Source of the DNA: Rothia mucilaginosa | GTDB lineage: Bacteria; Actinomycetota; Actinomycetes; Actinomycetales; Micrococcaceae | Reading direction: 5' to 3' | Assembly: GCF_001548235.1 (NCBI RefSeq) | Contig: NZ_AP014938.1 | Coordinates: 124,001 to 188,000 of the forward strand | DNA length: 64,000 bases | Part shown: positions 1 through 64,000 of the stretch, one piece after another | How the letters are laid out: each line of letters begins with the position of its first letter | Position numbering within the stretch: position 1 is the first letter of the stretch | Notes under the pieces: model-generated | What the model was told of the DNA's origin: nothing | What the model saw: only the letters and a program-made list of their open reading frames with translations | Databases searched by the model: none | Program-made: the position numbers and the translations under genes

Positions 1-531
1 GCAACCCCGTCTACTGTCCGCGGTTATTCGGGCGGCTCAAAGGCCCCCGACGGCGAGTATCGCCCGGCTGATAAGTACGGTCCGGCGCAGAATGTACCGA
101 AACCCAGCGCACCTGAAGAGGGCTATAACGAAAAGTCGTTGGAAGGCATGCGCAAGACGATGGATGCCTGGATCTTGTGGGGTAATTACGGTACTCAAAC
201 TGGCAATTACTCGATGGCTTTCAAGTTCATGTCCCCTACTTTTGAAGACGAACGTAAGGCTTATACAGGCGTCGAGGACCTTTACAAGAGAGGCGGATGG
301 GTCATTGGCGGTATAAACCACTATCTAGCTGACGGTAACCCCTGGTCCGAAGATGGTGAAACCTACTTCTGGAAAGCCTATCGCGAGTGGGACTACGAGA
401 CTTATGTTGAATCCGACGGTAGCTGGCGCAAATGGAGCAATGACGATAAAACCGATGACACCTTCAAATTTGAGCTGAAGCACAACGGTCAGAAATGGGA
501 AATTATGAATTATGAGCCCGTCGATGACTAG
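1..531 (+). CDS. DUF6318-family protein, 5' end outside the window
   Basis: The frame is open from base 1 to the TAG at 529-531 (176 codons), so the start lies left of the window. The visible part begins with a Pro/Ser/Gly-rich linker. A stretch with GPAQNVPKP and PEE follows, then an aromatic-rich domain (WILWGNYG, GGWVIGG, FWKAYREW). This order matches DUF6318 proteins of Micrococcaceae, which are usually lipoproteins with an N-terminal lipobox. The lipobox would be outside the window, so surface anchoring is inference. The first internal ATG is at 139, but the conserved GPAQNVPKP segment lies before it, so 139 is not the real start. Function is unknown. Confidence 0.7.
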   Translation, partial: ATPSTVRGYSGGSKAPDGEYRPADKYGPAQNVPKPSAPEEGYNEKSLEGMRKTMDAWILWGNYGTQTGNYSMAFKFMSPTFEDERKAYTGVEDLYKRGGWVIGGINHYLADGNPWSEDGETYFWKAYREWDYETYVESDGSWRKWSNDDKTDDTFKFELKHNGQKWEIMNYEPVDD

Positions 532-589
532 CCCCTCCACGCGAGCCTAAAATTTCGCATCCCGCAGACATCGTGCTGACATGCAGAAG

Positions 590-621
590 GCACATAGGTA
601 GATAGGCGCACAGGTAGGTAG
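590..621. repeat. Two imperfect 16-bp direct units
   Basis: Two adjacent 16-bp units in the gap between the DUF6318 gene and ybaK (590-605 and 606-621) share the core AGGTAGNTAG. No hairpin or ORF explains them. They resemble the other short degenerate tandem repeats in gaps of this window. Confidence 0.5.
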
Positions 622-717
622 GTATCTGCGCAGGCTTGCCGGGGCACGTGTCCGGGACCCCGCCTCATAACCGGCTGCAGGCCCATAACCCCACCCCACA
701 GCTGATGGTGACTTCCG

Positions 718-723
718 TAAAAT
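718..723 (+). promoter_or_regulatory. Putative -10 element (TAAAAT) for ybaK
   Basis: TAAAAT ends 7 bases before the ATG at 731, and no Shine-Dalgarno sequence lies between. This spacing would put the transcription start at or next to the start codon, a leaderless arrangement. No convincing -35 is visible. Inference from spacing only. Confidence 0.35.
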
Positions 724-730
724 GGTGTCT

Positions 731-1231
731 ATGGCTAAGAAAACTAAAGGTAAGAAGAGCGGCGCAGCAACCGCCGCCGTAGCGCTGCTGACCGAGACGA
801 ACACCCCCTTCCAGATGCGTGAATACGAGCATGTTGAGGGCGTCACCTCCTTCGGTGAAGAGGCCGCGAAGAACCTTGGCGCCTCCGAGGAGCAGGTGTT
901 CAAGACTCTGCTGATTGTGCACGAGAAGGATTTCGCGGTCGCGATTGTGCCGGTCTCTGGCAAGCTGAACATTAAGGCTGCCGCCGCCGCGCTGGGTTGG
1001 AAGAGCGCCTCCATGTGTGACCCGAAGGTCGCTGAGCGCCGCACCGGCTACGTGGTGGGCGGTATTTCTCCGCTGGGTCAGAAGACCCCCTCCCCCACCC
1101 TGCTCGATGAGTCTGCGCAGCTTTTTGACACGATCATGGTTTCTGGCGGTAAGCGCGGCCTGGATGTTGAGCTCGCCCCGGACGACCTGCTGAAGCTCAC
1201 CAACGGCAAGTACGCTGATATCCGCGCGTAG
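731..1231 (+). CDS. ybaK: YbaK/EbsC-type aminoacyl-tRNA deacylase
   Basis: 166-aa single-domain protein of the YbaK/ProX-like family, which hydrolyses mischarged Cys-tRNA(Pro) in the cytoplasm. The conserved lysine in VFKTL is at residue 58, followed by the typical AIVPVSGKLN strand, the CDPKVAERRTGYVVGGISPLG segment that shapes the active site, and the C-terminal GGKRGLDVEL. Length is normal. The frame could also start at the ATG at 722. I prefer 731 because MAKKTKGK resembles the family N-terminus and because a -10-like TAAAAT stands 7 bases upstream. No operon partner: msrB follows after about 70 bases with its own ribosome site. Confidence 0.9.
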   Translation: MAKKTKGKKSGAATAAVALLTETNTPFQMREYEHVEGVTSFGEEAAKNLGASEEQVFKTLLIVHEKDFAVAIVPVSGKLNIKAAAAALGWKSASMCDPKVAERRTGYVVGGISPLGQKTPSPTLLDESAQLFDTIMVSGGKRGLDVELAPDDLLKLTNGKYADIRA

Positions 1232-1304
1232 CGGGAATAACCTGCCCGGCCGCGGCGTTATATGAGCTGTAAGAGCCTGGGCATGAGAGCAAAGTGAAGG
1301 AGTC

Positions 1305-1769
1305 ATGATGGGCAACTCGCTACCCGGCGTGGGTGCTATCGCCAAGAACTGGCGTGAAGTCCTCAAGCCTGAAGAATACGCTGTTCTGCGTGAGGGCGGC
1401 ACCGAGCGCGCGTTCACGGGCGAGTATTGGAACACCCACACGGAGGGTGTGTATTCTTGCCGCGCCTGCGGTACGGAGCTGTTCCGTTCCGATCAGAAGT
1501 TCGATTCGCATTGTGGCTGGCCGTCGTTTTTCGCGCCGCTGGCTGAGGACCGTGTGCGTTACCTGGAGGATACGACGTTCGGTATGCGCCGTGTGGAGGT
1601 GCGTTGTGCCGCCTGCGATTCGCATCTGGGTCACGTGTTTGAGGGTGAGGGTTACCCGACTCCCACGGATTTGCGGTATTGCATTAATTCGGTGTGTCTG
1701 ACGCTGACCCCCGCTGGTGAAGCACAGCTTGGCGATACCCCGGTTGACGAGGCGGAATCCGCCGAATAG
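1305..1769 (+). CDS. msrB: Peptide-methionine (R)-S-oxide reductase
   Basis: 154-aa MsrB, which reduces the R epimer of methionine sulfoxide in oxidised proteins using thioredoxin. Two CxxC pairs for structural zinc are at Cys52/Cys55 and Cys101/Cys104. The catalytic cysteine is Cys126 in RYCINS, and Cys70 in HCGWPSF sits at the resolving position. GHVFEG is also present. The start is supported by GAAGGAG 3 bases before ATG; a second ATG follows at 1308. There is no signal peptide, so the enzyme is cytoplasmic. The last 15 residues are an acidic tail beyond the domain. It appears to be a single-gene unit of oxidative-damage repair. Confidence 0.96.
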   Translation: MMGNSLPGVGAIAKNWREVLKPEEYAVLREGGTERAFTGEYWNTHTEGVYSCRACGTELFRSDQKFDSHCGWPSFFAPLAEDRVRYLEDTTFGMRRVEVRCAACDSHLGHVFEGEGYPTPTDLRYCINSVCLTLTPAGEAQLGDTPVDEAESAE

Positions 1770-1982
1770 ACCCCGCCGATGATCCCGGCGGGCACGCCGG
1801 TGAACCCCTTATTGTGAGTCTCTCTAAATTCGAGGCTTTAAGCTCGGACGGGTAGAATGGCGTAGTGCCTTCGCGGGCACGCCACCCCGCCCGGGCTCGT
1901 GTTTGCTCGGGCGTACGCCTACCCGGGCATTTGGCGCATCGTATGGCCGCGTCGAACCAGACAGAGGAAAAGGATTGAGTGC

Positions 1983-3248
1983 ATGAGTACCGCAGCTGAA
2001 CAGAATGCCGCAGGCACCCCTCAGCTGACCCTTCACGGTATCGAAGTTCCGGAGGTTGTTCCTCTGGAGGCCCCTTCCTCACCGATTCCGACTCTCATCA
2101 CCACTGAGAGTGGTCTGCGTCGTGCCGCTGAGCAGTTGGCGGCGGCGTCCGGCCCGGTGGCTGTTGATACGGAGCGTGCCCAGGGCATCCGCTACGGTGC
2201 GCGTGCCTTTTTGGTGCAGCTTAAGCGTGAAGATCAGCTGTACCTGATTGACCCTGAGGCGTTTAAGGATTTGCGCATTATTAACGATGCTTTGGCGGAT
2301 GCTGAGTGGGTTATTCACGCCGCGATTCAGGACTTCCCGAGCCTGGACATGCTCGGTATGCGCCCGAACCGCCTGTTTGATACGGAGCTTGGTGCGCGTC
2401 TTGCCGGTCTGGAGCGTGTGAACCTGGGGGCGACCGTTGAGGAGCTGCTCGGCTATAAACTGGCGAAGAAGCACTCGAAGGAAGACTGGTCGCGCCGCCC
2501 CCTGCCGGAGTCCTGGCTGAACTATGCACTGCTGGACGTTGACGTGCTCATTGATTTGCGTGACGCGTTGGAGGATTTGCTCCGCCAGCAGGGTAAGCTG
2601 CAGTACGCCCTGGAGGAGTTCGAGTACCTGTGCAAGACCCCGGTGAAGGATCCGACGGATCAGCCGGAGCGTTGGCGTAAGACGAAGGGCCGCACGATGC
2701 TGCGTTCGGTCAAGCAGCTGACGGCGCTGCGTAACCTGTGGCATGAGCGTGACTCGCTGGCACGTAAAAAGGACGTTGACGCGAAGCGCCTGCTGCCCGA
2801 TTCTGCGATTGTGGAGGCGGCACGCACCATGCCCCGTAACGTGCCCGCCATCATGTCGATTCCCGGTTTTCAGACGCGCGGTCTGCGTCGTGAGGGCCCG
2901 CGCTGGGTGCGTGCTATTGCCGCGGCGGCACGCGGTGAGAACGCCGTACCGTTCACTTTGCCGTCGACTGCCCCGCCGCCGTTGAAGGCGTGGGAGTCCA
3001 AGCGCCCCGAAAACTTGGCGCTGTTCACCGAGGTTCGCCAGGCAATTGATGAGCTCTCTGAGAAGCTGACCATTCCGGCGCAGAACCTGATCACGACCGA
3101 TTATGTTCGCCGCCTCTGCTGGGAGCCGCCGGCTCGTTTTGACGAGCAGACCCTGCGGGATGCGCTCGCCGAGTACGGTGCGCGTTCGTGGCAGACGGGT
3201 CTGGTTGCCCCCGTGATTGCGCCGATTTTTGCCCGCCACCTGGGGTAG
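1983..3248 (+). CDS. rnd: RNase D-like 3'-5' exonuclease with HRDC domain
   Basis: 421-aa protein with a DEDDy exonuclease domain at about residues 45-230: AVDTERA gives the first Asp/Glu pair, AAIQDFPSL the second Asp, and YALLDVDVL the Tyr and last Asp. An HRDC domain (RSVKQLTALRNLW onward) lies at about 250-330, with a C-terminal helical part after it. RNase D enzymes trim tRNA 3' ends and other small RNAs. The frame is open from an ATG at 1899, but ATG 1983 follows GAGGAAAAGGA at a workable distance and begins with the plausible MSTAAEQ. Mycobacteria also place an RNase D gene next to dxs, so the neighbourhood is conserved. A hairpin terminator follows at 3274. Confidence 0.93.
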   Translation: MSTAAEQNAAGTPQLTLHGIEVPEVVPLEAPSSPIPTLITTESGLRRAAEQLAAASGPVAVDTERAQGIRYGARAFLVQLKREDQLYLIDPEAFKDLRIINDALADAEWVIHAAIQDFPSLDMLGMRPNRLFDTELGARLAGLERVNLGATVEELLGYKLAKKHSKEDWSRRPLPESWLNYALLDVDVLIDLRDALEDLLRQQGKLQYALEEFEYLCKTPVKDPTDQPERWRKTKGRTMLRSVKQLTALRNLWHERDSLARKKDVDAKRLLPDSAIVEAARTMPRNVPAIMSIPGFQTRGLRREGPRWVRAIAAAARGENAVPFTLPSTAPPPLKAWESKRPENLALFTEVRQAIDELSEKLTIPAQNLITTDYVRRLCWEPPARFDEQTLRDALAEYGARSWQTGLVAPVIAPIFARHLG

Positions 3249-3273
3249 ATTTCACTAACGCTAAATAGACGTG

Positions 3274-3318
3274 TGCCGGTTGGGTGTGTTGCTGATGCAA
3301 CCACCCGACCGGCATTTT
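3274..3318 (+). terminator. Rho-independent terminator after the RNase D gene
   Basis: A 13-bp stem (TGCCGGTTGGGTG with its complement, one G-T pair) with a 15-base loop, followed by TTTT, about 25 bases after the stop codon. Confidence 0.75.
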
Positions 3319-3368
3319 GTGTGCGGCGGGTTTTTGCTTCGGGTTTTTGTCTCTGCTTTTTCTAGAGA

Positions 3369-3387
3369 GTTTGCCTTGAGAGCAAAC
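3369..3387. promoter_or_regulatory. Perfect 6-7-6 palindrome upstream of the Rieske gene
   Basis: GTTTGC and GCAAAC flank CTTGAGA about 82 bases before the Rieske start codon. The spacing is typical of a dimeric repressor operator. A TAGGGT hexamer at 3436-3441 could be the -10. No regulator is known from the sequence. Confidence 0.35.
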
Positions 3388-3468
3388 GCGAACAAAGCTT
3401 AGCCTGCTCTCATTCGATTTTTATCTCAAACCGGCATAGGGTGGAGAGAGTACACGAAAGGAACCACC

Positions 3469-4023
3469 ATGCCCGCACCCAACGGATGCTGCCGCTCTCA
3501 GAAGGCATGCACCTCCCCCACTGCATCTGCAGCAGTCAAATCTAACGCTACCGAATCTAATGCCGTCGACACCGCAGTCGATACCGCAGAGATTGAATCT
3601 GCTTCGCGCGTCTTCTCCCGCCGCGCAACCCTTATCACCGGTGCCGTCGCATCCGGTGCGTTGCTCGCCTCCTGCGCTGAAGGTGACTCCAACGTCACCG
3701 TGCCCGAAGGCAGCGTAGAGATGGGCGCCGCCTCCGCAGTGGGCGTAGGTAAGGCGGCTAAGCTGACCCACGGCTCCACGACCGTTATCGTCTCCCAGCC
3801 CTCTTCGGGCGAATACAAGGCGTTCAGCACCGTCTGCACCCACCAGGGCTGCCAGGTGCAGGTGCAGGACTCCAACCGTATCGTGTGCCCCTGCCACGGC
3901 TCCGAATACGCCGTAGCTGATGGCTCGGTCATTCACGGCCCCGCTGAGGAGGCGCTGACCAGCTACCCGGTGCAGGTGAAGGGTGGCAAGATTTTCGTCG
4001 CCCACACCAATAAGGACTCCTAA
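3469..4023 (+). CDS. Stand-alone Rieske [2Fe-2S] protein, Tat lipoprotein
   Basis: 184-aa protein. CTHQGC (Cys123, His125, Cys128) and CPCHG (Cys140, Cys142, His143) form a complete Rieske site: two Cys and two His for the cluster, and Cys128-Cys142 as the usual disulfide. A Tat-type leader has arginines at 51-52 followed by a hydrophobic stretch ending in LLASC69, so the protein should be folded and loaded in the cytoplasm, exported by Tat and lipid-anchored outside the membrane. The start is fixed by GAAAGGA before ATG. Oddly, about 50 residues precede the twin arginines and include GCCRSQKAC, cysteines that would be cut off with the leader. It is not a bc1 Rieske subunit by size or context, and its electron partner is not apparent nearby. 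Confidence 0.92.
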   Translation: MPAPNGCCRSQKACTSPTASAAVKSNATESNAVDTAVDTAEIESASRVFSRRATLITGAVASGALLASCAEGDSNVTVPEGSVEMGAASAVGVGKAAKLTHGSTTVIVSQPSSGEYKAFSTVCTHQGCQVQVQDSNRIVCPCHGSEYAVADGSVIHGPAEEALTSYPVQVKGGKIFVAHTNKDS

Positions 4024-4050
4024 AACCCGTAGTTCAGAAGACGTACGGCA

Positions 4051-4080
4051 AAGCCCCGCCCATCACAATGGGCGGGGCTT
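4051..4080. terminator. Bidirectional terminator between the Rieske gene and dxs
   Basis: AAGCCCCGCCC and GGGCGGGGCTT form an 11-bp stem around an 8-base loop, in the gap between two converging genes. Confidence 0.85.
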
Positions 4081-4171
4081 CTGTCTGCCTATACTGTACT
4101 TGTCATTGAGCACCTGCTATTGCGGCGCGCTACTGAGAGAAGCTCAGGCGGCACATTTCAGGTACGACCGC

Positions 4172-6244
4172 TTAGCGGGTGTGGCGCGGCTTCTGGCCCT
4201 CTTCACGAGCGAACGGCACCTTATCGCCAGCCAGCTGCGCACGCAGATCCGCGATAATGGTTTCCGCGGTCAGGCCGACCTCCTCAAGAATCTGCTCGCG
4301 GGAAGCGTGCGGAATGAACTCCGCAGGAAGACCCAGCTCGCTCAGCGCGGTATCCACGCCAGCCGCACGCATTTCCTGGCGGATGCGCGAACCCACGCCG
4401 CCGGAACGCACGCCGTCCTCAATGGTCACCACAATGCGGTGATCACGAGCCAACTCAATAACCGAAGACGGCACCGGCATCACCCAGCGCGGGTCAACCA
4501 CGGTGGACTGGATACCCTCGGCGGCAAGCACCTTCGAAGCTTCCAGAGCCACACGAGCCATCGCGCCCACGGCAACGAACAATACGTCACGCTGACCGGT
4601 CTCCGGGTGGGGCTCACCGGTGCGTGCCAGCACGTCCACACCGTCGCTGCGACGCTCCAGGGCGGGAATGTCCTCGCCCACGGAGCCCTTCGGGTAGCGA
4701 ATCACGGTCGGTGCGTCGTTGATAGCTACAGCCTCACGCAGCTCTTCGCGCAGGGTCGCGCCATCACGCGGAGCCGCCAGGTGCAGACCCGGGATGAACT
4801 GCAGCATCGCCAAATCCCACATGCCGTGGTGGCTTGCGCCGTCCGGGCCGGTAATGCCGGAGCGGTCCAGCACCACGGTCACGCCCGCCTTGTGCAAGGC
4901 AACGTCCATGAGCAGCTGGTCAAAGCCGCGGTTCAGGAAGGTTGCGTAGAGGGCAACCACCGGGTGCATGCCGCCGTACGCCAGGCCGGCACTCATCGCC
5001 ACGGCGTGCTGCTCAGCGATACCCACGTCAATAACGCGCTCGGGGTGGCGCTTCTGGAATTCGCGCAGACCCACGGGAATGAGCATCGCGCCGGTAATAC
5101 CGACGACGTTCTCCTGCTCATCCGCAATATCTGCGATTTCGCGGCCAAAGACACCGGTCCACGACTCGGAGGTGCTGGTCGAAACGTCCTCACCAGTCAG
5201 CGGGTCAATCTGGCCCACCGCGTGGAACTGGTCGTCCTCATTCGCGCGGGCGGGCGCGTAGCCGTGGCCCTTCTCGGTAATAGCGTGCACAATCACCGGG
5301 CCGGCGTAGTTCTTCGCCGCGGTCAGTGCGTTCTCCACAGCCTGCTGGTCGTGGCCGTCAATGGGGCCCACGTACTTCATGCCCAGGTCTTCAAAAATGC
5401 CCTTGGGTACGACGACGTCCTTAATGCCCGCCTTCATGCCGTGCAGGCCGCGGTACACCATCTGACCGACGGGGCCGCCACGCTGCAGACCGATGCGCAC
5501 CGCATCCAGGGCGTGGTCGTAGCGGTGGTCGAGGCGCACACGATCCACCTGCTGCTGCACACCGTGCTTCAGCTCAGAAAGCTGGTTCGCGAAACCGCCA
5601 ATGGTCGGCGCGTAGGAGCGGCCGTTATCGTTGACCACAATCACGACCTTGCGGGTGCGGTCGGCAGCAATATTGTTCACAGCCTCCCACGCCATGCCGC
5701 CGGTCAGCGCACCGTCGCCAATGAGAACCACGGTGTAGCGGTCATTTTCACCGTTGAGCTTGTGCGCGCGAGAAATACCGTCAGCCCAAGAAATCGAGCT
5801 GGAGGCGTGCGAAGAAGCAATAATGTCGTGCTCAGACTCGCCGCGATCCGGGTAACCCGACAGGCCACCCTTCTGACGCAGAGTCTTAAACGCGTGACGA
5901 CCAGTCACCAGCTTATGCACATAGGACTGGTGGCCGGTGTCGAAAAGAATGTTGTCCTTGGGAGATTCGAAGACACGGTGAATGCCGAGGGTCAGCTCCA
6001 CAACGCCCAGGTTCGGGCCCAGGTGACCGCCGGTCGCCGACACATTCGTCACGATGAACTGGCGGATCTCCTTAGAGAGCTCCTCCAGCTGCTCGTAGCT
6101 GAGGTTCTGCAGGTCCGCCGGAGACTGAATACCCGGGAGCAACTTGGCAGTGGCACCATCGCCAATGCTGTAGTCTGCGGTGGGTGCGCCACCGGCGGCG
6201 CTATTCGGGGTCTCCTCCTGCGGCAATGCGTTTTCAGCGGGCAT
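4172..6244 (-). CDS. dxs: 1-deoxy-D-xylulose-5-phosphate synthase
   Basis: 690-aa thiamine-diphosphate enzyme that condenses pyruvate with glyceraldehyde-3-phosphate, the first step of the MEP isoprenoid pathway. Visible signatures are SATGGHLGPNLGVVELT near the N-terminus, the ThDP motif GDGALTGGMAWEA with the partner Asn-Asn, the central transketolase-like domain (YATFLNRGFDQ, DRSGITGPDGASHHGMWD) and the C-terminal transketolase domain. Length is somewhat above the 630-640 usual, from an N-terminal tail of about 40 residues and a basic C-terminus. The ATG follows GAGGAG 10 bases upstream. It is probably a single-gene unit with a -10-like TAGAAT at 6302-6307. Confidence 0.97.
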   Translation of the reverse strand: MPAENALPQEETPNSAAGGAPTADYSIGDGATAKLLPGIQSPADLQNLSYEQLEELSKEIRQFIVTNVSATGGHLGPNLGVVELTLGIHRVFESPKDNILFDTGHQSYVHKLVTGRHAFKTLRQKGGLSGYPDRGESEHDIIASSHASSSISWADGISRAHKLNGENDRYTVVLIGDGALTGGMAWEAVNNIAADRTRKVVIVVNDNGRSYAPTIGGFANQLSELKHGVQQQVDRVRLDHRYDHALDAVRIGLQRGGPVGQMVYRGLHGMKAGIKDVVVPKGIFEDLGMKYVGPIDGHDQQAVENALTAAKNYAGPVIVHAITEKGHGYAPARANEDDQFHAVGQIDPLTGEDVSTSTSESWTGVFGREIADIADEQENVVGITGAMLIPVGLREFQKRHPERVIDVGIAEQHAVAMSAGLAYGGMHPVVALYATFLNRGFDQLLMDVALHKAGVTVVLDRSGITGPDGASHHGMWDLAMLQFIPGLHLAAPRDGATLREELREAVAINDAPTVIRYPKGSVGEDIPALERRSDGVDVLARTGEPHPETGQRDVLFVAVGAMARVALEASKVLAAEGIQSTVVDPRWVMPVPSSVIELARDHRIVVTIEDGVRSGGVGSRIRQEMRAAGVDTALSELGLPAEFIPHASREQILEEVGLTAETIIADLRAQLAGDKVPFAREEGQKPRHTR

Positions 6245-6301
6245 ACACCCACACTCCTCAAGGTTGGGGCACGGCTCATTCCGTGCGTTGGTTCTTCAAT
6301 G

Positions 6302-6307
6302 ATTCTA
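6302..6307 (-). promoter_or_regulatory. Putative -10 element (TAGAAT) for dxs
   Basis: TAGAAT on the minus strand, about 58 bases before the dxs ATG. The -35 region is weak. Promoter strength and start are not determinable here. Confidence 0.35.
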
Positions 6308-6469
6308 CCGTTTACGGTGCTAAAAAGCAGATTTATGCGCCCGCAGAGCAAGACGCACCGGGTTGAGCGAAAACGGCCTGAAATAACCCCTAGTGGGCAG
6401 GCTGGTGAACAGCCCAACCCGCCCAACGCTGCGATTATTTGCTTCTTTGTTACGGCAGCTAGCTGCGCG

Positions 6470-8131
6470 CTACGTGGTGCGGCGGCGGCGCGGACGAGGC
6501 TTCGCCGGGGCACGCTCAAAAAGCGCCACCGACTCCACATGATGCGTATTCGGGTACATATCAAACGCCCGAAGCTGCACCATGTCCCAACCCAACTCAC
6601 GCAAAATACCGGTGTCACGACCCAGGGATGCCGGGTCGCACGCCACGTACAGAATACGCTTGGGGTCCAGCGCATCCAGGCGTTCCAGGGTGGTTCGGTT
6701 CGCACCCTCACGGGACGGGTCGAGGACCACCGCATCAATGGCGGGGATTTCACCAAACTCAAGGGCGGTCTTCAAATCCACCAGGTGGCGTGCCACGTCG
6801 CCGCGAATCACCTCAATGCGGGTGTTCGCCGAGTTCTCGGTGCGGGAGCAGCCATCCGGCGCGAAGTTCGAGCGCGCATCCTTATGGGTCACCGGGGAAC
6901 CCTCAATGCTGACGACGGTACCCGTTGCACCCACAGCATCCGCGAGCGCGGCGGTGAACAGGCCCGCGCCGGCGTACAGGTCGAGGGTACATTCGCCTTC
7001 CTGGGGGCGGAGCATGGTGAGCATGGTTCCGACCATGGTGGAGGGGGCGGCGCGGTGAATCTGCCAGAAACCGCCGGCAGACACCTGGTAGCTGAATCGG
7101 CGGGAGCCGAAGGTGACTTCTTCGGTGACGGAGCGCAGGCCCGCGCCGAGTAGCTGGTCGCCTTCGGGTACGCGGCGGTAGGGGCTGTGGGAGGAGCCGG
7201 GGCGGCCGCGCTTGGGCTTGCCGTTGGAAGTGGGCTGCGGGGTGAAGAAGAGGGAAATCTTGCGCTTGGCGAGCAGTCCCCAGGCGTCGGATGCCTGCTG
7301 TTCGATGTCCTTGGCGACCTCTTCGATGGAGAAGCGCGGGTCGATAATGAACTGCAAGAGGACCCTGCCGCGGGAGGAGACGGTTGCCTCGACTTCGCGT
7401 ACGCCGCGCAGGTTCAGCTTCTCAAGCTCTAGGTTGCGCAGTTCGGTGGCGGCGAGGGGAAAGTCGATGACCGGTACGGGCTGGGAGGCGCGGTAGGGGT
7501 GCATACCGATGCGCCAGGTGACGGCGGAGTTCTCCTTGCCGCTGCTCTTCTGGTTACTGGGCTCGTTACTGGGCTCGTCGCCGGGCTGGGTGCGGACCTT
7601 GGTCACGTTGTAGCGCACGCGGGTACGCCAGGACAGGCCCTCGTTGTTATCGCGCAGGGGCAGCTCTTCAACGATGAGGTTGGTCAGCAGCGGCGATTCG
7701 AGGGGCAGGCCGCCCAGTCGGTTGATTTGGGTGCGGACGATATCGGTCTTGTAGCGTCGCTGCTCAGCCAGGCTGATGTGGCCGTATTCCATACCGCCGA
7801 GCAGTTCGGGTACGCCGGTTGCTGCGGCGCGTTCCTCTTCGGTGGCGAGCGCATCCGCCTGGATCCAGGGGTGGGGGCGGCGCGCCAGGGAGGGTACGGG
7901 TACGGAGATGACGTCTGCGAAGTAGAAGCGGCGCTTGGGGCCGATTGCGGTGATGCGCACTTCTGCCTGTTCGCCGACGATGCCGTGACGCACGAAGATG
8001 ACGCCCTGTTCGGTGCGCGCTACGAAGGCGCCACCGTGCGCGGGTGCCTCACAGGTGACGGTGAGGGTCTGCCCGACGCTGTATCCGTCTACGTTGTTGG
8101 AGGCGGCAGGCGTGGTAGCAGTGTGAGTCAC
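6470..8131 (-). CDS. TrmA/RumA-family class I SAM-dependent RNA methyltransferase
   Basis: 553-aa protein with an N-terminal TRAM RNA-binding domain (about 15-80) and a C-terminal uridine-C5 methyltransferase domain. Signatures: LDLYAGAGLFTAALA (SAM site), VVLDPSREGANRTTLE, and YVACDPASLGRD holding the nucleophilic cysteine. Family members make 5-methyluridine in tRNA or rRNA; which RNA is modified cannot be told. The Fe-S cysteines of RlmD-type enzymes are not at the usual place (GGMEYGHISLAEQRR instead of a CGGC motif). The GTG start is supported by AGGAGA 7 bases upstream. Mycobacteria have the same order: dxs, this methyltransferase, then the APC permease. Confidence 0.92.
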   Translation of the reverse strand: MTHTATTPAASNNVDGYSVGQTLTVTCEAPAHGGAFVARTEQGVIFVRHGIVGEQAEVRITAIGPKRRFYFADVISVPVPSLARRPHPWIQADALATEEERAAATGVPELLGGMEYGHISLAEQRRYKTDIVRTQINRLGGLPLESPLLTNLIVEELPLRDNNEGLSWRTRVRYNVTKVRTQPGDEPSNEPSNQKSSGKENSAVTWRIGMHPYRASQPVPVIDFPLAATELRNLELEKLNLRGVREVEATVSSRGRVLLQFIIDPRFSIEEVAKDIEQQASDAWGLLAKRKISLFFTPQPTSNGKPKRGRPGSSHSPYRRVPEGDQLLGAGLRSVTEEVTFGSRRFSYQVSAGGFWQIHRAAPSTMVGTMLTMLRPQEGECTLDLYAGAGLFTAALADAVGATGTVVSIEGSPVTHKDARSNFAPDGCSRTENSANTRIEVIRGDVARHLVDLKTALEFGEIPAIDAVVLDPSREGANRTTLERLDALDPKRILYVACDPASLGRDTGILRELGWDMVQLRAFDMYPNTHHVESVALFERAPAKPRPRRRRTT

Positions 8132-8276
8132 AGCATTGTCTCCTAAAGAATCACTTAATGTGAACTATTTTACACCGGATTGTACCTTTACTCCGGTTCC
8201 GACGCCCCACAAGGGGCGCCTCATCAGTCGCAAAAGGCAAAGTCCAGGCGCTATGCGGGGTGCTCAAGCAAAGTTG

Positions 8277-8380
8277 CAGGGCAATTGACCGGGCTGGGCA
8301 CCGAGCAATTATTTCTGGGCGCTAGGCAATTTTTCTGGGTACCGGGCAATTATTTCTAGGTACCAGGCGATTATTACGGC
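8277..8380. repeat. Degenerate tandem repeat of about 20-21 bp, five units
   Basis: Units begin near 8277, 8300, 8321, 8341 and 8362 and share the core GGCAATTATTTCTGGGTACC, the first and last being most diverged. The array fills the gap between the methyltransferase and permease genes, and the last unit runs into the permease stop codon. The units lie head to tail with no unique spacers, so this is not CRISPR. Confidence 0.75.
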
Positions 8381-10566
8381 TGGCGTTTCTTCTCGCGCGC
8401 CACAGCGTCCGCCTCGTGCAGGCGACCGCGGTACACCGCGTGGCGGTTGCTCTGAATCAGCTCGCGGCCACCACCGGCTGAACGAGTAATCTTCGGGGCG
8501 ACAGCTTCCGTTGGGCCTTCTGCTTCTACCGTTGATTCTTCGCTTTGTAAACGCTGATCAAAAATCTCATCATACACCTCATCCTCGTGCATCGCCCAGG
8601 GCACGGTCGCCGTCATGACGCCAGGCTCGTGCAAAAGCGCCTGCTTGAGGCGGCGCACCGTGCGGCGGTGCAGAATACGCTGCCACCAGTGCTTCACCAC
8701 AAACTCCGGGAGGTACACCACCAAAATATCGCGCGGTGACTTCTTGCGGCGGCGGCGAACATACGAAACGAGAGCCTCCACCGTGTCACGGTACGGCGAA
8801 TCAATCACCGACAGCGGCACCGGAATGCCCAGGGCATACCAGCGCTTCTTCACGACTTCCAGAGCGGCGCGGTCATTGTTGACCGTTAGCGCCTCAATCG
8901 TGGAGGGGCGGCCGGCACGCGCATACGAGAGGGCACGAACCGCCGGGCGGCGCACACGCTCCACGTACACGATGGCGTGCACACGCGAAGGCAGGGCCGC
9001 CACATCCGCAACGGATTCAGCGTTCAGGGGGATGTCCAGGGCGGCATCCACAGCATCGTAGTGGCGGCGAGTCACAACCATACCTCCAACCATCAGGGCA
9101 ATCATTCCAAGGGAGAGCCACGCACCGGCGGCGAACTTCGTCACCACGACGATGACCAGCACCGCGGCGGTCACCATCACGCCCACCGCAGAGACCGCAA
9201 TATCGCGCAGCAGGGCGCGGCGCGGCATCTGCGCCAGGGTAATGCGCAGCAGACGCATGCGGTAGCGCACCACCGCCAGCTGAACCAGCACCATCGACAG
9301 GCACATGCCCACGATGTACAGCTGAATCAGTGAGTACACGTCCGAGTTGAAAACGGTGGTGAGGAAAATTGAGAATGCCGACAGCGCCAGCACACCGTTC
9401 GCGTACAGGCCGCGCGAATCCACGCTGCGGAAGAACACCGGCAGGTACTGGTAGTCGGCCAGCGACGAAGCAATCACCGGGAAGCCCGTAAACGCCGTCA
9501 GCGAGGCAATAATCAGCACGCCCACCGTGGCGAATACCAGCAGCTGCGCGAAGAACGGCACGCCCTGATAAATTGCCAACGCCACCTGGTACAGCGCAGG
9601 TTTCTGGTGGAAGTACTCCCCCGGCGTGTGCCCGTCAATGAACAAGAAACGGGTCGTATCGTGCACCATGTGCACGCGGGTTGCCGCCGCAAAACCGAGC
9701 AGGCTCACCAGCAGGACCGAGGTGATCAGGCCCATCAGCATCATGGTGACCGCCGCGTTATATTTCTTCGGGCGGCGGAAATACTTCACCGAATTAGAAA
9801 TCGTAGAAACACCCGAGAACGCCACCAAGCCGGCAGAGAAAGAACGCGCCAGAAGCAGCATCAGCGCCAGACCCTCCAGCGAATGGGTCTCGAGCTCGGG
9901 GGCAATCACGTAGGTCGCAGACTCAGCCAGTGGCAGAGTACCCGTGGCGGCACGAATCCAACCCACAATGAGGGTCGCTCCCAACAGTGCCAAGAAAACA
10001 TACAGCGGCCAGTACGCAATCTTGCCCAGCAACTGCACGCCACGTAGCGCAAACAACGTCAGCGCAACAATGAGTAGCACCGCAATGTGCGTGCGCCAAT
10101 CCTGAATCTGCGGATACAACGCCACCAAAAACGAGGACGCCGAAGACATAGACACCGCCACCGTGAGCATATAGTCCATCAGCGAGGATGCACCCATCAC
10201 AATCGACGGCAGCGCACCCAGTTTGCGGTGCACCAGCTGAATATCGCCTTCAGAAGCAATCTGGTTGATGTTGTAGCGGTACGTGCCAATCACCAGCAGA
10301 CCCACCATCGCCACACCCAAACCAATCCAGGGTGAAAAAGCGAGCGCAGATGCACCCGCAGCGGCAAGGGTCAGGATCATCTGGTCGGCTGCGTAGGCGA
10401 CCGAAGAGATGCCGTCGGCACCGAAAAGAGGCAGGGCGTAGCGCTTCGGCAGCGCGACTGCCGAAAGATTTCGCGTGCTGACCGGCTGACCGGTCAGGGC
10501 GATGCGCATCCTATCCCAACGATTCCTCACGCTGTTAAGGCTATCGGTCGCGGCTTCAAAGCTCAA
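8374..10566 (-). CDS. APC-superfamily permease, KimA/KUP-like, probable potassium transporter
   Basis: 730-aa integral membrane protein. About 12 hydrophobic segments occupy residues 35-480, starting with ALPLFGADGISSVAYAADQ, the broken first helix typical of this permease group. A soluble C-terminal domain of about 250 residues follows (VHAIVYVERVRRPAVRALSYAR onward). This architecture matches KimA-like potassium importers. The head-to-head position next to two TrkA-type RCK proteins supports potassium, but an amino-acid substrate is not excluded. The start is uncertain: TTG 10566 gives the longest form; GTG 10530 and ATG 10509 are alternatives still upstream of the first helix. No ydaO-type leader is visible. 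Confidence 0.85.
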   Translation of the reverse strand: MSFEAATDSLNSVRNRWDRMRIALTGQPVSTRNLSAVALPKRYALPLFGADGISSVAYAADQMILTLAAAGASALAFSPWIGLGVAMVGLLVIGTYRYNINQIASEGDIQLVHRKLGALPSIVMGASSLMDYMLTVAVSMSSASSFLVALYPQIQDWRTHIAVLLIVALTLFALRGVQLLGKIAYWPLYVFLALLGATLIVGWIRAATGTLPLAESATYVIAPELETHSLEGLALMLLLARSFSAGLVAFSGVSTISNSVKYFRRPKKYNAAVTMMLMGLITSVLLVSLLGFAAATRVHMVHDTTRFLFIDGHTPGEYFHQKPALYQVALAIYQGVPFFAQLLVFATVGVLIIASLTAFTGFPVIASSLADYQYLPVFFRSVDSRGLYANGVLALSAFSIFLTTVFNSDVYSLIQLYIVGMCLSMVLVQLAVVRYRMRLLRITLAQMPRRALLRDIAVSAVGVMVTAAVLVIVVVTKFAAGAWLSLGMIALMVGGMVVTRRHYDAVDAALDIPLNAESVADVAALPSRVHAIVYVERVRRPAVRALSYARAGRPSTIEALTVNNDRAALEVVKKRWYALGIPVPLSVIDSPYRDTVEALVSYVRRRRKKSPRDILVVYLPEFVVKHWWQRILHRRTVRRLKQALLHEPGVMTATVPWAMHEDEVYDEIFDQRLQSEESTVEAEGPTEAVAPKITRSAGGGRELIQSNRHAVYRGRLHEADAVAREKKRQP

Positions 10567-10702
10567 TTTTATTCAGCCGAATAGTGGGCATTGCGAGCGG
10601 AATATCACGGGGCATCGGCGTGGAGGCTCACCCGCCCATTACACTGGTAGAGGTAGGCGGTAACGCCTTATCACCGTAAAACATCAACACTCGGAGGGAT
10701 GT

Positions 10703-11569
10703 ATGCCTCACTTCGTCATTATGGGTGCCGGACGCGTGGGCGTCATGTTGGCGCGCACTCTGGAAGCTTCGGGGCATACGGTCGCCGTCATTGACCAGGA
10801 CGAACGTGCTTTCCAGCCGCTGCGTAAGGGCTTTGAGGGCCGCCTGGTTACCGGTGTTGGTTTTGATGAGGACACCCTCAAGCGTGCCGGTATTACCGAG
10901 GCGTACGCTTTTGCCGCGGTCTCTTCGGGCGATAACTCGAATATTATTGCCGCCCGTGTGGCGCGTGAAATGTTCAAGGTGAAGAACGTTGTGGCGCGTG
11001 TGTACGACCCGAACCGCGCCGAGTTCTTCCAGCGCATGGGTATTCCTACGGTGGCGTCGGTGCGTTGGTCCACCGACCAGGTGCTGCGCCGTCTGCTACC
11101 CGAGCAGGCGCTCAAGGGCGACTTCCGCGAACCCTCGGGCCGCCTCATGCTCACCGAAATTCCGCTCGACGACGGTTGGGCGGGTCACGCCCTGACCAGT
11201 ATCGAACGTGCCGCCGGGGTGCGCATCGCCTACATCACCCGCTTTGGTGAGGGCATGCTCCCCCGCCCGGATTCCGCCTACCAGCAGGGCGATAGTGTGC
11301 ACGTCATGATGCGCACCGACGACGTTGCGGACGTAACCCGTATTCTCTCCCGCCCGCCGCGCGTTGAAGACGAAGAAGTGGAGGCGAACTACGCCCCCGC
11401 CTCGGGCCACCGCAAGCACCCCCACGCCCCGAAGAAACCCGCCGAGCAGGCGCACAACGACGGCCCCGTTATCGAGCATGAATTCCACCTCGGTGACACT
11501 CCCCCGGAGCTGCCCGACCCCCTCGAACTCATCGGCCGCCATCGTGATTCCTCGAAAGGTGAGAAGTAA
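10703..11569 (+). CDS. TrkA-type RCK protein (CeoB-like)
   Basis: 288-aa cytoplasmic regulator with an RCK_N Rossmann domain (GAGRVGVMLARTLE, Asp at the end of strand 2 for NAD(H)) and an RCK_C domain at about 140-215. The last 75 residues are an extra tail rich in His, Pro and Lys (HRKHPHAPKK), absent from the second RCK protein. GGAGGGATGT stands before the ATG. The next gene starts on the base after its stop codon, so the two are co-transcribed and probably form a hetero-oligomeric gating ring. No TrkH/TrkG channel gene is here; the only membrane partner nearby is the divergent permease. Confidence 0.92.
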   Translation: MPHFVIMGAGRVGVMLARTLEASGHTVAVIDQDERAFQPLRKGFEGRLVTGVGFDEDTLKRAGITEAYAFAAVSSGDNSNIIAARVAREMFKVKNVVARVYDPNRAEFFQRMGIPTVASVRWSTDQVLRRLLPEQALKGDFREPSGRLMLTEIPLDDGWAGHALTSIERAAGVRIAYITRFGEGMLPRPDSAYQQGDSVHVMMRTDDVADVTRILSRPPRVEDEEVEANYAPASGHRKHPHAPKKPAEQAHNDGPVIEHEFHLGDTPPELPDPLELIGRHRDSSKGEK

Positions 11570-12223
11570 GTGAAGGTCCTCATTGTTGGTGCCGGTTCCG
11601 TGGGTGCCTCCATCGCTAAAGAGCTCATGATGAACGGCCACGACGTGACCATCATCGATTCCAAGCCCGAAGTCAAGAAGCGCGCCGATCTGCCCGGCGT
11701 GCGCTGGCATATTGGTGACGCCTGCGAACTGTCCGTACTGCGCCAGGTGCACCCGAACAAGGCGGACGTGGTCGTTGCCGCAACCGGTGACGATAAGGCA
11801 AACCTGATGGTCTCCCTGCTGGTGCGCAGTGAGTTTGGTGTGCCGCGCACCGTGGCGCGCGTGAACAACCCGCGTAATGAGTGGCTCTTTGATGATTCCT
11901 GGGGCGTGGACGTTGCCGTGTCCACCCCGCGTCTGATGACCGCCCTCGTTGAGGAAGCCGTGGAAGTCGGCGACGTGGTGCGCCTGCTGACCCTGCAGGC
12001 TGGCGGCGCGACCCTCGCCGAGTACACCGTGCCGGATGACCACCCCGTCATCGGTTACCGCGTGGATCACGTGCAGTGGCCCGTTGATACGGTGCTCACC
12101 GCGATCCTGCGTGACGGCGCGCCAATCCCGCCCAGTGCCGACGTGGCGATTGAGGGCGGCGACGAGCTGTTCTTCATCACGACCATTGCCGGTGAGGATC
12201 AGATCCGCGCACTGTTTGCATAG
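11570..12223 (+). CDS. TrkA-type RCK protein (CeoC-like)
   Basis: 217-aa RCK protein with GAGSVGASIAKELMMNGHDV as the nucleotide-binding fold and a C-terminal RCK_C domain (LAEYTVPDDHPVIG onward). It starts with GTG immediately after the stop codon of the upstream RCK gene, with GGTGAG as ribosome site inside the upstream gene. Together they match the ceoB-ceoC pair of mycobacteria, including the divergent permease and the convergent DUF3159 gene. It probably binds NAD(H) or ADP/ATP and controls potassium flux through a membrane partner. Confidence 0.93.
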   Translation: MKVLIVGAGSVGASIAKELMMNGHDVTIIDSKPEVKKRADLPGVRWHIGDACELSVLRQVHPNKADVVVAATGDDKANLMVSLLVRSEFGVPRTVARVNNPRNEWLFDDSWGVDVAVSTPRLMTALVEEAVEVGDVVRLLTLQAGGATLAEYTVPDDHPVIGYRVDHVQWPVDTVLTAILRDGAPIPPSADVAIEGGDELFFITTIAGEDQIRALFA

Positions 12224-12262
12224 CACTGTTCGCATAGCGTTTATACGTAAGTTTTTGAGGAG

Positions 12263-12297
12263 GCGAAAGCCCCGGTCACGGGTACCGGGGCTTTCGC
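12263..12297. terminator. Bidirectional terminator between ceoC-like and DUF3159 genes
   Basis: 14-bp stem (GCGAAAGCCCCGGT / ACCGGGGCTTTCGC) with a 7-base loop between converging genes. Confidence 0.85.
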
Positions 12298-12336
12298 GTA
12301 CTTCTATGAAGTTCTTCTACGTATGAAGTTGTGGAG

Positions 12337-13125
12337 TTAGCGGCTTTCTGAACCGTCAACTTCGGCAGTTTCGGCAGCCTCGGGGTCCTCGCTCACCAGC
12401 GCCTCCTCGGGAGCCGACACACGCCACGCCAGCCACACGCCCAAAGCGTACAGCGGCAGACCCATAATCAGGCGGGTCGCACCCAGCGCCTCCACATTAT
12501 TCGCAAAATACAGGGGCACCTGCACGGCAAGGCGCAGCATCATCAGCACGGTAATAATCCAGGTCGCCAGCATGTACTGGCGCAGGCGCACCGGGTTCTG
12601 GCGCCAGCTCAGCGCCTCACCGCGAATCACCGCGAAAATCAGACCCATCAGCGGCCAACGCACCAGCATCGACAGCAGATACGCCAGAATGTACACGCCG
12701 TTCGTCCAGAAGCCCACCACAAAGTAGTCGCTCGCATTACCGGTACGGTACGCGGCAAACGCACAAATTGCCACGCCCACCAGGCCGGTCAGCGCACTCA
12801 CCAGCTTAGAGCCCTGCACCAGGCGAATCAGCGTGAACACACCCGCCGCAGCCAACGCCGCAATCAGGGACAGGTTCAGTTCCTTCGTCACGGTGAACAA
12901 CACCAGGAACGCCACAGCGGGCAGGGAGGATTCCACCAGGCCGCGCCAGCCGCCGATAGCGTGCAGAATATCCACATCACCGTTGGCAGTGCGGCGCATA
13001 TTCGCACCCATGGAGGCGCTCAGGCTCTGCGCCAGCTGATTCTCCTCCTGCGCCGGGTCAGCAACCGGGCTAGATGCGGGGTTAGCGTTCGGATCGGGCT
13101 GGGTCGAAGACTGCTCAGCGCTCAT
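12337..13125 (-). CDS. DUF3159 membrane protein
   Basis: 262-aa protein with an N-terminal hydrophilic segment of about 60 residues, then about five or six hydrophobic segments and an acidic C-terminus (EDPEAAETAEVDGSES). Conserved features are ILHAIGGWRGLVESSLPAVAFL and GEALSWRQNPVRLRQY, as in actinobacterial DUF3159 proteins. ATG 13125 is chosen over a longer frame because it overlaps the 3' end of the OB-fold-like gene by 11 bases, a translational-coupling arrangement. It is the last gene of the DUF3710 / OB-fold / DUF3159 operon. Function is unknown. Confidence 0.9.
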   Translation of the reverse strand: MSAEQSSTQPDPNANPASSPVADPAQEENQLAQSLSASMGANMRRTANGDVDILHAIGGWRGLVESSLPAVAFLVLFTVTKELNLSLIAALAAAGVFTLIRLVQGSKLVSALTGLVGVAICAFAAYRTGNASDYFVVGFWTNGVYILAYLLSMLVRWPLMGLIFAVIRGEALSWRQNPVRLRQYMLATWIITVLMMLRLAVQVPLYFANNVEALGATRLIMGLPLYALGVWLAWRVSAPEEALVSEDPEAAETAEVDGSESR

Positions 13126-13654
13126 GTTTTCCCTTCTCAGCAAAGAATTGCGGCACAATCTCATAGCGCGGGTTATAAATCACCGGCTGATGTGCCCTCA
13201 CAGACACCACCCCGGAACAGCGTAACAACGCACCGGCAAGCACGCCGGGCACCATCCGCTGCCCCTGCCACTTCAGCAGCACCCTATCCCCCGGGTTGAA
13301 CGGCGCATACGGCGGGAAAGACACCTCGTGAGGCTCCTGCACCGCCACGGTCGCCAAAGACGCCGTGTTCAGGTGGTGCTGCTTCTCGGGGTCCTCGGAT
13401 TCCTCCTCGAAATCCTCACCGGGCGGCTCCACAATCGGCATACCAATCAGCGCCAGCGGACTCGACCACTGCAGGGGCTTCGACTTAGCCACCACCAGCT
13501 CGGCACGGTACATCGGCTTATCCTGCAGCGCAGGCAGCCATACCTGCTCCACGCGTCCGGCAAGGCGTACGCGAAAGCGCTCGGGGTACCCGGGAGCAAG
13601 AATCTGCTCCTCAGGAACCGCGAGCGCACTCGGGTAGTTCGAAAACTCAGGCAT
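13115..13654 (-). CDS. OB-fold-like protein of the DUF3710-DUF3159 operon
   Basis: 179-aa soluble protein. The N-terminal part (ERFRVRLAGRVEQVW, YRAELVVAKSK) and the C-terminal part (NPGDRVLLKWQGQRMVPG, LRCSGVVSVRAHQPVIYNPRYE) look like the strands of an OB barrel split by an acidic insertion at about 75-105. Assignment rests mainly on position: this slot between DUF3710 and DUF3159 genes encodes an OB-fold nucleic-acid-binding protein in other Actinobacteria. Its start overlaps the DUF3710 stop (TAATG) and its end overlaps the DUF3159 start, so translation is coupled on both sides. Ligand is unknown. Confidence 0.8.
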   Translation of the reverse strand: MPEFSNYPSALAVPEEQILAPGYPERFRVRLAGRVEQVWLPALQDKPMYRAELVVAKSKPLQWSSPLALIGMPIVEPPGEDFEEESEDPEKQHHLNTASLATVAVQEPHEVSFPPYAPFNPGDRVLLKWQGQRMVPGVLAGALLRCSGVVSVRAHQPVIYNPRYEIVPQFFAEKGKHER

Positions 13655-14448
13655 TAGCCAATCTCGGTAATCTCAGGGCCGCGGCGAGGCATCGGGCGCA
13701 GCTTGCTGTGCTCGTTCTCGGTTTCTTCCTCCACGGCGGGCTCTTCCTCAGCCGCAACGACCAGGTCGGCGGGCAGAGTCATGGGCAGCAGCTCGCGCGG
13801 CGGGCGCGGGTCGTCGCCACGGTCCACCACGACGGTGCGGAAGACTTCCTCCACGGAGGCGGCAGCCTTATCGTCACCGAGCACAGCCGCGCCAGAGATG
13901 ACGCCGCGCAGGAACCAGCGGGGGCCGTCCACACCCACGAAGCGGGCGATGCGCTCGCCGGGCTGACCGTCCGGGGTGACGGCGGGCAGGCGGGTCAGCA
14001 TCTCGGCACCGAATACGCCGGCGTAGATTTCGACGATGCCGCCCTGGGATGCGACGGACTCGGTCAGATCGTGACGGATGTCGTCCCAGATGCCGGTGGT
14101 GCGCGGTGCGGCGAATGCCTGCACCTGCAGGGTCGCGCCGTCGCGGGTGATGGTTGCGGCGATAACCGCGCCGGTTGCGTCGTCAGTTTCGAGGCGCAGG
14201 TTCATGCCGTCGAGCAGCTTGATACGCAGTGCACCCAGGTCGACGTAGTCTTCGAGGTCTTCGGCGGTGACTTCTTCAATGTCGTGCGGGCCGTTGACGC
14301 GGTCGTACTTGATGACCTCGGGAGAGTTCTCCTCTTCCTTCAGCTCCTCAACCTCGACGTTGGTCTCCTCAATCTCTTCGGCGACAGCCTTGTCGATGGC
14401 GGCCTTTTCAGCCTCCTCGGCGCGCTTCTTCTTACCAAATCCGAACAT
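13654..14448 (-). CDS. DUF3710 protein
   Basis: 264-aa protein with a Lys/Glu-rich N-terminal region (residues 1-50, probably coiled) and the DUF3710 domain at about 60-230: GPHDIEEV, YVDLGALRIKLLDGMNLRLE, LQVQAFAAPRTTGIWDDIR and GPRWFLRGVISGAAV. The family is nearly confined to Actinobacteria, sits next to dut and has no proven function. ATG follows AGGAA. The gene is first in a three-gene coupled operon, about 77 bases downstream of dut. Confidence 0.93.
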   Translation of the reverse strand: MFGFGKKKRAEEAEKAAIDKAVAEEIEETNVEVEELKEEENSPEVIKYDRVNGPHDIEEVTAEDLEDYVDLGALRIKLLDGMNLRLETDDATGAVIAATITRDGATLQVQAFAAPRTTGIWDDIRHDLTESVASQGGIVEIYAGVFGAEMLTRLPAVTPDGQPGERIARFVGVDGPRWFLRGVISGAAVLGDDKAAASVEEVFRTVVVDRGDDPRPPRELLPMTLPADLVVAAEEEPAVEEETENEHSKLRPMPRRGPEITEIG

Positions 14449-14525
14449 GGTATTCCTACTTTCACCGCACGCGGGGTGCGGGGGTTTCTTCTCTTCTCTC
14501 GTGCAGTTTTCGCGGTGAGAGCAGA

Positions 14526-14972
14526 CTAGTGGATTCCGCTGGAGCCGAAGCCGCTGGAGCCGCGTTCGGTCTGATCCAGTTCGTCCACCACGGTAAAGGT
14601 TGCGTGCTCGTACTTCTGAATGATCAGCTGGGCAATGCGGTCGCCGCGCTGCACGTGGAAGGACTTGGTCTTGTCAGTGTTGAGCAGGGTGACCATCAGC
14701 TCGCCGCGGTAGCCGGAATCAACGGTGCCGGGTGCGTTAACAATGGTGATACCGTTCTTGGTTGCCAGGCCGGAGCGCGGGTGCACCAGACCAACGTAAC
14801 CTTCGGGCAGGGCGATTGCCACGCCGGTGGGGACGAGGGCGCGTTCGCCCGGTTCCAGCTCGAAGTCGACGCGGGAGCGCAGGTCAGCGCCGGCGTCGCC
14901 GGGCTTTGCGTAGGCGGGTGCGGGCAGCTCGGGGTCGAGCAGCTTAATGTGGACGTTTACGGGGGTCATCAT
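14526..14972 (-). CDS. dut: dUTP diphosphatase
   Basis: 148-aa trimeric dUTPase, which hydrolyses dUTP to dUMP and keeps uracil out of DNA. All five motifs are present: GDAGADL, HPRSGLA, NAPGTVDSGYRGE, GDRIAQL and the C-terminal RGSSGFGSSG that closes over the active site. The frame can be extended to a TTG at 14978, but ATG 14972 is preferred: TAGAGT ends 7 bases before it and no ribosome site is seen, which fits a leaderless mRNA. The neighbours DUF3710 and DUF4193 match the common actinobacterial order. Confidence 0.96.
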   Translation of the reverse strand: MMTPVNVHIKLLDPELPAPAYAKPGDAGADLRSRVDFELEPGERALVPTGVAIALPEGYVGLVHPRSGLATKNGITIVNAPGTVDSGYRGELMVTLLNTDKTKSFHVQRGDRIAQLIIQKYEHATFTVVDELDQTERGSSGFGSSGIH

Positions 14973-14979
14973 GGTCAAT

Positions 14980-14985
14980 ACTCTA
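14980..14985 (-). promoter_or_regulatory. Putative -10 (TAGAGT) for a leaderless dut mRNA
   Basis: TAGAGT on the minus strand, 7 bases before ATG 14972. It overlaps the alternative TTG start at 14978, which would therefore lie within the promoter. Inference from spacing. Confidence 0.45.
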
Positions 14986-15133
14986 ACCTTTCGCGGGTGT
15001 CTGTGCCATTACCTCGCGCTGTGTTGAGGCTCTACTGCGGGGTGTTTTCGTTGTGTGTTCGCGTTCAGCACGCGCTGTGCCGCGTTGGATGCGACGCGGC
15101 GCTATTCTTGCGTGCGCGGCTTTCACATACTCA

Positions 15134-15163
15134 ACGGGGCGGGTGCACTCGGCACTCGCCCCG
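15134..15163 (-). terminator. Hairpin after the DUF4193 gene
   Basis: 13-bp stem ACGGGGCGGGTGC with one G-T pair and a 4-base loop, 45 bases after the DUF4193 stop. No T-run follows on the minus strand, so termination efficiency is uncertain. Confidence 0.5.
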
Positions 15164-15207
15164 TCATGAGGTGTATGTCGGGTGGGTGTTATCCCTTCCC
15201 TAAAGTT

Positions 15208-15507
15208 TTAGCCCTCGCACTCGATGCAGTAGGACAGGCCGCCCTCTTCGCGCGCAATCTGCGAGCGGTGGCGCACCAGGAAGCAGGATGCGCAGGTGAA
15301 CTCGTCGTCCTGAGCGGGCAGAACAACAACGTTCAGCTCCTCGTTGGAGAGGTCAGCACCGGGCAGCTCGAAGCTTTCTGCTGCGCTGTTCTCGTCTTCA
15401 TCCACCGCACCGGACTGCATCTCGGAACGGCGGGCGTTCAGCTCCTCGTAGGACTCTTCGTTCTGCTCTTCGTCCTGCTTGCGAGGTGCATCGTAATCAG
15501 TTGCCAA
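15208..15507 (-). CDS. DUF4193 protein
   Basis: 99-aa acidic protein: MATDYDAPRK at the start, ELPGADLSNEEL in the middle and a short Cys motif (FTCASCFLVRHRSQ, then YCIEC) able to bind a metal such as zinc. It closely follows actinobacterial DUF4193 members, one of which lies near dut in mycobacteria. The start is a TTG with GGAG about 10 bases upstream; the family N-terminus MATDY fixes it. No function is established; a small zinc-ribbon role is inference. Confidence 0.92.
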   Translation of the reverse strand: MATDYDAPRKQDEEQNEESYEELNARRSEMQSGAVDEDENSAAESFELPGADLSNEELNVVVLPAQDDEFTCASCFLVRHRSQIAREEGGLSYCIECEG

Positions 15508-15834
15508 ACTTTCACGCTCCGTTGGTTCTGTGGCTGTGTGTTGGGACTAGGCCACGCTGGTTTATTGAGTGCTCTAGGTGCCGCTGGTGTGTAATTAACC
15601 CTGACGGCATGCCAGGTATTGTTCACCATTGGCACCCTATTTGTCTAATCCTGGGTAGGCTTTGGACTGTTTAGGCGTCACATTCTAGCTTTTTCGGTGC
15701 GAAAAGTACATCTTTTTTTGGTGAAAATCCCGCCTCCGCTACTGATTTACCGCGCTTTCACGGTACCCTGGTAGGTAGTTTGCGTTCCGTGCAACACATT
15801 CACGAACGCGTCCGGTTCACCTATGGAGGTTCTC
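15508..15834. other. Divergent promoter region of DUF4193 and sepH
   Basis: About 330 bases between divergent genes, AT-richer than the surroundings. It includes T-runs at about 15690 and 15711. A TACCCTGGTAGGTAG stretch at about 15763-15777 resembles TACACTGGTAGAGGTAG upstream of the ceoB-like gene (10640) and may mark the sepH promoter. No ORF or strong hairpin. Confidence 0.4.
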
Positions 15835-16995
15835 ATGCTTGAACTGCGTCTGATTGGCGTTCACGATGACGGCGAAAATCTGGTGCTTGAGTCTGCTGAC
15901 GGCACCCGCTTTTTGTTGCCGATTGACGCGAACCTGCGCACGAGCATCACCAAGGCTCGCCGTATTCAGCCCGCCCGCGGTCTGGGCGCTAAGGGCACCT
16001 ACGGTCCGCGCGATATTCAGACCCGTTTCCGTCAGGGTGCCTCCGTTGAGGAAATCGCTGAAGAGTCCGGTTGGGAGCCGGAGCGCGTGCGCCGCTACGA
16101 GTGGCCGATTGTTGCTGAGCGTGCCCACATTATTCGTGCCGCTCAGAGCGTGAAGATTGGTCGCCGCAGCTCCGCTTCGGGTACCGCACAGATTCCCGTG
16201 ACCCTGAGCGCCCGCATTGAGGAAGTCTCCGAGCGTTACGGTTTTGAGGACGCAACCCAGGACTGGACCACCCGCCAGCAGGAGAACGGCCAGTGGCGCG
16301 TTGAGGTTGATATTGCGCTGAAGGATTCGGTGCGTCAGAACCTGCCCGCGCAGGTCGTCTTCCCCGCACGTTGGGTGTACAACCCGGCGAACCAGGGCCT
16401 GTACGCGTCGAATGAGGCGGCGTACTTCCTGATGGGCAATAGTGAGGACGCTGTCGCCGCCGCCGCGAAGAAGGCTCCCGTGGAGGTTCCTCCCGCCCGC
16501 CTGCCCAAGGCACCCGAGCCCGCACCGGCACCCCTTACTTCCTCTGAGAGCGCTGACGAGCGTAAGCTCAAGGAGCTTCTGGAGCGCGCCCGCTCGGTGC
16601 GCCCGGCACAGGTTGAGGAGCCCGAGGTGTTCGTGCACCGCGAGCCCACTGAGCCTGTAGCACCGGCTGCGCCTGCGGCACCTGTTGCGTCTGCCCCGGT
16701 AGCACCTGCTGCACCCGAGCCCACCGTAGAAACCACCGACTCGCTGGCTGTGGATTCGGAAGCACCCGTTGACTCCGTTCCGGTCGAGTCCTTCACCCTG
16801 CCGGCACCCATCGAGGACGCACCCGCTGCTGAGGTTGCTGAGGCACCCGTTACTGAGGCGCCCGCTACTGAAGCACAGGCCGAGCCCCCCTCCGCCGCGC
16901 CTGCATCTGAGGAGAAGCCCAAGCCTTCCTCCTCGAAGAAGCAGCGCGTGAGCGTTCCGGCATGGGATGACATCATCTTCGGTAGCCGCAAGTAA
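15835..16995 (+). CDS. sepH: Septation protein SepH (DUF3071)
   Basis: 386-aa cell-division protein that stimulates FtsZ assembly in Streptomyces and mycobacteria. The N-terminal DUF3071 domain (about 1-170) begins LELRLIGVHDDGENLVLE and contains a helix-turn-helix-like segment (SVEEIAEESGWEPERVRRYEWP). A long Ala/Pro/Glu-rich disordered linker (about 210-360) follows. The extreme C-terminus VSVPAWDDIIFGSRK keeps the conserved short motif of SepH proteins. ATG 15835 is chosen over 15823 because GGAGG lies 5 bases upstream and MLELRL is the family start. It is transcribed alone, towards a strong terminator. Confidence 0.94.
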   Translation: MLELRLIGVHDDGENLVLESADGTRFLLPIDANLRTSITKARRIQPARGLGAKGTYGPRDIQTRFRQGASVEEIAEESGWEPERVRRYEWPIVAERAHIIRAAQSVKIGRRSSASGTAQIPVTLSARIEEVSERYGFEDATQDWTTRQQENGQWRVEVDIALKDSVRQNLPAQVVFPARWVYNPANQGLYASNEAAYFLMGNSEDAVAAAAKKAPVEVPPARLPKAPEPAPAPLTSSESADERKLKELLERARSVRPAQVEEPEVFVHREPTEPVAPAAPAAPVASAPVAPAAPEPTVETTDSLAVDSEAPVDSVPVESFTLPAPIEDAPAAEVAEAPVTEAPATEAQAEPPSAAPASEEKPKPSSSKKQRVSVPAWDDIIFGSRK

Positions 16996-17066
16996 GCGAG
17001 CGCCCTCGCGCGGCCCGATAGGGGCATCTAGGCGAGAGCATTTAGACAGTGCCATTTAGACATACG

Positions 17067-17104
17067 AAAACCGCTGGTTATTCACCCGAATAACCAGCGG
17101 TTTT
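17067..17104. terminator. Bidirectional terminator between sepH and the phosphodiesterase gene
   Basis: Near-perfect stem AAAACCGCTGGTTATTC with its complement around a short loop, with A-run before and T-run after, in a convergent gap. Confidence 0.92.
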
Positions 17105-17166
17105 CTGTATCTTCTCAGTCTGATCTTCTCAGCCTATGCCCTCTGACGCTTTAGAAGACTAGTACT

Positions 17167-18447
17167 TTAGAAAGTCTTGAGCATGCGCAACGGCACCAGA
17201 CGCTCAGCGTCCGTCAGCGAACCGTGCTGACCAACCATGTGCAGGGCACGCTCCTGATAGTGGCGCATATCGTACAGCGCCCAGTCGTCGCGAGCGCACA
17301 CCATCAAATCGCCGATGCGGCCGCGCGCCGCATCCGTAATGACCGGGCCAAAGTAGCCGGCACGCATCAGTTCGCGAGAGTCAATCACCCAGGCGCGCTC
17401 GCCCCAGTACTGCGCCCAACGCTGGGCGGTGGCGGTGCGTGCCGCCTCCGAAGTGTCTTCGAGGTACAGGTGCACGGCGCGCGGTTCACCGGCGGTCATT
17501 GCGATGTTGCGGGTCAGCTCCTCCACACCCGAGTAGTCGATGCGCTGATGCTCGGGCACGTTCACCATGCCGTGATCGGCGGTCACGAAGAGTGCCGCCC
17601 ACGCCGGGGCGCGCTCCGCCAGACGCTTCAGCGCCGAGTTCAGCTCCTCCAGCTGCTGCAGCCATTCGTCACTGCCCACGCCGTAGCGATGGCCCGCCGC
17701 GTCAATCTCGCCCCAGTACAGGTACACGGTGGTCGGGGTGCGGCTGGAGAGCGCCTCCAGGGCGTAAGTGACGCGGGCGTTATAGCCGACGGCATCCACG
17801 AAGTCGCCGCCGCGCAACGCCGCCTCAGTCAGGCCGGTACCGCGGTACTTACCCAGCGAAATGGTGAGCACGCGGCGGTTCGTGTGGTGGCGTTCCAGCA
17901 CGGTCGGCAGCGGCTGCCAGGCGTGCGGGTCCACCGACTGGTCCCAACCGGACAGGTGGTTCATGACCGAGCCCGCTCCCCCATTGCCCGCCGGGTTGCG
18001 CACCTCGTAACCGGCGATGCCGTGCGCGCCCGGTGCCGTACCGGTACCCAGCGAGGTCAAGGAGGCGGCGGTCGTGGTGGGGAACGCGGCGTCCAGCGGG
18101 CCCAGGTTCAGGGTCTTACGCAGGGCGGGCGCGTAGCCGCCGTAGCTGTTGATGAGCTGCTCGCCCAGACCGTCCACCATGACCACGCAGGCGTGACGGA
18201 AAGACGCCGGGTCAACATCCTGCTCCGCGAGGCGACCGGCAAGGTTCAGCGGGTCGGCAACGGAGTTGAACGCCGGGTCGGAGTCCAGGGCGTGCGCGGG
18301 GCGCGCCAGGCTTCGCTGAGCCACCAGAGAGGAGGCGGACTCCAGCACATCGGCGATGCTATTGCTGCCGTAGGCGGGTGCGGGAGGCAACGGCGCACCC
18401 AGAACATCGTGCAGAGTGGGCTGTTCGGTGCGGGACGGGGCCGTCAT
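17167..18447 (-). CDS. Type I phosphodiesterase / nucleotide pyrophosphatase-family hydrolase
   Basis: 426-aa member of the alkaline-phosphatase superfamily. Metal and catalytic residues are visible: Asp in VVMVDGLGEQ, the Thr nucleophile in AFPTTTAASLTSLGTG, Asp/His in GEIDAAGHRYG and Asp/His in VTADHGMVNVP. No signal peptide is obvious (the N-terminus is hydrophilic), so cytoplasmic action is likely. The physiological substrate is unknown. The order sepH, this hydrolase, DUF5998, parC recurs in Actinobacteria. ATG follows GAGAGG. Confidence 0.9.
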   Translation of the reverse strand: MTAPSRTEQPTLHDVLGAPLPPAPAYGSNSIADVLESASSLVAQRSLARPAHALDSDPAFNSVADPLNLAGRLAEQDVDPASFRHACVVMVDGLGEQLINSYGGYAPALRKTLNLGPLDAAFPTTTAASLTSLGTGTAPGAHGIAGYEVRNPAGNGGAGSVMNHLSGWDQSVDPHAWQPLPTVLERHHTNRRVLTISLGKYRGTGLTEAALRGGDFVDAVGYNARVTYALEALSSRTPTTVYLYWGEIDAAGHRYGVGSDEWLQQLEELNSALKRLAERAPAWAALFVTADHGMVNVPEHQRIDYSGVEELTRNIAMTAGEPRAVHLYLEDTSEAARTATAQRWAQYWGERAWVIDSRELMRAGYFGPVITDAARGRIGDLMVCARDDWALYDMRHYQERALHMVGQHGSLTDAERLVPLRMLKTF

Positions 18448-18502
18448 AGGTTCCTCTCGGGTCTCTCTCGGGGTGTTTATCGCCGGTGCTTATCGGTGCT
18501 GT

Positions 18503-19096
18503 TTATCGGCGGGTTGCGTACATGCGGGCACGGTGCAGAGCACGCGCAAAATGCTGCGCACGCTGAACCGACTCCGGGCCGTCAGCAGTCGCAGAAACAC
18601 GCACCGCAATGTCCTCGCGGCGCGCATCGCCGGTGAAGCCGTGGTCGGCATTGCACTGCGGATCCTGGCAACCGGCAGGAGCCAACTCCATGTGCAGCGA
18701 ACCGGTCCACGCAATCTGGAAGGAAATCTCAGTCGGGGCGGTGCTACCGGCGTTGTACGCCTGCGGCTGGCTGAAACCGTAGCTGATGGTGACCGCGTTC
18801 AGGGCGCTCAGGTGCACCGCCTCCACGCTCACATGCGCCACGGTACCCTGCGCGTCACCTTCAAGGTGCTGGTCGTCCAGGTGCGCAAAGATGACGTGCT
18901 CACCGCAGAGCACCATCACGGTGATGTGGCGGTGAAAATCATCGCGTGAGAAGTGGGTTTCATGCTGTACGAAGTGCGCGTCCGGGTTCATGCCCGCCAG
19001 CGCGTCATCCACCACTTCCAGCACGAGGTCGGGGTAGAAACCGGCATGCTTAATGTCTGCGACCAGTTGCTCGCGTTCGGGGGTGGTGGCGTACAT
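18503..19096 (-). CDS. DUF5998 protein
   Basis: 197-aa soluble protein. Conserved stretches include YPDLVLEVVDDALAG, HVIFAHLDDQ, VSVEAVHLSALNAVTISYGF and a His/Cys-bearing loop QDPQCNADHGFTGD. The frame opens at 19147, but ATG 19096 follows GAAAGAGG and begins MYATTPER. It lies 55 bases upstream of the phosphodiesterase gene on the same strand, so the two are probably one operon, divergent from parC. Function is unknown. Confidence 0.88.
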   Translation of the reverse strand: MYATTPEREQLVADIKHAGFYPDLVLEVVDDALAGMNPDAHFVQHETHFSRDDFHRHITVMVLCGEHVIFAHLDDQHLEGDAQGTVAHVSVEAVHLSALNAVTISYGFSQPQAYNAGSTAPTEISFQIAWTGSLHMELAPAGCQDPQCNADHGFTGDARREDIAVRVSATADGPESVQRAQHFARALHRARMYATRR

Positions 19097-19381
19097 CGTA
19101 CCTCTTTCATGCGGTGCCTTCATGAGGCGACGTCGGTCGGCGCACACGATGAAGGCGGTTAGGTGTTACTCCCCTCTACCTTAGAGGGTTCCAGCCGGGC
19201 TATGCTACTTGACCACGCTAATACATGCGCATATGACGGCGTGCGCTCCCCCGGTACGCTTCGGTTACTGCCTGCAACTGCCTTGGCACACCCCATAGAT
19301 GACGCTGACCCGCCAGCCCGTCTGACCCGCTCCCACCCGCTAAAATAGGAGGAGCGAAAACACACCGACACGAGGAGATAT

Positions 19382-21907
19382 ATGGCTCGCCGATCCAAAT
19401 CCGCCGTCAGCGACTACCCGGTGGATGTGGTAGAGAATATCGTCGACATCGACGTATCCGCCGAGATGGAATCCAGCTTCCTGGAATACTCCTACTCGGT
19501 GATTTATTCGCGCGCCCTCCCCGACGCCCGCGACGGCCTCAAGCCCGTACAGCGCCGCATCCTCTACATGATGCAGCAGATGGGTCTGCGCCCCGACAAG
19601 GGCCACGTCAAGAGCGCCCGCGTGACCGGCGAGGTCATGGGTAAGCTCCACCCGCACGGCGACGCCGCCATCTACGACGCCATGGTGCGCCTCGCCCAGC
19701 CCTTCGCACTGCGTCTGCCCCTCGTTGACGGTCACGGTAACTTCGGCTCCCTCGACGACGGCCCGGCAGCCGCTCGATACACCGAAGCACGCATGGCACC
19801 CGCCGCGCAGGCGCTCACCGCGGACCTCGAAGAAGACGTGGTTGACTTCGTACCGAACTACGATAACCAGTTCATGCAGCCCGCCGTGCTACCCGCCGCG
19901 TTCCCGAACCTGCTCGTCAACGGCACCACCGGCATCGCGGTCGGCATGGCAACCAACATGGCGCCGCACAACCTGCGTGAGGTCATCGCCGGTACCCGCC
20001 ACCTCATCGCCCACCCCGAGGCGAGCCTCAAAGACATCATGAAGTTCATTCCCGGCCCCGACCTGCCCACCGGCGGCACCATCGTGGGTCTGGGAGGCAT
20101 CCGTGACGCCTACGAAACCGGCCGCGGCACTTTCAAGACCCGCGCAAAGGTCGCCATCGAGCAGGTCAGCCCCCGCAAGCAGGGCATTGTTGTCACCGAA
20201 CTGCCGTACATGGTCGGCCCCGAAAAGGTCATCGAAAAGATCAAGGACGGCGTCAACTCCAAGAAGCTCACCGGCATCTCCGACGTGGTCGACCTGACCG
20301 ACCGCACCAACGGTCTGCGCCTCGTCATCGAAATCAAGAACGGCTTCAACCCGGAGGCGGTGCTCGCCGCCCTCTACAAGCACACCCCGCTCGAGGATTC
20401 CTTCGGCATTAACAACGTGGCGCTCGTGGACGGTCAGCCGCAGACCCTCGGCCTGCTCGACCTGATGCGCGTGTACATTGACCACCGCCTGAACGTGGTC
20501 CGCCGCCGCACCGAATTCCGCCTGGGCAAGCGCACCGACCGCCTGCACCTGGTGGAAGGTCTGCTCGTGGCGATCCTCGACATTGACGAGGTCATCCAGA
20601 TCATTCGTGAGTCTGATGAGACCGCCCAGGCACGCGAAAAGCTGAAGGCCGTCTTCGACCTGACCGACACCCAGGCGAACCACATTCTGGAGCTGCGCCT
20701 GCGCCAGCTGACCAAGTACTCCCGCCTGGAACTGGAAGCAGAACGCGACACCCTGCAGCAGGAAATCGCGGAATTGCAGCGCATCCTCGGCTCCGATGCG
20801 GCGCTGCGCGAACTGGTTTCTGACGAGCTCGCCGAGGTCGCCGAACGCTACGGCACCGACCGCCGCACCCAGCTCAAAACCAAGGACGACATGCAGGTCG
20901 CCATTGAGGCAGTCACCGCGCAGTCCAAGGCGAAGAAGAGCCTGGGCCTCGCCCTCGAAATCGCGGACGAGCCCTGCTGGGTGCTGCTCTCCGCCTCCGG
21001 CATGATGGGACGAACCCCCGGCAAACCCATCCGCGAGGCGCTCGTGGATCCCGGCAAACGTTTCAAGCACGACGTGTTCGCCTCGATTGTGCCGACCACC
21101 GCGCGCGGTGAGATCGGTGCCGTGACCTCCGCAGGACGCATGGTGCGTCTGTCCGTCATGGACATTGCGGTGCTGGACGAGAACGGCGGCACCCCCTCCA
21201 TGGCCTCAGCTGTGAAGGCAACCGAGCTGGTTCAGCTCGCCAAGGATGAGAAGCTGGTCGCCCTCGTACCGCTGAACACGGTGCTGGCACTGGCGACCGC
21301 GGGCGGCGTGATCAAGCGCCTGAACCCGGATTACCCGCTGAACCAGACCGAGTGGGACATCATGAAACTCAAGGACGGCGACGAAATCGTAGCCGCCGCC
21401 CCCTGCCCCACCGACGATGCGGTGCTCACCTTCGTCACTCGCGACGCGAAGCTGCTGACCTTCGACGCGGCAAAGGTCCGCCCGCAGGGACGCACCGGCG
21501 GCGGTATCGCGGGCATCAAGCTTGCCGACAGCGACCGCCTCATCGCCCTGGGTGTGACCGCGCCCGGCGACGCGGCGGAGGTCGTGACCGTCACCAACGG
21601 CAAGGACGGCCTGGCGAGCGCCAAGGTCACCGCCCTGAGCGAGTACCCGCAGAAGGGCCGCGCAACCGGCGGTGTGCGTGCGCACCGCTTCCTCACCGGT
21701 GAGAGCCAGCTGGCTCTGGCGTGGGTGGGCGTGGGCCCGGCGAAGGCGGCGTCCTCCGGCGGTGTGGCTCGTTCCCTGCCGACCGAGCACGGTGCCCGTG
21801 ACGGTTCCGGTGTGATGCTCACTCAGAGCATCGGCATTGTGGGCCCGAACTATGCGGCTGTTTCTGCTGCAATGGCGGTTAGCCCGGAGGGTGAGAAGCT
21901 CTTCTAG
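19382..21907 (+). CDS. parC: DNA topoisomerase IV subunit A
   Basis: 841-aa type IIA topoisomerase A subunit that cuts and passes DNA, mainly decatenating daughter chromosomes. The N-terminal breakage-reunion domain contains HPHGDAAIYDAM (90-101) and the catalytic Tyr133 in AARYTEARM. A coiled tower and a C-terminal beta-pinwheel with repeated GRTPGKPI / GRTGGGIAG-like blades follow. It is called ParC rather than GyrA from the topo-IV-like parE in the same window and the neighbours sepH and DUF5998. At the position of the classical quinolone-resistance serine this protein has Ala95. GAGGAGATAT precedes the ATG. Confidence 0.93.
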   Translation: MARRSKSAVSDYPVDVVENIVDIDVSAEMESSFLEYSYSVIYSRALPDARDGLKPVQRRILYMMQQMGLRPDKGHVKSARVTGEVMGKLHPHGDAAIYDAMVRLAQPFALRLPLVDGHGNFGSLDDGPAAARYTEARMAPAAQALTADLEEDVVDFVPNYDNQFMQPAVLPAAFPNLLVNGTTGIAVGMATNMAPHNLREVIAGTRHLIAHPEASLKDIMKFIPGPDLPTGGTIVGLGGIRDAYETGRGTFKTRAKVAIEQVSPRKQGIVVTELPYMVGPEKVIEKIKDGVNSKKLTGISDVVDLTDRTNGLRLVIEIKNGFNPEAVLAALYKHTPLEDSFGINNVALVDGQPQTLGLLDLMRVYIDHRLNVVRRRTEFRLGKRTDRLHLVEGLLVAILDIDEVIQIIRESDETAQAREKLKAVFDLTDTQANHILELRLRQLTKYSRLELEAERDTLQQEIAELQRILGSDAALRELVSDELAEVAERYGTDRRTQLKTKDDMQVAIEAVTAQSKAKKSLGLALEIADEPCWVLLSASGMMGRTPGKPIREALVDPGKRFKHDVFASIVPTTARGEIGAVTSAGRMVRLSVMDIAVLDENGGTPSMASAVKATELVQLAKDEKLVALVPLNTVLALATAGGVIKRLNPDYPLNQTEWDIMKLKDGDEIVAAAPCPTDDAVLTFVTRDAKLLTFDAAKVRPQGRTGGGIAGIKLADSDRLIALGVTAPGDAAEVVTVTNGKDGLASAKVTALSEYPQKGRATGGVRAHRFLTGESQLALAWVGVGPAKAASSGGVARSLPTEHGARDGSGVMLTQSIGIVGPNYAAVSAAMAVSPEGEKLF

Positions 21908-21990
21908 GCGCGCGGTTCGTGGCCTTTCGACCCTAGGTTATACGAATCCGGGGATGACGAGGCCGCGAGGAACCTGCGCACATATAACGC

Positions 21991-22058
21991 GCAGAGATAT
22001 AAGCGCTCAGAACTATCCGAGCAGAGACATCCGAGCAGAGATATGAACGCACAGAAAG
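21991..22058. repeat. Degenerate 14-bp tandem repeat, about 4.7 units
   Basis: Units start at 21991, 22005, 22021, 22035 and 22049 with consensus GCAGAGATATCCGA; the second unit is 16 bp. It lies between the parC stop and the terminator at 22055. Confidence 0.65.
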
Positions 22059-22087
22059 GCCCCGGTACTGATGTACCGGGGCCTTTC
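22055..22087. terminator. Bidirectional terminator between parC and cydDC
   Basis: AAAGGCCCCGGTAC and GTACCGGGGCCTTT form a 14-bp stem with a 5-base loop in a convergent gap. Confidence 0.92.
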
Positions 22088-22139
22088 TTCATGTGCAATC
22101 CGCACGTGGCGCCTGCGCCAGATGCGTTTAGAGGCGCGT

Positions 22140-25100
22140 TTAGAGGCGAACCACCTCATCACAGCGAGAAATATCCTCGGGACGGTGCGACACCAGAACC
22201 GTAGCCACGGAGCTGGAGCGGGTCGCCGCATCCAAGTCAGCCATCAGCGCGCGGGCAGAATCAGCGTCCAGGTGCGCGGTCGGCTCATCCAGCAGCAGCA
22301 CCGGCGAGTTCACCAGCAGGGCACGAGCCACCGCCAGACGCTGACGCTGACCACCGGAGAGGAAGGAACCGCCAGCACCCACCGGGGTGCGCAGGCCCTG
22401 AGGCAGAGCGTCAAACCACTCGCCCAGACCCACACGGCGCAGAACCTCAATCAGCTCTTCCTCGCTCGGGCGATCCGAACGGTCACGAGCCAGCATCAGG
22501 TTACCCTCAAGGGTCGACTCGAAAATGTGAGCCGCCTGCGGGCACCACGCCGCGTAGCCGCGCAGCTGCTCACCCTCCAGGACCTCACCGGAAGCCAGCA
22601 CGCGGCCGGACTCCAGCGGCAAGAAGCCCAGAACGGTTGCAAGCACGGTAGACTTACCGGAACCGGAGGGGCCGGTCACCGCAGTCCAGGAGCCCGCGCG
22701 GGCGTTCATGTTCAGGTCAGTGAAGACCGGGTGATCCATGCCGGGCCAGCGGGCGGCAGCGTCCTGCAGGCTCAGTGCCGGGGCGGGGTCGGTGACCTTC
22801 ACGCCGAGTTCCTGCGGGGTTCCGCAGCTGACCAGGGTGGGTTCGCCGGGCTTCGGCGGGCGCACAGAGCCAGACTTAGAGCCAGCCTTAGAATCCGCCT
22901 GAGCATCAGCCGCAGATACGGGGCGGTCAAAGCGGTGGGCGCGCTGACGGTCAGCTTCCAGCAGCTCCTCCATCTCGGCCTCCGCGCGGGCACGCAGACG
23001 CTCAGCACGACGCGGCAGAACGTGGGTGTCCACCTCAGCCTCGGTCGGTACGGAACGCTTCAGGGTCGAGACGGCAACAATACCCTCCAGGGATACGTCG
23101 CGCACGCTCGGAGCAATCGTCGCGAGCAGGCGGCTGAACGCGGGCCAGGAGCGGACCGCCTCAACATGGCCCAGGGAGCTTTCCAGCATGCCGGTGCACA
23201 GTAGCACCACGATCGCTGCTTCGGGGGCACGCACGGTGCCGTCAACAGCCAGCGGATACGCAATGACTGCGCTCGCCAGAGCCGCACCGAACCAGCTGAG
23301 GGTCACGAGGGTACGACCCACGCCCTGAGCGGTCGAGCCCTTCTGCAGGGCGGACAGGTTCTCGGCGTCCAGTGCGCCGTTAGCCTTCTCAGCGGTGGTT
23401 GCCACCCCGTTAGCGCGCAGATCCTCAGCAGCCGAAAGCATGCCGGTACCCAGGCGTAGCATCTGCGCGGTGGAGCGGCGAGCCAGCGCCTCCGCACGGG
23501 CATCGGCGCGGAGCACAATCCACGGGGCCACGAAGGTGCTGACCAGCACGGCAAGCAGGACCGGAATCAGAGCCTGCGGCAGGATGCACGCGGTCGTAAT
23601 CAGCGCCGCGGTCATGACCAGCAGGTGCGCAGCCGGCGGGATAATAACGCGCGGCACGCCGTCACGCAGCTCATCAATACCGCCCACGAGGCGTTCGAGC
23701 AGCGCGTCACCACGCAGCAGGGCACGCACGCTGCTCACGCTCTGCCATGCGCCAACCCAGGCGCGCAGACGCAGAATATTTGCGGCGGCAAGAACCTTCG
23801 AGTGGGTCATCAGACGCTCAGCGTAACGGGCGCAGGCACGACCCAGACCGAAGAAACGCACGCCCACAATGGCGACCATCAGGTACATCATTGCCGGGCC
23901 CTCGGCGGCGCGAACAATCAGCCAGCCGGACAGCGCGGTCAGTGCCGCAGCCATCAGGGACGTAATCGCAGCCATAATCACCGGGCCGGTTGCGGCGCGA
24001 ACACCAATACCGGTCAGCTCCTTCAGGGTGCGCAGGCTTGCGAACAGGCCGGCAGGCTCGGCTTCCTCGGCCTCGGCAGCTGCGGAGGCGCCCGCCGGGG
24101 CGGTGCTTTCAGCCTCGTACTCTTCCCGATCCTTGAGCAGGTGCGCGGGGGCTTGCGCGGGAACCGCAACGCGGGCGGTGTTCGCCTCGGCGGTCCAGGT
24201 GTAGCCCCGAGCGGTCTGCACGGCACGAACGAGGGTGTCGCAGCCAGCGGCAAGCTCCTGCTCGTGGGTCACAATCAGCACGGTTGCGCCAAGTTCCGCC
24301 AGGCGGTGCAGGGCGCGGGTCACCAGGTATGCCGAGTAGGCGTCCAGGTGCGCGGTCGGCTCATCCACCAGGACCGTCAGCACGGTCTGCTCACCGCCCG
24401 CACGGTAGATAGCCTCGGCACGAGCCAGGGTTCGCGCCACGGCGAGGCGACGCGCCTGACCCGCGCTGAGAGCACCGGGCTCAAGGGCGGTGAGCTTCTC
24501 CATGCCCAGCTGAGCCAGTGGGCCAACCAGCAGCGCGGACTCGGCATCGGTGACGGACAGCTTCTTGGAGTCCATCGCTTCACCGAGTAGAGCAGCTGCA
24601 CGCTCACGCTCCGCCTCGGTGGCGCTCAGCGCGTAGAGAGCCATTTCGGTCTGCACGGTGGGTGCAGTGAAGACCGGCGACTGCGGAATAACCAGAGTGG
24701 TTCCCAGACCGGTCACGCTACCGGTCACGTGCACGGGCTCCTCCGAGCCGGTGGGCACCAGACCCTCACGCACAGCACCGGAGAACACGTTCAGCAGGGT
24801 GGACTTACCGCAGCCGGACTCACCCATCACGCCGATCACCGCACCGCGCTCACCCTGGGCAGTAGTAACGCGACGGTCCAGGTTCAGGGACAGGTTAGTC
24901 AGCACGGCAGGACGCGCTGGGTAGCTCACCGACAGGTCCTTAACCTCAATGGTGGAAGGCTGAGCCTCTTCACTCTCAGGTGTAGCACTGTCCGCGGCGG
25001 CGGCGGGCAGGGGCGCATCGATAATCTTCTGGGCGCTACGCAGGGCGGCAACGCCGTCCTCCGACTGGTGGTAGGCGGCACCCACATCACGCAGCGGCTG

Positions 25101-26183
25101 GTAGCACTCGGGAGCCAGCAACAGCACAAGAATTGCGGTGTCCAGGCCCAGGGTGCCGTTGACCAGGCGCACACCAATCAGCACAGCAATCAGCGCCACC
25201 GAGATGGTGGTGATGAGCTCCAGCGCCAGCGAAGACATGAAGGCGCTACGCAGGGTCTGCATGGTGCGTTCGCGGTAACGCTGGCCGAGCGCGTTCATGG
25301 CGCGGGTCTGTGCACGCTCACGGCCCAGACCGATAATGACGGGCAGGCCGCGCACCAGCTCCAGAATATGGTCGGAGAGGCGGTGCAGTTCAGCCTGAGC
25401 TTCTGCGGTTTCGTCGCGAGTGTTCTTACCAATCAGGATCATGAACACCGGAATGAGCGGCAAGGTGCAGGCAAGCACCATGGCGCTCATCCAGTCCAGG
25501 GACGCCACAACGACCCAGAGGATGAACGGCACAACCGCAGTGGAAACGAACGCGGTCAGGGTCTTGGTGTAGTAGTCATCCAGGGCGTTCAGGCCACGGG
25601 ACAGCAGCACAGCGGTCGCGCCGGTACCTTCGGGGGTGTCTGCGCCACCGGTGGCAAGCACACGCTTGAGCAGCGAGGAACGAATCTGAGACTTCGCTCC
25701 GGAGGCGGCACGCTGCGCGCTCACAGCCAGCAGGTAATCGGTGCCCGAGCGGACGAGCAGGGCAATGACGGCGACCGCAATCAGGCCGGGGGTAATGGTG
25801 TCTACGTCCCCGAAGAGCCCGCCGAGGCCGAGCAGCCAGCCGCCGTGCGCCTCCAGCTGCGCCTGCGCGGAGCCCGAGAACTCAATGTAGGCGCGGTACA
25901 CGTCCGGGGCGCTGGTCTCTTTGAGGCGCGCATGCTCGGCGGCGACAGCGGCGAAACCGGCGTGTGCCGCGCGGGCAATGATTACAGCCAGGGCGGCACT
26001 GAAAAGCACCGTTGCGAGGGTGTGCACGGCGGTGATGACGCCGAACGTGCTGAGGGTTTTACGGGCGTCAGGGCCCAGGGGCGGGCGACGGTCAGCGCGG
26101 TCGTTGCGCTTTCCTTCGGTCACCTCTGGCGCCTCGGTATTCTGATGTTTGTCAGCATGACGCGGTGTGTGCGTTCGACTCAC
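22140..26183 (-). CDS. cydDC: Fused CydD-CydC thiol reductant ABC exporter
   Basis: 1347-aa protein with two complete ABC exporter halves in one chain. The first half (CydD-like) has a membrane domain at about 45-340 and an ATPase with GESGCGKST, LSAGQARRLAVA and VDEPTAHLD. The second (CydC-like) has a membrane domain at about 720-1010 and an ATPase with [21 protein letters not shown] and LLDEPTAHLD. CydDC exports glutathione and cysteine in E. coli and is needed to assemble cytochrome bd; which thiol is used here is unknown. A Ser/Ala/Glu-rich linker joins the halves at about 675-715. It starts with GTG after AAGGA. cydAB lie 5 kb upstream, separated by another exporter module. Confidence 0.94.
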   Translation of the reverse strand: MSRTHTPRHADKHQNTEAPEVTEGKRNDRADRRPPLGPDARKTLSTFGVITAVHTLATVLFSAALAVIIARAAHAGFAAVAAEHARLKETSAPDVYRAYIEFSGSAQAQLEAHGGWLLGLGGLFGDVDTITPGLIAVAVIALLVRSGTDYLLAVSAQRAASGAKSQIRSSLLKRVLATGGADTPEGTGATAVLLSRGLNALDDYYTKTLTAFVSTAVVPFILWVVVASLDWMSAMVLACTLPLIPVFMILIGKNTRDETAEAQAELHRLSDHILELVRGLPVIIGLGRERAQTRAMNALGQRYRERTMQTLRSAFMSSLALELITTISVALIAVLIGVRLVNGTLGLDTAILVLLLAPECYQPLRDVGAAYHQSEDGVAALRSAQKIIDAPLPAAAADSATPESEEAQPSTIEVKDLSVSYPARPAVLTNLSLNLDRRVTTAQGERGAVIGVMGESGCGKSTLLNVFSGAVREGLVPTGSEEPVHVTGSVTGLGTTLVIPQSPVFTAPTVQTEMALYALSATEAERERAAALLGEAMDSKKLSVTDAESALLVGPLAQLGMEKLTALEPGALSAGQARRLAVARTLARAEAIYRAGGEQTVLTVLVDEPTAHLDAYSAYLVTRALHRLAELGATVLIVTHEQELAAGCDTLVRAVQTARGYTWTAEANTARVAVPAQAPAHLLKDREEYEAESTAPAGASAAAEAEEAEPAGLFASLRTLKELTGIGVRAATGPVIMAAITSLMAAALTALSGWLIVRAAEGPAMMYLMVAIVGVRFFGLGRACARYAERLMTHSKVLAAANILRLRAWVGAWQSVSSVRALLRGDALLERLVGGIDELRDGVPRVIIPPAAHLLVMTAALITTACILPQALIPVLLAVLVSTFVAPWIVLRADARAEALARRSTAQMLRLGTGMLSAAEDLRANGVATTAEKANGALDAENLSALQKGSTAQGVGRTLVTLSWFGAALASAVIAYPLAVDGTVRAPEAAIVVLLCTGMLESSLGHVEAVRSWPAFSRLLATIAPSVRDVSLEGIVAVSTLKRSVPTEAEVDTHVLPRRAERLRARAEAEMEELLEADRQRAHRFDRPVSAADAQADSKAGSKSGSVRPPKPGEPTLVSCGTPQELGVKVTDPAPALSLQDAAARWPGMDHPVFTDLNMNARAGSWTAVTGPSGSGKSTVLATVLGFLPLESGRVLASGEVLEGEQLRGYAAWCPQAAHIFESTLEGNLMLARDRSDRPSEEELIEVLRRVGLGEWFDALPQGLRTPVGAGGSFLSGGQRQRLAVARALLVNSPVLLLDEPTAHLDADSARALMADLDAATRSSSVATVLVSHRPEDISRCDEVVRL

Positions 26184-26298
26184 GTGTTGTCCTTAGTCTT
26201 CTGCTGTTTTTACCTCCCATTAGTTTAAGGCTTGGGCTATCTAATACCTATTTGACCAGTCAGGTTTCAGCTAATTGGCTGGTTCCCCAGCATCATCT

Positions 26299-28533
26299 CT
26301 AGCCGCGCATCGCGTCGGCGGGGCTCTTGCGGGACGCCACCCACGCCGGGTACGCCGAAGACACCAGGCCGGTGAGGGCGCCTACCCCCACGCCGAGCAC
26401 CACGAATCCCGGGGAGAGAACCGCCTGCCAGCCCTGCACGAGCGAAAGAATAATGGTCGCAATCATGCCGGAGCAGGCACCAATGGAACCGCCGAGCACA
26501 CCGAGCATGACGCCCTCCATGAGGAAGATGCGGGCAATCAGCCATTTACTCGATCCGATGGCGCGGCGCAACGCAATTTCTGCGGTGCGCGATTGCACGG
26601 ACAGGTACATGGCGGTTGCCGCCGAGAGGGAAGCGAGCACCAGCAGAATCCCGGAGAGCACACCCACGTACAGACCCAGGTCCGAGGCGATGGACGCGCG
26701 TAGGCTCTGCAGGTCGGAGGGGGTTTCCACGTTGATTTGGCTGGGTTCAGCGGGTTTGAGGGCCAGCGGAATGGCCTTGGCGACCGCCTTGCCGTAGCCT
26801 CGTTCGGTTTCGGCGATGTAGGTCACCTGGCCGCGTCCGGTGCGCTGAAGTGCACCCGGCGAGACAATGACCGAGTTCCTGAATTCGTAGCCGCTATTGC
26901 CGGGGTCGAAGAGGCCGATGACCGGCATCAGCTGACCGTCCACCCAGATGCTCACGCCGGGTGCCACCTGCGGCAGCCCACCGAGTTTAATGCCGTACTC
27001 GACGGTGGGTAGCTCGCCGGGCCTGGGCTCGGTTGTGGCGTTATCTGCCGCCTTATCTTCGGGAATAATGCCGAGGGCGCGGGCAGCAGAAACCGAAACG
27101 ATAGCGCCGGAGAGCTGCTCGGAGCGTTCACGGTCGGCAACGTTCTGATGGGTGAGGGTCGAGTTCATCTGTTCGAGCGCACGCAGGGTTTCGGGGTTCA
27201 TGCGGGCACCGATTTGCTCGAGCCGGGTCTTCGAGGTGGAGCTGAGGCTAATCGCCGTTTTGGGTTCGTCCTCGTAGGGGCTGAATCGGGTGATTCGCAC
27301 GTCGGCGGGTGCCACGCTACTGACGAATCCGGTGTTCTTCACGTAGTCCAGCGCGCTAATACGGTCGGCTACATTCTGCGCGGATTCGCCCTGCCGGTAG
27401 GTTCCGAGCACGTTCTGGTCATTGTCCCGGTCGCTGATGTAGAGCGTGGATTGTTCGGATCCGAGCAGGCGCTGGTTCACCTGGTAGCTGGCGGATTCGC
27501 TCATGCCGGAGGCGCTGATGAGTCCGCCCACGCCCAGTGCGAAGGACAGACCCAGTAGCAGGGTGCGTAGCGGTCGTGAGGTGAGCGCGGAAATTGCCTC
27601 GATGCTGTCGTCGGTGAGGAAGCTTCCGCGGCGATGCGTAGCGGGCTTCTCCCCCGGTGCGAGGCTGGCGGAGGCGTCTACCGGGGCACCTACCGTGGCT
27701 TCTGCCGGGGTGTCCGTTGCAGCCGGCACAGCCTCGGCAACCGGCACCGTAGCCAAGTCGGCGCGGCTCTGCTCGTGCAGCCGCCCATCCTCAATGCGGA
27801 TCACGCGGCGGGCGGCGGCGGCAACCTCCGGGTCGTGGGTAATCACCAGCACAGTACAGCCGGTCGCGTTAATGCGCTGAAGAATCTCAATGACCTTGGC
27901 GCTATTGTGGCTGTCCAGGTTGCCGGTCGGCTCGTCAGCAAGAATCAGCGGCGGACGCGTGGCGAGAGCACGAGCAATGGCACAGCGCTGCTTCTCGCCA
28001 CCGGAAAGGTAGCGGGTACGGATGCTGGCGCGGTCACTCAACCCCAGAAATTCTAGGGTTTCTTCGGTGCGTTGCAGGCGCTCGCTGTAGGGTACGCCCT
28101 GCACGCGCAGACCCATGGAGGCATTGGTCGTGCTGGTTTCGTCCAGCAGCATGTTTGAGGATTGGAAGATGAAGCCGAGGTGGTCTCGGCGCATTTCGTC
28201 GCGTTCTCTGTCGCTGAGTCCTTCCGTGTTTTTGCCGAAGAGGCTGTAGGTTCCGCTGGTGGGCGTGTCGAGCAGGCCAATGGCGTTGAGCAGGGTGGAT
28301 TTACCGGAGCCCGACGGACCAATAATGGCGAGGAATTCGCCGCGTTCGACCACCAGGTCGAGACGATCGAGGACGGGTCGTTCGCTCCCCTCGAAGATGC
28401 GGGTAATGCCGTGCATTTCGATAGCGGGCGCGGTACCGAGCCCGGCGGCAGGTGTAGCTGCGGACGCTACGTTGGGCGCAATTGTAGGCGCACGTCCTGG
28501 GCTTGTGTCTGGGGTTATCTTACGGCGGCTCAT
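26299..28533 (-). CDS. MacB-like ABC exporter, ATPase-permease fusion
   Basis: 744-aa protein. The N-terminal ATPase (about 38-260) has [21 protein letters not shown] and [10 protein letters not shown], the class found in MacB and LolD. The C-terminal FtsX/MacB-type permease has a membrane segment at about 320-345, a large extracytoplasmic domain (about 345-610) and three more segments at the end. Such mechanotransmitters push substrates (peptides, lipoproteins, antibiotics) outside the membrane rather than across it. Its ATG overlaps the stop of the adaptor gene by 4 bases, so the two are co-translated. The cydDC gene follows after 115 bases. Substrate is unknown. Confidence 0.93.
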
Positions 28534-29657
28534 GAGACAAGCACCTTCTGTCCCGCGCTGAGGTTCGCGTTGATTGCGGCGTATCCGCCGGCGGTGCGCA
28601 GAACCTCAACGTTGACTCGTTCGGTGGCGGGCGCATCCTTGCTGGTCGAGGTGGAGCTTCCGCCCTTTTCAACGAGCACGTAGGTGCCCTGGGAGTCCTG
28701 GCGTACCGCGGTAGTCGGCACGGCGAGGGTGGTTGAGGTGTTGCCCTTACTGGTGATGGATGCGCTCTGCCCCGGAGTGAGCTTGCTCGGGTCGTCGGCG
28801 CTGAATCGCACGCTCTTTGCCGCACCCTTGGAGGGGTCGTTCTGCAGCTCACCAATGCTGGTGATGGTGCCCTCCACACTGCCGGTGGAGGTGCGCAGGC
28901 TAACGCGGTCGCCGACCTTGAGCTTGTTGGCGACGGCGAGTTCAACGCTGGATTCCACGTAGGGTTCGCTGGTTTCTACACTCGCGATGGGGTTGCCGTC
29001 GCTGATGAGCTGGCCGACCGCCGCAACTGCGGTGACGGTGTGGCTTCCGCCGGGCAGAATCGCGTAGTTGTTGCGGGCAATGCTGGTGACCCCTTCGCTG
29101 GGCACGCCGGTCAGGTGCGCGCGGTGCAGGCGCGTGACGGCGTCGAGGGTGTCTTCGGTGACGGTGCCGCTCTGAGCGGTGGCGTACCCGGCGGAGTTCA
29201 GTGCCTTCTGGAAGGCGAGCACGTCGTCGCCGTTATCGCCCAGGTTGAGGTCGCGGTACAGCGGTAGCGGCCCTTCCAGCACGAAGACGGGGTCGGCGCC
29301 AATAATGCCGATGAAGTCACCGGCCTTGAGCACGTTGCCGGGCTTCTGGTTCTGGTAGACGAGCACCGGTTCACCGTTGGTGCGCGCGCTAATCGGGGCG
29401 GTCTCTCCAGCCTTGGTGGTTCCGGCGATGGCGAGGCCCTCGCTGACGGTGCGTTCTTCGACCTTCGCCCAGACCGGGATCACGGTTTTCGCCTGCACGG
29501 CCGGGTCGGGGCCCGTGGCGGCGTAGCGGGTGCCCAGGTAGAAGGACAGCATGAGCGAACCGATGGCGAGAATAGCCAGCAGCAGGAGCACGCGGGGTCG
29601 GGCGATGCGCTCGCTAAAGCGGTGCCCGCTGTTTTGGTTTTTCGTGTGAGTGGTCAT
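28530..29657 (-). CDS. Membrane-fusion (adaptor) protein with peptidoglycan-binding-like domain
   Basis: 375-aa protein. One N-terminal membrane anchor (about 21-43) is followed by an adaptor barrel (SARTNGEPVLVYQNQKPG, LKAGDFIGIIG). A peptidoglycan-binding_1-like helical domain lies at about 130-180 (LNLGDNGDDVLAFQKALN, SGTVTEDTLDAVTRLH), then a second barrel (LKVGDRVSLRTSTG, LTPGQSASI). This is the actinobacterial variant of MacA/HlyD adaptors. It ends inside the start of the MacB-like gene, so it is the adaptor of that exporter, perhaps tethering it to the cell wall. The C-terminus ASLSAGQ-like strand completes the barrel. The ribosome site is GAAAGA. Confidence 0.9.
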   Translation of the reverse strand: MTTHTKNQNSGHRFSERIARPRVLLLLAILAIGSLMLSFYLGTRYAATGPDPAVQAKTVIPVWAKVEERTVSEGLAIAGTTKAGETAPISARTNGEPVLVYQNQKPGNVLKAGDFIGIIGADPVFVLEGPLPLYRDLNLGDNGDDVLAFQKALNSAGYATAQSGTVTEDTLDAVTRLHRAHLTGVPSEGVTSIARNNYAILPGGSHTVTAVAAVGQLISDGNPIASVETSEPYVESSVELAVANKLKVGDRVSLRTSTGSVEGTITSIGELQNDPSKGAAKSVRFSADDPSKLTPGQSASITSKGNTSTTLAVPTTAVRQDSQGTYVLVEKGGSSTSTSKDAPATERVNVEVLRTAGGYAAINANLSAGQKVLVS

Positions 29658-29737
29658 GGCGGTGTCTTTCTGAACTGTGTCAGCGCTGTCTATTTCTCTG
29701 CGCTATATTTCGTTGCGCTGTCTTTTAGCGCCCCGGT

Positions 29738-30670
29738 TTACTGGTGCTCCAGAACGTACTGCTTGAACTTCTCGTCACGCTCACGTTCTGCCTTGCGTTC
29801 CTGCTCAAGCTGCGCCTGGTACTTGCGGATGAGCGGCATCTGGTATTGTGCCTCCAGGTCGTAGAGCTGCTTGCTCATGCCGACCTGCTGGTTACATTCG
29901 GCCTGGATGGTGGCGATGCGAATTTCCTCTTCGGAGGCGGGCTCGTTGAAACCGCCGTTCTTGCTCAGCTGCTCAGCCAGCGGGGTTTCCTCGGCGACGG
30001 AGCCGGCCGAGCGAGGGGTGAGGCCGCGGTCTGAGACGCACTGCTTCCACTTCTCTTCGAGCTCGCGGTGTAGCGTGCTACCGTAAACGGCATTGCCCGC
30101 CTCGGTGGAGATACGAATGTACGTGGCCTGATCTTCCTTCTCGGGCCTCTTACCTTCGGGCACCGCGGCGTCCAGGGCCTCGCGGGCCTTGGGGTAGCAT
30201 TCGGTGCGAAGCTTGTCCTCGGGGCTCATGCTCTCCCCCGAGTTATAGGAGATGGGGGCGGCTGCGTTGTTGGGGTCTCGCTTCTGAGAACCGTACTTCT
30301 GGGCGTACTCGACGTTCCAGGGACCGTACTTTCGTCCCAAATCACCGCGGGGTGCGTTTTCAGAATAGGGAGCCTGGATGGTGTAGTTCTGCCCGTGTTC
30401 GGCAAAGCACTGCTTCATGGCAATCTGAAAGGCCGTGTATTCGTAGTGAGTGCGCTCGTAGTAGGTGTAATCGTCCAGGGGCATCTTCACGATGTCCTGC
30501 TCCGCGTCGAAGACGGCGTGGACGCTTTCGTCGCGTTCCAGCGGCGGGTTGAAGAGCGAGCATGCGCTCAGAGGCATGATGCCGACACAGAGCAGGGCAC
30601 CCGTGGCGAGCAGGCGGCGGCGCGTGCCGGTACGAGGGGCGGTTCCGGTGCGGCGGTTGAGAGATTTCAT
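29738..30670 (-). CDS. Lipoprotein of unknown function, first gene of the exporter module
   Basis: 310-aa secreted lipoprotein. A basic N-terminus with RRR (17-19) and a hydrophobic stretch end in LSAC37, a lipobox. The mature part is hydrophilic with three more cysteines (KQCFAEHG, RTECYP, KQCVSDRG, plus AECNQQ near the end) and a Glu/Lys/Arg-rich C-terminal helix likely to be coiled (about 265-310). I do not recognise a family. The gene lies 80 bases upstream of the adaptor gene on the same strand and is separated from cydB by a terminator, so it probably opens the exporter operon and may be its substrate-binding or cargo protein. AAAGGTGATC precedes the ATG. Confidence 0.85.
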   Translation of the reverse strand: MKSLNRRTGTAPRTGTRRRLLATGALLCVGIMPLSACSLFNPPLERDESVHAVFDAEQDIVKMPLDDYTYYERTHYEYTAFQIAMKQCFAEHGQNYTIQAPYSENAPRGDLGRKYGPWNVEYAQKYGSQKRDPNNAAAPISYNSGESMSPEDKLRTECYPKAREALDAAVPEGKRPEKEDQATYIRISTEAGNAVYGSTLHRELEEKWKQCVSDRGLTPRSAGSVAEETPLAEQLSKNGGFNEPASEEEIRIATIQAECNQQVGMSKQLYDLEAQYQMPLIRKYQAQLEQERKAERERDEKFKQYVLEHQ

Positions 30671-30742
30671 CGTTGATCACCTTTCATAAGAGTGAGTTGT
30701 TCACCACATTACACGTTCCGCTCCCTGTCGCGCTCGAATTTC

Positions 30743-30770
30743 GGGGGGGGGTGTGCATCAAAAATTTTTT
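30743..30770. promoter_or_regulatory. G9 homopolymer followed by A5T6, upstream of the exporter operon
   Basis: Plus-strand G9 at 30743-30751 and A5T6 at 30760-30770, roughly 73-100 bases before the lipoprotein start. A TTGATG at 30756-30761 (minus strand) adjoins the tract and might be a -35. Homopolymers of this length are prone to slippage. Confidence 0.4.
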
Positions 30771-30841
30771 CGCCCCTCCCACTTTCTGAGGGCCGACCTC
30801 CCTCCCGGCACAAAAATCTAGGCGCAGAAATCCGGGCATAG

Positions 30842-30881
30842 AAAAATCCCCCGAACTTCTCAGAAGAGAAATCCGGGGGAT
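30842..30881 (-). terminator. Terminator after cydB
   Basis: ATCCCCCG and CGGGGGAT with inner complementary CTTCT/AGAAG arms; TTTTTC follows on the minus strand. It separates cydAB from the lipoprotein operon. Confidence 0.88.
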
Positions 30882-30899
30882 CCTTCAATCAGCTACAGG

Positions 30900-31970
30900 C
30901 TACTTGGTCGGCAGTTCAGCCAGTTCGGTAGCGTCGTGAGCCTCGGGGATGTGATCCACGTGCAGACGCTTACGGAAGACCCAGTAGGTCCAAGCCTGGT
31001 AGACGAAGACGACCGGCAGACCAAGGCAGGTCACGAAGGTCATAACGCCCAGGGTGTACTCGGAGCTGGATGCGTTCGCAATGGTGAGCGAGTATGCCGG
31101 GTCCAGGGTGGAGGGCAGAACGTTCGGGTACATTGCGGTGAAGATTGCCAGCGCGCCGAATGCGAGGAACACGGACATACCAGCGAAAGCGCGACCCTCA
31201 CGGCCACCCTTTGCGGAGATCCAAGCAATCAGAACAGCAACCACAGCCAGGATGGTGCACAGCCAGGAGACGCCGTTACCGGTGGTGAAGTCCAGTGCCA
31301 GAACCCATGCAACGATCGGCAGCAGCAGGACGGGAGACCAGCGTACCAGGGTGTTGCGGGCACGGTCGCGGATATCACCGTCGGTCTTCAGGGCGATGAA
31401 GGCAAGACCCTGAACCAGAGCGAAGCCCACGAAGCCCAGGCCGCCGAGCAGAACCGGCAGGGAGACCCATGCGAAGGCGCCGCCGACGCGGTCACCATTG
31501 TCGTTGATGGGCAGACCCATGGAGGTCAGGCCCAGCAGAGCACCGACGAGCAACGCGATGAAGAAGGAAGAAACAGACAGAGCGATGTTCCAGTTACGGA
31601 TCCACTTCTCGTCGTTCTTCTTACCGCGGTATTCAATTGCGACCACGCGCAGAATCAGGAAGACCAGCGCGAGGGTCAGAGGAATGTACAGAGCCGAGAA
31701 GAGGGCTGCGTACCAGATGGGGAATGCTGCGAAGATAGCAGCACCGCCGGACACAATCCACACCTCGTTACCGTCCCAGACGGGGCCGATGATGTTCAGC
31801 AGCAGACGACGTTCCTTCTCGTTCTTAGTGAACTTGGAACCCATCAGCATACCGACGCCCAGGTCGAAGCCGTCAAGAATCAGGTACATGATGAGGAAGA
31901 CGCCAATGGCGACAAACCAGAGGGTGGGCAGGCCAGGCTGACCGGCAAAGATATTGAAATCAAAGTTCAT
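30900..31970 (-). CDS. cydB: Cytochrome bd oxidase subunit II
   Basis: 356-aa membrane protein with 8-9 hydrophobic helices. Signatures: LPTLWFVAIGVFLIMYLILDGFDLGVGML at the N-terminus, GPVWDGNEVWIVSGGAAIFAAFP, and LPVVFVYQAWTYWVFRKR at the end. It is paired with CydA to form the quinol oxidase that reduces oxygen to water at low oxygen without pumping protons. It starts 21 bases after the cydA stop with AAGGA as ribosome site. Length and motifs are normal. Confidence 0.97.
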   Translation of the reverse strand: MNFDFNIFAGQPGLPTLWFVAIGVFLIMYLILDGFDLGVGMLMGSKFTKNEKERRLLLNIIGPVWDGNEVWIVSGGAAIFAAFPIWYAALFSALYIPLTLALVFLILRVVAIEYRGKKNDEKWIRNWNIALSVSSFFIALLVGALLGLTSMGLPINDNGDRVGGAFAWVSLPVLLGGLGFVGFALVQGLAFIALKTDGDIRDRARNTLVRWSPVLLLPIVAWVLALDFTTGNGVSWLCTILAVVAVLIAWISAKGGREGRAFAGMSVFLAFGALAIFTAMYPNVLPSTLDPAYSLTIANASSSEYTLGVMTFVTCLGLPVVFVYQAWTYWVFRKRLHVDHIPEAHDATELAELPTK

Positions 31971-31991
31971 GGTGAATCAATCCTTACCCGC

Positions 31992-33563
31992 CTAGTAGGC
32001 GAACTCCAGCACATCGCGCTTGGACTTGTCGTTGGACTCGCCCTCGTGGTGCGACTGAACCAGCTCGGGCATTGCTGCCACAACACCGGCCTTGACGTAC
32101 TTAATGAGCAGGTAAACCTCAACCACCATCAGCACACCGTAGAGCAGGCCCAGGGTGAGCAGGGAGAAGAGGATTTCTTCACCGGAAACACCCGGGGAGA
32201 TAGCTGCTGCGGTGAACAGGTGAATCGAGGGATCACCCTGAAGGTTCGGAGCCACAACGAAGGGCTGGCGGCCCATTTCGGTGAAGATCCAGCCCAGTGC
32301 GATGCCAAAGAAGGGAGCCAGGATAGACCAGACAGCAACGTTCTTGAGCAGCTTGGACTCGGGGACGGTGCCTACGCCCTTCTTACGGGTTACCCACAGT
32401 GCGTAGAGGTAGAAGGGCAGTACGATTCCGCCGAGGCCCATCATGCCGCGGAAGCCCCAGTAGGAGACCTCAAGGGAGGGCAGGTAGTCAATCTTCTGAC
32501 CTGCACGCTCACCGTAGAGCGGGTTGTTGGGCAGGTTGGTGCCGAACTTAGCTTCGTACTCGGGCAGCAGGGTCTGGATGCCCTTCACCGGGGTGTCGAA
32601 GTTGTCGTGTGCCAGGAAGGACAGCACGCCGGGAACCTCGATGACGGGGGTGATCTTGTCACAGCTCTGAGCGCCGAGCTCACCGACGGTCAGAACGGAG
32701 AAGGAGGTGCCGTCGTGGCACGCAGCTTCTGCAGCAGCCATCTTCATGGGCTGCTCGTGGATCATCATCTGTGCCTGAATGTGACCGGACGCGCCGATAC
32801 CTGCGAAGGCGAGGAGGCCCACAACAGCGCCCAGGCGCAGGGACTTGAACCAAACCTGGAAGTCAGCCTTGTCGCGTGCGCCCTTGTCGGACTCACCAAC
32901 AACAACCTTGCCGTCAACGACCTTGTCGATGCCGTCCTTGCGGCGGCGCCACAGCTTGTACCATGCGATACCAACCAGGAAGCCACCAGCAACCTGGATA
33001 GCCGAGGTGATGACGTGCGAGAAGGTCACCCATGCGAGGGGGTTCAGCAGCACAGCGCCGATGTCGGTCATTCGGGGACGACCGTCAATCATTTCTGCGC
33101 CAACGGGGTGCTGCATCCAGGAGTTTGCAACCAGAATGAAGAATGCAGAAATCCAGGAGCCGAGAACTGCCATGAACAGCGAGAATGCGTGTACAGCAGG
33201 CTTGAGGCGGTCCCAACCGAAGATCCACAGACCCAGGAAGGTCGACTCAACGAAGAAGGCGAAGAGGCCTTCCATTGCCAGCGGAGCGCCGAAGACGTCG
33301 CCGACGAAGCGGGAGTATTCACTCCACGCCATGCCGAACTGGAATTCCTGAACCAGACCGGTGGCCACACCCATTGCGAAGTTAATGAGGTACAGCTTGC
33401 CCCAGAACTTCGTCATGCGCTTGTATTCGTCCTTCTTGGTACGAACGTAGCGAATGTACAGGTAGGTCACAACAAGGCCCAGACCCAGAGTCAGCGGAAC
33501 CATGAAGAAGTGGTAGACGGTGGTAATACCGAACTGCCACCTACCAAAATCAAGGGGATCCAT
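31992..33563 (-). CDS. cydA: Cytochrome bd oxidase subunit I
   Basis: 523-aa quinol-oxidising subunit carrying hemes b558, b595 and d. His18 in VYHFFMVPLTLGL is a heme ligand position. FGMAWSEYSRFVGDVFGAPLAMEGLFAFF contains the conserved Glu residues near heme b595 and d, and EMGRQPFVVAP is the GRQP motif. The region between helices VI and VII looks short, the usual actinobacterial short Q-loop. AAGGA precedes the ATG. cydAB form a two-gene operon ended by the hairpin at 30842; a CRP-like site lies about 420 bases upstream of the start codon. Confidence 0.97.
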   Translation of the reverse strand: MDPLDFGRWQFGITTVYHFFMVPLTLGLGLVVTYLYIRYVRTKKDEYKRMTKFWGKLYLINFAMGVATGLVQEFQFGMAWSEYSRFVGDVFGAPLAMEGLFAFFVESTFLGLWIFGWDRLKPAVHAFSLFMAVLGSWISAFFILVANSWMQHPVGAEMIDGRPRMTDIGAVLLNPLAWVTFSHVITSAIQVAGGFLVGIAWYKLWRRRKDGIDKVVDGKVVVGESDKGARDKADFQVWFKSLRLGAVVGLLAFAGIGASGHIQAQMMIHEQPMKMAAAEAACHDGTSFSVLTVGELGAQSCDKITPVIEVPGVLSFLAHDNFDTPVKGIQTLLPEYEAKFGTNLPNNPLYGERAGQKIDYLPSLEVSYWGFRGMMGLGGIVLPFYLYALWVTRKKGVGTVPESKLLKNVAVWSILAPFFGIALGWIFTEMGRQPFVVAPNLQGDPSIHLFTAAAISPGVSGEEILFSLLTLGLLYGVLMVVEVYLLIKYVKAGVVAAMPELVQSHHEGESNDKSKRDVLEFAY

Positions 33564-34053
33564 TGATAGGTCCTTACTATGTGTGTACTTAATGTGTGTT
33601 TGTGCCAGATTTCGGGTAGTCCACCATCGATGGAGGGCATACGAGAGTTACTGACACACTGTCTCTCATGCTTCTAAGGTACAGGGTTTTCCCGAGGAGC
33701 TGTGAGTACGCTGTGCATAGTATGGACGTTTATTGTTTGACGTTTCGCTAAAGGTACGTTGAACGTTATCCCCCGGCGTGCGGGTGGATTGAGGGGCGAA
33801 ACGCTGTGGCGCATTGCGGGGTTACGGGGTAGTTTCGGAACTACGGTGAAACTTTGCATTTTTATATTATTTCTGCAAAATTTTGGTGACAGATTCCCGG
33901 AATATGACAGGCGGTTCAAGTAGTGCTCAAAGCTTAAATTTGCCTAAATTATGCCGATTTTACTGAGATTTCCAAGAAATAGTGTGACTATTATCACGGA
34001 AAAATCATGGAATGTGACACGCCAAGCACCGCTCCCCCGCAAAGTGCCGCAAG
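33564..34053. other. 490-base non-coding region upstream of cydA
   Basis: This is the longest gap in the window and is AT-rich (especially 33840-34000). It holds a CRP/GlxR-like palindrome at 33983-33998, an inverted pair TTTGCA/TGCAAA at 33854-33880, and many T-runs. No ORF with a coding look is present. It probably carries the cydAB promoter with distal control sites, and the end of the parE transcript. Confidence 0.55.
33983..33998. promoter_or_regulatory. CRP/GlxR-like operator
   Basis: TGTGACTATTATCACG matches TGTGA-N6-TCACA in 9 of 10 fixed positions. Actinobacterial CRP-type regulators (Crp, GlxR) use this consensus and control bd-oxidase genes in relatives. Its distance from cydA, about 420 bases, is large, so the assignment to cydAB is inference. 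Confidence 0.5.
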
Positions 34054-36156
34054 CTACATATCGATGCTCTCAGTATCCAGCTGATGAGCACCCGCAATGA
34101 TGAACTCCTTACGCGGAGCCACCTCAGAACCCATCAACAAGGAGAACGCACGCTCGGCAGCCTCCGCATCCTCAATGCGAATACGGCGCAACATACGATG
34201 GCGCGGATCCATCGTGGTCTCAGCCAGCTGGTCAGCGTCCATCTCACCCAGACCCTTATAGCGCTGAATGGGTTCCTTATAGGACACACTCTGCTCCTGC
34301 AAAGAATCCAGAAGCTCATGCAGCTGCTTCTCCGAGTAGGTGTACACCATCTCGTTCGGCTTACCGCGGCGCACCACCTCCACGCGATGCAGAGGCGGAA
34401 CCGCAGCGTACACGCGACCTGCCTCAATCAGCGGACGCATGTAACGGTAGAACAGAGTCAGCAGCAGGGTACGAATGTGGGCGCCATCCACGTCCGCATC
34501 GGTCATCATAATGACCTTGCCGTAGCGAGCAGAGTCCAGATCAAAAGTACGACCCGAGCCTGCACCAATGACCTGAATCAGCGCCGCACACTCAGCATTC
34601 GCGAGCACATCAGTCACCGAAGCACGCTGAGTGTTCAGAATCTTACCGCGAATCGGCAGCAGAGCCTGATACGAAGAAGAACGCGCCAGACGCGCAGTAC
34701 CCAGCGCCGAGTCACCCTCCACAATGAACAGCTCAGAATGCTCAACATTGGTCGAACGGCAATCCACCAGCTTAGTGGGCATGGACGAAGACTCCAACGC
34801 GGTCTTACGGCGCTGAGTTTCCTTATGGATGCGAGCCGAGACGCGGGTCTTCATCTCAGAGACGACCTTCTCGCACAGAGCGGTCGCCTGAGCCTTCTCC
34901 GCACGGGCGGTCGACTCCAGGCGAGCCTTCAGGGCGTCTCCCACGACCTTCGACACGATCTGGCGAACCGCCGGGGTACCCAGAATCTCCTTGGTCTGAC
35001 CCTCAAACTGCGGCTCGGCAAGACGCACGGTCAGCACGGCGGTTAGGCCGGCGAGCACATCGTCCTTCTCAATTTTGTCGTTACCCACCTTGTACTTGCG
35101 GGCGTTATCGGCAAGATGCTTGCGCATCACGCGCAGCAGGCCCTGCTCAAAACCGGTAGTGTGGGTACCGCCCTTGGGGGTGGCAATAATGTTCACAAAG
35201 CTACGAACCGTCGTCTCGTAGCCAATACCCCAGCGCAGCGCAACGTCCACTTCACAATCGCGCTCCACATCGGTCAGCTGCGAGCGGCCGTCCTCACCCA
35301 GCACGGGCACGGTCTCGGTGAAAGAGCCGCTGCCGCTAAAACGCCAGGTGTCGGTAATACGCTCATCGTGCGCCAAGAAATCGACGAACTCGCTAATGCC
35401 GCCGTCGTACTGGAAAACTTCCTCGTGGGGATCCAACTCACCGGGGGTGCCGGGCAGTCGGCGCTCATCGCGGATGCAAATACGCAGACCCGGAATGAGG
35501 AACGCGGTCTGGCGCGCACGAGCAGCCAAGTCCTCGTAGCTGAACTTGGCGTCGGGGGTGAAAATCTGCGGGTCAGCCCAATAGCGCACACGGGTGCCGG
35601 TCACGCCGCGCTTAGCGCGACCCACAATCTGCAGGGCGTCCGTGCCCTCGGTTGCGGGAGTGAACGGATCATCGGGCTTGGGGGTGCGGCCGGACTCGAA
35701 GTGGCCGGGAATGCCGTGGCGGAAAGACATCTGGTAGGTCTTCGAGCCGCGGTCCACCTGCACGTCCAGGCGGGAAGACAGCGCGTTCACCACGGAAGCG
35801 CCCACACCGTGCAAACCACCGGAGGCGTTATAGGAGCCGCCGCCAAACTTACCGCCGGCGTGCAGCTTGGTGAACACGACCTCCACACCGGACAGGCCGG
35901 TGCGCGGCTCAATATCGGTGGGGATACCGCGGCCATCATCGCGTACCTCAACCGAACCATCACGGTACAGGATGACCTGAATAGACTGACCGAAACCGGC
36001 GAGCGCCTCATCCACCGAGTTGTCAATAATCTCCCAGAGGCAGTGCATCAGGCCGCGGGAGTCGGTGGAGCCAATGTACATACCCGGGCGTTTGCGTACA
36101 GCTTCCAGACCTTCCAACACGGAGAGGTGACGGGCGGTGTAGTTCGAAGACGCCAC
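34054..36156 (-). CDS. parE: DNA topoisomerase IV subunit B
   Basis: 700-aa type IIA ATPase subunit. The GHKL ATPase domain shows EIIDNSVDEALAG, DDGRGIPTDI and GGLHGVGASVVNAL. The transducer domain follows, then the Toprim domain with EGDSALGTARLARS and the metal-binding MTDADVDGAHIR. The C-terminus is of the short ParE type, ending soon after KEFIIAGAHQLDTESIDM. It starts with GTG after AAAGGA. parC is in the same window on the opposite strand, supporting topo IV over gyrase. A -10-like TAGAAT lies on the minus strand at 36275-36280. Confidence 0.93.
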   Translation of the reverse strand: MASSNYTARHLSVLEGLEAVRKRPGMYIGSTDSRGLMHCLWEIIDNSVDEALAGFGQSIQVILYRDGSVEVRDDGRGIPTDIEPRTGLSGVEVVFTKLHAGGKFGGGSYNASGGLHGVGASVVNALSSRLDVQVDRGSKTYQMSFRHGIPGHFESGRTPKPDDPFTPATEGTDALQIVGRAKRGVTGTRVRYWADPQIFTPDAKFSYEDLAARARQTAFLIPGLRICIRDERRLPGTPGELDPHEEVFQYDGGISEFVDFLAHDERITDTWRFSGSGSFTETVPVLGEDGRSQLTDVERDCEVDVALRWGIGYETTVRSFVNIIATPKGGTHTTGFEQGLLRVMRKHLADNARKYKVGNDKIEKDDVLAGLTAVLTVRLAEPQFEGQTKEILGTPAVRQIVSKVVGDALKARLESTARAEKAQATALCEKVVSEMKTRVSARIHKETQRRKTALESSSMPTKLVDCRSTNVEHSELFIVEGDSALGTARLARSSSYQALLPIRGKILNTQRASVTDVLANAECAALIQVIGAGSGRTFDLDSARYGKVIMMTDADVDGAHIRTLLLTLFYRYMRPLIEAGRVYAAVPPLHRVEVVRRGKPNEMVYTYSEKQLHELLDSLQEQSVSYKEPIQRYKGLGEMDADQLAETTMDPRHRMLRRIRIEDAEAAERAFSLLMGSEVAPRKEFIIAGAHQLDTESIDM

Positions 36157-36484
36157 GGGAATCCTTTCGGCATTTGATGACTGTGTGCAAGTGATGACTG
36201 TGTGTTTAGCGCGGCAAGGTAACGGAGGCTAATCAGAAACGCCCCGGCTTGCGCTCATAGTGCTCTAAGTTTCTATTCTATCGTGGCTTGTTGCCCGCTT
36301 CTGTCTGCATCGTCATTAGGTGCGGTCGAGAGAATGGAACAGCAGAAAAGCACCGGCTGCCACTCCCCCATGGAGTAGCAGCCGGCGTGTAAGTATCTGT
36401 GGGTATCTGAATTTTTAGGGTGCGCTTGCGAGGTATCCACTCTGGGTACCTCACAGCTGAGGCGTTCCCCTAGTGTGCATCACC
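36157..36484. other. Gap between parE and the DUF membrane gene
   Basis: It contains two copies of TGATGACTGTGTG (36175-36187 and 36192-36204) just upstream of parE, a minus-strand TAGAAT at 36275-36280, the terminator at 36353-36386, and a small inverted repeat GAGGTATCC/GGGTACCTC at 36431-36453. No coding signal. Confidence 0.5.
36353..36386 (-). terminator. Terminator after the membrane-protein gene
   Basis: CCGGCTGC-ACTCC arms with complement GGAGT-GCAGCCGG, each side with one unpaired base; CTTTTCT follows on the minus strand. Confidence 0.75.
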
Positions 36485-37714
36485 CTAGTGCATATCACCC
36501 GAGGCGCGCGAGGAGCTCTCGTGACGGTTCGTGACCATGATATTGGATTTGAAGTAGAACTCTTCGGGAAGCTCATTCGTGACCGGGCCGTGCGGGAACT
36601 CGCTGAGCTTGGGCACAAAGTACCAGTCCATCAGCTCGCCGCTGCTCTGCTTGAGCACGCGGCGTTCCCTCATGGCGTGGTGTACCTTGCGGCGCAGGCG
36701 CGGGCTGTCTTTCAGGGTGCTGGTGAAGACCCACGGAGTCTCGTAGCCCTCGGTCATCATGCCGAAGGTGATGCGCAGGTTGCCCTTCTCATCGGCGTCC
36801 ATCGTGAAGTCGCCGTCCGCGATATCGGTGAAGGCGAGCATCCAGCTGTGTCGGCGTTCGTAGCTTTCGCGGGTGGTCTGCAGCGCCGCAATGATGCGGT
36901 GGTCAACCAGCAGCTCCACCTTACGTTCGGTAATCTCACCCAGACGAGCGTAGGAGCCGAAGGCGCGGTTCGCGCCACTGCGGCGAGGCCACTTCGTCAC
37001 CGCACCGTGCGGCACCTCCCCCGCAAAGGTGAAGGGGCCCGTAATAGTGCCGGGCAGTCGCAGACGCTCAAACGGAGCCGTCGGCAGGAAGGTCGTCAGC
37101 AGCTGATCGGAGCTCACCGACTTACCCCAGCGCGCCATCTCAAAGATGGTCGGTTCGGGGCCCACCGGGTAGAGGCGCGGCATCTTGCGACCGAACTCGT
37201 CAAAGCCCTCAATAAACTCACCGTTGGAACTGTACCCAGGCATGGTCGCACCGAGCGGGCGAGTCCACGACCCCGAATACGGCTTGGTCAGGTGCGGGTT
37301 CTCCACCGGCAGGATGCTGGTGCGAGCGCCCAGGTAGGCGGGCATACGCGAGAGGTTACGCCAGGCGAACTTAGCGGCAACCGCCTCGCGCCACCACATC
37401 GGGCGCTTGCCGGGGGTCTGCCCGCCCAGGCAGTGCATGAGCAGCCAGAATCCAGCCCAGCCGAGGCAACCTACGGCAACCACCCAGAGACTAATCGTTA
37501 GCACGGTATGCAGGGTTCCGGTCGCCCAGATATTCGTGGCGATTAGACCCATGAACGCCACCCACGCCACCATGACGTACGGGCCGAGCGTAATCATCGG
37601 GTCGACCACCTTCACGGCGGCAATGACGCGGCGGTTCAGCCCGCGCCACACGTAGGAGTACGCCCAGCATCCGGCGGCAAGGGCGAATGCCATCAGCAGA
37701 AGAAGGATGAGCAT
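36485..37714 (-). CDS. Membrane-anchored protein of unknown function
   Basis: 409-aa protein. A hydrophobic helix at residues 1-20 is followed by two more in the next hundred residues (TLGPYVMVAWVAFMGLIATNIWA and TISLWVVAVGCLGWAGFWLLMH). A soluble domain of about 300 residues comes after, rich in Arg/Trp/Pro and probably cytoplasmic (AWRNLSRMPAYLG, SYARLGEITERKVELLVDHRIIAAL, MLAFTDIADGDFTMDADEKGNLRITFGM). ATG 37714 is preferred over the frame start at 37768 because it is preceded by GAAAGAG and opens directly into the first helix. I recognise no family. It is flanked by terminators on both sides, so it is monocistronic. Confidence 0.75.
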   Translation of the reverse strand: MLILLLLMAFALAAGCWAYSYVWRGLNRRVIAAVKVVDPMITLGPYVMVAWVAFMGLIATNIWATGTLHTVLTISLWVVAVGCLGWAGFWLLMHCLGGQTPGKRPMWWREAVAAKFAWRNLSRMPAYLGARTSILPVENPHLTKPYSGSWTRPLGATMPGYSSNGEFIEGFDEFGRKMPRLYPVGPEPTIFEMARWGKSVSSDQLLTTFLPTAPFERLRLPGTITGPFTFAGEVPHGAVTKWPRRSGANRAFGSYARLGEITERKVELLVDHRIIAALQTTRESYERRHSWMLAFTDIADGDFTMDADEKGNLRITFGMMTEGYETPWVFTSTLKDSPRLRRKVHHAMRERRVLKQSSGELMDWYFVPKLSEFPHGPVTNELPEEFYFKSNIMVTNRHESSSRASGDMH

Positions 37715-38034
37715 CGGTGTGTCTCTTTCGCTGCAGGTTTTATACCGCGGTCGGTGACGGGCGGGCATCGGGCGGATGCCCCACTGAAAGGCTTTTCAAT
37801 AGCAAAACTCGTCTGCCGAAGGTACCTTCAGCAGACGAGTTTCTTGGGTGTCACTAACCTTGAGGTAAAGCTTCTCACACTATTGTGCCTTTAATTGGTA
37901 TCTCTGTGGGGGATTTTAGGGGGATGCGCGAAAAAATCGCACCCAACCCCGCGTTTTCACCCATCAGACCGGCGCAGTGAGACAGGCACAGCGAGTATGC
38001 TCTGGCGCCTCAGCGACGGTTTTAGACAGAGGTT
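37715..38034. other. Gap between the membrane gene and rdgB
   Basis: 320 bases holding the rdgB terminator at 37804-37843 and, towards rdgB, G-rich and A-rich tracts (GGGGGATTTTAGGGGGA). I see no ORF. The promoter of the membrane gene should lie at 37715-37800, but no convincing hexamer stands out. Confidence 0.45.
37804..37843 (-). terminator. Terminator after rdgB
   Basis: 12-bp stem AAACTCGTCTGC/GCAGACGAGTTT with the loop containing a further GAAGGTACCTTC palindrome; TTTTGCTATT follows on the minus strand. The hairpin can extend through the inner palindrome. Confidence 0.9.
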
Positions 38035-38691
38035 TTAGGAGGTCAGCGCGGCAGCAATCTGAGGAATCAGCGCCTCAAAAGCACGCGCACGGTGGCTAAT
38101 CGAGTTCTTAATCTCGGCGGGAATCTCAGCGCACGACTTGCCAGCGTACTGGCCCTCGTACAGGGCGTTCTCACCGTTCAGCTCCACGGGGCGCAGAATC
38201 GGGTCGTAACCGAAGCCGCCCTCCCCCGCCGGTGCGGTCAGCAGCTCGCCGGGCAGCTCGCCGTACTCGACCGCCTCAAAACCGTTCGGGGAGGCAACCG
38301 ACGCCGCGCAGCAGAACTTCGCGCCGCGGTGCTCGGCAGGAATATCGCTCAGCTGAGCCAGCAGCAGGTTCAGGTTCGCGGTGTCATCACCGTGGCTACC
38401 CGCCCAGCGCGCCGAGAAAATACCGGGAGCACCGTTGAGCACATCTACCGACAGGCCGGAATCGTCAGCAATAGCGACCAGGCCGGTTGCCTCGGCAACA
38501 GCGCGAGCCTTCAGCAGGGAGTTCTCAGCGAAGGTCACGCCGGTCTCGGGAACATCGGGTGCGTTCACGCTGGAGGCGTCAACCACCTGGGTATCAACGT
38601 CCAGGCCGTCAATGCGTCCGCGCAGAATCTCGCGCAGTTCCTTGAGCTTGCCCTTATTGTGGCTCGCCAAAACAATCTTTGCGTCTGCCAT
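38035..38691 (-). CDS. rdgB: Non-canonical purine NTP pyrophosphatase (RdgB/HAM1)
   Basis: 218-aa house-cleaning enzyme that hydrolyses dITP, ITP and XTP to the monophosphate. Signatures: ASHNKGKLKELREIL at the N-terminus, ENSLLKARAVAEATG, AIADDSGLSVDVLNGAPGIFSARWAG, GEGGFGYDPIL and SHRARAFEAL near the C-terminus. AAGGAG precedes the ATG. It lies 38 bases downstream of rph on the same strand, an order kept across Actinobacteria (murI, hydrolase, rph, rdgB). Confidence 0.97.
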   Translation of the reverse strand: MADAKIVLASHNKGKLKELREILRGRIDGLDVDTQVVDASSVNAPDVPETGVTFAENSLLKARAVAEATGLVAIADDSGLSVDVLNGAPGIFSARWAGSHGDDTANLNLLLAQLSDIPAEHRGAKFCCAASVASPNGFEAVEYGELPGELLTAPAGEGGFGYDPILRPVELNGENALYEGQYAGKSCAEIPAEIKNSISHRARAFEALIPQIAAALTS

Positions 38692-38729
38692 AGTTTCTCC
38701 TTGTCGACGGAACTAGTTACTGAGACGGG

Positions 38730-39461
38730 TTAGTGTGCCAGTGCTTCACGCTGAATCTGAGCCAGCTCTGCGGTGCCTTCCAGAGCCAGGTCGAGCAGGC
38801 TGTTGAGCTCGTCGCGGTCGAAAGGCGCACCCTCTGCGGTGCCCTGAACCTCAACGAACTTGCCGCTGCCGGTGACGACCACGTTCATGTCGGTCTCTGC
38901 GCGTACGTCCTCGGTGTAGGGCAAATCCAGCATGGGGGTGCCGTCAATAATGCCCACCGAAATTGCGGACACCGAATCGATTAGCGGGTTCGCCTTAGCG
39001 GGCAGAATCTTCTGCTCCTTCGCCCAGGTAATAGCGTCAGCCAACGCCACGTACGCGCCGGTAATGGAAGCGGTGCGGGTGCCGCCGTCAGCCTGCAGAA
39101 CGTCGCAGTCGAGCACGATGGTGTTCTCGCCCAGCTCGTCCATGTTGATGACGGCGCGCAGGGAGCGACCAATCAGGCGGGAAATCTCGTGGGTGCGGCC
39201 ACCCACGCGGCCCTTGAGCGACTCGCGAGAAGAACGGGTGTTGGTGGCGCGCGGCAACATCGCGTACTCAGCGGTCACCCAGCCCTTACCCTCGCCCTTG
39301 AGCCAGCGCGGCACGCCCTCGGTGAAGGATGCGGTGCACAGCACGCGGGTGTTGCCGAACTCGATAAGGGCAGAACCCTCAGCGTTGCGGGACCAGCCGC
39401 GGGTAATGGTGATGGGGCGCAGTTCGTTGAGGGCGCGCCCGTCTTCGCGGGGTGCAGTCAT
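38730..39461 (-). CDS. rph: Ribonuclease PH
   Basis: 243-aa phosphorolytic 3'-5' exoribonuclease that trims tRNA precursors. Signatures: [84 protein letters not shown]. It has the normal length of the family and forms a hexamer. AAGGAG lies a few bases before the ATG. It is the third gene of the murI-hydrolase-rph-rdgB series. Confidence 0.97.
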
Positions 39462-39551
39462 GGGTTCTCCTTGGGTCTGTCTGCGGGGTCTGTGTCTGTC
39501 TGTTGAATCTGTGTTAGCTGGCGCAAAAGGCGTGTACCGGGGTTGTTGTAC

Positions 39552-40445
39552 CTAGTCCAGCTCGGGCTTCGGCAAGGCAATCGCGGTGTTCAGCGGCGGG
39601 TCGAGCACCTCCACCACATTCAGGGTGGACGTGACCGGGTGAGCCTCCGTCGGGCGCGGGTAGATGCGGTAGCTTGCCGCCATTTCGGCAATGCCGACCG
39701 GGCCGGAGAAGGCACTACGCGCCTCCTCACGGGCAATGTCCGGGTCGTTCCACACGGGCAGGTGGGTCAGCAGCAGGTTACGCACGCCCGCCTCCGTGGC
39801 TGCCTCGCCGGCACGCTTGCCGGTCAGGTGAATACCGCGCAGGGCGTCATCGCGGCCCTCCTGGTATGCAGCCTCGCAGAGGAACAGGTCAGCGCCGCGA
39901 GCAGCCTTAACCAGGCCCTCGCACAGGTCGGTATCGCCCGAGTATGCGAACACGGTGTGGCCCTCACGGTCATTGCAGGTGATGCGCAGCGCGTACGGAT
40001 CCTTCGAGGGGTGAACCACTCGGAACGGCTCCACGCGGAAGGGACCAATCTGCACGGGCTCACCCTCGGTCCAGGTGTGGTACTCGAACTCGGTGCTCAT
40101 GCCCGGCTCCGGGTCCAGGCCGTGAGTCGCCGAAAGGTACTCGTTAATCGCGGCGGGACCGTACAGCGGAATGCGGCCCTTGGGCCAGCCGCGCGGATCC
40201 CACTTGACCGCCACGTGCAGACCGGACAGGTCGATGCAGTGGTCCGGGTGCAGGTGCGAAATCAGAATCGCGTCGATATCGCTCAGGTCGATATGGCGCT
40301 GGAGCATGCCGAGTGAGCCGTTGCCCATGTCCATAATGATGCGCCAGGTGCGACCCGCAAAGTCCGTGGCGGTGAGCATATAGCAACTAGCCGGTGAGAC
40401 GGGGCCGGGAAAGGAGCCCGTGCAACCGATAACGGTTAGACGCAT
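39552..40445 (-). CDS. MBL-fold metallo-hydrolase, RNase Z-like
   Basis: 297-aa metallo-beta-lactamase-fold protein. The zinc motif [11 protein letters not shown] is intact. A later His in FRVVHPS, an Asp in [13 protein letters not shown] and a His in [12 protein letters not shown] / LLLTHLPVW complete the set. This arrangement resembles RNase Z and related phosphodiesterases. In mycobacteria a similar gene beside murI is annotated as a cyclic-nucleotide phosphodiesterase, so the substrate is open. Its ATG overlaps the murI stop by 10 bases, so the two are translationally coupled. Confidence 0.9.
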
Positions 40446-41506
40446 GAGGTGTCGTCCTTAGGGGTGGTGCCGGAAAATTCGGTGCCCGCGGAGGTGTGTG
40501 CTACCTCTGCAAGATCTGCCGATTCGTCGAGGGTGATGTTTTCGTCGATGTTGATGTTGCGGTGTGCCGCAAGCATTTCGGGGGTGAGCGCCGCCAGCGA
40601 GCCGGTCGGGTAGCGTTCCGCCACGGAGCTGGTGTGGCGCACGTTGGTGACCTCGGGGCCGAGGAAGCGGCGCGCCAGCTGTGAGAACGTCTCAGATTCG
40701 CCGGTGGCGAGGAATTCGTGGCGCGGGTTTTCCTCGGGGACCGGGCTTTCAATGGCATGGTTGAGCAGTTCGCGGTACACGTCCTTCGCGGTCTCATCCG
40801 CGGAGGAAACCAGGGTGACATCCTCACCCATAATGTAGGAAATTACGCCGGCCAGCAGCGGGTAGTGGGTACAGCCGAGCACGAGGGTGTCCACGCCGGC
40901 GTCCTTGAGCGGCTGCAGGTACTCGCGGGCGGTCTCCAGCAGCTCGGGACCGGAGGTAATGCCCTTCTCCACGAACTCCACGAAGCGCGGGCACGCCACC
41001 GAGTGCACCTCAAGGTTCGGGGTAATCGCGAAAGTGTCCTCGTAGGCGCGGGAGGTGACGGTCGCCTCCGTTGCAATCACGCCGATCTTGCGGTTGCGGG
41101 TTGCGGCGAGCGCACGGCGGGCGGCGGGCTGAATCACCTCAATGACGGGGATGCCGTACTGGCGGGTGTAGCGTTCGCGGGCGTCGCGGAGCACCGCCGC
41201 GGAGGCGGTGTTGCAGGCGATGACGAGCATTTTCACGCCAGAGTCGACGAGTTCGTCCATAATGCGTAGCGCGTTGGCGCGTACTTCTGCGATTTTGAGG
41301 GGGCCGTAGGGGCCGTGGGCGGTGTCGCCGACGTAGATGATGCGTTCGTGAGGCAGCTGGTCCATGATGGCGCGTGCCACGGTGAGTCCGCCGACTCCGG
41401 AGTCGAAGACGCCGATGGGTGCCGCGGCGGTGGGGCCTACGGGCGCGGGGCTACCCCAGGGGGTGCGGGCACGGTAGGGATTGGTTGCGTCGATACTGTC
41501 ACTCAT
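40436..41506 (-). CDS. murI: Glutamate racemase
   Basis: 356-aa enzyme making D-glutamate for peptidoglycan. The two catalytic cysteines are visible: Cys98 in VIACNTASA and Cys212 in LGCTHYPLL, together with [12 protein letters not shown] (32-43) and [11 protein letters not shown]. It is longer than the usual 260-285 residues: about 30 extra at the N-terminus (Pro/Ala-rich) and about 65 at the C-terminus after FLGPEV, acidic and Thr/Ser-rich, with no known domain. The start has AGGTGAC upstream; a shorter start is possible but not obvious. First gene of the murI-rph-rdgB group. Confidence 0.95.
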
Positions 41507-41660
41507 GTGTCACCTACACTTTGTTATCGGTCGGGTACCACGTTCTATGCTAACTCGCTAAGGTTACCCATTTATTCCATAGAGCGGCTAGATGAGTCGA
41601 GAACCACCATTATGTGGTTGTATATGACAATAGTTTGAGGGGTAATTCGAAAAATTCGTT

Positions 41661-42278
41661 CTATTCTTGCTCGTTTGCCCCGCCAAATGCTCCGCCGGGT
41701 GTTTCTTCTTCGTCGTCCAGTCCGTCGAGCATGGCGAGCATGAGCGAGTCCTGAACCCAGGAGACGAAGTTGTACACCACAGCCATGTACTCTTCCTGGG
41801 TCTCAATCTCGGAAGGGTCGGTGAACGCCGCAATATCTTCTGCGGTGTCTTCGTCCACGATGTAGAGGCGGTCGGCGAGCACCAGGCGAATATCGCCGAG
41901 CGCGGCAGCCCAGGCGCGGGCGTGCTCCTCGTTCAGGCGCAGGTCGCTGGATTCAATGTCGAAGGCGAGCATGGCGAGGTTTGCGCGTTTGGTTTCTCGC
42001 AGGTCGCGTTCGGTGTAGCGGCGGTATTCGGTGGCGGCCTCGTCGTCGCTGCTTGCGGCGGGTAGCAGGCGTGCTACGGCACTGTCGGCGGGGACGGTGG
42101 GGTTTTCGGTGATGCCGACCAGCGCCTCCAGCGGGTCGACGGTGCCGCCGTCAGCGGTGGTGTCTGCCGGGCGCAGCAGCGCGCGCACGTCTTCGGCGAG
42201 TTCGCGAATCAGGTCGCGTTCGGCGGGTTCGAAGGAGGCGGTGTAGCCTCCGGGGGTGCGGCGGAAGGGTCGCGCCAT
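41661..42278 (-). CDS. DUF2017 protein
   Basis: 205-aa soluble protein (MARPFRRTPGGYTASFEPAERDL at the start). It has the all-helical DUF2017 pattern: RDLIRELAEDVRALL, YRRYTERDLRETKRANLAML, EEHARAWAAALGDIRLVLADRL and YMAVVYNFVSWVQDSLM. The ATG shares its A with the stop codon of clpS (TAATG), so the two are co-translated, as in many Actinobacteria. A much longer frame (to 42746) exists but would overlap clpS completely and is rejected. Function is unknown; a link to ClpS-dependent proteolysis is only suggested by the fixed pairing. Confidence 0.93.
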   Translation of the reverse strand: MARPFRRTPGGYTASFEPAERDLIRELAEDVRALLRPADTTADGGTVDPLEALVGITENPTVPADSAVARLLPAASSDDEAATEYRRYTERDLRETKRANLAMLAFDIESSDLRLNEEHARAWAAALGDIRLVLADRLYIVDEDTAEDIAAFTDPSEIETQEEYMAVVYNFVSWVQDSLMLAMLDGLDDEEETPGGAFGGANEQE

Positions 42279-42598
42279 TAGTTTTCTACTTTCTCGAAGG
42301 TTGCCAGCAGACCCCAGGCGTGCATTGCCTGGGTGTGTTTTTCGGCGTCTTCGCGCGAGCCGGTGAAGACGATTGCTTTGCCGTTGTTGTGCACCTGCAG
42401 CATGAGCTCTTCGGCGCGGGCGCGGGAGTAGCCAAAGTGACTGCGGAAGACGTAGGACACGTAGGTCATGAGGTTGACGGGGTCGTTCCAGACGATGACT
42501 TTCCAGGGGGTTTCTGTGGCGAGGATGTTCTCCAGTGCGGTGTCGAGGTCGGTGTCCTCGAGGGTTCCGGTGGAGAGGGTCACGGCGGTAGTGTTCAT
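42278..42598 (-). CDS. clpS: ATP-dependent Clp protease adaptor ClpS
   Basis: 106-aa N-recognin adaptor that hands substrates with destabilising N-termini to ClpC/ClpA-ClpP. The core WKVIVWNDPVNLMTYVSYVF carries the binding-pocket Asn-Asp, then a helix with FGYSRARAEELMLQVHNNGKAIV and the final strand LLATFEKVE. ATG 42598 is chosen because AAGGAAA lies just upstream; the frame extends to 42685 without support. It is divergent from pncB. Confidence 0.95.
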   Translation of the reverse strand: MNTTAVTLSTGTLEDTDLDTALENILATETPWKVIVWNDPVNLMTYVSYVFRSHFGYSRARAEELMLQVHNNGKAIVFTGSREDAEKHTQAMHAWGLLATFEKVEN

Positions 42599-42745
42599 TG
42601 GTTTCCTTTGCGGCCGGTTCCCTTTGATTATACGGGCGGGTATGTGTTGCCCCTGTGTTGTCCCCAGAGTTGCCGCTGTGTTCATCCTGTGCCGCTGCGG
42701 TGGTTATCCTGCGTTGTTCCCGCTCAGAGTGCTGGTAATTTGTCA

Positions 42746-42830
42746 TACTACAGTACTTAGAGTCAAGAATACTTTATGTAGTGATTGACACGCCGACTTA
42801 AGAGGAAAAATACCCTAATCCCCCACTACA
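42746..42830. promoter_or_regulatory. Three YACTACA half-sites in the clpS-pncB gap
   Basis: TACTACA (42746-42752), TGTAGTG, which is CACTACA inverted (42777-42783), and CACTACA (42824-42830) lie within 85 bases. The last overlaps the putative pncB -10. This layout is consistent with operator sites of a repressor of NAD-salvage genes, but the regulator is not identified. Confidence 0.4.
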
Positions 42831-42832
42831 AT
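42827..42832 (+). promoter_or_regulatory. Putative -10 (TACAAT) for a leaderless pncB mRNA
   Basis: TACAAT ends 6 bases before ATG 42839 with no ribosome site between them. The nearest purine-rich block, AGAGGAAAAA, is about 30 bases away, too far to act as one. Confidence 0.45.
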
Positions 42833-42838
42833 AAACAT

Positions 42839-44137
42839 ATGGCTACTACCTCTCTTCTCACCGACCACTACGAACTGACCATGCTCCAGGCGGCACTCGC
42901 CTCCGGCGCAGCCAACCGCAAGTGCACCTTCGAAGTCTTCACCCGCCGCCTGCCCGCAGGCCGCCGCTACGGCATCCTCGCAGGCACCGGCCGATTCCTC
43001 GAAGGCCTCGCAGACTTCCGCTTCAACGACGAAGAACTCTCCTTCCTCTCCTCCCGCAACATCGTCAACAAAGAAACCCTCTCCTACCTCGAATCCTTCA
43101 CCTTCAGCGGCAACATCCGCGGCTATGCAGAAGGCGAAGCGTTCTTCCCCCACTCCCCCGTCATGCAGGTCGAAGGCACCTTCGCCGAAGCGTGCGTCCT
43201 CGAAACCTACCTGCTGTCCATCCTGAACTTTGACTCCGCCGTGGCGAGCGCCGCCTCCCGCATGAGCGCAGCCGCAGGCAACCGACCCTGCCTCGAAATG
43301 GGTTCGCGCCGCGCCCACGAACGCGCCGCCGTCTCCGCTGCACGCGCCGCCGTTATCGCCGGCTTCGCGGGCACCTCCAACCTGGAGGCTGGCCTGCGCT
43401 ACGGTCTGCACACCATCGGCACCAGCGCCCACGCCTTCACCCTGCTGCACGACAGCGAACGTGAAGCGTTCGAGGCTCAGTTGCGTTCCCTCGGTGCTCG
43501 CACCACCCTGCTCGTCGACACCTATGATGTGGACGAGGCAGTCCGCCTCGGCGTGGAACTCGCGGGCGAAGAGCTCGGCGGCGTACGCCTGGACTCCGGC
43601 GACCTGGTCGCCACCGCGGCTCACGTGCGTGAACTGCTCGACTCGCTCGGTAACACTAACACCAAGATCACCGTCACCAGCGACCTGGACGAGTACGCTA
43701 TCGCATCCCTGGCGGCAGCCCCCGTGGACTCCTACGGCGTGGGCACCAAGCTGGTCACCGGTTCCGGTGCGCCGACTTCCTCCATGGTGTACAAGGTTGT
43801 TGAGCGTGAGAACGCCGCTGGCGAAATGCAGCCGGTCGCTAAGGCGTCGGCTGGCAAGGCGTCCATTGGTGGCGCCAAGCGTGCGGCCCGCCGTCTCAAC
43901 GGCATGGGCATTGCGACCGCCGAGGTTCTGGGCACCCACGAGGACCCGAGCCTGCTCGAAGACACCCGCCCGCTCATGGTGGACTTCGTCCGCAACGGCG
44001 AACTGCTCCCCGGCTTCACCGGCGAGGAAGGCGTGCGCCGCGCAACCGCCCGCCACGCCGCATCCCTGGCTGAGCTTCCCGAAGTTGCCCGCCGCCTCTC
44101 GGAGGGTGAGCCGATTATTCCGACCGAGTTCATCTAA
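42839..44137 (+). CDS. pncB: Nicotinate phosphoribosyltransferase
   Basis: 432-aa enzyme that makes nicotinate mononucleotide from nicotinate and PRPP, the committing step of Preiss-Handler NAD salvage. Signatures: TSLLTDHYELTMLQAAL at the N-terminus, FTRRLPAGRRYGILAG, GSRRAHERAAVSAARAAVIAGFAGTSN around the phosphate site, GVRLDSGDLVATA and TSSMVYKVVE. The frame opens at 42785, but ATG 42839 gives the family N-terminus (MATTSLLTD) and stands 6 bases after a TACAAT. pncA follows 87 bases downstream on the same strand, so nicotinamide is first deamidated and then used here. Confidence 0.95.
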   Translation: MATTSLLTDHYELTMLQAALASGAANRKCTFEVFTRRLPAGRRYGILAGTGRFLEGLADFRFNDEELSFLSSRNIVNKETLSYLESFTFSGNIRGYAEGEAFFPHSPVMQVEGTFAEACVLETYLLSILNFDSAVASAASRMSAAAGNRPCLEMGSRRAHERAAVSAARAAVIAGFAGTSNLEAGLRYGLHTIGTSAHAFTLLHDSEREAFEAQLRSLGARTTLLVDTYDVDEAVRLGVELAGEELGGVRLDSGDLVATAAHVRELLDSLGNTNTKITVTSDLDEYAIASLAAAPVDSYGVGTKLVTGSGAPTSSMVYKVVERENAAGEMQPVAKASAGKASIGGAKRAARRLNGMGIATAEVLGTHEDPSLLEDTRPLMVDFVRNGELLPGFTGEEGVRRATARHAASLAELPEVARRLSEGEPIIPTEFI

Positions 44138-44224
44138 ACCACCCTTCTGAGATACTGTTTTCACTCGGCGAATTTCACTCGGCGAATCAGAGTGAAAACT
44201 CATTCCTACTTGTAAAGGACAGAC

Positions 44225-44851
44225 ATGTCTAAGGCACTAATTATTGTTGACGTGCAGAACGATTTCTGCGCCGGCGGCGCCCTCGCCACCGAGCGCGGTG
44301 CGGACGTTGCCGCGCTGATTAGCGAATACGTGGAGAACAACCACCACCGCTACGACGCGATTGTTGCCACCCAGGACTGGCACATCGAGCCGGGCTCGCA
44401 CTTCTCTGACACCCCCGACTATGTTGACTCCTGGCCGGTGCACTGCGTCGCCAAGAGCGAAGGCGCGCAGATTCACGAGAACCTGGACACCGACTACATT
44501 GAGGCGTACTTCCGTAAGGGCCGCTTCGAGGCAGCGTACTCGGGTTTTGAGGGTCTTCTGGCACCCGAGGATGAGGTCGCAACCGGCGAGCACGAGCTCG
44601 GTGTGGATGCGTCCGAGGACGGCCCGCAGACTCCTCTGTCGGAGTGGCTGGATGAGCGCGGCATCGAGTTCGTCGATGTTGTTGGTATCGCCACCGATTA
44701 TTGCGTGGCGGCAACCGCTCGCGATGCGGTTGATGCAGGCTACGAGACTCGCGTACTGCTTGACCTGACCGCGCCCGTGCACGAGGACAAGCTCGACGAA
44801 ACCACTGAGGCACTGGAAGCCGACGGCGTTGAGGTGGTTGAGGTTCTCTGA
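44225..44851 (+). CDS. pncA: Nicotinamidase
   Basis: 208-aa isochorismatase-fold hydrolase converting nicotinamide to nicotinate; such enzymes also activate pyrazinamide. The catalytic triad Asp9 (IIVDVQNDF), Lys98 (YFRKGRFEAAYSGFEG) and Cys160 (ATDYCVAATA) is complete. Metal ligands Asp51, His53, His59 (TQDWHIEPGSHF) and His73 (WPVHC) are present. Compared with M. tuberculosis PncA it has a moderate acidic insertion (about 113-135). The ribosome site is AAAGGAC. With pncB it forms a two-gene salvage operon ended by a strong hairpin. Confidence 0.95.
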   Translation: MSKALIIVDVQNDFCAGGALATERGADVAALISEYVENNHHRYDAIVATQDWHIEPGSHFSDTPDYVDSWPVHCVAKSEGAQIHENLDTDYIEAYFRKGRFEAAYSGFEGLLAPEDEVATGEHELGVDASEDGPQTPLSEWLDERGIEFVDVVGIATDYCVAATARDAVDAGYETRVLLDLTAPVHEDKLDETTEALEADGVEVVEVL

Positions 44852-44870
44852 CCTTGACCTTGAATATACA

Positions 44871-44925
44871 GAGGCGGGGAGCCCGGGATGTACTATCGGA
44901 TGTACTATCCCGGGCTCCTCGCCTC
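44871..44925 (+). terminator. Long hairpin terminator after pncA
   Basis: 18-bp stem GAGGCGGGGAGCCCGGGA with one G-T pair. The loop contains TGTACTAT twice, separated by CGGA. Confidence 0.85.
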
Positions 44926-44934
44926 TTGCTGTAC

Positions 44935-44997
44935 CGATAACTTAGCGCGCCGATAACTTACTGCGCCGATGATTTAGCGTGCCTACGACTCATCGTG
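44935..44997. repeat. 16-bp degenerate tandem repeat, four units
   Basis: Units at 44935, 44951, 44967 and 44983 with consensus CGATAACTTAGCGCGC, diverging progressively to the right. They are contiguous, with no spacers. Confidence 0.75.
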
Positions 44998-45098
44998 TAA
45001 TACCCCCGAATAGCCGAGGCCACTTAGTCAGCCGAGCCGCTTACTTGAAGCGAACCTCCGCCATGACCTCGCTCACCCAGGCATTTCTGGGCGCGAAA

Positions 45099-45128
45099 AA
45101 GCCCGCGAGCGCATACACTCGCGGGCTT
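45099..45128 (-). terminator. Terminator after glycine-rich gene 1 (shared hairpin family, copy 1)
   Basis: AAGCCCGCGAG/CTCGCGGGCTT stem, loop CGCATACA; TTTTTC follows on the minus strand. Nearly the same sequence recurs at 46925 and 48714. Confidence 0.88.
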
Positions 45129-45157
45129 CTACCACTCACGTTCAGAAGGCGCTAAGA

Positions 45158-46549
45158 CTAACCCTTTGTCTCGCAGAGGTACACCTTGGCTTCGCCATCA
45201 TGGACGTTAATGCCGGTCCTCATCGCGTTCATAGAGTTAGAGATTTCACCCTCAATAACGCGCGGCGACAGGTACGAACCACCCGCACCACCGGCACCGG
45301 AGAACTGCAGGTAGCTCACGCTCTGGCGAATACCATCAGGGTTGTTATTCCACTTCTGGATAGTCGTAATAGCAGACAGCGCCAGTGCAGCACCCGAACC
45401 GCCACCACCGTAGCCGCCGCCACCGCCTCCGGACATTGCGAACTGGTAGCCGTTGAACTCTGCGGCAATCTCCTCAGCAGAGAATTCGATGCGCTCGCCG
45501 CCGGGCAGGGTCAGCACTTCAAGGTTCTTCGGGTCGTTATTGTCGAGCTGGTAGCTATAAGCGACAGCACCGTTACCACCCTTAGCCTTAAAGCCGGAGC
45601 CGCCCGCGTTACCTGCGGTCGAAGAGCTGTACAGCACCTGGTTATTCTGGCTGTCGTAGCTAAAGATATGGTTGGGGCTACCAGTCGGCACCTCGGGCTT
45701 AGCACCACCCGCTCCACCGGCGCCATTGTTTCCACCCTTACCGCCGTCAACAGATACCTTAGTGTTCAGGCTGTGGGTGTAGAACTGGGTGCCCGTGGTG
45801 GCATCTCCACCGCGAGTGCTCAAACCGCTACCCGCAAAGCTGCGAATGGGCGGATTAGTCGGGTGGTAAAAATTCGTCACGCTCGCATCAAGAACAGCGG
45901 GGAAATGCTTAGCATGAGGCGCTGAGGTATAGGAGTACGTGACGCCACCGCCACCACCACCGCCTGCAACAGCGATGACTTCGCCGTCAATCAGTAGTGC
46001 CGAGGCGCCGCCTCCGGGGTGTCCATAAACCTCAACGGTACCCTTGGGACCCCTTTTAAGTTCCCTCCAGTTGAGGGCGCCCGGGTAGCGTTTGGTCACT
46101 TCAGCCACCACTTCGGCAGGCATGGTGAATCGGGGTGCGTCGCCGCCGTCGCCGTAGCCACGACCGCCTCGTCCGGGCCCGTCAGTCGTAAGCCTGCCCC
46201 GGCGGTGGTAGTTTCCTCCAGAACCGCCGCCCGCAATGATACGAACCGTCTGTCCCGGCTTCACTTCAACGATTCCGGTGGTTCGGGCGCCCGAGCCGCT
46301 TTCGTGGCCGGTGTCGCTGACTCCGCCACCACCAAAAATATCGAAGCGAAGCTTACTCACGTTAGCGGGGACAGTGAATTCCTCTTCTACACGATAGTCA
46401 CTATATCCCCTCAAGAACTTGTGGGGGCTGTCAGCAAAGACGCAGTCCAGGGATGCAGCGAACGCGGGAACAGCAGCCGAGGTGGCAATGACGGGGGCGG
46501 CCCACGCGGCACCCGCAACGACCCTGCGGCGAGAAATATGAGTAGACAT
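45158..46549 (-). CDS. Tat-exported glycine-rich protein 1 (ALK/LTK-type Gly-rich region)
   Basis: 463-aa exported protein. The Tat leader SRRRVVAGAAWAAPVIA ends near PAFA31. The mature chain starts with a Cys36 strand region, then EEEFTVPANVSKLRF (55-69) leading into a glycine-rich domain: GIVEVKPGQTVRIIAGGG, SALLIDGEVIAVAGGGGGGG, GGNNGAGGAGGAKP and GGGGGGYGGGGSG (about 374-386). The pattern of a VP-x-n-V strand, EVKPGQTV and Gly-rich tracts fits secreted bacterial proteins of the ALK/LTK glycine-rich type, whose tracts may pack as polyglycine-II helices. Only two cysteines remain after cleavage, Cys36 and Cys459, at opposite ends. There is no LPXTG, membrane anchor or lipobox. AAGGACACTG precedes the ATG. 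A tandem paralogue lies upstream. Biological role is unknown. Confidence 0.88.
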   Translation of the reverse strand: MSTHISRRRVVAGAAWAAPVIATSAAVPAFAASLDCVFADSPHKFLRGYSDYRVEEEFTVPANVSKLRFDIFGGGGVSDTGHESGSGARTTGIVEVKPGQTVRIIAGGGSGGNYHRRGRLTTDGPGRGGRGYGDGGDAPRFTMPAEVVAEVTKRYPGALNWRELKRGPKGTVEVYGHPGGGASALLIDGEVIAVAGGGGGGGVTYSYTSAPHAKHFPAVLDASVTNFYHPTNPPIRSFAGSGLSTRGGDATTGTQFYTHSLNTKVSVDGGKGGNNGAGGAGGAKPEVPTGSPNHIFSYDSQNNQVLYSSSTAGNAGGSGFKAKGGNGAVAYSYQLDNNDPKNLEVLTLPGGERIEFSAEEIAAEFNGYQFAMSGGGGGGYGGGGSGAALALSAITTIQKWNNNPDGIRQSVSYLQFSGAGGAGGSYLSPRVIEGEISNSMNAMRTGINVHDGEAKVYLCETKG

Positions 46550-47016
46550 CAGTGTCCTTCGGTGTGGTTAGTTCAGGTGCTCGCTCCCCTACCGCGCGCG
46601 GGGCGGCAGACTGTGCCGGGCTGATACTTCCCCGGAGGCGGGGATCATCAGGTGCTACGCTACCGCCTCGGATGCGAAGCGGAAAATGTGGTGCTTCAGG
46701 TGTGCGTGGTTGGGAAACGGTGACCTGGTGTTTCTCTATATGTGCACCGCTCATGCACTCAGCACTGCCCTTTTATTCATACTGGCCGGTGTCTAAGAAC
46801 GGGGAGGTATCCGTGCCGAAGATTGCGTTCGGTACCGGATATCGCATCCTCTTCTACCCTACAGGTATAAGGCTCTAGTTGAGGGTCATCTATGCTTATG
46901 CGACCAAATATTACGGCACGCGAAAAGCCCCGCGAGCGCATACACACTCGCGGGGCTTCAAGCCAAGAACTACTACCGGTAGTAGCTAGTTCAACATGCG
47001 CCTAAGCAATATCAAA
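46550..47016. other. Gap between the two glycine-rich genes
   Basis: 467 bases: the upstream region of gene 1 and the end of gene 2. It contains a TCCCCG/CGGGGA hairpin at 46629-46644 in the presumed leader of gene 1, a TGGTGTTTCT motif at 46726-46735 that is also found upstream of gene 2 (48526-48535), and the shared hairpin at 46925-46958. A 108-codon plus-strand frame (46552-46878) shows no protein-like character. Confidence 0.5.
46925..46958 (-). terminator. Terminator after glycine-rich gene 2 (shared hairpin family, copy 2)
   Basis: AAGCCCCGCGAG/CTCGCGGGGCTT stem, loop CGCATACACA; TTTTCGC follows on the minus strand. Confidence 0.88.
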
Positions 47017-48450
47017 TTACTTTCCGGTCTGGCAGAGGAATACCTTCACGATACCATTATGAGAGTACGTTGCGCCGCTGAATGCTTCGCTGGAAGTGAC
47101 GTTATTGGAGTTAGAAATCTCCCCCTCCATCACCTGCGGTGCCAGGTAGGAACCACCTGCACCACCAGAGCCTGCCAACTGCACATAGCTGATGCTCTGG
47201 CGAATACCCTTCGGATTGTTATTCCACTTCTGTGCAATCGTGATAGATGACTGCGAGAGCGCCGCACCAGAGCCGCCACCACCGTAGCCGCCACCGCCGC
47301 CACCGGATACCATAATCTGCGCACCATTGAAGAAGGGCGCTACATCGTAGTAGCCGATTTCTTCTCGGGTTCCATCGGGGAATTCAAGAACTTCTACGTC
47401 GTCCTGACGCCACCATGCCTTATTATTGTCCAATTGGTAGCTCATGGACATTACGCCATCGCCGCCCTTACCGTTCAGACCATTAGTGCCGGGATTACCA
47501 GCGGTCAAGGAACTATAGATAATCTGATTATTCTGGCTGTCAAAGCTAAAGATGCTCTTGGGAGTACCGGTCAGAACAGTCGGCTTAGCGCCGCCGGCAC
47601 CACCAATGCCTCCGCCACCACCTTTACCACCTTCAACAGTCAGCTCAAGGTTGAGATCCTGAGCATAGTATCCGTGGCCCGCACTGGCGTCACCACCACG
47701 AGCCCCACCAGCAACACCAGCTGCGCTGTATACGGGCGCGTGGGTCGGGTGCTCGGGCCCAGTCATACGAACATCCACAATGCCGGGGAAATGGCGCCTA
47801 TAGGGCTTTGCAGTGTATGGTTTGCCAACATTAGCCGCTCCACCACCGCCACCAGCAACAGCAATGACCTCACCGTCAATCAACAGTGCTGAGGACCCGC
47901 CACCAGAGCATCCATAGATTTCTTCCATCGGCATCGGTTGAGGAAGTGGACCATTGTCCCAATAGCTTCCCCAAATCCAGCGCTCATAAACATTATCTAG
48001 AACCTCTTTGGGAATTTTAACCTCGGGGATTGACCCTCCGTCACCAAACCCGTATCCGCCCTTTGCAGGACCGAGTCGGTATCCCTCACCTACAGGATAA
48101 GGTTGAGGTTCAATACGGCCTTCACCGCCTGCAATAATTTTGACGGTCTGGTGGGGTTTCACTTCAACGATTCCGCTAACTTTGGCGCCGGACCCTCCAG
48201 GAAGATTGGTGTCGTAGGTTCCACCTGCACCGCCGGTCAGCTCAAAACGTAGCTTATGAGTGCCCTCAGGGATTGTGAATTCTTTTTCAGCGCGTTCAAA
48301 ATTGTTCATACCCCGAGCGGAGACATAGGCGTTCTCTGCAAAAGTACAGTCCACAGAAGAGGCGAAGGTCGGAACGACCGAAGAAGCCGCAATCACGGGG
48401 GGCGCCCAGGCGGCACCCTTCACGACCTTACGGCGAGAAATATGAGACAT
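47017..48450 (-). CDS. Tat-exported glycine-rich protein 2, paralogue of protein 1
   Basis: 477-aa protein with the same plan as its neighbour: Tat leader SRRKVVKGAAWAPPVIA, mature start SSVDC, EKEFTIPEGTHKLRFELTGGAGG, GIVEVKPHQTVKIIAGG, SALLIDGEVIAVAGGGGG, GGIGGAGGAKP, GGGGGGYGGGGSGAAL, GSGGAGGSYLAP and the last strand VKVFLCQTGK. Mature cysteines are at the N-terminus (35), near the C-terminus (473) and one extra in YGCSGGGSS, where protein 1 has YGHPGGGAS. ATG 48450 is chosen with AAGGACAGTG upstream; a GTG lies one codon earlier. No anchor or sortase signal. Strongly conserved blocks separated by variable segments show tandem duplication followed by divergence. Confidence 0.88.
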   Translation of the reverse strand: MSHISRRKVVKGAAWAPPVIAASSVVPTFASSVDCTFAENAYVSARGMNNFERAEKEFTIPEGTHKLRFELTGGAGGTYDTNLPGGSGAKVSGIVEVKPHQTVKIIAGGEGRIEPQPYPVGEGYRLGPAKGGYGFGDGGSIPEVKIPKEVLDNVYERWIWGSYWDNGPLPQPMPMEEIYGCSGGGSSALLIDGEVIAVAGGGGGAANVGKPYTAKPYRRHFPGIVDVRMTGPEHPTHAPVYSAAGVAGGARGGDASAGHGYYAQDLNLELTVEGGKGGGGGIGGAGGAKPTVLTGTPKSIFSFDSQNNQIIYSSLTAGNPGTNGLNGKGGDGVMSMSYQLDNNKAWWRQDDVEVLEFPDGTREEIGYYDVAPFFNGAQIMVSGGGGGGYGGGGSGAALSQSSITIAQKWNNNPKGIRQSISYVQLAGSGGAGGSYLAPQVMEGEISNSNNVTSSEAFSGATYSHNGIVKVFLCQTGK

Positions 48451-48769
48451 CACTGTCCTTCAATGGTTGGTGCAACCGTCCCAGTGCACGCTATCCGGGT
48501 GCGCACAAGCCTGGGGTTGGTTGCATGGTGTTTCTTAGAGTTTTGATGCCCCAGCATAGACCTATATGCTGCGCATCAATGGAAAATTCCCTAAGCCCGG
48601 CGGCCATGCCGTGTTTGCTAAAGAACTTACCCACACTAGGCTACACGTTCTATCTCCGCGCTGTCATGATTATCGCGCCTCAGACCCAATATTTTTGCAT
48701 TTTATGCATACAGAAGCCCCGCGAGCGCATACACACTCGCGGGGCTTTTCTCTACGTTCTATCTACGTT
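48451..48769. other. Gap between glycine-rich gene 2 and the helicase gene
   Basis: 319 bases containing the upstream region of gene 2 (TGGTGTTTCT at 48526-48535), the shared hairpin at 48714-48747, and an exact 11-bp tandem duplication TCTACGTTCTA (48751-48761, 48762-48772) that includes the helicase stop codon. Confidence 0.55.
48714..48747 (-). terminator. Terminator after the helicase gene (shared hairpin family, copy 3)
   Basis: AAGCCCCGCGAG/CTCGCGGGGCTT stem, loop CGCATACACA, the same 34 bases as copy 2 (46925-46958). The T-run is better on the plus strand, so it may act in both directions. Confidence 0.82.
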
Positions 48770-50557
48770 CTAGCGTCGGCCAACGAACCAATCCGACAGC
48801 TTATCGATACGCGCCTGAATCTGCTCAGCCGAAGCCTGCGCGACCGCCGGGCCGCCACAAATCTTACGCAGCTCATTATGAATCACACCGTGCGGCTGAC
48901 CCGAACGAATCGACCACGCCGCCACATTCTTCGCCAGCTTATTGCGCAAATCCTTCAACTGGCGGTGATCCACCACCGAAGGTGCCGCAGTCGCCGGGCG
49001 GCGTGCCGCATGCTCACGCTGATGCGCTCGCAACAGCGTACCGACCTGTTCGGCATCCAGCAGACCAGGAATACCCAGGAAGTCCTGCTCCTCTTCACTG
49101 CCCACGGCAAGGTTGCCGGAGGCGAACTCGGCACCATCGAACAGCACACCGTGGAAGGACGCCTCGGAGCCGAGCGCCTCGAACTTGCCGCGTGCCAGCT
49201 GCTCGGAGGCGCGCTCCTCGCGGTTTGCTTCTTCGAGCAGGTGATCGTCCAGGCCCTCAACCATGGGGTCGATTTCCTGGGGTGCGCCGCGGTCGAGGGC
49301 GTGGTCGCGTTCTACTTCCATGTCGTTGGCGAGCATCATCAGCTGCGGCACAGACGGCAGGAACACGGAGGCGGTTTCGCCGCGCTTGCGGGCACGCACA
49401 AAACGGCCAATCGCCTGCGCGAAGAACAGCGGGGTGCTGGTGCTGGTGGCGTACACGCCCACGGCGAGGCGGGGCACGTCCACGCCTTCGGACACCATGC
49501 GCACGGCGACCATCCAGCGCTGCGTGCCTTCACGGAATTCGTCAATTTTTGCGGAGGCTTCACGGTCGTCAGAGAGAATCACGGCGGGGTATTCGCCGGT
49601 AATTTTTTGAAGCTGCTCGGCGTAGGCTTTGGCGTCCGCGTGGTCGGTGGCGATGACGAGCGCACCGGCGTCGGGCACGGTGCGGCGCACCTCGGTCAGG
49701 CGCTTATCGGCCGCCGCGAGCACGGTCGGAATCCATTCGCCGTTGGGGTCGAGGGCGGTTCGCCACGCCTGGGAGGTGATGTCCTTGGTGAAACCCTCGC
49801 CGAGGTTTGCCGCCATTTCCTCACCGGCGGAGGTGCGCCAACGCATCTGACCCGAGTACGCCATGAAGATGACCGGGCGCACCACGTGGTCCTTCAGCGC
49901 GGGGCCGTAACCGTAGGAGTAGTCTGCCTTGGAACGGCGGATACCGTCGTTATCGACCTCGTAGGTGACGAACGGAATCGGGGAGGTGTCCGAACGGAAC
50001 GGGGTACCCGTCAGCGCCACACGGCGGGTCGCGTCATCGAACGCTTCACGCAGGCCGTCGCCCCAGGACAGCGAATCGCCGGCGTGGTGAATCTCGTCAA
50101 AAATCACGAGGGTTTTCGTCGCCTCGGTGTTGCGGGCGTGCAGCTGCGGCTTATTCGCAACCTGCGCGTAAGTCAGCGCCACGCCCTTATAGTGGCGGCT
50201 AATGGTCACATCCGCGTTCTTGAAGTTCGGGTCAATCGGAATACCGACCTTCGCGGCGGCGTCTGCCCACTGCTTCTTCAGGTGGTCGGTCGGCGCCACA
50301 ACAATGAGCTGGCGAACCGTGCCGCGGTTGAAGAGTTCCTTAGCGAGGGTCAGCGCAAAGGTGGTTTTACCCGCGCCGGGGGTTGCGACTGCCATGAAGT
50401 CGCGGGGGTTGGTTTCGAAGTACTTCTGCATGGCTTCTGCCTGCCAGGCGCGCAGGCTGACGGAAGTACCCCAGGGGGCGCGGTCGGGGTATGCCGGGGA
50501 GAGCTTCGGCTTCACCATACTGTCGAATAGTGTGGGTTCCTCTGCGGGTGCGCTCAT
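48770..50557 (-). CDS. SF2 DEAD/DEAH-type helicase, XPB/UvrB-like
   Basis: 595-aa ATP-dependent helicase. Walker A is TPGAGKTT (59-66), the DEAH-type box is DEIHH (154-158), motif III-like ALTGTPFR follows. The second RecA domain contains MVAVRMVSEGVDVPRLAVGVYAT and AQAIGRFVRARKRGE (motif VI with arginine finger). The C-terminal 180 residues (LLRAHQREHAARR, DLRNKLAKNVAAWSIRSGQPHGVIHNELRKICG) form an extra helical domain characteristic of an actinobacterial helicase family related to XPB-like repair helicases. AAGGAGAG precedes the ATG. The exact role (DNA repair or recombination) is not shown by context. Confidence 0.9.
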   Translation of the reverse strand: MSAPAEEPTLFDSMVKPKLSPAYPDRAPWGTSVSLRAWQAEAMQKYFETNPRDFMAVATPGAGKTTFALTLAKELFNRGTVRQLIVVAPTDHLKKQWADAAAKVGIPIDPNFKNADVTISRHYKGVALTYAQVANKPQLHARNTEATKTLVIFDEIHHAGDSLSWGDGLREAFDDATRRVALTGTPFRSDTSPIPFVTYEVDNDGIRRSKADYSYGYGPALKDHVVRPVIFMAYSGQMRWRTSAGEEMAANLGEGFTKDITSQAWRTALDPNGEWIPTVLAAADKRLTEVRRTVPDAGALVIATDHADAKAYAEQLQKITGEYPAVILSDDREASAKIDEFREGTQRWMVAVRMVSEGVDVPRLAVGVYATSTSTPLFFAQAIGRFVRARKRGETASVFLPSVPQLMMLANDMEVERDHALDRGAPQEIDPMVEGLDDHLLEEANREERASEQLARGKFEALGSEASFHGVLFDGAEFASGNLAVGSEEEQDFLGIPGLLDAEQVGTLLRAHQREHAARRPATAAPSVVDHRQLKDLRNKLAKNVAAWSIRSGQPHGVIHNELRKICGGPAVAQASAEQIQARIDKLSDWFVGRR

Positions 50558-50639
50558 TCTCTCCTTCTTCCTCGTCTGCCTCTGCTGTTGCGGCGGGTTA
50601 GGCTCGGGACGGCTGATGCCCGCCGGGCACAGCGAGGTT

Positions 50640-50690
50640 AAATTCTAGCACCACATCCGCGGGTTGGGCCGGGCTGTGGTGCAAGAATTT
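50640..50690 (-). terminator. 16-bp inverted repeat between DUF3039 and the helicase gene
   Basis: AAATTCTAGCACCACA and TGTGGTGCAAGAATTT pair over 16 positions with one mismatch, across a 19-base GC-rich spacer. It lies about 115 bases after the DUF3039 stop and 83 bases before the helicase start codon, so it could be a terminator or an operator. A third arm, TGGTGCTAG at 50690-50698, can replace the right arm. Confidence 0.55.
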
Positions 50691-50805
50691 GGTGCTAGTC
50701 AGCAAAGTCTCATGGGCGGTGTTGTGCCGTTGAGTCTGGCTGCTGCGTGTTATTCAGATGTAGTTATTTCAGTCGTATTGTCTGAGGTGTCTTGCTTGGC
50801 GCGTA

Positions 50806-51105
50806 TTATTCGCCGGAGCCGTTGTCGCCGTCGTTACCGGGTGCGAGGCCTTCGTAGATTTCCTTGCACTGGGGGCAGACCGGGAACTTCTGCGGGTCAC
50901 GGCCGGGTACCCACATTTTGCCGCAGAGGGCGCGTACGGGTTCACCGGTCAGCGCCGATTCGAGGATCTTTTCCTTGCGTACGTAGTGGGAGAAGCGCTC
51001 GTGGTCGCCGGGCTCAGAAAGCTGGGTTTCTTCGCGTTCGAGCAGGGCGGTGCCGCCTGCGGTTCCGGGGCCAAAGGGGTCTTCGATGCCTTCGATCGAG
51101 CTCAT
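50806..51105 (-). CDS. DUF3039 protein
   Basis: 99-aa protein with the DUF3039 core HERFSHYVRKEKILESALTGEPVRALCGKMWVPGRDPQKFPVCPQCKEIYEGL. The single Cys in ALCGK and the CPQC pair form a small zinc-ribbon-like site. ATG 51105 follows AAGGAG; the longer frame to 51240 lacks any ribosome site and codes for an unlikely N-terminus. Found throughout Actinobacteria, often beside helicase genes like the one downstream; function unknown. Confidence 0.93.
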   Translation of the reverse strand: MSSIEGIEDPFGPGTAGGTALLEREETQLSEPGDHERFSHYVRKEKILESALTGEPVRALCGKMWVPGRDPQKFPVCPQCKEIYEGLAPGNDGDNGSGE

Positions 51106-51407
51106 GTTTCTCCTTGATGATGAGGTGGGATACATAGGGTGAGGGGTGCCGCTGCACGGTTGGGTGATCGGCGCCTTCTCTATTTTAGTAGCTGTTGCGT
51201 GGTGCTGGGCCCAGGGGCGGTCAATATGGAGGCAGACCACAGCTAAGGCGCAGACTCGTAGTGTTGCGGCGAGCTTCTTTCCGCTAGAAGTTCGGGGCTA
51301 GAATTTCGGGCGGTATAGAAGCATAGAAAAGGGGTTCCGTGCCAGGCTTAGTACCTAACACGGACCCCTTCTCGTTTATTCCTGATGTGCTGGAGCTTCG
51401 ACTCTCG
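51106..51407. other. Gap between DUF3039 and the ABC permease gene
   Basis: 302 bases with a minus-strand TAAAAT at 51182-51187 (possible -10 for DUF3039) and the permease terminator at 51326-51373. No coding signal. Confidence 0.45.
51326..51373 (-). terminator. Terminator after the ABC permease gene
   Basis: Stem of about 14 bp (GAAAAGGGG-TTCCGTG with CACGGACCCCTTCTC, one bulge); CCCCTTTTCT follows on the minus strand. Confidence 0.82.
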
Positions 51408-53084
51408 TTAGTTCGTTTGGAAGCGTGCCACGCGTTCCAGCATCTTGGAGCTGACCTTGTCGTAGCGGTGACCGCCCCACGCCACGCCGCCCACGAGCAG
51501 TGCGGCACCAATCAGGAGCTGAATCAAGCCACCGAAGACGAGGGTTAGTAGATCTTGGGTCACGAAAATGTACACAACAACCGAGATACCGCCGGGTAGC
51601 GCGCTGAGCATCACCAGAATTACGGTGAGCATCAGCAGCAACTGATTAGCGAAGCCCTCATTGTTCTTCGGGTTCTTGAACGGGTTAGCACCCGGAGGCG
51701 CCACGGGCGGGCTAATGAAGGTGTCCATCACACTGCCCATGCCAGCCGCTGCGGCGAGCACGCCCAGCTGGTGCATCAGCACAATGGGGAAAAGCTCCAG
51801 GTGTCCATTTGCCGCTGAGGCGACGAACACCATCACCACTACGATCGGAACCATCAGGATGCTGTAACCCCAAAGACGGCCGAGACGATCGTCAATACCG
51901 CGTAGCGGGGAGAGCACGTGTAGGCTGAATGCGGTGTTGTCGTATGAGACGAGGTAGCACATGTAGTAGCCGGTGAAGACGGTGCAGAAGTACATCCAGA
52001 ATCCGAAGAGTTGCATGACGCCGCTATTGATAATCTGGTTAGCTTCAGCCGCGTTGATGCCATTAAAATCAACCTGGGTTTTAACGGACCCTACAGAGCT
52101 CAGGAACAGCGGCATACCCACCGTCAGTATCAGGTAAAGCATGGCGGTGCTTACGGTCAGCAACTGCAGACGGTTGTCTTTCAGAAATGAGTGCAGGGTT
52201 CGTGCCGCCACGGCGCCGCGCGGGGTTGAGGGGAACCGTGCAAACAGGCCCAAATCACCTGCGGCGACTTCGGTTGCGCTGGCGTGGTGGGCGCTACCGC
52301 CCACATTCGCCATGGAGCGTGCCAGGTTCTTACCCCACAGCAACCAACCGCCGACCAGGTAGACGAGGGTCAGAGCCAGGCAGCCAAGGGCAACACCCAT
52401 ATTGCCGGTCGCCATGAAGTAGGGCACCGCAAATGCCGATCCGAAGGGCGTCACGCTGAGCCACGGCAGGTAGGGCAGCACCTCTTCCCAGTGCTTGGTC
52501 AGGTAGGTTATCGTTCCACCGAAGATAAAGCCGGCGCTCATCATCAGTAGCATGGCAACGATCATCAGGGTGTTGGCGATGCGCGGGTTATCGTTCAGCG
52601 CCATGCCCAGGCGGTTGGCGAGGCGCGCCCACACCATGAGGTTCGCAAGGCCGAGCACGCAGCAGATGAGGTACACGACCAGCGCGAGCGGTTGCGATAT
52701 AAACGCGATAGCGCCCAGCAGCACGGCAATGATGCTCGCGATGCCGGGGATACCCACGAACCCGCCGAGGAACTGGCCCTTCTGCAGGGTGGAGGGTTTG
52801 ATGGGGAAGAGCACGAATCGGCTCTCGTCCAGGGTGCCGTCCAGTCCGCTAAAGAAAATGGGGACGATAGCCCAGGCGAGCGCAATAACAGCGCCTACCA
52901 GGAGGGCGCCGAGCTGACCGTATTCGGGTACCTCCGAGTTAGCGATAACGTATGCGGAGCCGAGGCCGAAGAGCATACCGCCCGCATAAAGCGCCGCAAA
53001 AATCAGGCCGATGAGCGCCCAGATGCTTCGGCGGAAGGAAGCGAGCACATACTGCCACTTTAGTGAGACGAGGTGCCCAACCAT
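51408..53084 (-). CDS. ABC-2-like transporter permease
   Basis: 558-aa integral membrane protein with about 12 hydrophobic segments, first at about 18-50 (LIGLIFAALYAGGMLFGLG) and last at about 510-535. It looks like two six-helix halves joined by a cytoplasmic loop (LARSMANVGGSAHHASATEVA) and resembles large actinobacterial ABC-2 permeases. Its start overlaps the 3' end of the ATPase gene by 25 bases, so the two form one complex. Substrate is unknown; export is more likely than import since no binding protein is encoded. Confidence 0.88.
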   Translation of the reverse strand: MVGHLVSLKWQYVLASFRRSIWALIGLIFAALYAGGMLFGLGSAYVIANSEVPEYGQLGALLVGAVIALAWAIVPIFFSGLDGTLDESRFVLFPIKPSTLQKGQFLGGFVGIPGIASIIAVLLGAIAFISQPLALVVYLICCVLGLANLMVWARLANRLGMALNDNPRIANTLMIVAMLLMMSAGFIFGGTITYLTKHWEEVLPYLPWLSVTPFGSAFAVPYFMATGNMGVALGCLALTLVYLVGGWLLWGKNLARSMANVGGSAHHASATEVAAGDLGLFARFPSTPRGAVAARTLHSFLKDNRLQLLTVSTAMLYLILTVGMPLFLSSVGSVKTQVDFNGINAAEANQIINSGVMQLFGFWMYFCTVFTGYYMCYLVSYDNTAFSLHVLSPLRGIDDRLGRLWGYSILMVPIVVVMVFVASAANGHLELFPIVLMHQLGVLAAAAGMGSVMDTFISPPVAPPGANPFKNPKNNEGFANQLLLMLTVILVMLSALPGGISVVVYIFVTQDLLTLVFGGLIQLLIGAALLVGGVAWGGHRYDKVSSKMLERVARFQTN

Positions 53085-54043
53085 GACAATCCTTCCGAGG
53101 AGGTGCGGCCACCGACCAGCTGCACGAATCGTTCTTCAAGGCTCACGCCGGCGCGTACTTCGTCGACGGTTCCGGCGGCGAGAATACGGCCGGAGTCCAT
53201 GACGGCTACGTGGTCGCACAGACGCTGAACAAGGTCCATAACGTGCGAGGAGATAATGACAGTTCCGCCGGAGGCAACGAAGCCACGCAGAATGTCCTGA
53301 ATGTTGGCTGCGGAGACCGGGTCGACCGCCTCGAAGGGCTCGTCCAGGATCAGCACGGAGGGCGCGTGAACGAGGGCGGCGGCGAGCGCAATCTTCTTGG
53401 TCATACCGGCGGAGTAGTCGGCAACGGCACGGCCTGCAGCGTCGGTCAGGTCCATTGCGGCGAGCAGGTCCTTGACGCGGGAGGCAACGGTTTCCTTATC
53501 GATTCCGTGCAGGTAGCCGGAGTAGGTGATGAGCTGCTCACCGGTGAGCTTGTCGAAGAGGTGCACGCCGTCGGGTAGCACGCCCAGGTGTGCTTTGGCT
53601 TTGAGCGGGTCGGCCCACATGTCGATGCCGCGCACGTATGCGGTGCCTTCGTTGGGCTTGAGCATGCCGGTGACCATGGAGATGGTGGTGGTTTTACCGG
53701 CGCCGTTGCGGCCGACCAGTCCGTAGAACGATCCGGAGGGGATGTCGAGGTTGATGCGGTCGACGGCGACCTTCTGACCGAATGCCTTGGTGAGGCCGCG
53801 GATTTCGATGGCGGGGCGAGCGCCAGCTGCCGGCACGGTCTGCAGGGTGACGGGTAGCTGCGGTGCTACCGATGCGGGAACTACAGCTTCCGGAGCAGCA
53901 GGCTCTAGGTTTGCAGATTCGGGGGCTACAGCCTGGGGCGCTGCCGCGGCGGGTGTTGCCTCTAGTGCGGTCTCTTGTACCGGGTTCTGCGGTGAACCTG
54001 GTTCTTGCGGATTCGGGTTCTGGGAAATGTGACTAGTGTTCAT
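53060..54043 (-). CDS. ABC transporter ATP-binding protein
   Basis: 327-aa ATPase. The nucleotide-binding domain starts at about residue 78 (IEIRGLTKAFGQKVAVDRINL), with Walker A GRNGAGKTT, signature YSAGMTKKIALAAAL and Walker B VLILDEPFEAVD. The D-loop and H-loop (VIISSHVMDL) follow. The first 75 residues are an unusual Pro/Ala/Glu-rich tail (APESANLEPAAPEA) without domain character. It is the first gene of a two-gene operon with the permease. TAGGGT lies 6 bases before the ATG, and GGTGAG could also serve as ribosome site, so a leaderless mRNA is possible but not clear. Confidence 0.93.
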   Translation of the reverse strand: MNTSHISQNPNPQEPGSPQNPVQETALEATPAAAAPQAVAPESANLEPAAPEAVVPASVAPQLPVTLQTVPAAGARPAIEIRGLTKAFGQKVAVDRINLDIPSGSFYGLVGRNGAGKTTTISMVTGMLKPNEGTAYVRGIDMWADPLKAKAHLGVLPDGVHLFDKLTGEQLITYSGYLHGIDKETVASRVKDLLAAMDLTDAAGRAVADYSAGMTKKIALAAALVHAPSVLILDEPFEAVDPVSAANIQDILRGFVASGGTVIISSHVMDLVQRLCDHVAVMDSGRILAAGTVDEVRAGVSLEERFVQLVGGRTSSEGLSWLGTSSH

Positions 54044-54365
54044 ATTCTCACCCTATCACCCCCCCATGAGGTCTAGCAGGTTTGGTGATGAAACCTGCAT
54101 TATTAAGTACTCACAATGCATAATATGGACATTTCGGGGTGCTATAGATGCCATCCAACCGCGCTATCAGACAGGTTGAGTCACCTGCTCTCGCTCTCTC
54201 CCCCGCCTCAAAACCACTTCAAACCCGCGAACGCAGAACGGGCTACCGCCTACCCCGCAGCCCGAGTGCGGGGGTAGACGATAGCCCGTCCGTAATTCAA
54301 AGTTCCAGGGTCAAAGTGTCAGCCGATTAGACCGGTTCATGACGATTCCCGGATGACAGCTGTTT
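54044..54365. other. Gap between the ABC ATPase and YbbN-like genes
   Basis: 322 bases: a C7 run at 54059-54065 next to the ATPase promoter, an AT-rich patch (54095-54130) likely to be part of the ATPase promoter, and the long hairpin at 54239-54289. A 60-codon plus-strand frame (54148-54330) runs through the hairpin and is not credible. Confidence 0.5.
54239..54289 (-). terminator. Long hairpin after the YbbN-like gene
   Basis: ACGGGCTA-CCG-CTACCCCGCA with complementary TGCGGGGGTAG-CG-TAGCCCGT, small internal mismatches, loop of about 7 bases. No T-run follows on the minus strand. Confidence 0.65.
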
Positions 54366-55382
54366 TTAGAACAGCGCCATGGTCAGTGCCGCACGCGCCT
54401 TGACGGTGCGCGGGTCAGATGCACCCACCACGTCGAAGAGCTGCACGAGGCGCTCGCGCACACGCCCCTTATCGTCGGGGCCTACCGCACTGAACAGGCG
54501 CAGCAGATGGTTGTATGCATCCTCCACGTGACCGCCCACCAGGTCCAGGTCGGCTACGTTGAACGCGGCGTCAATATTCATGGGGTCTGCCGCAGCCGCC
54601 GCGCGTTCGGTTGCCATGTCCAGGTCCTTCACGCGAGCGAGCAGTTCGACCTGTTCCAGGCCGAGCTTCGCTTCCTTATCGCCGGGGTTCTCGGTGATCG
54701 CCTTGCGGTATGCGGCGCGGGCGCCCTCCAGGTCGCCGCGGTCAAGGGCGGCGACGGCTTCTGCGTGCAGGGGCGGCAGGGGCTTTTCGTCTTCGGGAAC
54801 GACCGGGTCGAAGCCGCCGGGCAGCTGGTACTGTGCCGCGAGCTGCAGAACCTGGGAGAGCACATCGCCGAGGTCTTCTGCGCTGACCGGGCCGGTGTAA
54901 ATCGGTGCCGGGCGGCCCGCCAGAACGGCAACGCCCGCGGGCACGCCGCTCACGCCGAATGCCTGGGCTGCTTCAGGGAGCTTAGTAACGTCCACGGCGG
55001 CACAAATCATGCTACCTGCGGCGGAGTCGACGAGCTTCTGCACGCCTTCGAGCATCTGCAGGGAGGACGGCGAGTGCGGCGCGTAGAGCGCAAAAATCAC
55101 GGCACCCTGGCTGGAGAGCTGCACGAACTTCTGGAACTCTTCGGGGGTGTTGACCTCGTAGCGCCAGGTGGGAGCGGAGGGGGTCTGCTCGCCACCCTGT
55201 GCACCAGCAGACTGTGCCGCTGCGTTCTGTGCCCCGGCGTTGGGGTTCAGTTCCATGGCGTTGCGTACGGAGGCGGGAATCTCCTGCGCTGCCCCGTTCT
55301 GTGCTGCACCACCCTGCGCGACGTTACCCTGTGCCGCGTTCTGGGATGCGCCGCGGTCTGCCGGATCAAAAATAATGCTCAT
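54366..55382 (-). CDS. YbbN/CnoX-like thioredoxin-fold protein with TPR-like repeats
   Basis: 338-aa soluble protein. An N-terminal linker of about 70 residues is rich in Asn/Gln/Ala/Gly (repeated NAAQ, GAQ). A thioredoxin fold follows (about 72-175), with ALYAPHSPSSLQMLEGV where the WCxxC motif would be and the cis-Pro in GVSGVPAGVAVL. A helical TPR-like C-terminal half comes last (LDRGDLEGARAAYRKAITENPGDKEAKLGLEQVELL). The active-site cysteines are absent, so it is not a redox thioredoxin; family members act as co-chaperones. The ribosome site is AAAGGAG. Confidence 0.9.
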   Translation of the reverse strand: MSIIFDPADRGASQNAAQGNVAQGGAAQNGAAQEIPASVRNAMELNPNAGAQNAAAQSAGAQGGEQTPSAPTWRYEVNTPEEFQKFVQLSSQGAVIFALYAPHSPSSLQMLEGVQKLVDSAAGSMICAAVDVTKLPEAAQAFGVSGVPAGVAVLAGRPAPIYTGPVSAEDLGDVLSQVLQLAAQYQLPGGFDPVVPEDEKPLPPLHAEAVAALDRGDLEGARAAYRKAITENPGDKEAKLGLEQVELLARVKDLDMATERAAAAADPMNIDAAFNVADLDLVGGHVEDAYNHLLRLFSAVGPDDKGRVRERLVQLFDVVGASDPRTVKARAALTMALF

Positions 55383-55674
55383 CCTGGGCTCCTTTACGTT
55401 CTGTATCTATTGTTGCGTGCGGGCTAGATCCTTCACGCGTTCCTTTCTCTATTATCCCCGCATTACGCCGTTGCGAGTGCGCGTTCCCTGCCGCCTACGC
55501 TCTGAGCTCATGCCGGGACTAGCGCTTAGACTAATCCTTGAACAGCGCGTAGATATCTCTCCCACTTGCGCTCCCCTATCTCTAACGTTCACCCTTGACG
55601 CCGTAACAAAGTAAACCAGCCGGTAGAATGGCACAGTAGAGAAAAATACCCGGAATGATCCGGAAAGGAAGAGC

Positions 55675-56961
55675 ATGAGCGAGAAGAAAGCCTCAGCAGC
55701 TCACGAAGAGACGACATCGTCCCACGAGACGCGCAAGAAGGAATCCCTCACCGACCAGCTGACGGAGACCTTCAGCGAGATAACCGAAAGCATTAGCCAG
55801 GTGCGTTCCAACCGCCGCCGCGCTTCCATGCCTCCTACGGATACCATCCCGGTGGTCCCTGCCGCTTCTGAGGATGTGCCTCCCGCCCCGAAGGTGGTCG
55901 GTAACGGCAAGACCTCCATGATGCATAACCCGGTTGCTTTTGGTTTCCTCATGACCGTGGGTGTGGGTTTGGCGCTCCTTGCCTACTACATTTTCAATAA
56001 TGTGGGTGCCCTGGTGGGTTGGGTGACCGGCGCTATTTTCATTGCTCTGGGTCTGGACCCGATTGTGCGCCGCCTGGAGTCTTGGGGCATTAAGCGCGGT
56101 ATCGGTGTGATTGCTGTGCTTGCTGGTTTTGCTGGCGCTGTGACCGGCCTGGTCATGACGATTGGCCCGGTCATTAGCGAGCAGGCGTCTAAGTTTGTTC
56201 AGTATGCGCCGGGTATTTATCAGAACACGATTGATTCTGATTGGTATCACGAGCTTGATCAGCGTTTTAGCATCAGCACCTGGGTGAATGAGAACGTCCC
56301 GAAGTTCTTGGAGTCGACGTTCTCCTCTTCGCAGGTCAATAGCTTCATGTCTAGCCTGGTTACGGCTGGCTCCACCCTGGCGCAGAGCGTGACCGGCGTG
56401 ATTATTGTGCTGTTCCTGTCCCTGTACTTCCTCACGTCGATGGACACGATTAAGGCGTGGGGGGTGCGTCTGGCGCCGGCATCTAAGCGTGTGCGCGTCA
56501 AGTACATTACCGACAAGATTACTGAGTCGGTGGGTAACTACGTTATGGGTCAGGCGATGGTAGCCATTCTGAACGCCCTCTTCGCATTCTTCATAATGTT
56601 GTTCTTGGGCTTTAGCTTCCCGCAGTTGATGGCTTTGGTCGTCATGATTCTGGCGTTCATTCCGCTGGTTGGTGGTGTGATTGCGCTGGTTTTGACTTCG
56701 CTGATTCTGCTGACTCAGGACTGGAGTCTGGCGCTGTGGTTTGCGGTGGCGTACTTCCTGTACTTGCAGGTGGAGGCGTACCTGATTTCTCCGCGTATTA
56801 TGGCTCGCGCTGTCTCGGTTCCTGCCGGTGTTGCGATTATTTCGGTGGCTGCCGGTGGCGCGCTCTGGGGCGTGCTGGGTGCGCTGATTGCTATTCCGGT
56901 GGCGGCTTCCATGCTGATTCTGGTGCGTGAGGTGTTCATTCCTCGCCAAGATCAGCTGTAG
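55675..56961 (+). CDS. AI-2E-family transporter
   Basis: 428-aa membrane protein with a charged N-terminal cytoplasmic region (1-85) and about 8 helices. The family core is VLTSLILLTQDWSLALWFAVAYFLYLQVEAYLISPRIM near the C-terminus, with FLGFSFPQLMALVVMILAFIPLVGGVIA before it. The name derives from E. coli TqsA; many members move other small solutes or Na+/Li+, so autoinducer export is not implied. GGAAAGGAAGAGC precedes the ATG. It is transcribed alone and terminates in a bidirectional hairpin. Confidence 0.93.
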   Translation: MSEKKASAAHEETTSSHETRKKESLTDQLTETFSEITESISQVRSNRRRASMPPTDTIPVVPAASEDVPPAPKVVGNGKTSMMHNPVAFGFLMTVGVGLALLAYYIFNNVGALVGWVTGAIFIALGLDPIVRRLESWGIKRGIGVIAVLAGFAGAVTGLVMTIGPVISEQASKFVQYAPGIYQNTIDSDWYHELDQRFSISTWVNENVPKFLESTFSSSQVNSFMSSLVTAGSTLAQSVTGVIIVLFLSLYFLTSMDTIKAWGVRLAPASKRVRVKYITDKITESVGNYVMGQAMVAILNALFAFFIMLFLGFSFPQLMALVVMILAFIPLVGGVIALVLTSLILLTQDWSLALWFAVAYFLYLQVEAYLISPRIMARAVSVPAGVAIISVAAGGALWGVLGALIAIPVAASMLILVREVFIPRQDQL

Positions 56962-57023
56962 TCACCTCTAGGTTCCCTACGCGTTCGTTGCTCTTCCACC
57001 GAGCAGGCATTGCATATAAGACA

Positions 57024-57066
57024 AAAGGCGGCGGCTTTGGATGTTCTATCCAAAGCCGCCGCCTTT
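57024..57066. terminator. Bidirectional terminator between the AI-2E and hydrolase genes
   Basis: 17-bp perfect stem AAAGGCGGCGGCTTTGG with its complement, 9-base loop, flanked by A and T tracts. Confidence 0.95.
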
Positions 57067-57084
57067 ATATTTTTATGCCGAACC

Positions 57085-57903
57085 TTAAAGCTCAGTGATT
57101 TCTTCTGCCACCGGGCCGCTGTACTCGGTGGGCAGTTCGGTGGGTACACCGGTCACGATGCTAACCACGGTGTTCAGAACCTGCTGCACGGACTTCTCAC
57201 CCACCCACAGGTGCTTGCATCCCTCAAAGGGAATCACCTGAGTACGCGGTACAGCCGCAAAACGCTCACGCGCCGCCGGAGGCTGCAGGTAGTCGTCGTG
57301 CTCGGGCACCAGCGCGTACAGCGGGTTCGAGATCTTGTTCCACTCGTCCAGCTCAGCCGGGTGCACGCGGTGCAGCGGCGGGGAGAGCAGAATAGCGCCG
57401 GTGAACTCGTTCGCGTATTCGGGCGCATACTTGAGCACCAGTTCGGTGCCGAAGGACCAGCCGATGAGCCAGGGGTTCGGCAGGGCGCGCTCGCGTACGA
57501 ACTTCAGGATGGCGTCGAAGTCCTTCTTCTCGGCAAAGCCACCGTCAAAAACTCCTTCGCTGGTGCCTCGAATCGAGGAGGTACCGCGAGTGTTGAAACG
57601 CAGCACCGCAATGTTCGACAGCGCCGGCAGGCGGAAGGACGCCTTCTTGTACACGTGCGAGTCCATGTAGCCGCCGTGGGTGGGCAGCGGGTGGAAGGTC
57701 ACCAGGGTTGCCTTGATGTCGCCTTCGGGCAGGGCGAGTTCACCGACGAGGCGCTTGCCGTCCGCGGTGGTGACGGTGAAGTTCTCGCGGCGTGCCGGCA
57801 GGACGGTACGTGCCTTAATGGGGGTGGGTTCAGCGGCGGTGCTGAAAACGTAGCGAGCGGGATCGAATTCCTGCTCGCGGGTGATATCGGCGGTGTTGCT
57901 CAT
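57085..57903 (-). CDS. Alpha/beta hydrolase
   Basis: 272-aa soluble protein. The nucleophile elbow is GWSFG with Ser150, the oxyanion-side motif is HPLPTHGG (71-78), an acid position is in ALVPEHDDYL and the His in EGCKHLWVG. A FNTRGTSSIRG segment follows strand 4. These are the marks of a small serine hydrolase of the dienelactone-hydrolase/acylglycerol-lipase type. It ends near a shared terminator, and the start follows GAAGGAA. Substrate is unknown. Confidence 0.9.
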   Translation of the reverse strand: MSNTADITREQEFDPARYVFSTAAEPTPIKARTVLPARRENFTVTTADGKRLVGELALPEGDIKATLVTFHPLPTHGGYMDSHVYKKASFRLPALSNIAVLRFNTRGTSSIRGTSEGVFDGGFAEKKDFDAILKFVRERALPNPWLIGWSFGTELVLKYAPEYANEFTGAILLSPPLHRVHPAELDEWNKISNPLYALVPEHDDYLQPPAARERFAAVPRTQVIPFEGCKHLWVGEKSVQQVLNTVVSIVTGVPTELPTEYSGPVAEEITEL

Positions 57904-57986
57904 TGCGTTCCTTCAAGAATTGGATTCGAGAATGTGGTCTTGGTCGAAATATAGTCTTAGGCTGCACCTTATGTGCGATGTTCAGC

Positions 57987-58313
57987 CTATTTGCGACGGA
58001 TTCGCCAGCAGTGCTGATGCCAGTGCCTGCGCTCATCAATGGCGCGGCTACGTCCCATCGTGTGGCTTTCTTGCCACACCACCAGATGCGCTGTTCTGGG
58101 CGGAATCGGGCGGTAGCATTCGGGGCAAGTGTAGGTTTTTTGGGCGTTGACGGCGGGAATGTATTGCACCAGCCAGTCACCGTATCGGTCACGTTCCAAC
58201 CTGGGTGCAGGGTCGAGGATCCTGCTGATATCACGCCCTGCAGGTGCTTGACGGTGCCACTTATCGCTGGTGGTGCCGGATACTCGCCTGCCGGGATGAT
58301 TCTTACGTGCCAT
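57987..58313 (-). CDS. Small Cys/His protein conserved next to nucS
   Basis: 108-aa basic protein. A Cys pair (Cys63, Cys66 in YTCPECYRPIPP) and a downstream RHWHQHCW (His97, His99, His101, Cys102) could form a zinc site. The rest is Arg/Trp-rich. It resembles small actinobacterial proteins usually labelled ATP/GTP-binding, a label I see no support for: there is no P-loop. The start ATG has TAGAAT exactly 7 bases upstream and no ribosome site, so its mRNA is probably leaderless. It is divergent from nucS across 208 bases and upstream of the hydrolase gene. Confidence 0.85.
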   Translation of the reverse strand: MARKNHPGRRVSGTTSDKWHRQAPAGRDISRILDPAPRLERDRYGDWLVQYIPAVNAQKTYTCPECYRPIPPRTAHLVVWQESHTMGRSRAIDERRHWHQHCWRIRRK

Positions 58314-58320
58314 GAGCCCT

Positions 58321-58326
58321 ATTCTA
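58321..58326 (-). promoter_or_regulatory. Putative -10 (TAGAAT) for the Cys/His gene, leaderless
   Basis: TAGAAT on the minus strand ends 7 bases before ATG 58313; no Shine-Dalgarno lies between. Confidence 0.5.
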
Positions 58327-58480
58327 CCGCGCCGCTGGGCTATCTCTACCTACCGGCCCTGCCGCTGTTCGCTCTGCGCTCTTCCCCGTTCTGACCTGGC
58401 GCTCCCCCACCCTGTACCGCCCCCTACTGTGCCCTGTACCGCACTCCGTGCCGTGCACAGGTTCCCTAGCTCATACCCTC

Positions 58481-58514
58481 ACCTGCTAGAGCCAAACACT
58501 CGTACCTGCTAGAG
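58481..58514. repeat. Direct repeat ACCTGCTAGAG, two copies
   Basis: Copies at 58481-58491 and 58504-58514, 23 bases apart start to start. The second copy contains the putative nucS -10. Confidence 0.6.
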
Positions 58515-58515
58515 T
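58510..58515 (+). promoter_or_regulatory. Putative extended -10 (TGC-TAGAGT) for a leaderless nucS mRNA
   Basis: TAGAGT with TGC immediately upstream ends 6 bases before the nucS ATG. No ribosome site fits between them. Confidence 0.5.
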
Positions 58516-58521
58516 GGACGG

Positions 58522-59235
58522 ATGCGTATTGTCATTGCTGAATGCTCCGTAGATTATGAGGGCCGCCTCCGCGCCCACCTGCCCCGCGCTACCCGCCTGC
58601 TGATGGTCAAGAATGACGGCTCCGTCCTCATTCACTCCGACGGCGGTTCCTACAAGCCTCTGAACTGGATGAGCCCTCCCTGCTCCCTGCTGGTGGCTGA
58701 GCGCAAGGATGTTCCGCAGAGCATCCGTGAGGATCTGGAGTCTGATGTTCAACAGCTGTGGACCGTTCAGGCGGCGAAGAGCGATGACCGCCTCATGATT
58801 CGTATCTACAAGATTGAGCACGAGTACACCACCGACCTGGGTGTTGACCCCGGCCTCATTAAGGACGGTGTGGAGGCTGACCTGCAGCGTCTGCTTGCCG
58901 AGCAGATCCACACTCTCGGTGAGGGCTATTCGCTGGTGCGCCGCGAGTACCCGACCGCTATCGGTCCGGTAGACATCATGGCGAAGGATGCGCACGGCGT
59001 CTCCGTGGCGGTCGAGCTCAAGCGTGTGGGCGATATTGACGGCGTGGAGCAGCTGACCCGTTACCTGGAGCTACTCAACCGTGACCCGCTGCTGGCTCCG
59101 GTGCGCGGCGTGTTTGCGGCGCAGACGATTAAGCCGCAGGCTCGTACCCTGGCTGAGGACCGCGGTATCCGCTGCGTGAGCCTGGATTACGACGCGATGC
59201 GCGGCGTGGACGATTCGGCTGACCGTCTGTTCTAA
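58522..59235 (+). CDS. nucS: Mismatch-specific endonuclease NucS/EndoMS
   Basis: 237-aa nuclease of the MutS/MutL-independent mismatch repair pathway of Actinobacteria and some Archaea. The N-terminal domain (1-110) has [16 protein letters not shown] and [17 protein letters not shown]. The C-terminal PD-(D/E)xK nuclease carries Asp151 (GPVDIMAKD), Glu165 and Lys167 (VAVELKR). The last residues, DRLF at the very C-terminus, match the short sliding-clamp-binding peptide used by NucS proteins to dock on DnaN. Length is normal. The start has a TAGAGT 6 bases upstream and no ribosome site. Confidence 0.97.
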
Positions 59236-59284
59236 ACGGCTCTCTGTTCTAACCAGCTCTAGCTAGGCGGCTACACATAGCTTG

Positions 59285-59319
59285 AGGGGCGCCTCCCAAC
59301 CATGGGAGGCGCCCCTTTC
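59285..59319 (+). terminator. Terminator after nucS
   Basis: Stem AGGGGCGCCTCCCA with complement, small loop, followed by TTTCTGTG. Confidence 0.88.
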
Positions 59320-59410
59320 TGTGCACGCTGTCATTCTATGCACGCCATCTTTCTGTGCATTCTCTTTCTGCGCGCGCTCTTCTACACACACCCTACCCCT
59401 GATACACCAA

Positions 59411-59450
59411 TCGCCGGTGCCCCTCCCCTTTCGGGAAGGAACACCGGCGA
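59411..59450 (-). terminator. Hairpin after the atp operon
   Basis: TCGCCGGTG/CACCGGCGA outer stem plus an inner CCCTTTCGGG hairpin, 40-80 bases after the atpC stop. No T-run on the minus strand; a second small stem TCCCC/GGGGA lies at 59470-59483. Confidence 0.6.
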
Positions 59451-59490
59451 GGTGTACACAGCGGTCAATTCCCCCTGCGGGGAACCGGCT

Positions 59491-59748
59491 TTAGATCTGT
59501 GCGTGCTTTGCAGCGATGGTCACGTGATCGTTCGAGACGGTCAAGAAACCTGCGTTGAGGGTGGTCTTAATGGTCTCACCCTCAACAGGTTCAATGAGCA
59601 GCTCGCCGTCCTGTGCCAGCAGCGTGCAGGTGGGGATCATACCCGGCAGGATGCCGAGGTCACCGCTGACGGAGCGTGCACGAACGTAGTTCGCTTCGCC
59701 AGTCCACACGACGCGTTCGCGGGAAACAACTTCAACTTTCAGAGCCAT
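59491..59748 (-). CDS. atpC: ATP synthase epsilon subunit
   Basis: 85-aa F1 epsilon subunit: LKVEVVSRERVVWTGEANYVRARSVSGDLGILPGMIPTCTLL and a short remainder with LNAGFLTVSNDHVTIAA. It contains only the N-terminal beta-sandwich that contacts the c-ring; the C-terminal two-helix brake found in many bacteria is missing, as in several Actinobacteria. It starts 2 bases after the atpD stop codon. Last gene of the operon. Confidence 0.95.
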   Translation of the reverse strand: MALKVEVVSRERVVWTGEANYVRARSVSGDLGILPGMIPTCTLLAQDGELLIEPVEGETIKTTLNAGFLTVSNDHVTIAAKHAQI

Positions 59749-59750
59749 GA

Positions 59751-61223
<1,473 letters not shown>

Positions 61224-61270
61224 TTACTTAGAAAGTTTGGACAGTTGATGGCTTCGTTGGCGTACCAATA

Positions 61271-62212
61271 CTAGGAGCCGAGGGCGTCTGCGCCGCCCAC
61301 GATTTCGGAGAGCTCCTGAGTAATTTCCGCCTGACGTGCGTTATTCATCAAACGGGTGTACTTGGTAATCAGCGTCTCAGCGTTGTCACCTGCGGTCTTC
61401 ATTGCGCGCTGGCGGGATGCCAGCTCACTTGCTGCTGCCTGCAGGAGGCAGGAGAAGATACGGGATGCAACGTAGCGCGGCAGCAGCTCGTTGAGCACTT
61501 CCTCAGCGGAGGGCTCGAACTCGAAGGATGCCGCCTGCTCGTACTCAGCCTTGGTCAGTTCCTGGTCGGGAACGATTTCCTCGCCCATAGCCTTTGCGTC
61601 ACCCACGTGGATGGGCAGCAGACGCAGAATCTTGGGTTCCTGAACAACCATCGACTTGAACTCGGTGTACACGATGTGCAGTTCGTCCACGCCGCCCTCT
61701 TCGAAGGGCAGGTCGTAGGCTTCGAGCAGCGCGTCACGAATTTCGACGGCGGTTTCAACGCGAGGTGCATCGGTGTGGCCCTCCCACGCACGGGCGTAGG
61801 GGCGCTCACGGAACTCGAAGTAAGCCTTTGCCTTACGGCCAACCAGGTACAGCTGTACCTCCTGGCCGTTAGAGCGCAGCCTCTCAATCAGAGATTCGGT
61901 ACGACGCAGGATAGCGGAGGAGTACGAACCTGCCAGGCCGCGGTCGCTGGTGACAACCAGGATTGCGGAGCGGCGGTGTTCGTAGGTTCCGAACTCGTGC
62001 GGCTTGTGAATCAGCGGGTGCTTGATGCCATGCTGAGTCGCAACCGCAGTCACCACGCGGGTCAGAGCGTTCGCGTAGGGGCCGGCTGCCTGAGCAGCGT
62101 TACGAGCCTTGTTAATGCGGGAGGTCGCGATCATCTCCATCGCCTTGAAGATCTTCTTCATAGACGACGTCGAAGCAATCTTCTGTCGGTAAACCCTAAT
62201 CTGGGCTCCCAT
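61271..62212 (-). CDS. atpG: ATP synthase gamma subunit
   Basis: 313-aa central-stalk subunit: [35 protein letters not shown] at the N-terminal helix and [34 protein letters not shown] at the C-terminal helix form the rotating coiled coil. The globular Rossmann-like centre carries [23 protein letters not shown] precedes the ATG. Slightly longer than the usual 285-300 residues, through an acidic insertion ([18 protein letters not shown]). Confidence 0.97.
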
Positions 62213-62243
62213 AGAGCTTCCTTTCTCCTTGCTTTCTGCCCCG

Positions 62244-62268
62244 CCCCAGCCTCATAGCTGAGGCGGGG
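62244..62268 (-). other. Intercistronic hairpin between atpA and atpG
   Basis: CCCC-A-GCCTCA and TGAGGCGGGG pair over 10 bp with one bulged base and loop TAGC. It lies in the 75-base gap and has no T-run, so it is more likely an mRNA stability or processing element than a terminator. Confidence 0.5.
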
Positions 62269-62287
62269 AGAAGGCGAGGACTAATCG

Positions 62288-63913
62288 CTAACCGATGGTT
62301 TCCTGAGTGATGTCGCTATCGCGAGCTGCCTTGTGCTCCTCGTGACCTGCGTCGACGAGGTGGCTGCTGCCCTCAGACTTGAAACCCTGCTTGAAGTCAG
62401 CAACTGCGGTCTTCAGCGCGGCAACGGTGTCATCCTCAAGCTTGCCGGAGGAAGCGATATCGGTCAGTACCGAGGTCTTGTGACGCAGGTACTCGATGAA
62501 GCCTTCCTCAAAGCGCAGCACGTCGGAAACCTCAATGTCGTCGAGGTGACCGGAGGTACCAGCCCAAATGGAGACAACCTGCTCTTCAACTGCGTACGGG
62601 GTGTACTGCGGCTGACGCAGCAGCTCGGTCAGGCGAGAACCGCGGGTCAGCTGTGCCTTGGTAGCGTCGTCCAGGTCGGATGCGAACATTGCGAACGCTT
62701 CCATAGCACGGTACTGTGCCAGCTCCAGCTTCAGGGTACCGGAGACCTTCTTCATAGCCTTGGTCTGTGCGGCACCACCAACACGGGAGACGGAGATACC
62801 GACGTCGACTGCCGGACGCTGGTTAGCGTTGAACAGGTCGGACTGCAGGAAGATCTGGCCGTCAGTAATGGAGATGACGTTGGTCGGAATGAAGGCGGAA
62901 ACGTCGTTTGCCTTGGTCTCAATGATCGGGAAACCGGTCATCGAACCTGCGCCCAGGTCGTCGGAGAGCTTAGCGCAACGCTCCAGCAGGCGGGAGTGCA
63001 GGTAGAAGACGTCACCGGGGTATGCTTCACGTCCCGGCGGGCGGCGCAGCAGCAGGGACACAGCGCGGTATGCTTCTGCCTGCTTCGACAGGTCGTCGAA
63101 GATGATGAGGACGTGCTTGCCACCGTACATCCAGTGCTGGCCGATAGCCGAACCGGTGTAGGGTGCCAGGTACTTGAAGCCTGCTGCGTCGGATGCGGGA
63201 GATGCCACGATGGTGGTGTACTCCAGCGCGCCGCGAGTCTCAAGGGTGTGGCGGACAGCTGCAATGGTGGATGCCTTCTGGCCAACAGCCACATAGATGC
63301 ATCGAACCTGCTTGTTGGGGTCACCCGAAGCCCAGTTGTCCTTCTGGTTCAGAATGGTGTCGATCGCAATAGCGGTCTTACCGGTCTGGCGGTCACCAAT
63401 AATCAGCTGACGCTGACCGCGACCAATCGGAATCATCGAGTCGATTGCCTTCAGACCGGTCTGCAGCGGCTCGTGAACCGACTTACGCTGGGTCACGCCG
63501 GGAGCCTGCAGCTCCAGTGCGCGGCGGCCTTCAGCCTCAATGGGGCCCAGGTCATCGATCGGGTTACCGAGGGGGTCAACAACGCGACCGAGGTACGCGT
63601 CGCCAACGGGCACCGAGAGGACCTCACCGGTGCGGTGTACGACCTGGCCCTCTTCAATACCGGTGAAGTCACCCAGGACAATCACACCAATATTGCGGGT
63701 ATCCAGGTTCTGTGCGAGGCCGAGGGTGCCGTCTTCGAAACGAAGCAGCTCATTCGCCATAACCGAGGGAAGGCCCTCGACACGAGCGATACCGTCGGAG
63801 GCCGATACAACTCGACCCACCTCAACACGTTCTGCATTGCCGGGTTCGTAAGACGCTGCAAACTCGTTCAGCGCATTACGGACATCTTCGGCATTGATGG
63901 TCAGTTCGGCCAT
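62288..63913 (-). CDS. atpA: ATP synthase alpha subunit
   Basis: 541-aa non-catalytic F1 subunit: Walker [18 protein letters not shown], the DELSE-like region replaced by the alpha-type [45 protein letters not shown], and [17 protein letters not shown] 63913 ([15 protein letters not shown]) is the family start with AGGGACACAAG before it; the frame opens seven codons earlier. The C-terminus has a longer acidic tail ([17 protein letters not shown]) than E. coli. Confidence 0.97.
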
Positions 63914-64000
63914 CTTGTGTCCCTGCTCTCTCATTGTGGTTGCATTCCGTCAACGGAACCAACCGAAACTTGCAATTCGGGTTGAACGGGCGGGCAATGC
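63914..64000. other. Region upstream of atpA, probable atpH end outside
   Basis: 87 bases to the window edge. By operon order, atpH (delta subunit) should lie upstream on the minus strand, but no frame here shows a convincing delta-subunit C-terminus, so I see only the intergenic part. Confidence 0.4.

Follow-up and report, generated by a model that had tools for sequence, protein, structure and literature searches.

The window analysed here, a stretch of 64,000 nucleotides from Rothia mucilaginosa (NZ_AP014938.1, positions 124,001 to 188,000), contains two adjacent genes, P1 and P2, which encode glycine-rich proteins with a predicted Tat leader (Table 1). For P2, the listed open reading frame uses a GTG one codon earlier (48453), and its length is counted from the ATG. 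The two proteins share 52% identity over 485 aligned columns (E 8e-114), which is not a chance likeness. Their leaders carry the twin-arginine motifs SRRRVV (P1) and SRRKVV (P2) and read SRRRVVAGAAWAAPVIATSAAVPAFA, followed by AS, and SRRKVVKGAAWAPPVIAASSVVPTFA, followed by SS, respectively, both closing with PxFA. An entry strand (FTVPAN in P1, FTIPEG in P2), the stretch EVKPGQTV or EVKPHQTV, the motifs LIDGEVIAVAGGGGG and SGGGGGGYGGGGSG and long glycine tracts were found in both proteins, so that the tandem arrangement described in an earlier sequence-only reading was confirmed. The genome also encodes TatC (169.6 bits in a profile search), and both the leader and the translocase expected for a Tat substrate are therefore present. 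Use of this pathway would plausibly imply folding before export, which would suit a compact glycine lattice. Inspection by eye agreed with the earlier statement that anchor, sortase signal and lipobox are missing: neither an LPXTG motif nor a C-terminal hydrophobic stretch nor a lipobox was seen, and the Cys that follows the cleavage site has an Asp directly before it and hence does not belong to a lipobox.

Table 1. Coordinates of the P1/P2 features and of the family member next to leuB.
Feature	Position	Strand	Basis or remark
P1, predicted Tat-exported TG-like (TNF-like plus glycine-rich) protein, 463 aa, ATG start	45158..46549	minus	sequence, profile comparison, structure model
P2, paralogue of P1, 477 aa from ATG	47017..48450	minus	sequence, pairwise alignment
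P1 Tat leader, residues 1-31, predicted cleavage between AFA and AS	46457..46549	minus	read from sequence; leader common to family
P2 Tat leader, residues 1-30	48361..48450	minus	sequence, family alignment
P1 tract GGGGGGYGGGG	45398..45430	minus	sequence; columns mostly invariant across family alignment
P2 tract GGGGGGYGGGG	47272..47304	minus	sequence, family alignment
P1 Cys36 (mature Cys5), proposed disulfide partner 1	46442..46444	minus	family alignments
P1 Cys459 (mature Cys428), proposed disulfide partner 2	45173..45175	minus	family alignments
P2 N-terminal Cys35	48346..48348	minus	family alignments
P2 C-terminal Cys473	47032..47034	minus	family alignments
Terminator-like hairpin 3' of P1	45098..45131	minus	74% alike to the other two copies (family D6)
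Terminator-like hairpin between P2 and P1	46925..46958	minus	family D6; identical to helicase-gene copy
Terminator-like hairpin after neighbouring helicase gene	48714-48747		identical to copy 46925-46958
Site of the family member at ~1.84 Mb of the same genome (neither P1 nor P2)	L051 4971-7720		family member ends 266 bp 5' of leuB

The genes are separated by 467 bp, and the terminator-like hairpin in this gap suggests separate transcripts for P1 and P2. A scan for promoters and terminators gave counts no higher than in shuffled sequences and left the D6 hairpins unscored, and Rfam returned no match within 44000-49500. Four genes have the 9-mer AGAAACACC 32-186 nt 5' of their start codon: P1, P2, the copy at 1.925 Mb and, at 1.3015 Mb, a Tat gene that shares only the leader. 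The 9-mer occurs 43 times in the genome versus 14 times for a reversed control; as many of the other sites look coding (42 of the 43 were read), it was set aside as evidence.

Altogether, the genome encodes six members of the family: besides the tandem pair there is one copy each near 0.22, 1.84, 1.89 and 1.93 Mb. Four other Tat proteins, at 0.814, 1.141, 1.302 and 2.279 Mb (L007-L010), match in the leader only and differ in their mature parts. Within the genus, matches extending past P2 residue 110 were found in 10 of 35 genomes, and most of the others showed a leader match. A profile built without the leader matched 6 of 245 genomes of the bacterial family (four in Rothia at full length, two outside the genus partially) and, outside the family, 4 of 396 phylum genomes, there in the first part only. 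At least 492 database proteins match P1 at E < 1e-3 among 8000 candidates scored. Where the listed homologues are labelled with an organism, it is Rothia. A scan of 154 proteins for chimeras gave a mosaic look only for P0025 and P0088. In another genome (G001), at least four family members are clustered at L047 3788-11246, two of them lacking a leader in the frame found. A tblastn search of 50,697 phage records with low-complexity filtering gave no match, and the genes adjoin housekeeping genes rather than lying in a phage genome context. A search of the open-access literature found no paper describing Rothia proteins of this type.

The cysteines are a further common element. Twenty of 22 aligned members have one Cys within the first ten mature residues and a second near the C-terminus; the other two have no C-terminal Cys and carry one near mature position 38, within the strand that follows the entry motif. 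Of 260 proteins, 253 could be parsed, with the N-plus-C arrangement in 248, N plus strand in five and no other pattern, although these proteins are mostly close relatives and the five cases may go back to one event. The terminal cysteines of the P1 model sit in strands 5-7 and 422-430. The simplest reading of the alignments is that the N-terminal tail would be tied to the sheet by a disulfide, by either of two routes.

The sequence-only reading had proposed a plan like that of the ALK/LTK receptors, a glycine-rich plus TNF-like module, and had expected similarity to the corresponding Pfam family. This expectation was not borne out for the two proteins themselves: PF12810 (ALK_LTK_GRD) gave no match to P1 or P2 at E 10, and none in their whole genome or in 14 control genomes. 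Pfam and NCBIfam scans of both proteins yielded nothing relevant, apart from one sub-threshold Tcp10_C match to P2. Among ten Rothia relatives, PF12810 was passed by L019, a frame ending early (33.5 bits; cut-off 24.5), and narrowly missed by L013 (24.2 bits); the remaining eight gave no match. The bacterial Gly_rich_2 family (PF21722; cut-off 24.3), likewise missed by P1 and P2, was passed by L019 (38.2 bits) and L017 (26.5 bits), with matches under the cut-off for L013, L015 and L016, and five of the ten relatives matched neither family. PF12810 itself is present in 12 of 396 phylum genomes and 1 of 245 family genomes. In one of these bacteria (G489), an open frame of more than 3000 aa (L073) holds several PF12810 domains with, by eye, fibronectin-like spacers.

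For a profile-profile comparison with hhalign, we used 11 bacterial domains retrieved by PF12810 from 19 places (18 from the phylum scan, one from the family scan), of which 14 were read and L079, L085 and L089 were left out of the alignment. The Rothia family aligned to this set with a probability of 98.8, an E-value of 1.2e-16 and a score of 125.4 over 241 columns, compared with 23.2 for the reversed alignment and 43.0 for the best of 20 block shuffles. A looser run extended to 268 columns and ran from the entry strand over AGGGGG and GGGYGGGG to the last strand. When the ten closest rows, P1 and P2 included, were used, 115 columns from the entry strand to AGGGGG were aligned (score 75.1, E 1.3e-9; controls 25.6 and 35.5). 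Because the real scores lie far above those of the controls, the likeness points to homology beyond glycine content. The motifs follow one another identically in both sets: entry strand, PGQ strand pair, GGG-S-A strand, AGGGGG, GGGYGGGG, GGSY and final strand. On these alignments, the P1/P2 family is homologous to the ALK/LTK-type TG domain, most firmly in its first part.

Two structure models were built from partly overlapping alignments, one of them for P1. The best PDB matches of both were ALK/LTK domains, namely the same 12 entries, which were separated from the next folds by several Z units, and the identity to these entries in the structural alignment was 20-26%. The fold predicted for the Rothia proteins is thus that of the ALK/LTK TG domain (PF12810; PDB 7nx1, 7lir, 7mzy, 9g5i), and profile comparison and both models back the proposed plan. 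Of the 432 residues in the P1 model, 67 reached a pLDDT of at least 90 and 127 lay between 70 and 90, which differs from the disordered chain lacking a beta-sandwich core that would have spoken against it; 145 residues fell below 50, and the mean was 62.9. A TNF-like sandwich with a glycine lattice is accordingly predicted at the level of the fold, with low pLDDT for the long glycine stretch of P1. The more specific suggestion of polyglycine-II packing gained no backing, as mature residues 186-270 were modelled at pLDDT < 50. Taken together, P1 and P2 are divergent PF12810 homologues with a shared predicted fold, and they are not filed under this curated family because both miss its cut-off.

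The architecture around the domain is different. Unlike ALK and LTK, P1 and P2 have no transmembrane helix and no EGF-like or kinase part; no kinase match was found in either protein (463 and 477 aa, a leader and one domain), so the receptor plan as a whole does not apply. Instead they have a Tat leader, a proposed terminal cysteine staple and extra variable segments. A PE domain was also not matched by Pfam in P1 or P2, which does not place them among the PE_PGRS proteins. What appears to be new is a free-standing, putatively Tat-exported and probably disulfide-stapled variant of the ALK/LTK-type domain.

Relatives were compared at the levels of residue and locus. In P2 and 53 P2-like proteins (at least 70% identity), the mean entropy was 0.20 for glycines and 0.56 for other residues, and the most variable segments were at about 41-60, 101-120, 141-180, 201-220, 341-375 and 441-477. 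The 19 P1-like proteins vary little, in a set that was chosen at 88% identity or more. In the comparison with sister genome G014, identity is 84% for P2 and 96-99% for the six genes around it. For G013 the values are 86% for P2 and 83-98.5% for the neighbours, and P2 is not exceptional there, since two of the neighbours are as divergent (83% and 86%); the DUF2017-like neighbour, for instance, is 98.0% identical to G014 and 82.7% to G013. The tandem site holds one copy in G013 and two in G014, where the second gene shares 52% identity with P1 and 63% with P2. A transposase-like gene pair, recognised by eye, separates the two tandem members in G014 (L045 6215-7590). The remaining sites differ in pace: the 0.22 Mb copy is slow, with 92-96% identity between sister genomes, the 1.93 and 1.89 Mb copies reach 82.5% and 65% (compared with G013 only), and the copy at the leuB site 52%. 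Relaxed constraint could also account for the fast change of the family.

ALK and LTK bind a cytokine ligand through their unusual glycine-rich fold. The earlier mention of a ligand-like role gained no support, as this domain is the ligand-binding part of the receptor, and a free copy would accordingly resemble a soluble binding domain. On balance, we lean towards reading P1 and P2 as free-standing TG domains that are secreted and bind a surface ligand through their variable loops. They would fold in the cytoplasm, with the TNF-like beta-sandwich carrying the lattice of glycine tracts as in the ligand-binding part of ALK/LTK and the head of the cyanophage protein Pam3 gp24, and leave the cell by Tat; the N-terminal tail would then probably be linked to the last strand by a disulfide. 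Variable loops, held by the conserved glycine frame, would contact the ligand, which by analogy would most likely be a host mucosal glycan or glycoprotein or one on adjacent cells, and the six genes would provide the bacterium with a changeable set of binders. This model is supported by the homology, the predicted fold, the Tat leader, the family and the variability of the non-glycine segments; export, disulfide, lattice geometry and ligand binding are extrapolated from them, as is a part in adhesion or ABO selection. The low confidence of the P1 model counts against it, as do the failure of P1 and P2 to match a relevant Pfam or NCBIfam family and the slow change at some sites; the unexceptional divergence of P2 from G013 made the reading slightly less certain.

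Phage proteins are also among the close comparisons. The Pam3 tail fibre protein gp24 (PDB 7ypx, 7yfw) has, like the Rothia proteins, a TNF-like and glycine-rich head with a conserved glycine stem and a variable tip. This tip was proposed to bind the host receptor, and the authors note the likeness to worm ALK (PMC9608196). Gp24 differs in that it forms a trimer and has a helical shaft and a phage chaperone; the genes in Rothia are located on the chromosome among housekeeping genes, and the models of their products lack a long helical shaft. The tail tip protein of mycobacteriophage Bxb1 (PDB 9d93) differs in being part of a phage tail. The adhesin gp38 of Salmonella phage S16 (PDB 6F45) contains a glycine-rich helix bundle (PMC13243192, PMC9608196); its attachment part differs from the Rothia proteins, and it is absent among the fold matches listed, an absence that carries no weight.

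An unlikely but serious alternative is that P1 and P2 act as released or wall-bound glycine-lattice proteins of a coat or biofilm matrix that have no specific ligand. High glycine content, long tracts, the lack of a visible anchor, several copies per genome and the conserved 0.22 Mb copy would fit such a role. In other bacteria the domain is found within larger proteins (some cases were read, L044 and L073), so that lone copies might be structural. A glycine-rich protein that can be named in this context is the antifreeze protein sfAFP. Bundle proteins of this kind, from sfAFP to plant wall proteins, do exist (PMC13243192). Yet the predicted folds come closest to domains that bind ligands or receptors, and strong local variability in non-glycine segments together with large divergence at particular sites is unexpected for a passive coat.

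It is considerably less probable that the ALK likeness is convergence, a product of composition and a generic jelly-roll prediction. P1 and P2 miss the Pfam cut-offs, low-complexity sequence inflates scores, and plain PDB sequence searches (queries P2, A1 and A4) returned no ALK chain and mainly antibody linkers and other glycine stretches; however, the reversed and block-shuffled controls stayed far under the real score, and both models chose the same ALK/LTK entries well clear of other folds. A role as decoy or modulator in host ALK/LTK signalling, such as through capture of ALKAL cytokines, is highly improbable: the fold resembles the ALKAL-binding domain, but the structural identity is low and the same fold occurs in the Pam3 tip proposed to bind a bacterial surface.

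The copy at 1.84 Mb, a family member other than P1 and P2, adjoins leuB. The open reading frame on its 3' side encodes 3-isopropylmalate dehydrogenase (leuB; 551.6 bits, cut-off 393) and is followed by ilvE, an order kept in both sister genomes, so that a family member adjoins the single-copy leuB in all three genomes. Identity between sister genomes is 96.6-99.1% for leuB, 96.4-96.7% for ilvE and 86-93% for two upstream neighbours; for the glycine-rich protein between them, the 52% refers to the full alignment (47-48% by tblastn). This paralogue is 88% identical to P0129, labelled R. mucilaginosa.

In a published study, ABO genotype was associated with the absence of a region of R. mucilaginosa (P = 1.4e-24, n = 12,475), in secretors as well as non-secretors, and the mechanism was stated as unknown (PMC12979206). 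The region contains a domain-less protein adjoining 3-isopropylmalate dehydrogenase, and absence was scored as low read depth (PMC12979206); a divergent allele would therefore give the same signal. The passages of PMC11367891 consulted contain no ABO-Rothia link. From the gene order, the domain-less protein would be the member of the TG family at leuB, and this site may be the associated region; the 1.89 Mb copy, which adjoins leuC and leuD (dehydratase), matches the published wording less well. That the family causes the association is a tentative and rather doubtful proposal. Here, the secreted ALK-like binder at leuB would exist in alleles that differ in how they recognise H/A/B glycans or in how far they are exposed to anti-A/anti-B antibodies, and the observed absence would be replacement by a divergent allele instead of deletion.

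The six-gene, putatively exported version of the domain in an oral commensal genus provides a small testable system for binding by this fold, and it points to a specific protein as a candidate behind a published genetic association between humans and a microbe (PMC12979206). If the proposal holds true, human blood group would act as a selective force on a bacterial relative of the ALK/LTK receptor domain.
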